Below, one piece after another: positions 1 through 12,307 of a DNA stretch of 12,307 nt; positions within the stretch are counted from its first letter, which is position 1; each line of letters opens with the position of its first letter. The translations under genes and the position numbers were made by a program. The stretch covers positions 1-12,307 of the forward strand of contig LGET01000028.1 in NCBI GenBank assembly GCA_001507935.1. The letters are read 5' to 3'. Under the pieces are notes generated by a model that searched no databases, was not told the origin of the DNA, and saw nothing but the letters and a program-made list of their open reading frames with translations. Source of the stretch: Thermococcales archaeon 44_46 (lineage in GTDB: Archaea > Methanobacteriota_B > Thermococci > Thermococcales > Thermococcaceae).

Positions 1-385
1 CTCCTTCATTTATAGTCTTGCTTTCCAATTTTTTCAGCGGAGATTCAATTCTGAGGTAAATGGTTTTTTCATATGATTTTATCCAAGCGATTTTTACGTA
101 GAACAATGGACTATTCTCAGTAGGGAACGGATAGCTATCTTCAATCCCAAGCACTGGAGTAGCACTTGGGGTGGTTTTGCCTTTTTCGTAGATATGTATG
201 TTTACTTGACTCCAAGAGGGGTTAACATCCGCAAACTTGATTTCATAGTTCCCAAAAATAACTGAATCTCCAAGGCCAAGCTCTATCAGGGTTACTTGGG
301 CAGTTGAAGGCACCGCTGATTTTACAAGTGGCACTGAAGACAAAATCAACAATCCAATAATGAGCATAGCAACTTTCTTCATCAT
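1..385 (-). CDS. Secreted protein with S-layer-like domain, N-terminal part
   Basis: The reading frame is open from an ATG at 385 to the window edge, so only the first 128 residues are visible and the C-terminus is missing. The start follows a strong GGAGGAGG ribosome binding site; a second ATG at 382 is an equally possible start. Residues 1-24 form a typical signal peptide: MMKK, a hydrophobic stretch of about 16 residues, then a polar region ending in KSA, a plausible cleavage site. The mature part has alternating beta-type sequence (GDSVIFGNYEIKF, then VNIHIYEKG) resembling the beta-sandwich repeats of archaeal S-layer-like secreted proteins. No catalytic motif is visible. It is probably exported and envelope-associated. 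The family assignment is inference from pattern only; export is better supported. Confidence 0.75.
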   Translation of the reverse strand, partial: MMKKVAMLIIGLLILSSVPLVKSAVPSTAQVTLIELGLGDSVIFGNYEIKFADVNPSWSQVNIHIYEKGKTTPSATPVLGIEDSYPFPTENSPLFYVKIAWIKSYEKTIYLRIESPLKKLESKTINEG

Positions 386-410
386 TTCCTCCTCCGGCAA
401 ATTGTCTCCT

Positions 411-440
411 AAAATCATAAAAAGATGAAATGATATAAAT
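411..440 (-). promoter_or_regulatory. TATA promoter of the secreted-protein gene, with T-run downstream of aspS
   Basis: On the minus strand ATTTATATCA (431-440) is a good TATA box about 50 bases before the ATG at 385, which predicts a leader of about 25 bases. The same interval carries T-runs (411-424, minus strand) just after the aspS stop codon, so it may also terminate aspS. Assigned by eye from composition and spacing. Confidence 0.5.
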
Positions 441-443
441 CTC

Positions 444-1760
444 TTATGGTTCCAACCTTTTCCTGTCCCTTGGGAAAAGTATAACTTCTCTAATATTGTT
501 CAAGTTAAGCATCTGCTTGAGCAGTCTCTCGGCTCCAAGACCAAAGCCTCCGTGAGGTGGCATGCCATAGCGGAATGCCTTAAGGTAGAACTCAAAGCTT
601 TCTACTTTCAGACCCTTTTCTGCAATCTGCTCTTTTAATTTTTCATAGCGGTGTTCTCTCTGACCTCCGGAAGTTATCTCCACGCCCCTGTACTCAAGGT
701 CAAATGCCCTCGATATTTCGGGCTTGTCGTCGTACCTCATTATGTAGAAGGGTTTTGCTTCACTTGGGTACTGATAGATAAAGTAGAGATCCTCATCGTA
801 GGTCTCTTTGATGTATTGCCCCAGCATTTTCTCTCCTTCTGTGTCAATGTCCTCTCCCCAGGGAATTTCTTTTCCAAGGTCTTTAAGTATTTCAAGAGCT
901 TGAGTGTATGTAATCCTCCTGAATGGAAGCTCTGGTTCCTCAAGCTCAAGATCTAAAATCTTGAGCTCCTTCTCGTTGTGTTCTCTAACGTAGTTAATCG
1001 CATGTGCAACAAGCCTCTCAAGGAGTCCCATAACTTCATCTTCGCTCTCTATGAAGGCCATTTCAGCATCAATACTCCAAGCTTCGTTTAAGTGCCTTGT
1101 TGTGTTGTGCTCCTCCGCTCTGAAGATGGGAGCTATCTCAAATACTCTGTCCAGTCCAGATGCCATCATGATTTGCTTGTAAAGCTGGGGAGATTGAGCC
1201 AAAAACGCATCTCTTTCAAAATACTTCATGGGAAAGAGTTCCGTACCTCCTTCCGTGGCAGTGGCTATTATTTTCGGTGTGTGAATCTCAATGAACCCTT
1301 CTTGATAGAAGAAGTCCCTCACTGCCTTAAAAACACTTGAGCGTATTTTGAATATCGCCATAACTTCGGGCCTTCTTAGATCCATAAACCTGTTGTCAAG
1401 CCTAGTGTCAAGCTCGGCCTTAACCTTGCCCGTAGGGTCTAAAGGAAGCGGAGAGTCTGCTCTTGAAAGGATCTCAATCTTTTCTGGGATTATTTCAAAC
1501 CCAAGCTTGGCTTTAGGGGTGAAGTTAACCACGCCTTCAACTGCAATCACATCTTCGCTGTTGAGCTTTGGAATGAGAGCAAAAACCTCTTCATTGACCT
1601 TCTTTTTTGGGGCTGTAATTTGAACTATGCCCTCTCTGTCCCTCAGCCAGAGAAACTTTATTCCTCCAAGGTCCTTGACCTCATAAACCCATCCCGCAAC
1701 TTTTACTTTTTTTCCATTTAACTCTTCAGTTATCTGGCTCGAATAATGAGTTCGGTACAT
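444..1760 (-). CDS. aspS: Aspartyl-tRNA synthetase (archaeal type, class IIb)
   Basis: This enzyme attaches aspartate to tRNA(Asp) in the cytoplasm. The 438-residue protein has an N-terminal OB-fold anticodon-binding domain (about 1-100) and a class II catalytic core. Motif 2 is FRAEE at 213-217, with the ATP-binding Arg214. Motif 3 is GLGAER at 407-412. The length matches my recollection of the T. kodakarensis enzyme. A TTG at 1766 would add two residues, but the ATG at 1760 lies about 7 bases after GGGG, so I prefer it. Thermococcales AspRS is known as the discriminating type, with Trp26 and Lys85 (T. kodakarensis numbering) implicated in tRNA choice. Here Lys85 is kept but residue 26 is Tyr. 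The gene follows the NusA-like gene by 25 bases and may be cotranscribed with it. Confidence 0.97.
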
Positions 1761-1785
1761 ATTCAATCCCCCAAAAAATTAGAAA

Positions 1786-2295
1786 TCAGATAAAGGATAT
1801 CTTAACCTCAACCCCGGCTATCTTTGAAAGTATGTCCTCCAAAATCTCCTGCCTCTCAGGAAGCTTCTGCCTGTCTCTTCTTATTACGAGCACTTTGTAA
1901 TACTGTCCATGCGGAGCATAGACAACGTTAACGCCAAAGACTCCCGCAGGGTATAGAAGGTCGGTTGCAAGTTTCTTGAGGTCATCGGTGTCTTTGATTT
2001 CTCTGCCTTCAATAACTCTAACTCTCTTTCCAAGTTCTCTCATGAGAAGCTTGATGTTTTTACCACCTTTTCCTATGACAAGAGGGACGTTCCCTTCTCC
2101 AACCATTATTACTACCAAATCCCCAGCCTCAACGGCTTTTTTAAACTCAACGTCAGCGTCGCCCAAGAGTTTGTAGAGCATTCTCGAAATCTTGACATCA
2201 AGCTCAGAAATCAATCCCTCTTGAAGTTTCTTTTCATCTGCCGGGCACAAAATGTCCTCCGTTTTCAGACACACCTCACAGATTGGCGCTTTCAT
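1786..2295 (-). CDS. NusA-like KH-domain RNA-binding protein with Cys cluster
   Basis: A 169-residue protein. Residues 6-17 hold a CxxC and a third Cys (C6, C9, C17), suggesting a small metal-binding or degenerate zinc element. A KH-type RNA-binding domain follows, with the GxxG loop as GKGG at 75-78 inside VPLVIGKGGKNI. The C-terminal half (YAPHGQYYKVLVIRRD onwards) may be a second, GxxG-less KH fold. This is the archaeal NusA-like/KH family, distinct by its Cys-containing N-terminus from the shorter NusA found with RNA polymerase genes. An RNA-binding role is well supported by the motif; a role in transcription elongation or termination is only a family name. The start ATG has a near-perfect GGAGGTGA four bases upstream and its own TATA box. 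aspS follows after 25 bases, so this protein may head a two-gene unit. Confidence 0.88.
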   Translation of the reverse strand: MKAPICEVCLKTEDILCPADEKKLQEGLISELDVKISRMLYKLLGDADVEFKKAVEAGDLVVIMVGEGNVPLVIGKGGKNIKLLMRELGKRVRVIEGREIKDTDDLKKLATDLLYPAGVFGVNVVYAPHGQYYKVLVIRRDRQKLPERQEILEDILSKIAGVEVKISFI

Positions 2296-2354
2296 TAGCT
2301 CACCTCCCAGTTATTTGCAAAAAATGAACATAAGCTAACACTCCTTTGCAGACG

Positions 2355-2371
2355 TTATTTAAAAACCTTAT
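2355..2371 (-). promoter_or_regulatory. TATA promoter for the NusA-like gene and aspS
   Basis: The minus strand reads TTTTTAAATAA (2355-2365), preceded by the purine-rich ATAAGG as a BRE candidate. The expected start site, about 26 bases from the box centre, is near 2333, giving a leader of about 38 bases before the ATG at 2295. No other gene start is in range. Confidence 0.6.
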
Positions 2372-2375
2372 CCCA

Positions 2376-2402
2376 TTCAAAAATATTGAAATATTGAGAA
2401 AA
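2376..2402 (-). terminator. T-rich terminator candidate for the HPS-PHI operon
   Basis: Twenty or so bases after the stop codon of the HD-domain gene the minus strand reads T-rich sequence with a doubled CAATATTT unit ending in T5. Archaeal termination needs little more than T-runs. It sits just before the NusA-like promoter, so it would insulate the two units. Confidence 0.4.
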
Positions 2403-2423
2403 TTTAGCGCAAATACCGACAAT

Positions 2424-3038
2424 CTAAAGTTCTCCTTCAATCTCCTTAAGGAGCCTTTCAATAAACTCCTCAACAAACCTATGCCTTTCCTCTGCTAGTC
2501 TTTTTGCAGTTTTTGTGTACATTAAATCCTTAAGCTTTAGTATTTTCTCTTCAAAGTGCTTTATGGAAGCCTCAATATCCCGTCCATGTTCCCCTGAATA
2601 CATAAAGACCCTCGCAACTCCTATAGCCCCTATTGCATCAAGCTTATCAGCATCACTGAGGATTTTTGCTTCAAGCGTTTGAGGTTCTGGCGGCCTTGAG
2701 AACCGATGGGCCTCAATTGCGTGAACAACGTCCTCAACTTTCTGATAGTTAAGGGAAGTCAGGAACCTGCGAGCAATTTTTGCGCTTTCCTTAGCGTGGT
2801 CTTCAACAAGTCCTTTATCCTCCAGAGGCCTGGCAATATCATGAAGCAGAGCAGCTAAAGCCAAAACGTCCAAATCCGCTCCCTCTACCTTACCAATATG
2901 TAAGCATAGATTGAAGACCCTTTTAACGTGAGAAAACCCATGAGTCCCCTCCCGCTCAAAGAAGTCTCTGGCAAATTCTTCGACCTTTTTGATTAGCTCT
3001 ATGCTTTTTTTATCTTTTATGTACTCTTCAACCCTCAT
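2424..3038 (-). CDS. HD-domain metal-dependent phosphohydrolase
   Basis: A 204-residue soluble protein of the HD superfamily (HDIG-like), whose members hydrolyse phosphate esters of nucleotides or cyclic nucleotides with divalent metals. Visible ligands are H37 in GFSHVKRV, the HD pair H66-D67 in LLHDIA, His in the VEDH segment (H81), His in HAIEAHRFS, and Asp in SDADKLDAIG. All expected positions are present, so it is probably active; the substrate cannot be inferred. A GTG at 3047 would start the protein three residues earlier and make a GTGA overlap with the upstream stop. It has no ribosome binding site, whereas the ATG at 3038 is preceded by AGGTGA at good spacing, so I chose the ATG. 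It is the last gene of the six-gene operon, with coupled translation likely. Confidence 0.9.
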   Translation of the reverse strand: MRVEEYIKDKKSIELIKKVEEFARDFFEREGTHGFSHVKRVFNLCLHIGKVEGADLDVLALAALLHDIARPLEDKGLVEDHAKESAKIARRFLTSLNYQKVEDVVHAIEAHRFSRPPEPQTLEAKILSDADKLDAIGAIGVARVFMYSGEHGRDIEASIKHFEEKILKLKDLMYTKTAKRLAEERHRFVEEFIERLLKEIEGEL

Positions 3039-3043
3039 CCTCT

Positions 3044-3859
3044 TCACCTGATTTTATTCTCAACAATGGAACTAAGCAACCTTAAAAATCTTTTATGTAC
3101 TTCAATAGGTACACCATCAACACTGAGCTCGGGTTTTTTGATAACCCCATCTATAACTCCTGAAGATACCAAAGCCTTCAAAATCTTTTCTTCCTCATTC
3201 TCCCAGCCGGCTAGCATGTTTTTCCCCAGCTCAAGAGACGCCTGGGCAATTAACCCATAAGCCCCCCAGTTAGACACCGCAGAGAGAACTAAAGAATCAA
3301 CTTCGATGACACTCCCTATTTTCTCTCCAAACTTTATGTACTTGCAGACTAACTCCCTTATGTTTCCCATCCCTATTTCGTTTCCTCCATCCCCGATACC
3401 AATTGTGGGAATGCCGAGCTCTCTAGCTTTTAAGAACAGCTCATCAAAAGGAGGCACCTCTATTTCCAGAGCGCTCATTGAGTAGTACTTCCCATCTTTG
3501 GCCCTTCCCGGTGTTTCAACACTTATTAAGAGAGAATAGTCCTCAATAGAGGGGTTCTGAGCAAAATTTACTTTAAATTCCTTAAGAGCATCTTGAATCT
3601 TTTTGCACGTCAGTATCTCGGCTTTTCCTCCCAGCTTTTCAACAGCTCTGTAGATGGCTAAAGCCCCAGGTGGACCATCGGTTTCGGCTATCTGCATCGG
3701 CGGAATTGGAAAACATGAAACAATCAAAACTCTGTCGAGATTTTTTAAAAATAAGGAAGTAGCTTCTCTCAAAAAATCAAAGTTATCTCTGCGATATTCA
3801 ATATAAAGCCTTAAGACGTTCCTTCCATAGATGTCGGTGTTTATTAGATGCCCTATCAT
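3044..3859 (-). CDS. D-glutamate cyclase-like protein (DUF4392/GLUCM C-terminal family)
   Basis: The 271 residues correspond to the catalytic C-terminal domain of mammalian D-glutamate cyclase (DGLUCY), which converts D-glutamate to 5-oxo-D-proline. Family-typical blocks are ETDGPPGA (59-66), ETPGRAKDG (115-123), GDGGNEIGMG (156-165) and SNWGAYGL (196-203). The acidic glycine-rich block probably binds a metal. The protein stands alone, without the N-terminal domain seen in the animal enzyme. Whether an archaeon uses it on D-glutamate is unknown, and another acid substrate is possible. The ATG follows GAGG by 7 bases and lies 3 bases after the stop of the 59-residue upstream gene. An out-of-frame ATG at 3866 is ignored. 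Family call is confident; the reaction is inference. Confidence 0.85.
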   Translation of the reverse strand: MIGHLINTDIYGRNVLRLYIEYRRDNFDFLREATSLFLKNLDRVLIVSCFPIPPMQIAETDGPPGALAIYRAVEKLGGKAEILTCKKIQDALKEFKVNFAQNPSIEDYSLLISVETPGRAKDGKYYSMSALEIEVPPFDELFLKARELGIPTIGIGDGGNEIGMGNIRELVCKYIKFGEKIGSVIEVDSLVLSAVSNWGAYGLIAQASLELGKNMLAGWENEEEKILKALVSSGVIDGVIKKPELSVDGVPIEVHKRFLRLLSSIVENKIR

Positions 3860-3862
3860 TTT

Positions 3863-4042
3863 TCATTCCTCGATTTCATATGCTATAATTTTGACTTTTT
3901 TGCCCTTTATTGCCTCTTTAAGGAGCCACCACAGTTCTGTTGGAGATTCTCTCCTGTGGGTTAACTTATCCCCATTCTCAAGCTCTATAACTTTCTCCTC
4001 GTATTTTACAAAGACCCCTTCCTTATTGAATATCTCCCTCAT
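3863..4042 (-). CDS. Small protein of unknown function, 59 residues
   Basis: A short frame fills the gap between the HAD and D-glutamate cyclase-like genes. Its ATG overlaps the HAD stop as ATGA, it has a GGGGGG ribosome binding site about 5 bases upstream, and it ends 3 bases before the next start, so it fits the operon's coupling pattern. The product begins MREIFNKEGVF and ends IIAYEIEE. It has beta-rich ends, a charged middle and a central ELWWLLKEAIKGKK helix. There are no cysteines, signal peptide or membrane segment. I do not recognise a family. The shape, two beta segments flanking one amphipathic helix with a double Trp, suggests a small alpha/beta protein that may bind a partner. Gene reality is supported by spacing and codon pattern; function is unknown. 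Confidence 0.8.
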   Translation of the reverse strand: MREIFNKEGVFVKYEEKVIELENGDKLTHRRESPTELWWLLKEAIKGKKVKIIAYEIEE

Positions 4043-4683
4043 CTTAGACCCCCCAAGATTGTTCTCAGTTGGTGGAGGCTTCTGATTTCAAAATCCGCGA
4101 AGTTGTAATCCTCAACGCCTTCCCTATTAATCCATACTGCAAGCATTCCAACGTTTTTTGCTCCATAGACATCTTGGTGCAAATTATCCCCAATCATTAT
4201 GGATTCCTCAGGCTCCACATTTAATTTTTCGCAGGCATATAAAAATATTTTAGGGTCGGGTTTTACGGTTTTTACGTCTTCCCTAATCACGATTACATCA
4301 AAGTACTTATCAAGCTTTGTTATTCTTAGCTTTAACTTCTGGTACTCTGGACCGCTTGTTATCACGCCGAGCTTATACCCCTCTTCTCTCAGCCACTCCA
4401 AAGTTGGCTTCACATCAGGGAAAACGTGAATCTTGTGAGGATACTGCCTCAAGAGCTCCTCGTATCTAAAGTCCAGCCCAAAGATTTCAAAAAAGAAGTT
4501 CCAGTCGTGCCATTCGTAAGTATCCTTTTTCTCAGAAATCTCTCTAAGGAATTTTAATCTGGCATCTCCTCTCGAAATCCCCAACTTCTTTGAAAGCATA
4601 TCATAGACCTGGGGGAGAAAGAGCATTATAAGCGGTTTTTCACTTAAAAGGGTCTCATCTATGTCAAAGAACACCGCTTCCAT
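4039..4683 (-). CDS. HAD-superfamily hydrolase (subfamily I)
   Basis: A 214-residue haloacid dehalogenase-fold enzyme, most likely a magnesium-dependent phosphatase. Motif I is DIDET at 7-11 (nucleophile D7, acid/base D9). Motif II is ITSGP around T109/S110. Motif III is K141 in VKPDPKIF. Motif IV is GDNLHQD with D166 and D171. All four are intact. A helical cap (about 15-85) lies between motifs I and II, as in subfamily I, and contains aromatic-rich EWHDWNFFFEIF. Similar archaeal proteins are often named phosphoglycolate or glyceraldehyde-3-phosphate phosphatases, but nothing here fixes the substrate. A TTG at 4719 would add 12 residues overlapping the upstream gene. The ATG at 4683 has GGGGTGGT just upstream and lies one base after the upstream TAG, so it is preferred. 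Confidence 0.92.
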   Translation of the reverse strand: MEAVFFDIDETLLSEKPLIMLFLPQVYDMLSKKLGISRGDARLKFLREISEKKDTYEWHDWNFFFEIFGLDFRYEELLRQYPHKIHVFPDVKPTLEWLREEGYKLGVITSGPEYQKLKLRITKLDKYFDVIVIREDVKTVKPDPKIFLYACEKLNVEPEESIMIGDNLHQDVYGAKNVGMLAVWINREGVEDYNFADFEIRSLHQLRTILGGLR

Positions 4684-4684
4684 C

Positions 4685-5440
4685 CTACCACCCCTTAACC
4701 AAAAGGGAGAGGATTTCAACCTGATCCTTTAAGCCCTCTTCCATCTTTACCCCCCATATTATGTCTTTCTCTTTTAAGAGGCTTTGAAACATGCTGAGTA
4801 TTTTGTGAGCATAATTCAGCGGGACTTTTTCACCAACTAAGATGTTCACCAAGCCCCTGTCCCATATTCCCCAGTGCCAGTCAAAATCAACCTTCCTTAA
4901 AAGACGTAATATGCCCACGTTGTTTCCCTTTACCATGCTAAAGAAGTCAGCGTAATCAACATTTACCAGCATTTGGTTTTCTAGGTAATAGTAGAGTCTC
5001 GTGAACATCAGGCCAATATTTTTTGCTGCCATTTGGAATGCAGACTCAAGGGACGAAGAGGTGTATTCGTCAAGAAATTCCCACAAGGAGTCATAAAATA
5101 CGGTGTCAAAGTTCTCCGCCCATTGAGGCTTTTCTTCGTTAATAAGCTCCCTTTGGGGGGTAAGGAGGTAAGCCAGTTTAAGGGGCTTTCGCGGCACATA
5201 TTCCAGAATAATTTGCATTATTTCAACATTTACTGGCTTATTTTCAAGGATAAACCATAAAATTGCATCATCCGGAATGTTCCAGAACAACTCCTTAAGG
5301 TTTTGACGGAAAGAAGACCTTCCAAGCAGATAATATGTTGGATTTATCACGATCTTTGGGGTTCTTTTTATATCAATATTTTGAACAACTTTGCCCCCAT
5401 TATTCCCAATTCCAACGAAAATATGGGAAAAAGAAACCAT
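4685..5440 (-). CDS. Degenerate tubulin/FtsZ-superfamily-like protein
   Basis: A 251-residue protein I would otherwise call hypothetical. Its motif order resembles FtsZ/CetZ. VGIGNNGGKVV (9-19) is like the N-terminal T1 glycine loop. A beta strand ILWFILENK (60-68) sits where FtsZ has the T4 loop, but GGGTG(T/S)G is absent. LKLAYLLTPQRE (87-98) resembles the following strand with its Pro. ESAFQMAAKNIGLM (132-145) is helix-like. NVDYAD (160-165) matches the NxDxxD T7 loop, followed by a Gly-containing strand (NNVGILRL). So it may be a non-GTPase relative of FtsZ. The C-terminal FtsZ domain looks shortened. GTG at 5449 overlaps the HPS-PHI stop but lacks a ribosome binding site; ATG at 5440 follows GAGTGAT. 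The gene call is firm; the superfamily is inference. Confidence 0.8.
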   Translation of the reverse strand: MVSFSHIFVGIGNNGGKVVQNIDIKRTPKIVINPTYYLLGRSSFRQNLKELFWNIPDDAILWFILENKPVNVEIMQIILEYVPRKPLKLAYLLTPQRELINEEKPQWAENFDTVFYDSLWEFLDEYTSSSLESAFQMAAKNIGLMFTRLYYYLENQMLVNVDYADFFSMVKGNNVGILRLLRKVDFDWHWGIWDRGLVNILVGEKVPLNYAHKILSMFQSLLKEKDIIWGVKMEEGLKDQVEILSLLVKGW

Positions 5441-5445
5441 ATGGA

Positions 5446-6666
5446 TCACTCTAAGGTTGCGTGTTTTTTCTTCATCTCTTGTTCGGTCTTCTGGAACGTT
5501 GCCATTAGAAGTGCTATGATACCGTCCAAGAACAGCATAGTTGAGTCTTCAAACAGCGTACCCATTGGAGCAATCCACTTGTATTGGGTGAGCATTTGCC
5601 TTGCAATATAATCGGTTGGAATGTCTGATTTTGTCCTTCCCGGAATCTCTACCACAACATCGGCAAGCTTTCCAAGAGTGGAGTCTTTATATGACGTTAT
5701 CGCAACAATTTTTCCGCTCTGCTTCTTCGCAATTTCAGCCGCATCTACTATCGTTCTTGTTTCACCACTACCACTGATTGCAATTAAGAGGTCTCCTTCT
5801 TCAAAGGCTGGGGTAATCGTTTCACCAACAACATAGACGTTAAAGTCAAGGTGCATCAAGCGCATTGCGAAAGCCTTGCCAACAAGGCCGCTTCTTCCGG
5901 CACCGTAAATGAAGATTTTATTTGCCCCTATCATGGCATCTACCATTCCTCTGACCTGCTCAAGCTTTAGAGAATCCGCAACCATGTTTATATGTTCGGT
6001 TATATCTTTGATCGCTTTTCTTATGGTAGCCATGTATTCACCCCAGAATAGGTCAATTATTTTTCTTGTGACTTCTTCGGGATCTTTCGCCTTTGTTATT
6101 GCGCCTCCAACAATGATAATAGTTGCCCCTGCTTCAATAACTTTGGGAATCGTTTCTAAGTTTAAGCCACCTGCAACAGCGACTGGGACTTTTACTGCTT
6201 TTACAACTTTCTCTAAATCTTCTAATGGGTTCTTTCCTTGGGCCTGCTCGTCTATTCCCGTGTGAACTAAAATGTAATGAACACCCATTTGCTCAAGTTC
6301 TTTAGCCCTTTTTACCTTATCCTTAACTCCTATTAGATCAACCATTACCTTTATTCCATACCTTCTTGCAACTGCCACAGCGTCTTTTATCGTCTTGTCA
6401 TCTGCAACTCCAAGTATTGAGACAACATCAGCACCGTGTCTCGCTGCCATCTCAACTTCAAGGGCCCCAGTATCCATTGTTTTTAAATCTGCTACAATTT
6501 TTCTATCGGGGAATCTTCTTTTCATTAGTTCTACAGCTCTCATGCCTTCCTTTTTTATTAGGGGAGTCCCCACTTCAAGCCAATGGGCTCCACCGCGAGC
6601 GGCTTTCTCTGCTATAGACATTGCTTGCTCTATATCAGTCAGATCAAGCGCTACCTGCAGGATCAT
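5446..6666 (-). CDS. Bifunctional hexulose-6-phosphate synthase/6-phospho-3-hexuloisomerase
   Basis: A 406-residue fusion. Residues 1 to about 210 are the HPS barrel of the OMP decarboxylase suprafamily, with the catalytic D60-x-K62-x-x-D65 set in VADLKTMDTG and the phosphate-binding VAGGLN and IIVGGAIT segments. Residues from about 212 are the PHI (SIS) domain, with IYGAGRSGLVGKAF and IAISGSGET. In Thermococcales the pair runs in reverse: fructose 6-phosphate is isomerised and split to ribulose 5-phosphate and formaldehyde, replacing the missing oxidative pentose phosphate pathway for nucleotide synthesis. The ATG at 6666 follows AGGAGGT by about 8 bases; an upstream TTG at 6693 is ignored. 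It is the first gene of a six-gene operon. The domain junction keeps its own ribosome binding site and ATG (6033). Confidence 0.96.
   Translation of the reverse strand: MILQVALDLTDIEQAMSIAEKAARGGAHWLEVGTPLIKKEGMRAVELMKRRFPDRKIVADLKTMDTGALEVEMAARHGADVVSILGVADDKTIKDAVAVARRYGIKVMVDLIGVKDKVKRAKELEQMGVHYILVHTGIDEQAQGKNPLEDLEKVVKAVKVPVAVAGGLNLETIPKVIEAGATIIIVGGAITKAKDPEEVTRKIIDLFWGEYMATIRKAIKDITEHINMVADSLKLEQVRGMVDAMIGANKIFIYGAGRSGLVGKAFAMRLMHLDFNVYVVGETITPAFEEGDLLIAISGSGETRTIVDAAEIAKKQSGKIVAITSYKDSTLGKLADVVVEIPGRTKSDIPTDYIARQMLTQYKWIAPMGTLFEDSTMLFLDGIIALLMATFQKTEQEMKKKHATLE
6031..6044 (-). promoter_or_regulatory. Internal ribosome binding site and ATG at the PHI domain start
   Basis: Inside the HPS-PHI gene the minus strand reads GGGGTGA, four bases, then ATG (start at 6033), exactly at the linker before the SIS domain (MATIRKAIKDI). 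Starting there would give a separate 195-residue PHI. This may be a relic of two ancestral genes or a working internal start. It was seen directly; use is unproven. Confidence 0.5.
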
Positions 6667-6733
6667 CTTAACGTACCTCCTAATAATCCTCAAGTTAACA
6701 TCAAAACTGGCGCTTTTAACTTTAACTCTTCCA

Positions 6734-6750
6734 CATATAAATTTAAAAGG
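6734..6750 (+). promoter_or_regulatory. Shared AT-rich TATA region between divergent operons
   Basis: CATATAAATTTAAAAGG lies between the HPS-PHI gene (start 6666) and the arginase-fold gene (start 6781). It has a self-complementary AAATTT core and reads as a TATA box both ways. On the plus strand ATATAAAT predicts initiation near 6765, a leader of about 16 bases ending in GGGGGGAT before the ATG. On the minus strand TTTATATG predicts initiation near 6713 with a leader of about 47 bases. One site serving both directions is inference. Confidence 0.5.
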
Positions 6751-6780
6751 GATAGCTCGAAATAGCTTTGGGGGGATAAA

Positions 6781-7509
6781 ATGGTTACATTTATCCCTTT
6801 CGGGGAGAAGCCCAATAAAGAAGGAGTTATGTACACCATAGAATTGTTAAAAAAGAACAAACTAATCGAGGATTTTATGATTGTCGAATCGAATAATGTA
6901 GAACTCCTTGCAGACAGAGTACCTTTAGATAAGTGCTATATCATTGGAGAGCATTTAGCAACGTATGGAATAATCAAAAGGGTAAAACCACAGTCTATAA
7001 TAAGTATCGATGCTCATACTGACCTCATGCACGATTACCTTGATCACGGTTCATGGCTCGCCTATGCTCTGGAGGAGAAAGCAGTGAACAGAGCTGCGGT
7101 AGTTGGACCAGTATTGATGGTACCCACCACCGAAGGTACAAGTTTATGGGTAAGAAGAGTTAAAATCTTCCCTGCACTCCCAAGAACCAGAAAAGTAAGA
7201 GGAAAATGGAAAGCATACAAAAGCCTAAAAACTTCCCCAATAGACGAAATAATTGCAGAAATGCGAAGATACCTTGGAAAAGAAGTCTACCTGACAGTTG
7301 ACATGGACGTTCTAAAGCCCGAATATAAGATTGCCAGATTTCAGCATGGAGAGCTCACCCTGGAAGAGCTGTTAGAACTTATAAGCGAAATTAAGAAAAA
7401 CTTCAAGATAGTAGCATGTGATATAGCGGAAATTTCAGACAAAATAAAAAGATCAAAACTTGGAAAGAAAGCTTTGATTGAAGTTTACAGGGCACTTATA
7501 GGTGAGTAA
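6781..7509 (+). CDS. Arginase/agmatinase-fold (ureohydrolase superfamily) protein
   Basis: A 242-residue protein with the binuclear-metal site of ureohydrolases: H58 in IIGEH (normally GGDH), D77, H79 and D81 in SIDAHTDL, and D174 and D176 in LTVDMDVL. HGSW at 89-92 matches the conserved HG(T/S) position. All six expected metal ligands are present, so it is probably a metal hydrolase of a guanidine or related C-N bond. It is shorter than the agmatinases I know of (about 290-300 residues). GGDH is changed to IGEH and the substrate-binding loop differs (a basic segment about 124-144, rich in Arg, Lys and Trp). It need not be an agmatinase. The ATG follows GGGGGGAT by 4 bases. It heads a three-gene run, with the next gene starting one base after its stop. 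Confidence 0.85.
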   Translation: MVTFIPFGEKPNKEGVMYTIELLKKNKLIEDFMIVESNNVELLADRVPLDKCYIIGEHLATYGIIKRVKPQSIISIDAHTDLMHDYLDHGSWLAYALEEKAVNRAAVVGPVLMVPTTEGTSLWVRRVKIFPALPRTRKVRGKWKAYKSLKTSPIDEIIAEMRRYLGKEVYLTVDMDVLKPEYKIARFQHGELTLEELLELISEIKKNFKIVACDIAEISDKIKRSKLGKKALIEVYRALIGE

Positions 7510-7510
7510 A

Positions 7511-7831
7511 ATGGTACTAAGCGACAGAGAAATTAGAGAGATAATCACCCCTCTCCTTCTGTCCGGCGCAAAGATGCTCGATAAACACTGTCCGAAATGC
7601 GGCTCCCCACTTTTTGAACTAAATGGAAAGGTTTTTTGCCCAATTTGTGAACACAGAAAAAGAGAGGAAAAGGTTGAGCTAAAAAGTGTTGAAGAAAGCC
7701 TTCTAGAAAAATTAAGGTTATTGGCAAACCAGCTTCCTGACGACATTGAGGAGTTAAAAAGATATTTGGAAGTTATGAAGATGATAGTAGAACTGCTGGA
7801 GAAGTATAAGAAAATGGAGGGAGTAGAATGA
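7511..7831 (+). CDS. SSSCA1/autoantigen p27-family zinc-ribbon protein (UPF0148)
   Basis: A 106-residue protein of the archaeal/eukaryotic Sjogren-scleroderma autoantigen 1 family. The N-terminal LLSGAKMLDKHCPKCGSPLF block is diagnostic. C27, C30, C43 and C46 form a CxxC-CxxC zinc ribbon. The rest (about 50-105) is highly charged and helical, probably a coiled coil. Function in archaea is unknown; the human relative is a centromere/mitosis-associated antigen. I start it at the ATG at 7511, because GGTGAG lies 4 bases upstream (inside the end of the previous gene). A GTG at 7502 lacks such a site. It overlaps the next gene by 4 bases (ATGA), so the three genes are likely cotranscribed and translationally coupled. 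Confidence 0.9.
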   Translation: MVLSDREIREIITPLLLSGAKMLDKHCPKCGSPLFELNGKVFCPICEHRKREEKVELKSVEESLLEKLRLLANQLPDDIEELKRYLEVMKMIVELLEKYKKMEGVE

Positions 7832-8036
7832 AGCACCTGAAGATTTTGAATATACTCACAAAAGAAATGACAACAGAAGAAATTGCAAAAGAAAGTGGCT
7901 TGAGCTTAGCCGAGACAAGAAGATTTTTGCTCAGACTTCTGGAGCAAGGCAAGATTGAGAGCGTTGAAAGAGATGGAAAATCTTTTGGAAATTGAAAGAA
8001 AAAAGCAGGGAAGAGGAAGAGTTTAAGTACCTTTAA
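7828..8036 (+). CDS. Small winged-helix protein with apparent -1 frameshift near its C-terminus
   Basis: In the starting frame the gene ends at 7995 after 55 residues: a compact helix-turn-helix (LNILTKEMTTEEIAKESGL, then ETRRFLLRLLEQGKIESVERDGK). The wing should follow DGK, but the frame reads SFGN and stops. One frame back, from the A-run at 7977-7980, the sequence continues IFWKLKEKSREEEEFKYL to a TAA at 8034-8036. That is a typical wing strand plus acidic tail, giving a 69-residue protein. Either one A is missing from the run (mutation or sequencing error) or ribosomes slip at GGA AAA. The start overlaps the previous stop as ATGA. The full version would end 7 bases before the trmBL2 stop coming from the other strand. 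It is likely DNA-binding; the target is unknown. Confidence 0.75.
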
Positions 8037-8050
8037 GTTCCCTTTAAACT
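7996..8050. terminator. Convergent terminator region between the winged-helix gene and trmBL2
   Basis: The two transcription units meet here. For trmBL2 the minus strand has T6 at 7999-8004. AGTTTAA (8020-8026) and TTAAACT (8044-8050) form a 7-base inverted repeat around both stop codons. A T5 on the plus strand at 8059-8063 could end the plus-strand unit just beyond. Judged by eye. Confidence 0.4.
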
Positions 8051-8838
8051 TTCTCCGCTTTTTCCCAGTATTCATTGAACTTTCCTTTAAAGAGCTCAAC
8101 TACTCTAAAGTCCTTTATCCAGACCTGGGTCTCGTAGTTAAAGTATCTCGCTGCCAAGTCCTCTAAAGCAAAGAACACCTCTTCGTCACATATCAGCATT
8201 GGGAGCTCAATTTTCTCAAGTACTTTGAGTTCCAGCTTTCCTTCTTTGTAATAATCCATTAGTTTTGATGTCTCGATTCTTGGAAGGAGCTGTTTGGGCA
8301 CAATTATTTTTACATTAACTCCTCTATCAACGGCTTTTGTTAGCTCCTCATCGAGGTTCGCCGCGATGTAGCCGTTATCTGCCAGCAGTATTTCCTTTTC
8401 AACCTCTTCAAGCATCTCCTGAGTCTTGAGAGTTGAGTTTCTAATACCCCTAACTACCCAAACTCTCTCCACTCCATATTTGGGAACCTCTGTTTCTATT
8501 AACGGAGTCATGAGTTCTAAGAGTTCCTCCTTAGCCTTCTTCTTGGCTTCAAGTTCCTCTTTTACTCTAACCTGCCAGTCTTCAATGAACTTCTCAAGAA
8601 CGTTTTTGGGGTGCACTGGCCTGTATTTGTTGGCTTTTCCTGGTTGACTCAATGCAAATCCTTTCTTTTCTAAACTTCTTAAGACATCGTAAGTTCTTGG
8701 AGCTGGTACTTCGGAAACACTCACAAGCTCTGCGGGTGTGAGAACCCCAAAGGCGACCAATGCAACATAAGCCCTAGCCTCGTACAACTTCAGTTCAAAG
8801 TGCTCCTGTAAAAGCTCTACCATTCTTTCTTTCACCAT
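8044..8838 (-). CDS. trmBL2: TrmBL2, chromatin-forming TrmB-family DNA-binding protein
   Basis: The 264-residue protein matches what I recall of Thermococcales TrmBL2 over its whole length, including the same length. The N-terminal winged helix (about 1-80) contains FELKLYEARAYVALVAFG and the recognition segment VPAPRTYDVLRSLEKKGF. A Lys/Glu-rich coiled coil (about 88-112) provides dimerisation. The C-terminal PLD-like domain (about 120-235) lacks the full maltose-binding part of TrmB. In T. kodakarensis TrmBL2 coats DNA as thick filaments, binds with little sequence specificity and represses genes broadly, so it is an architectural protein rather than a sugar sensor. The ATG follows AGGTGA by 6 bases and a short leader from a TATA box at 8878-8885. 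It is divergent from the Toprim/dnaG unit. Confidence 0.95.
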   Translation of the reverse strand: MVKERMVELLQEHFELKLYEARAYVALVAFGVLTPAELVSVSEVPAPRTYDVLRSLEKKGFALSQPGKANKYRPVHPKNVLEKFIEDWQVRVKEELEAKKKAKEELLELMTPLIETEVPKYGVERVWVVRGIRNSTLKTQEMLEEVEKEILLADNGYIAANLDEELTKAVDRGVNVKIIVPKQLLPRIETSKLMDYYKEGKLELKVLEKIELPMLICDEEVFFALEDLAARYFNYETQVWIKDFRVVELFKGKFNEYWEKAEKV

Positions 8839-8877
8839 TTTTAATCACCTCTTCTATTTGTAAAATAGCCAAAGACC

Positions 8878-8885
8878 TATATAAA
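8878..8885 (-). promoter_or_regulatory. TATA box of trmBL2
   Basis: The minus strand reads TTTATATA preceded by an A-rich stretch (AAAAAA) suited to BRE contact. The predicted start is near 8855, giving a leader of about 17 bases that contains the AGAGGTGA ribosome binding site (8845-8852). A strong consensus is expected for an abundant chromatin protein. Confidence 0.65.
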
Positions 8886-8937
8886 TTTTTTCTTATTGAT
8901 TTTAGTTGCACTTTTTCTAATTGTAATTTTATTTTGA

Positions 8938-9004
8938 CTGCATGAATATGCAATTCTGTTACTATTAAAATAGTTAAAAATACACAACAAAGCATGTAAC
9001 ATGC
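8938..9004. repeat. Two GCATG-type dyads in the trmBL2/Toprim intergenic region
   Basis: TGCAT-GAAT-ATGCA lies near 8939-8952, and a perfect GCATGT-A-ACATGC lies at 8992-9004, about five helical turns apart centre to centre. Both share a GCAT...ATGC core, so they may be two copies of one operator for a dimeric regulator. They lie upstream of both divergent promoters. Binding is inference. Confidence 0.5.
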
Positions 9005-9031
9005 ATTTACACATAACCTTGTTACAGAGCA

Positions 9032-9070
9032 GTGAATTTAAACAAAGTGAACACTTTGTTGAATTTTCAC
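9032..9070. repeat. Long hyphenated palindrome upstream of the Toprim/dnaG promoter
   Basis: The core is AACAAAGTG (9041-9049), AA, CACTTTGTT (9052-9060), a perfect 9-base inverted repeat. Outer GTGAA (9032) and TTCAC (ending 9070) extend the symmetry to about 39 bases with one gap and few mismatches. It ends about 10 bases before the TATA box at 9081, a typical place for an activator or repressor site in archaea. Confidence 0.65.
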
Positions 9071-9080
9071 TTCCCAAAAC

Positions 9081-9088
9081 TTTATAAT
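9081..9088 (+). promoter_or_regulatory. TATA box of the Toprim/dnaG unit
   Basis: TTTATAAT preceded by CCAAAAC (BRE-like). The expected start is near 9111, leaving a leader of only about 9 bases before the ATG at 9120. This fits the lack of a good ribosome binding site there and suggests near-leaderless initiation. Confidence 0.55.
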
Positions 9089-9119
9089 ACTATCGAACTC
9101 TCATCATCATGACGGCAAT

Positions 9120-9500
9120 ATGTACGCCGAAAATTATAAAAGATTCGAACAAATTATAGACAAATTGCGAGAGTTTGAAGGTGTTATCCTCGTAGAGGGG
9201 ATGCGAGACGAGGTGGCCTTACGAAAATTGGGGGTCGAAACGGAGATAATTAGGCTTTCCCGCTTACCATTGCCGGAAGTCGCTTTAATAGCCTCTCACT
9301 ATCATGAAGTCATGATATTAACAGATTTTGACAGAAAGGGTGAAGAACTGGCCAAAAAACTGACCCAGTATTTAGAAGGGTATAAGTGCAGAGTAGACAC
9401 AGAAACACGAAGAGAGCTCAAGAAAATAGCAAAAAAAGACATCAAGGGCATTGAGGACCTTTACTCTCTCTACATCCGGGTTAAGGATCTCCGTTTCTGA
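9120..9500 (+). CDS. Small Toprim-domain protein (UPF0292 family)
   Basis: A 126-residue protein consisting of little more than a Toprim fold. The conserved Glu is E26 in ILVEGMRDE, and the DxD motif is D69-F70-D71 in LTDFDRKGEE. The C-terminal part (about 98-126) is basic and helical. Toprim domains coordinate magnesium in topoisomerases, DnaG primases, OLD nucleases and RNase M5; this compact form resembles the RNase M5-like/UPF0292 group, so a nuclease acting on structured RNA is a reasonable guess but unproven. It lies directly upstream of dnaG, which also carries a Toprim domain, and is probably cotranscribed with it (110 bases apart). The ATG at 9120 has only a weak GACGG upstream, consistent with a very short leader. 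Confidence 0.88.
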   Translation: MYAENYKRFEQIIDKLREFEGVILVEGMRDEVALRKLGVETEIIRLSRLPLPEVALIASHYHEVMILTDFDRKGEELAKKLTQYLEGYKCRVDTETRRELKKIAKKDIKGIEDLYSLYIRVKDLRF

Positions 9501-9508
9501 CCCCCACA

Positions 9509-9609
9509 AGGAGGGGTATGGATTGAAGAGAAAAAAGACTACAATCCAGCAAATTTTGATTGAAAAGCAAAGAATGTTAAAAAAGAAAGAAGCAGAAGAA
9601 GGTGATAAC
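9509..9609 (+). promoter_or_regulatory. Alternative in-frame TTG start and basic leader before dnaG
   Basis: GGAGGGG (9510-9516) lies 6 bases before a TTG at 9523. From it a frame without stops runs into dnaG and would add 29 residues (KRKKTTIQQILIEKQ, then a Lys/Glu-rich segment). The sequence is protein-like: basic and helical. It could be a longer DnaG isoform or the remains of a small upstream gene. The normal MAAKDD start remains the best call. Confidence 0.4.
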
Positions 9610-10935
9610 ATGGCTGCAAAGGATGATTTTGGAACAACAAAATATGTAATCCACGCAGAATTTGAAGCAAACGGAATTGTTGAAAGGCCTGATGTTGTGG
9701 GTGCTATTTTTGGGCAGACTGAAGGTTTACTTGGAGATGACCTGGACTTAAGGGAGCTTCAAAAAACTGGAAGGATAGGAAGGATCAAGGTTGACGTTCA
9801 CACAAGAGCTGGAAAAAGTTATGGAACAATAACAATACCCTCTAGCTTGGATAGAGTAGAAACGGCAATACTGGCAGCTGCTCTAGAAACAATAGACCGT
9901 ATAGGACCTTCTGAGGCCAGGATTAGGGTAATAAGAATCGAGGATGTCAGGGCAACAAAGAGAAAATACATCATAGAGAGAGCCAAAGAGATACTTGAGA
10001 CTCTTATGGAAGAAGAGATCCCAGAAACACAGGAGATTACCGAGGAAGTTAAGAAAGAAGTGAGGGCTAAAGAGCTTATTGAATATGGTCCAGAGAAACT
10101 TCCGGCTGGCCCACACGTGCCGTTCTCGGATTCAATTATTGTGGTCGAGGGAAGAGCAGATGTGCTTAACCTTCTAAAACATGGAATCAAAAACGCCATA
10201 GCCGTGGAAGGAACTTCAGTTCCAGAGACAATAATCAAACTCAGCAAAGAGAGAATAGTAACCGCATTTACCGATGGAGACAGAGGTGGAGAACTCATAC
10301 TTAAGGAACTCCTCCAAGTTGCAGACATTGACTACGTTGCCAGAGCTCCAGAAGGAAAAGAGGTCGAGGAGCTGACAAAGAAAGAGATAATCAAGTCTTT
10401 AAGGAGCAAAGTTCCAGCAGAGCAGGTTATAAATGAGCTCTTTGCTAAAGGGAAGAGCTTCTACGAGATTGTTAAGGAGAGAGAACAACAAAAGGCCAGC
10501 CACCCACAGCCCATAGAACCAAAGATAGAAGAGCCCAAGAGAGAGAAAGTCGCTGAGTCCCAAAAAGAAGCCACAAGCGGACCAAAAGTCGAAGTAAAGC
10601 CCCCAACAAGAGAAGAAAAGTTCGTAAAGCCAATACAACCTCCCAAAGCTCCAGAACTTGATGAATTCAAAGATTTGATCGAAAAAGTGAAAAAGGACTC
10701 CACAGCCATTCTCTTAGATGAAAATAAGAACATAATCGCAGAGATACCAGTGAGAGACCTGCTTACCTCCATAAACGACAAAGAAAACGTATACGCGATA
10801 ATATTCAATGGAATCATAACCCAGAGACTGATAGACATAGTGAGCGAGAAGGGAATCAAGTACCTAATAGGCGCAAGAAAGAGCAATGTGGTTAGAAGAC
10901 CTGTTGATCTCAAAATAATAACCTTCGCAGAATGA
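9610..10935 (+). CDS. dnaG: Archaeal DnaG (bacterial-type primase homologue, exosome-associated)
   Basis: A 441-residue protein starting MAAKDDFGTTKY, the usual archaeal DnaG beginning, at an ATG with GGTGAT four bases upstream. The N-terminal region (about 1-165) is the conserved archaeal part, including GQTEGLLGDDLDLRELQ. The Toprim domain (about 172-250) shows E180 in IIVVEGRAD and D222-G-D224 in FTDGDRGGE. A Pro/Lys/Glu-rich, probably disordered linker (about 290-350) joins a C-terminal alpha/beta domain (about 350-441). In archaea DnaG is a stable subunit of the RNA exosome and helps bind poly(A); some also show primase activity. The frame stays open upstream to a TTG at 9523 with its own ribosome binding site, so a 29-residue longer form is possible. 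T-rich sequence follows the stop. Confidence 0.96.
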   Translation: MAAKDDFGTTKYVIHAEFEANGIVERPDVVGAIFGQTEGLLGDDLDLRELQKTGRIGRIKVDVHTRAGKSYGTITIPSSLDRVETAILAAALETIDRIGPSEARIRVIRIEDVRATKRKYIIERAKEILETLMEEEIPETQEITEEVKKEVRAKELIEYGPEKLPAGPHVPFSDSIIVVEGRADVLNLLKHGIKNAIAVEGTSVPETIIKLSKERIVTAFTDGDRGGELILKELLQVADIDYVARAPEGKEVEELTKKEIIKSLRSKVPAEQVINELFAKGKSFYEIVKEREQQKASHPQPIEPKIEEPKREKVAESQKEATSGPKVEVKPPTREEKFVKPIQPPKAPELDEFKDLIEKVKKDSTAILLDENKNIIAEIPVRDLLTSINDKENVYAIIFNGIITQRLIDIVSEKGIKYLIGARKSNVVRRPVDLKIITFAE

Positions 10936-10937
10936 AA

Positions 10938-11011
10938 ACTTCTTTTCTCTTTTTAATATTTGAAAACTTTCAATCAAAAAACTTCTGATTGGTATTAAAA
11001 AAATAAAAAAG
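10938..11011. terminator. Bidirectional terminators between dnaG and rpl24e
   Basis: After the dnaG stop the plus strand has pyrimidine-rich T-runs (10940-10955). After the rpl24e stop the minus strand has T6 and T7 runs separated by one A (10997-11010). Between them CAATCA (10971-10976) and TGATTG (10986-10991) form a 6-base inverted repeat. This is a clear convergent end for both units. Confidence 0.6.
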
Positions 11012-11212
11012 TCACTTCTTAGCTCTCTGGAGCTTTGCTTCTTCAAAAGCCTTTGTCCATTTGAGCTTTCTTGGGTTTCTACCCATAAAGAAGTACTTTT
11101 CGCATTTCCTTGAGCAGAAGAAATAAACTCTTCCATCGTTTCTGACGTACATCTTTCCCGTTCCTGGCTCGAATTCCTTTCCGCAGTATGAGCAGACATT
11201 CCACCTTGCCAT
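11012..11212 (-). CDS. rpl24e: Large-subunit ribosomal protein L24e
   Basis: A 66-residue ribosomal protein of the 50S subunit, found in archaea and eukaryotes. The zinc-binding cysteines are C7 and C10 (CSYC) and C33 and C37 (FFCSRKC), a TRASH-like treble clef. The sequence [21 protein letters not shown] is characteristic. The ATG follows AAGGTGA by 5 bases; this site overlaps the end of rps28e, so translation is coupled. It is the last gene of the rpl7ae-rps28e-rpl24e operon and is followed by a strong T-run. In many archaea ndk comes next; here it does not. Confidence 0.97.
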
Positions 11213-11217
11213 TCACA

Positions 11218-11430
11218 TCACCTTCTTGCTTTGATCTCTCTTGCTTCTCTTTCTGTCTCTCTGAGGATAACTATGTCGCCAATTCTAACTGGCCCCTTAA
11301 CGTTTCTTCTAATTACTCTACCCTTGTCCATTCCTTCAAGAACGCGAACCTTTACTTGAGTGACCTCACCGGTAACTCCGGTTCTTCCTACAATTTCGAT
11401 GACCTCTGCAGGGTATCCATCATCTGCCAT
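11218..11430 (-). CDS. rps28e: Small-subunit ribosomal protein S28e
   Basis: A 70-residue OB-fold protein of the 30S subunit, located near the mRNA exit channel in archaeal and eukaryotic ribosomes. The sequence [18 protein letters not shown] with [12 protein letters not shown] and the basic C-terminal [11 protein letters not shown] is typical and complete. The ATG is preceded by GAGGTG at 6 bases. It lies 69 bases after rpl7ae in the same direction and 5 bases before rpl24e. The space from rpl7ae contains the 3' half of a large hairpin. Confidence 0.97.
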
Positions 11431-11478
11431 GTCTCACACCTCTAGTTCAATTATAATAATGAAAGCTCGCACATCCTA

Positions 11479-11526
11479 ATGAAAGTGAGGAAAGGGAGCT
11501 CACTTGGCGAGCTCCCTTACTTTCAT
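11479..11526 (-). ncRNA. Strong RNA hairpin spanning the rpl7ae stop codon
   Basis: On the minus strand ATGAAAGT and AAGGGAGCTC (11526-11509) pair perfectly with GAGCTCCCTT and ACTTTCAT (11501-11479). The loop is 7 bases, GCCAAGT, and a 5-base bulge TCCTC interrupts the 3' side. The 18 base pairs include a 10-bp uninterrupted stem. The rpl7ae TGA begins in the loop. It may act as an intra-operon processing, stabilising or attenuating element. Confidence 0.7.
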
Positions 11527-11871
11527 GGCGATTTCCTCAACGAGTTCGCGAGCCTTACCAGGCTCGATTATAGCAACGCTTGCAGCTGGAACTTCAATAC
11601 CAGCAGCAGCACCAAGTTCTTTTTTGCTTGGAACATAAATGTATGGGATTTCTTTCTCCTCACAGAGGGGTGGCAAGTGAGCAACGATTTCCTCTGGGTC
11701 GACGTCCTCTGCGATTACAACGAGCTTTGCCTGGCCCCTCTCAACAGCTTTTGTTGTCTCGTTTGTACCCTTTCTAATTTTTCCGGTGTCTCTTGCAATC
11801 TCAACTGCTTCAAGAGCTTTCTCGGCGAGTTCCTTTGGAACCTCAAACTTTACGTAACTTGGCTTTGCCAT
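11500..11871 (-). CDS. rpl7ae: Ribosomal protein L7Ae, kink-turn-binding protein
   Basis: A 123-residue protein of the large ribosomal subunit. It also serves as the kink-turn-binding core of box C/D and H/ACA RNPs and of archaeal RNase P. The RNA-binding NETTK motif is at 37-41 ([12 protein letters not shown]), and the specificity loop [11 protein letters not shown] at 91-101; both are intact. Length equals that of known Thermococcales L7Ae. A GTG at 11886 would add five residues, but the GGAGG upstream of the ATG at 11871 lies inside that extension, so the ATG is the start. It heads the rpl7ae-rps28e-rpl24e operon. The leader carries three GATGA repeats and a possible kink-turn overlapping the ribosome binding site, and the 3' end lies in a hairpin. 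Confidence 0.97.
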
Positions 11872-11877
11872 TTCACA

Positions 11878-11918
11878 TCCCTCCACAATTCATCGTTCAT
11901 CGAGTCATCAAGTTAGGG
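11878..11918 (-). promoter_or_regulatory. Possible kink-turn (L7Ae-binding) element in the rpl7ae leader
   Basis: The leader has three GATGA units (11909-11905, 11901-11897, 11894-11890). By hand, UCG/CGA closes an AUGAA loop. Next to it are a C/U mismatch and tandem A-G and G-A oppositions (UGA on each side), then unpaired bases on the 5' side. An outer helix may form between CCCUAACUU and AAUUGUGG, next to GGAGG. This resembles a box C/D-type kink-turn that L7Ae could bind to block its own translation. The transcription start is uncertain and might remove the outer helix. Confidence 0.4.
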
Positions 11919-11930
11919 AAGGACGCTTGC

Positions 11931-11945
11931 TTTTTAAATCTTTCC
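11931..11945 (-). promoter_or_regulatory. BRE/TATA promoter of the rpl7ae operon
   Basis: The minus strand reads GGAAAGA followed by TTTAAAAA, a near-consensus archaeal BRE and TATA pair. Initiation is expected near 11908. An alternative AT-rich box (TTTATTTTAAAAGG, 11944-11957) would start about 15 bases earlier and include the whole candidate kink-turn. Confidence 0.65.
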
Positions 11946-11949
11946 TTTT

Positions 11950-11966
11950 AAAATAAACAAAAAAGG
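11950..11966 (-). terminator. T-run terminator after the upstream unrecognised gene
   Basis: The minus strand reads CCTTTTTTGTTTATTTT about 15 bases after the stop codon of the gene at the window's right edge, just before the rpl7ae promoter. Confidence 0.5.
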
Positions 11967-11980
11967 AGACAATAACGGGA

Positions 11981-12307
11981 TCAGCCCTCATATATAATGT
12001 ATTCTTTGTCTGTTATAAACACCGGCTCGACTCTTATTCCCCTTATCTCCACTCTGTCCCCATAGTCATTCTTAAGCTTCTCTACATAGGGCTGGATGAC
12101 CTCTGGAAAGCTTGCCTGCCCCTCGAAGTGAAGTTCCCTGCTGGAAGTGCTCAGACCATCGGCAATCTTTTCGTAATGGATTATGTCCATGTGAGGCTCA
12201 AACGCAGCTTTTGGGTCGTCTCTGCTTTCTCCCTCTGTTCTGACCAGATATATGACCGTAGCCCTAAGGTAAAGCTCTAAGTTGGAGTAATCCTTTCTGA
12301 AGCCAGC
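11981..12307 (-). CDS. Unrecognised protein, C-terminal 108 residues
   Basis: The frame is open from the window edge to a stop at 11981, so the N-terminus lies outside. An internal Met at 12190 could be taken as a start, but protein-like sequence continues upstream of it (ELYLRATVIYLVRTEGE). There is also no ribosome binding site there, so I call it a partial gene. The visible part is soluble and mixed alpha/beta: a hydrophobic strand or helix (LRATVIYLVRT), an acidic region with HMDIIHYEKIADG, an SFPEVIQPYVEKLKNDYG helix, and a final beta pair (VEIRGIRVEPVFITDKEYIIYEG). No cysteine or known catalytic motif is seen. I do not recognise a family. It is followed by a T-run, so it is a separate unit from rpl7ae. 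Confidence 0.7.
   Translation of the reverse strand, partial: AGFRKDYSNLELYLRATVIYLVRTEGESRDDPKAAFEPHMDIIHYEKIADGLSTSSRELHFEGQASFPEVIQPYVEKLKNDYGDRVEIRGIRVEPVFITDKEYIIYEG

Follow-up and report, generated by a model that had tools for sequence, protein, structure and literature searches.

FTSZL, a predicted FtsZ-fold pseudo-GTPase of Thermococcaceae without the T4 loop, encoded next to the HPS-PHI fusion

Why would an archaeon keep, between a sugar-phosphate enzyme and a phosphatase, an FtsZ-like protein that seems to have lost the signature of GTP binding? This question is raised by a gene of Thermococcales archaeon 44_46, located in a stretch of 12,307 nt (GCA_001507935.1, contig LGET01000028.1; hereafter the window). 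The gene (4685..5440, minus strand) encodes a protein of 251 aa, here named FTSZL, which we describe from its ORF, homologues, predicted fold and profile match as a T4-less pseudo-GTPase of the FtsZ fold. The initial annotation had pointed to VGIGNNGGK, ENKPVN, a strand ending in TP and NVDYAD, arranged in the order found in FtsZ. All four are present in FTSZL, and these motifs are more than chance matches. The ORF is real: translation from the ATG at 5440, from which all residue numbers are counted, gives the same start as in the homologue P0001. An in-frame GTG is located upstream at 5449 and would yield a protein of 254 aa (4685..5449, minus strand).

A protein search with FTSZL retrieved 80 relatives (E ≤ 0.001), and a profile search of 5.8 billion proteins retrieved 85 at the same threshold. 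The weakest match of the profile search had an E-value of 1.1e-75 and this search therefore yielded no intermediate relatives, with the restriction that candidates needed common short words and that remote members could escape. The named sources were Thermococcus, Pyrococcus, Thermococcaceae or "Thermococci archaeon", most rows being nameless. We built an alignment of 76 rows (A2), which omits four truncated matches of the 80 (P0075, P0076, P0079 and P0080). The other rows are 48–83% identical to the first, and 45 residues are invariant across the alignment. Some database entries label members of the family as "FtsZ/tubulin family protein" (P. abyssi and T. gammatolerans), "Cell division GTPase" (T. 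thioreducens) or "cell division protein FtsZ" (Pyrococcus sp. NA2). The homologue of T. kodakarensis (P0082), a genetically tractable species, is labelled as a conserved hypothetical protein with a leucine zipper motif. PF0219, our guess for the P. furiosus gene, was rejected: it is the unrelated QueD.

We then assessed the relationship of FTSZL to FtsZ. The window's protein matched the TIGR00065 ftsZ model with an E-value of 0.001, far under the cut-off score of the model, and the Pfam domain FtsZ_C (PF12327) with 13.5 bits, below the cut-off of 27. PF12327 was found at E ≤ 1 in 44 of the 76 members of A2 (best, 0.0013). PF00091 did not match the window's protein and matched a single member of A2 (E = 0.069). 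As a single sequence against the PDB (phmmer), FTSZL presented FtsZ as its best match (E = 0.14), and an O-methyltransferase was found at 0.86. The family profile matched 30 distinct PDB chains at E ≤ 1, all of them FtsZ or CetZ, the best being M. jannaschii FtsZ1 (E = 1.1e-6); the O-methyltransferase is absent from these chains and this identity was rejected. Profile–profile comparison (hhalign) yielded its best match with FtsZ2 of Thermococcales (Prob 97.8, E = 1.2e-12), followed by FtsZ1 (Prob 95.4), and the match to Thermococcaceae CetZ was not significant (Prob 1.2). This signal is confined to columns 112–249: similarity to FtsZ beyond the motifs is found in the C-terminal half only, and nothing but T1 and the predicted structure connects the N-terminal half with FtsZ. 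The predicted structure presents the two-domain FtsZ/tubulin fold; in our own reading of the model, T3 and H9 are absent and H5 is reduced.

These results uphold the proposed membership in the superfamily, and no confident match to an unrelated family was found in Pfam, NCBIfam or the PDB chains matched by the profile. Unrelated families were rejected since Pfam and NCBIfam give the window's protein only weak FtsZ matches; the scattered other Pfam matches, each in one to four members of A2, are mutually inconsistent and were rejected as well. In our phylogenetic tree, FTSZL (20 of 20 rows, picked from the 76) formed one side of a branch with a very long stem, and we observed no supported nesting inside FtsZ2 or FtsZ1. 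The tree included 14 of 30 FtsZ1 rows and left out nine CetZ and two FtsZ2 (L095 and L099), in which the trimming motif was unmatched. We conclude that FTSZL almost certainly has the fold and the descent of FtsZ.

The site of GTP hydrolysis of FtsZ is common to two subunits (PMC8936486). In Staphylococcus aureus, the top subunit supplies N208, D210 and D213 of T7, whereas D46, Q48, R143 and G72 of T3 in the bottom subunit surround the nucleotide; mutating D46, R143, N208, D210 or D213 abolishes assembly, and Q48A assembles with lower hydrolysis (PMC8936486). FTSZL has kept the first set. Its T7 loop, NVDYAD (residues 160–165; 4946..4963, minus strand), presents N160, D162, A164 and D165 as invariant residues, such that NxDxxD and the equivalents of N208, D210 and D213 are found in 76/76 rows. 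An FtsZ-type C-terminal domain (4691..4921, minus strand), identified from Pfam/TIGR00065, the predicted fold and the profile matches, is likewise retained, and the window's protein ends right after it.

The nucleotide-binding side has changed. The position of T4, GGGTG(T/S)G in FtsZ, is occupied by ENKPVN (residues 66–71; 5228..5245, minus strand), with E/D66 in all 76 rows and N71 in 74. None of the rows presents GG in the S4-T4-H4 stretch, and the loss of the nucleotide signature alongside an intact T7 loop, which had been noticed in a single protein, extends to the whole of A2. Equivalents of D46 and Q48 are found in 0/76 rows, as are those of the guanine-contact Asn (T6, N166) and Asp (H7, D187), the latter position being the one that reads guanine; residues 113–118 contain no Asn in any row. 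N166 is listed among the GTP contacts in a docking table (PMC10020519). R143 has no clear equivalent in FTSZL, for which K104 (70/76 rows) is a possible substitute. Other elements persist in altered form: a T1-like loop, VGIGNNGGK (residues 9–17; 5390..5416, minus strand), with G10 and G12 invariant; a T5-like TPxxE (5147..5161, minus strand), whose strand-end TP corresponds to residues 94–95 and in which P95 and E98 are invariant; and FYDS at the position of T6 (5087..5098, minus strand), invariant by column counts, the equivalences in T5 and T6 being approximate because a small alignment gap is needed.

Relative to archaeal FtsZ2 and FtsZ1 (PF00091 + PF12327; TIGR00065), FTSZL presents the same predicted fold, element order, T7 NxDxAD, H8 and C-terminal domain but lacks T4, D46/Q48 and the guanine-contact Asn/Asp and, in the model, T3 and H9. 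It is also shorter (about 250 aa against roughly 370–415 aa), and little follows the last conserved Trp, at which 51 of the 76 rows stop and beyond which the other 25 run for only 2–14 residues. These results support the view that FTSZL is an FtsZ-derived pseudo-GTPase, from which we infer the absence of GTP binding; canonical binding has very probably been lost.

As controls, we searched for the same motifs in other superfamily members. T4 was found in 9/9 CetZ of Thermococcaceae and in 10/10 FtsZ2 when GNGTG was counted, and an ORF with GGGTGTG was present at all 30 FtsZ1 loci, a set picked by that motif. The strict pattern NxDxAD was found in 10/10 FtsZ2, 23/30 FtsZ1 and 0/9 CetZ. CetZ, with T4 and without NxDxAD, thus presents the reverse of FTSZL. 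Six of the ten FtsZ2, from four Thermococcaceae genera, carry GNGTGTG rather than GGGTGTG (L091, L093, L094, L095, L096 and L110); GGGTG is kept in L097 and L098, from two other genera, and in the outgroup sequences L099 and L106. This change could relate to the presence of the pseudo-GTPase in the same cells.

FTSZL was detected in 89 of 94 Thermococcaceae genomes, near full length in 88 and limited to residues 97–249 in G110. The five genomes without it (G083, G095, G102, G107 and G109) consist of 90–420 contigs with a completeness of 69–96%. Outside the family, 0/21 genomes of the class gave a match to FTSZL above the strength of an FtsZ match (best E = 5e-7), and no plasmid record matched P0082. 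Based on this distribution, FTSZL is near-universal in Thermococcaceae and apparently confined to them. Two genomes possess two copies: both are full length in G112, and G115 carries, in addition to an intact copy elsewhere in the genome, a broken one in two pieces with one TGA (C2:360947-361698).

We further analyzed the gene neighborhood. Directly upstream of FTSZL lies a fusion of 3-hexulose-6-phosphate synthase and 6-phospho-3-hexuloisomerase (HPS-PHI; 5446..6666, minus strand; NF041755 RuMP_HxlAB, E = 1.3e-167), whose stop codon is 5 nt from the ATG of FTSZL, with GAGTGATC just ahead of this ATG. Downstream, at 1 nt from the FTSZL stop, starts a HAD-family phosphatase (4039..4683, minus strand; TIGR02253 above cut-off), of which 4ygq is a solved close relative (E = 6.5e-99). 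The fixed place of FTSZL between these two genes, which the initial annotation had asserted, was recovered throughout: the three genes occur together in 60/60 short loci (55 distinct genomes) and in 15/15 wide loci, of which seven represent additional genomes, for a total of 62. Among 55 loci, FTSZL is separated from HPS-PHI by 5–10 nt in 42 and by 43–56 nt in 12, one value (−756) being set aside as an artefact of the stop-codon walk, and from the HAD gene by −20 to +8 nt in 55/55; starts were taken as the nearest in-frame codons. Next in the window is a gene for a protein that matches D-glutamate cyclase in the C-terminal domain only (3044..3859, minus strand; PF14336, E = 1e-66), no NCBIfam model being found at E ≤ 1. 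This gene is often but not always the next one in the cluster (56/60 short and 12/15 wide loci). The outer neighbors vary across the 15 wide loci, with cyclase-like and HD genes in 12 and arginase-like and NusA-like genes in five each. The HD-domain phosphohydrolase gene (2424-3047 in the window) is co-directional with the cluster in five wide loci (L120–L124) and inverted in all seven of Pyrococcus type (L111–L116 and L125). In these archaea, HPS-PHI supplies ribulose-5-phosphate (Ru5P) for ribose-5-phosphate (PMC12628685). Given this role and the tight, conserved synteny, the link of FTSZL to pentose supply is well founded as a gene order; FTSZL is presumably co-transcribed with HPS-PHI, and a functional meaning of the link would be conjectural.

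With the loss of its own GTP-binding parts and the retention of a catalytic loop directed at the neighboring subunit, FTSZL may act as a built-in brake on FtsZ filaments. We propose this tentatively, at somewhat less than an even chance, with both the partner and the capping step conjectural. What FTSZL retains corresponds to the bottom face of a subunit, namely the T7 loop, including its two catalytic aspartates, H8 and the C-terminal domain; it has lost the features of the top face that bind GTP and accept a subunit (T4, T3, the positions of D46 and Q48 and the guanine-contact Asn and Asp). FTSZL would dock by its T7 loop on the GTP face of a true FtsZ, with FtsZ2 as the likeliest partner, and would complete the active site of that subunit; offering no GTP face, it could not be bound in turn. 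It would thereby sequester GTP-FtsZ monomers, keeping them out of filaments, cap the nucleotide-exposed filament end and trigger hydrolysis in the bound FtsZ, with a net brake on filament growth. Growth has been tentatively placed at the T7-exposing end, monomers entering by their GTP face (PMC8936486). Its position directly behind HPS-PHI, the source of Ru5P for nucleotides, would make the amount of FTSZL track pentose supply. If this proposal holds, FTSZL would constitute a genetically encoded factor that binds filament ends and triggers the GTPase activity of FtsZ, offer a tool to settle the growing end of archaeal FtsZ and link pentose supply to archaeal division. To our knowledge, no natural superfamily member is reduced to the neighbor-acting half of the composite GTPase site. 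Plant ARC3, which is FtsZ-derived and regulates FtsZ rings rather than forming them, has kept the opposite half: its GTPase-like half is present and the T7/C-terminal half is absent.

The conservation of the old pocket complicates the idea of a pure cap. Outside T7, the pocket residues G10, G12, P95, E98, Y116, D117 and S118 are invariant in 76/76 rows. T6 (6/9 columns, P = 0.001) and two stretches of the C-terminal domain (5/9 and 4/5) are at least as rich in invariant columns as T7-H8-S7 (11/27, P = 0.003), in a test of eight regions whose bounds were set after viewing the columns and whose P values are uncorrected. A pure cap would not need these pocket residues, which suggests that the old pocket retains some role, for example in holding a different ligand. 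Since it was not left to drift, we consider a sensor, unlikely as this reading appears: a sugar phosphate or a nucleotide other than GTP would occupy the remodelled pocket (T1 GxG, T5 P..E, T6 FYDS, H7 F/Y) and thereby switch the effect of FTSZL on FtsZ. The pocket positions are invariant yet changed, N166 and T4 are lost, some of the listed GTP contacts stay (T1 glycines, 76/76; T133 equivalent, 61/76; E139 equivalent, 76/76), and the adjoining HPS-PHI makes Ru5P. We take the kept contacts to face phosphate and ribose. However, the conserved residues may merely pack a shortened domain, and the T5 and T6 equivalences are approximate. The T1 glycines, T133 and E139 are among the GTP contacts of the docking table (PMC10020519). 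A more specific version, in which the pocket senses Ru5P, F6P or hexulose-6-phosphate of the HPS-PHI route and gates division, seems distinctly doubtful; if true, FTSZL would halt or release FtsZ assembly via its intact T7 loop, and these archaea would divide only with ribose available for nucleotides. It is improbable that FTSZL uses a rebuilt T4 ([ED]xxxxN) to bind GTP or a different nucleotide and is itself a GTPase or forms filaments. The replacement loop is conserved in its own way and FtsZ2 of the same family tolerates a change in T4, but the T4, D46, N166 and D187 equivalents were lost together, T3 is absent from the predicted element order, and no glycine-rich loop takes the place of T4.

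The gene order itself also tells against a cap, FTSZL adjoining metabolic rather than division genes, and T7 could be kept for folding. FTSZL might have left the cytoskeleton to become a partner, chaperone or allosteric subunit of HPS-PHI or the HAD phosphatase, with T7 purely structural. The persistence of the three genes while outer neighbors change and their tight junctions are consistent with such a role, which we still judge rather unlikely: an invariant NxDxAD and an FtsZ-type C-terminal domain are not expected of a mere scaffold, FTSZL diverges much more quickly than HPS-PHI (in the more distant loci, identity to the window's proteins is about 50–60% for FTSZL and about 90% for HPS-PHI), and the account of the fusion given in PMC12628685 has it mediating the reaction and names no third protein there. 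That FTSZL is a non-functional leftover of an FtsZ duplication, hitch-hiking in the cluster, is scarcely credible. The very long stem, the fast divergence relative to HPS-PHI and the broken copy of G115 would fit a leftover, but the selection data disfavor it: the frame is free of internal stops in 37/37 Thermococcaceae genomes, 45 residues are invariant, and dN/dS ranges from 0.034 to 0.139 in 12 locus pairs, as for neighbor genes, these values being rough for several pairs with dS near or above 1. FTSZL is not a relic.

Our literature search, to which most subscription papers were out of reach, retrieved no dedicated description of this family. Like FTSZL, FtsZl1 (Tubulin_2, PF13809) and FtsZl2 are divergent FtsZ-superfamily paralogues beyond the canonical families. 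As described by Makarova and Koonin (2010, PMC2875224), both possess the GTP-binding loop, by which FtsZl2 was sought, and long extra C-terminal regions, and the T6-H7 elements and C-terminal domain of FtsZl1 could not be recognized; compared with this description, FTSZL is their mirror image. It lacks the GTP-binding loop that FtsZl1 combines with a coiled coil and a helical C-terminal domain, and just two of the 76 members matched PF13809 (best E = 0.38). FtsZl2, as described there, has all nucleotide motifs, and its C-terminal region alone (about 300 aa) exceeds the total length of FTSZL (about 250 aa). A long Tubulin_2 protein of FtsZl1 type with GGGTGSG is encoded in one Pyrococcus-type genome (L107/L128, G018), and none was matched in the 11 other Thermococcaceae genomes tested. 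The introduction of PMC2875224 mentions, without names, archaeal FtsZ paralogues that lack motifs important for function and whose roles are obscure; FTSZL could be among them. Brown and Duggin (2023, PMC9856176) report a single CetZ in each Thermococcales species and, in Thermococcus AM4 and T. gammatolerans, an "additional highly divergent TSF protein" that they judged likely strain-specific or redundant. In genome G068, where P0059 (source name T. gammatolerans) is encoded at 100% identity, we detected three PF00091 proteins whose sizes match FtsZ1, FtsZ2 and CetZ; FTSZL is present in addition, and Tubulin_2 gave no match. The divergent protein of PMC9856176 is therefore probably FTSZL, in which case its family would be nearly universal in Thermococcaceae rather than strain-specific, as had been suggested.
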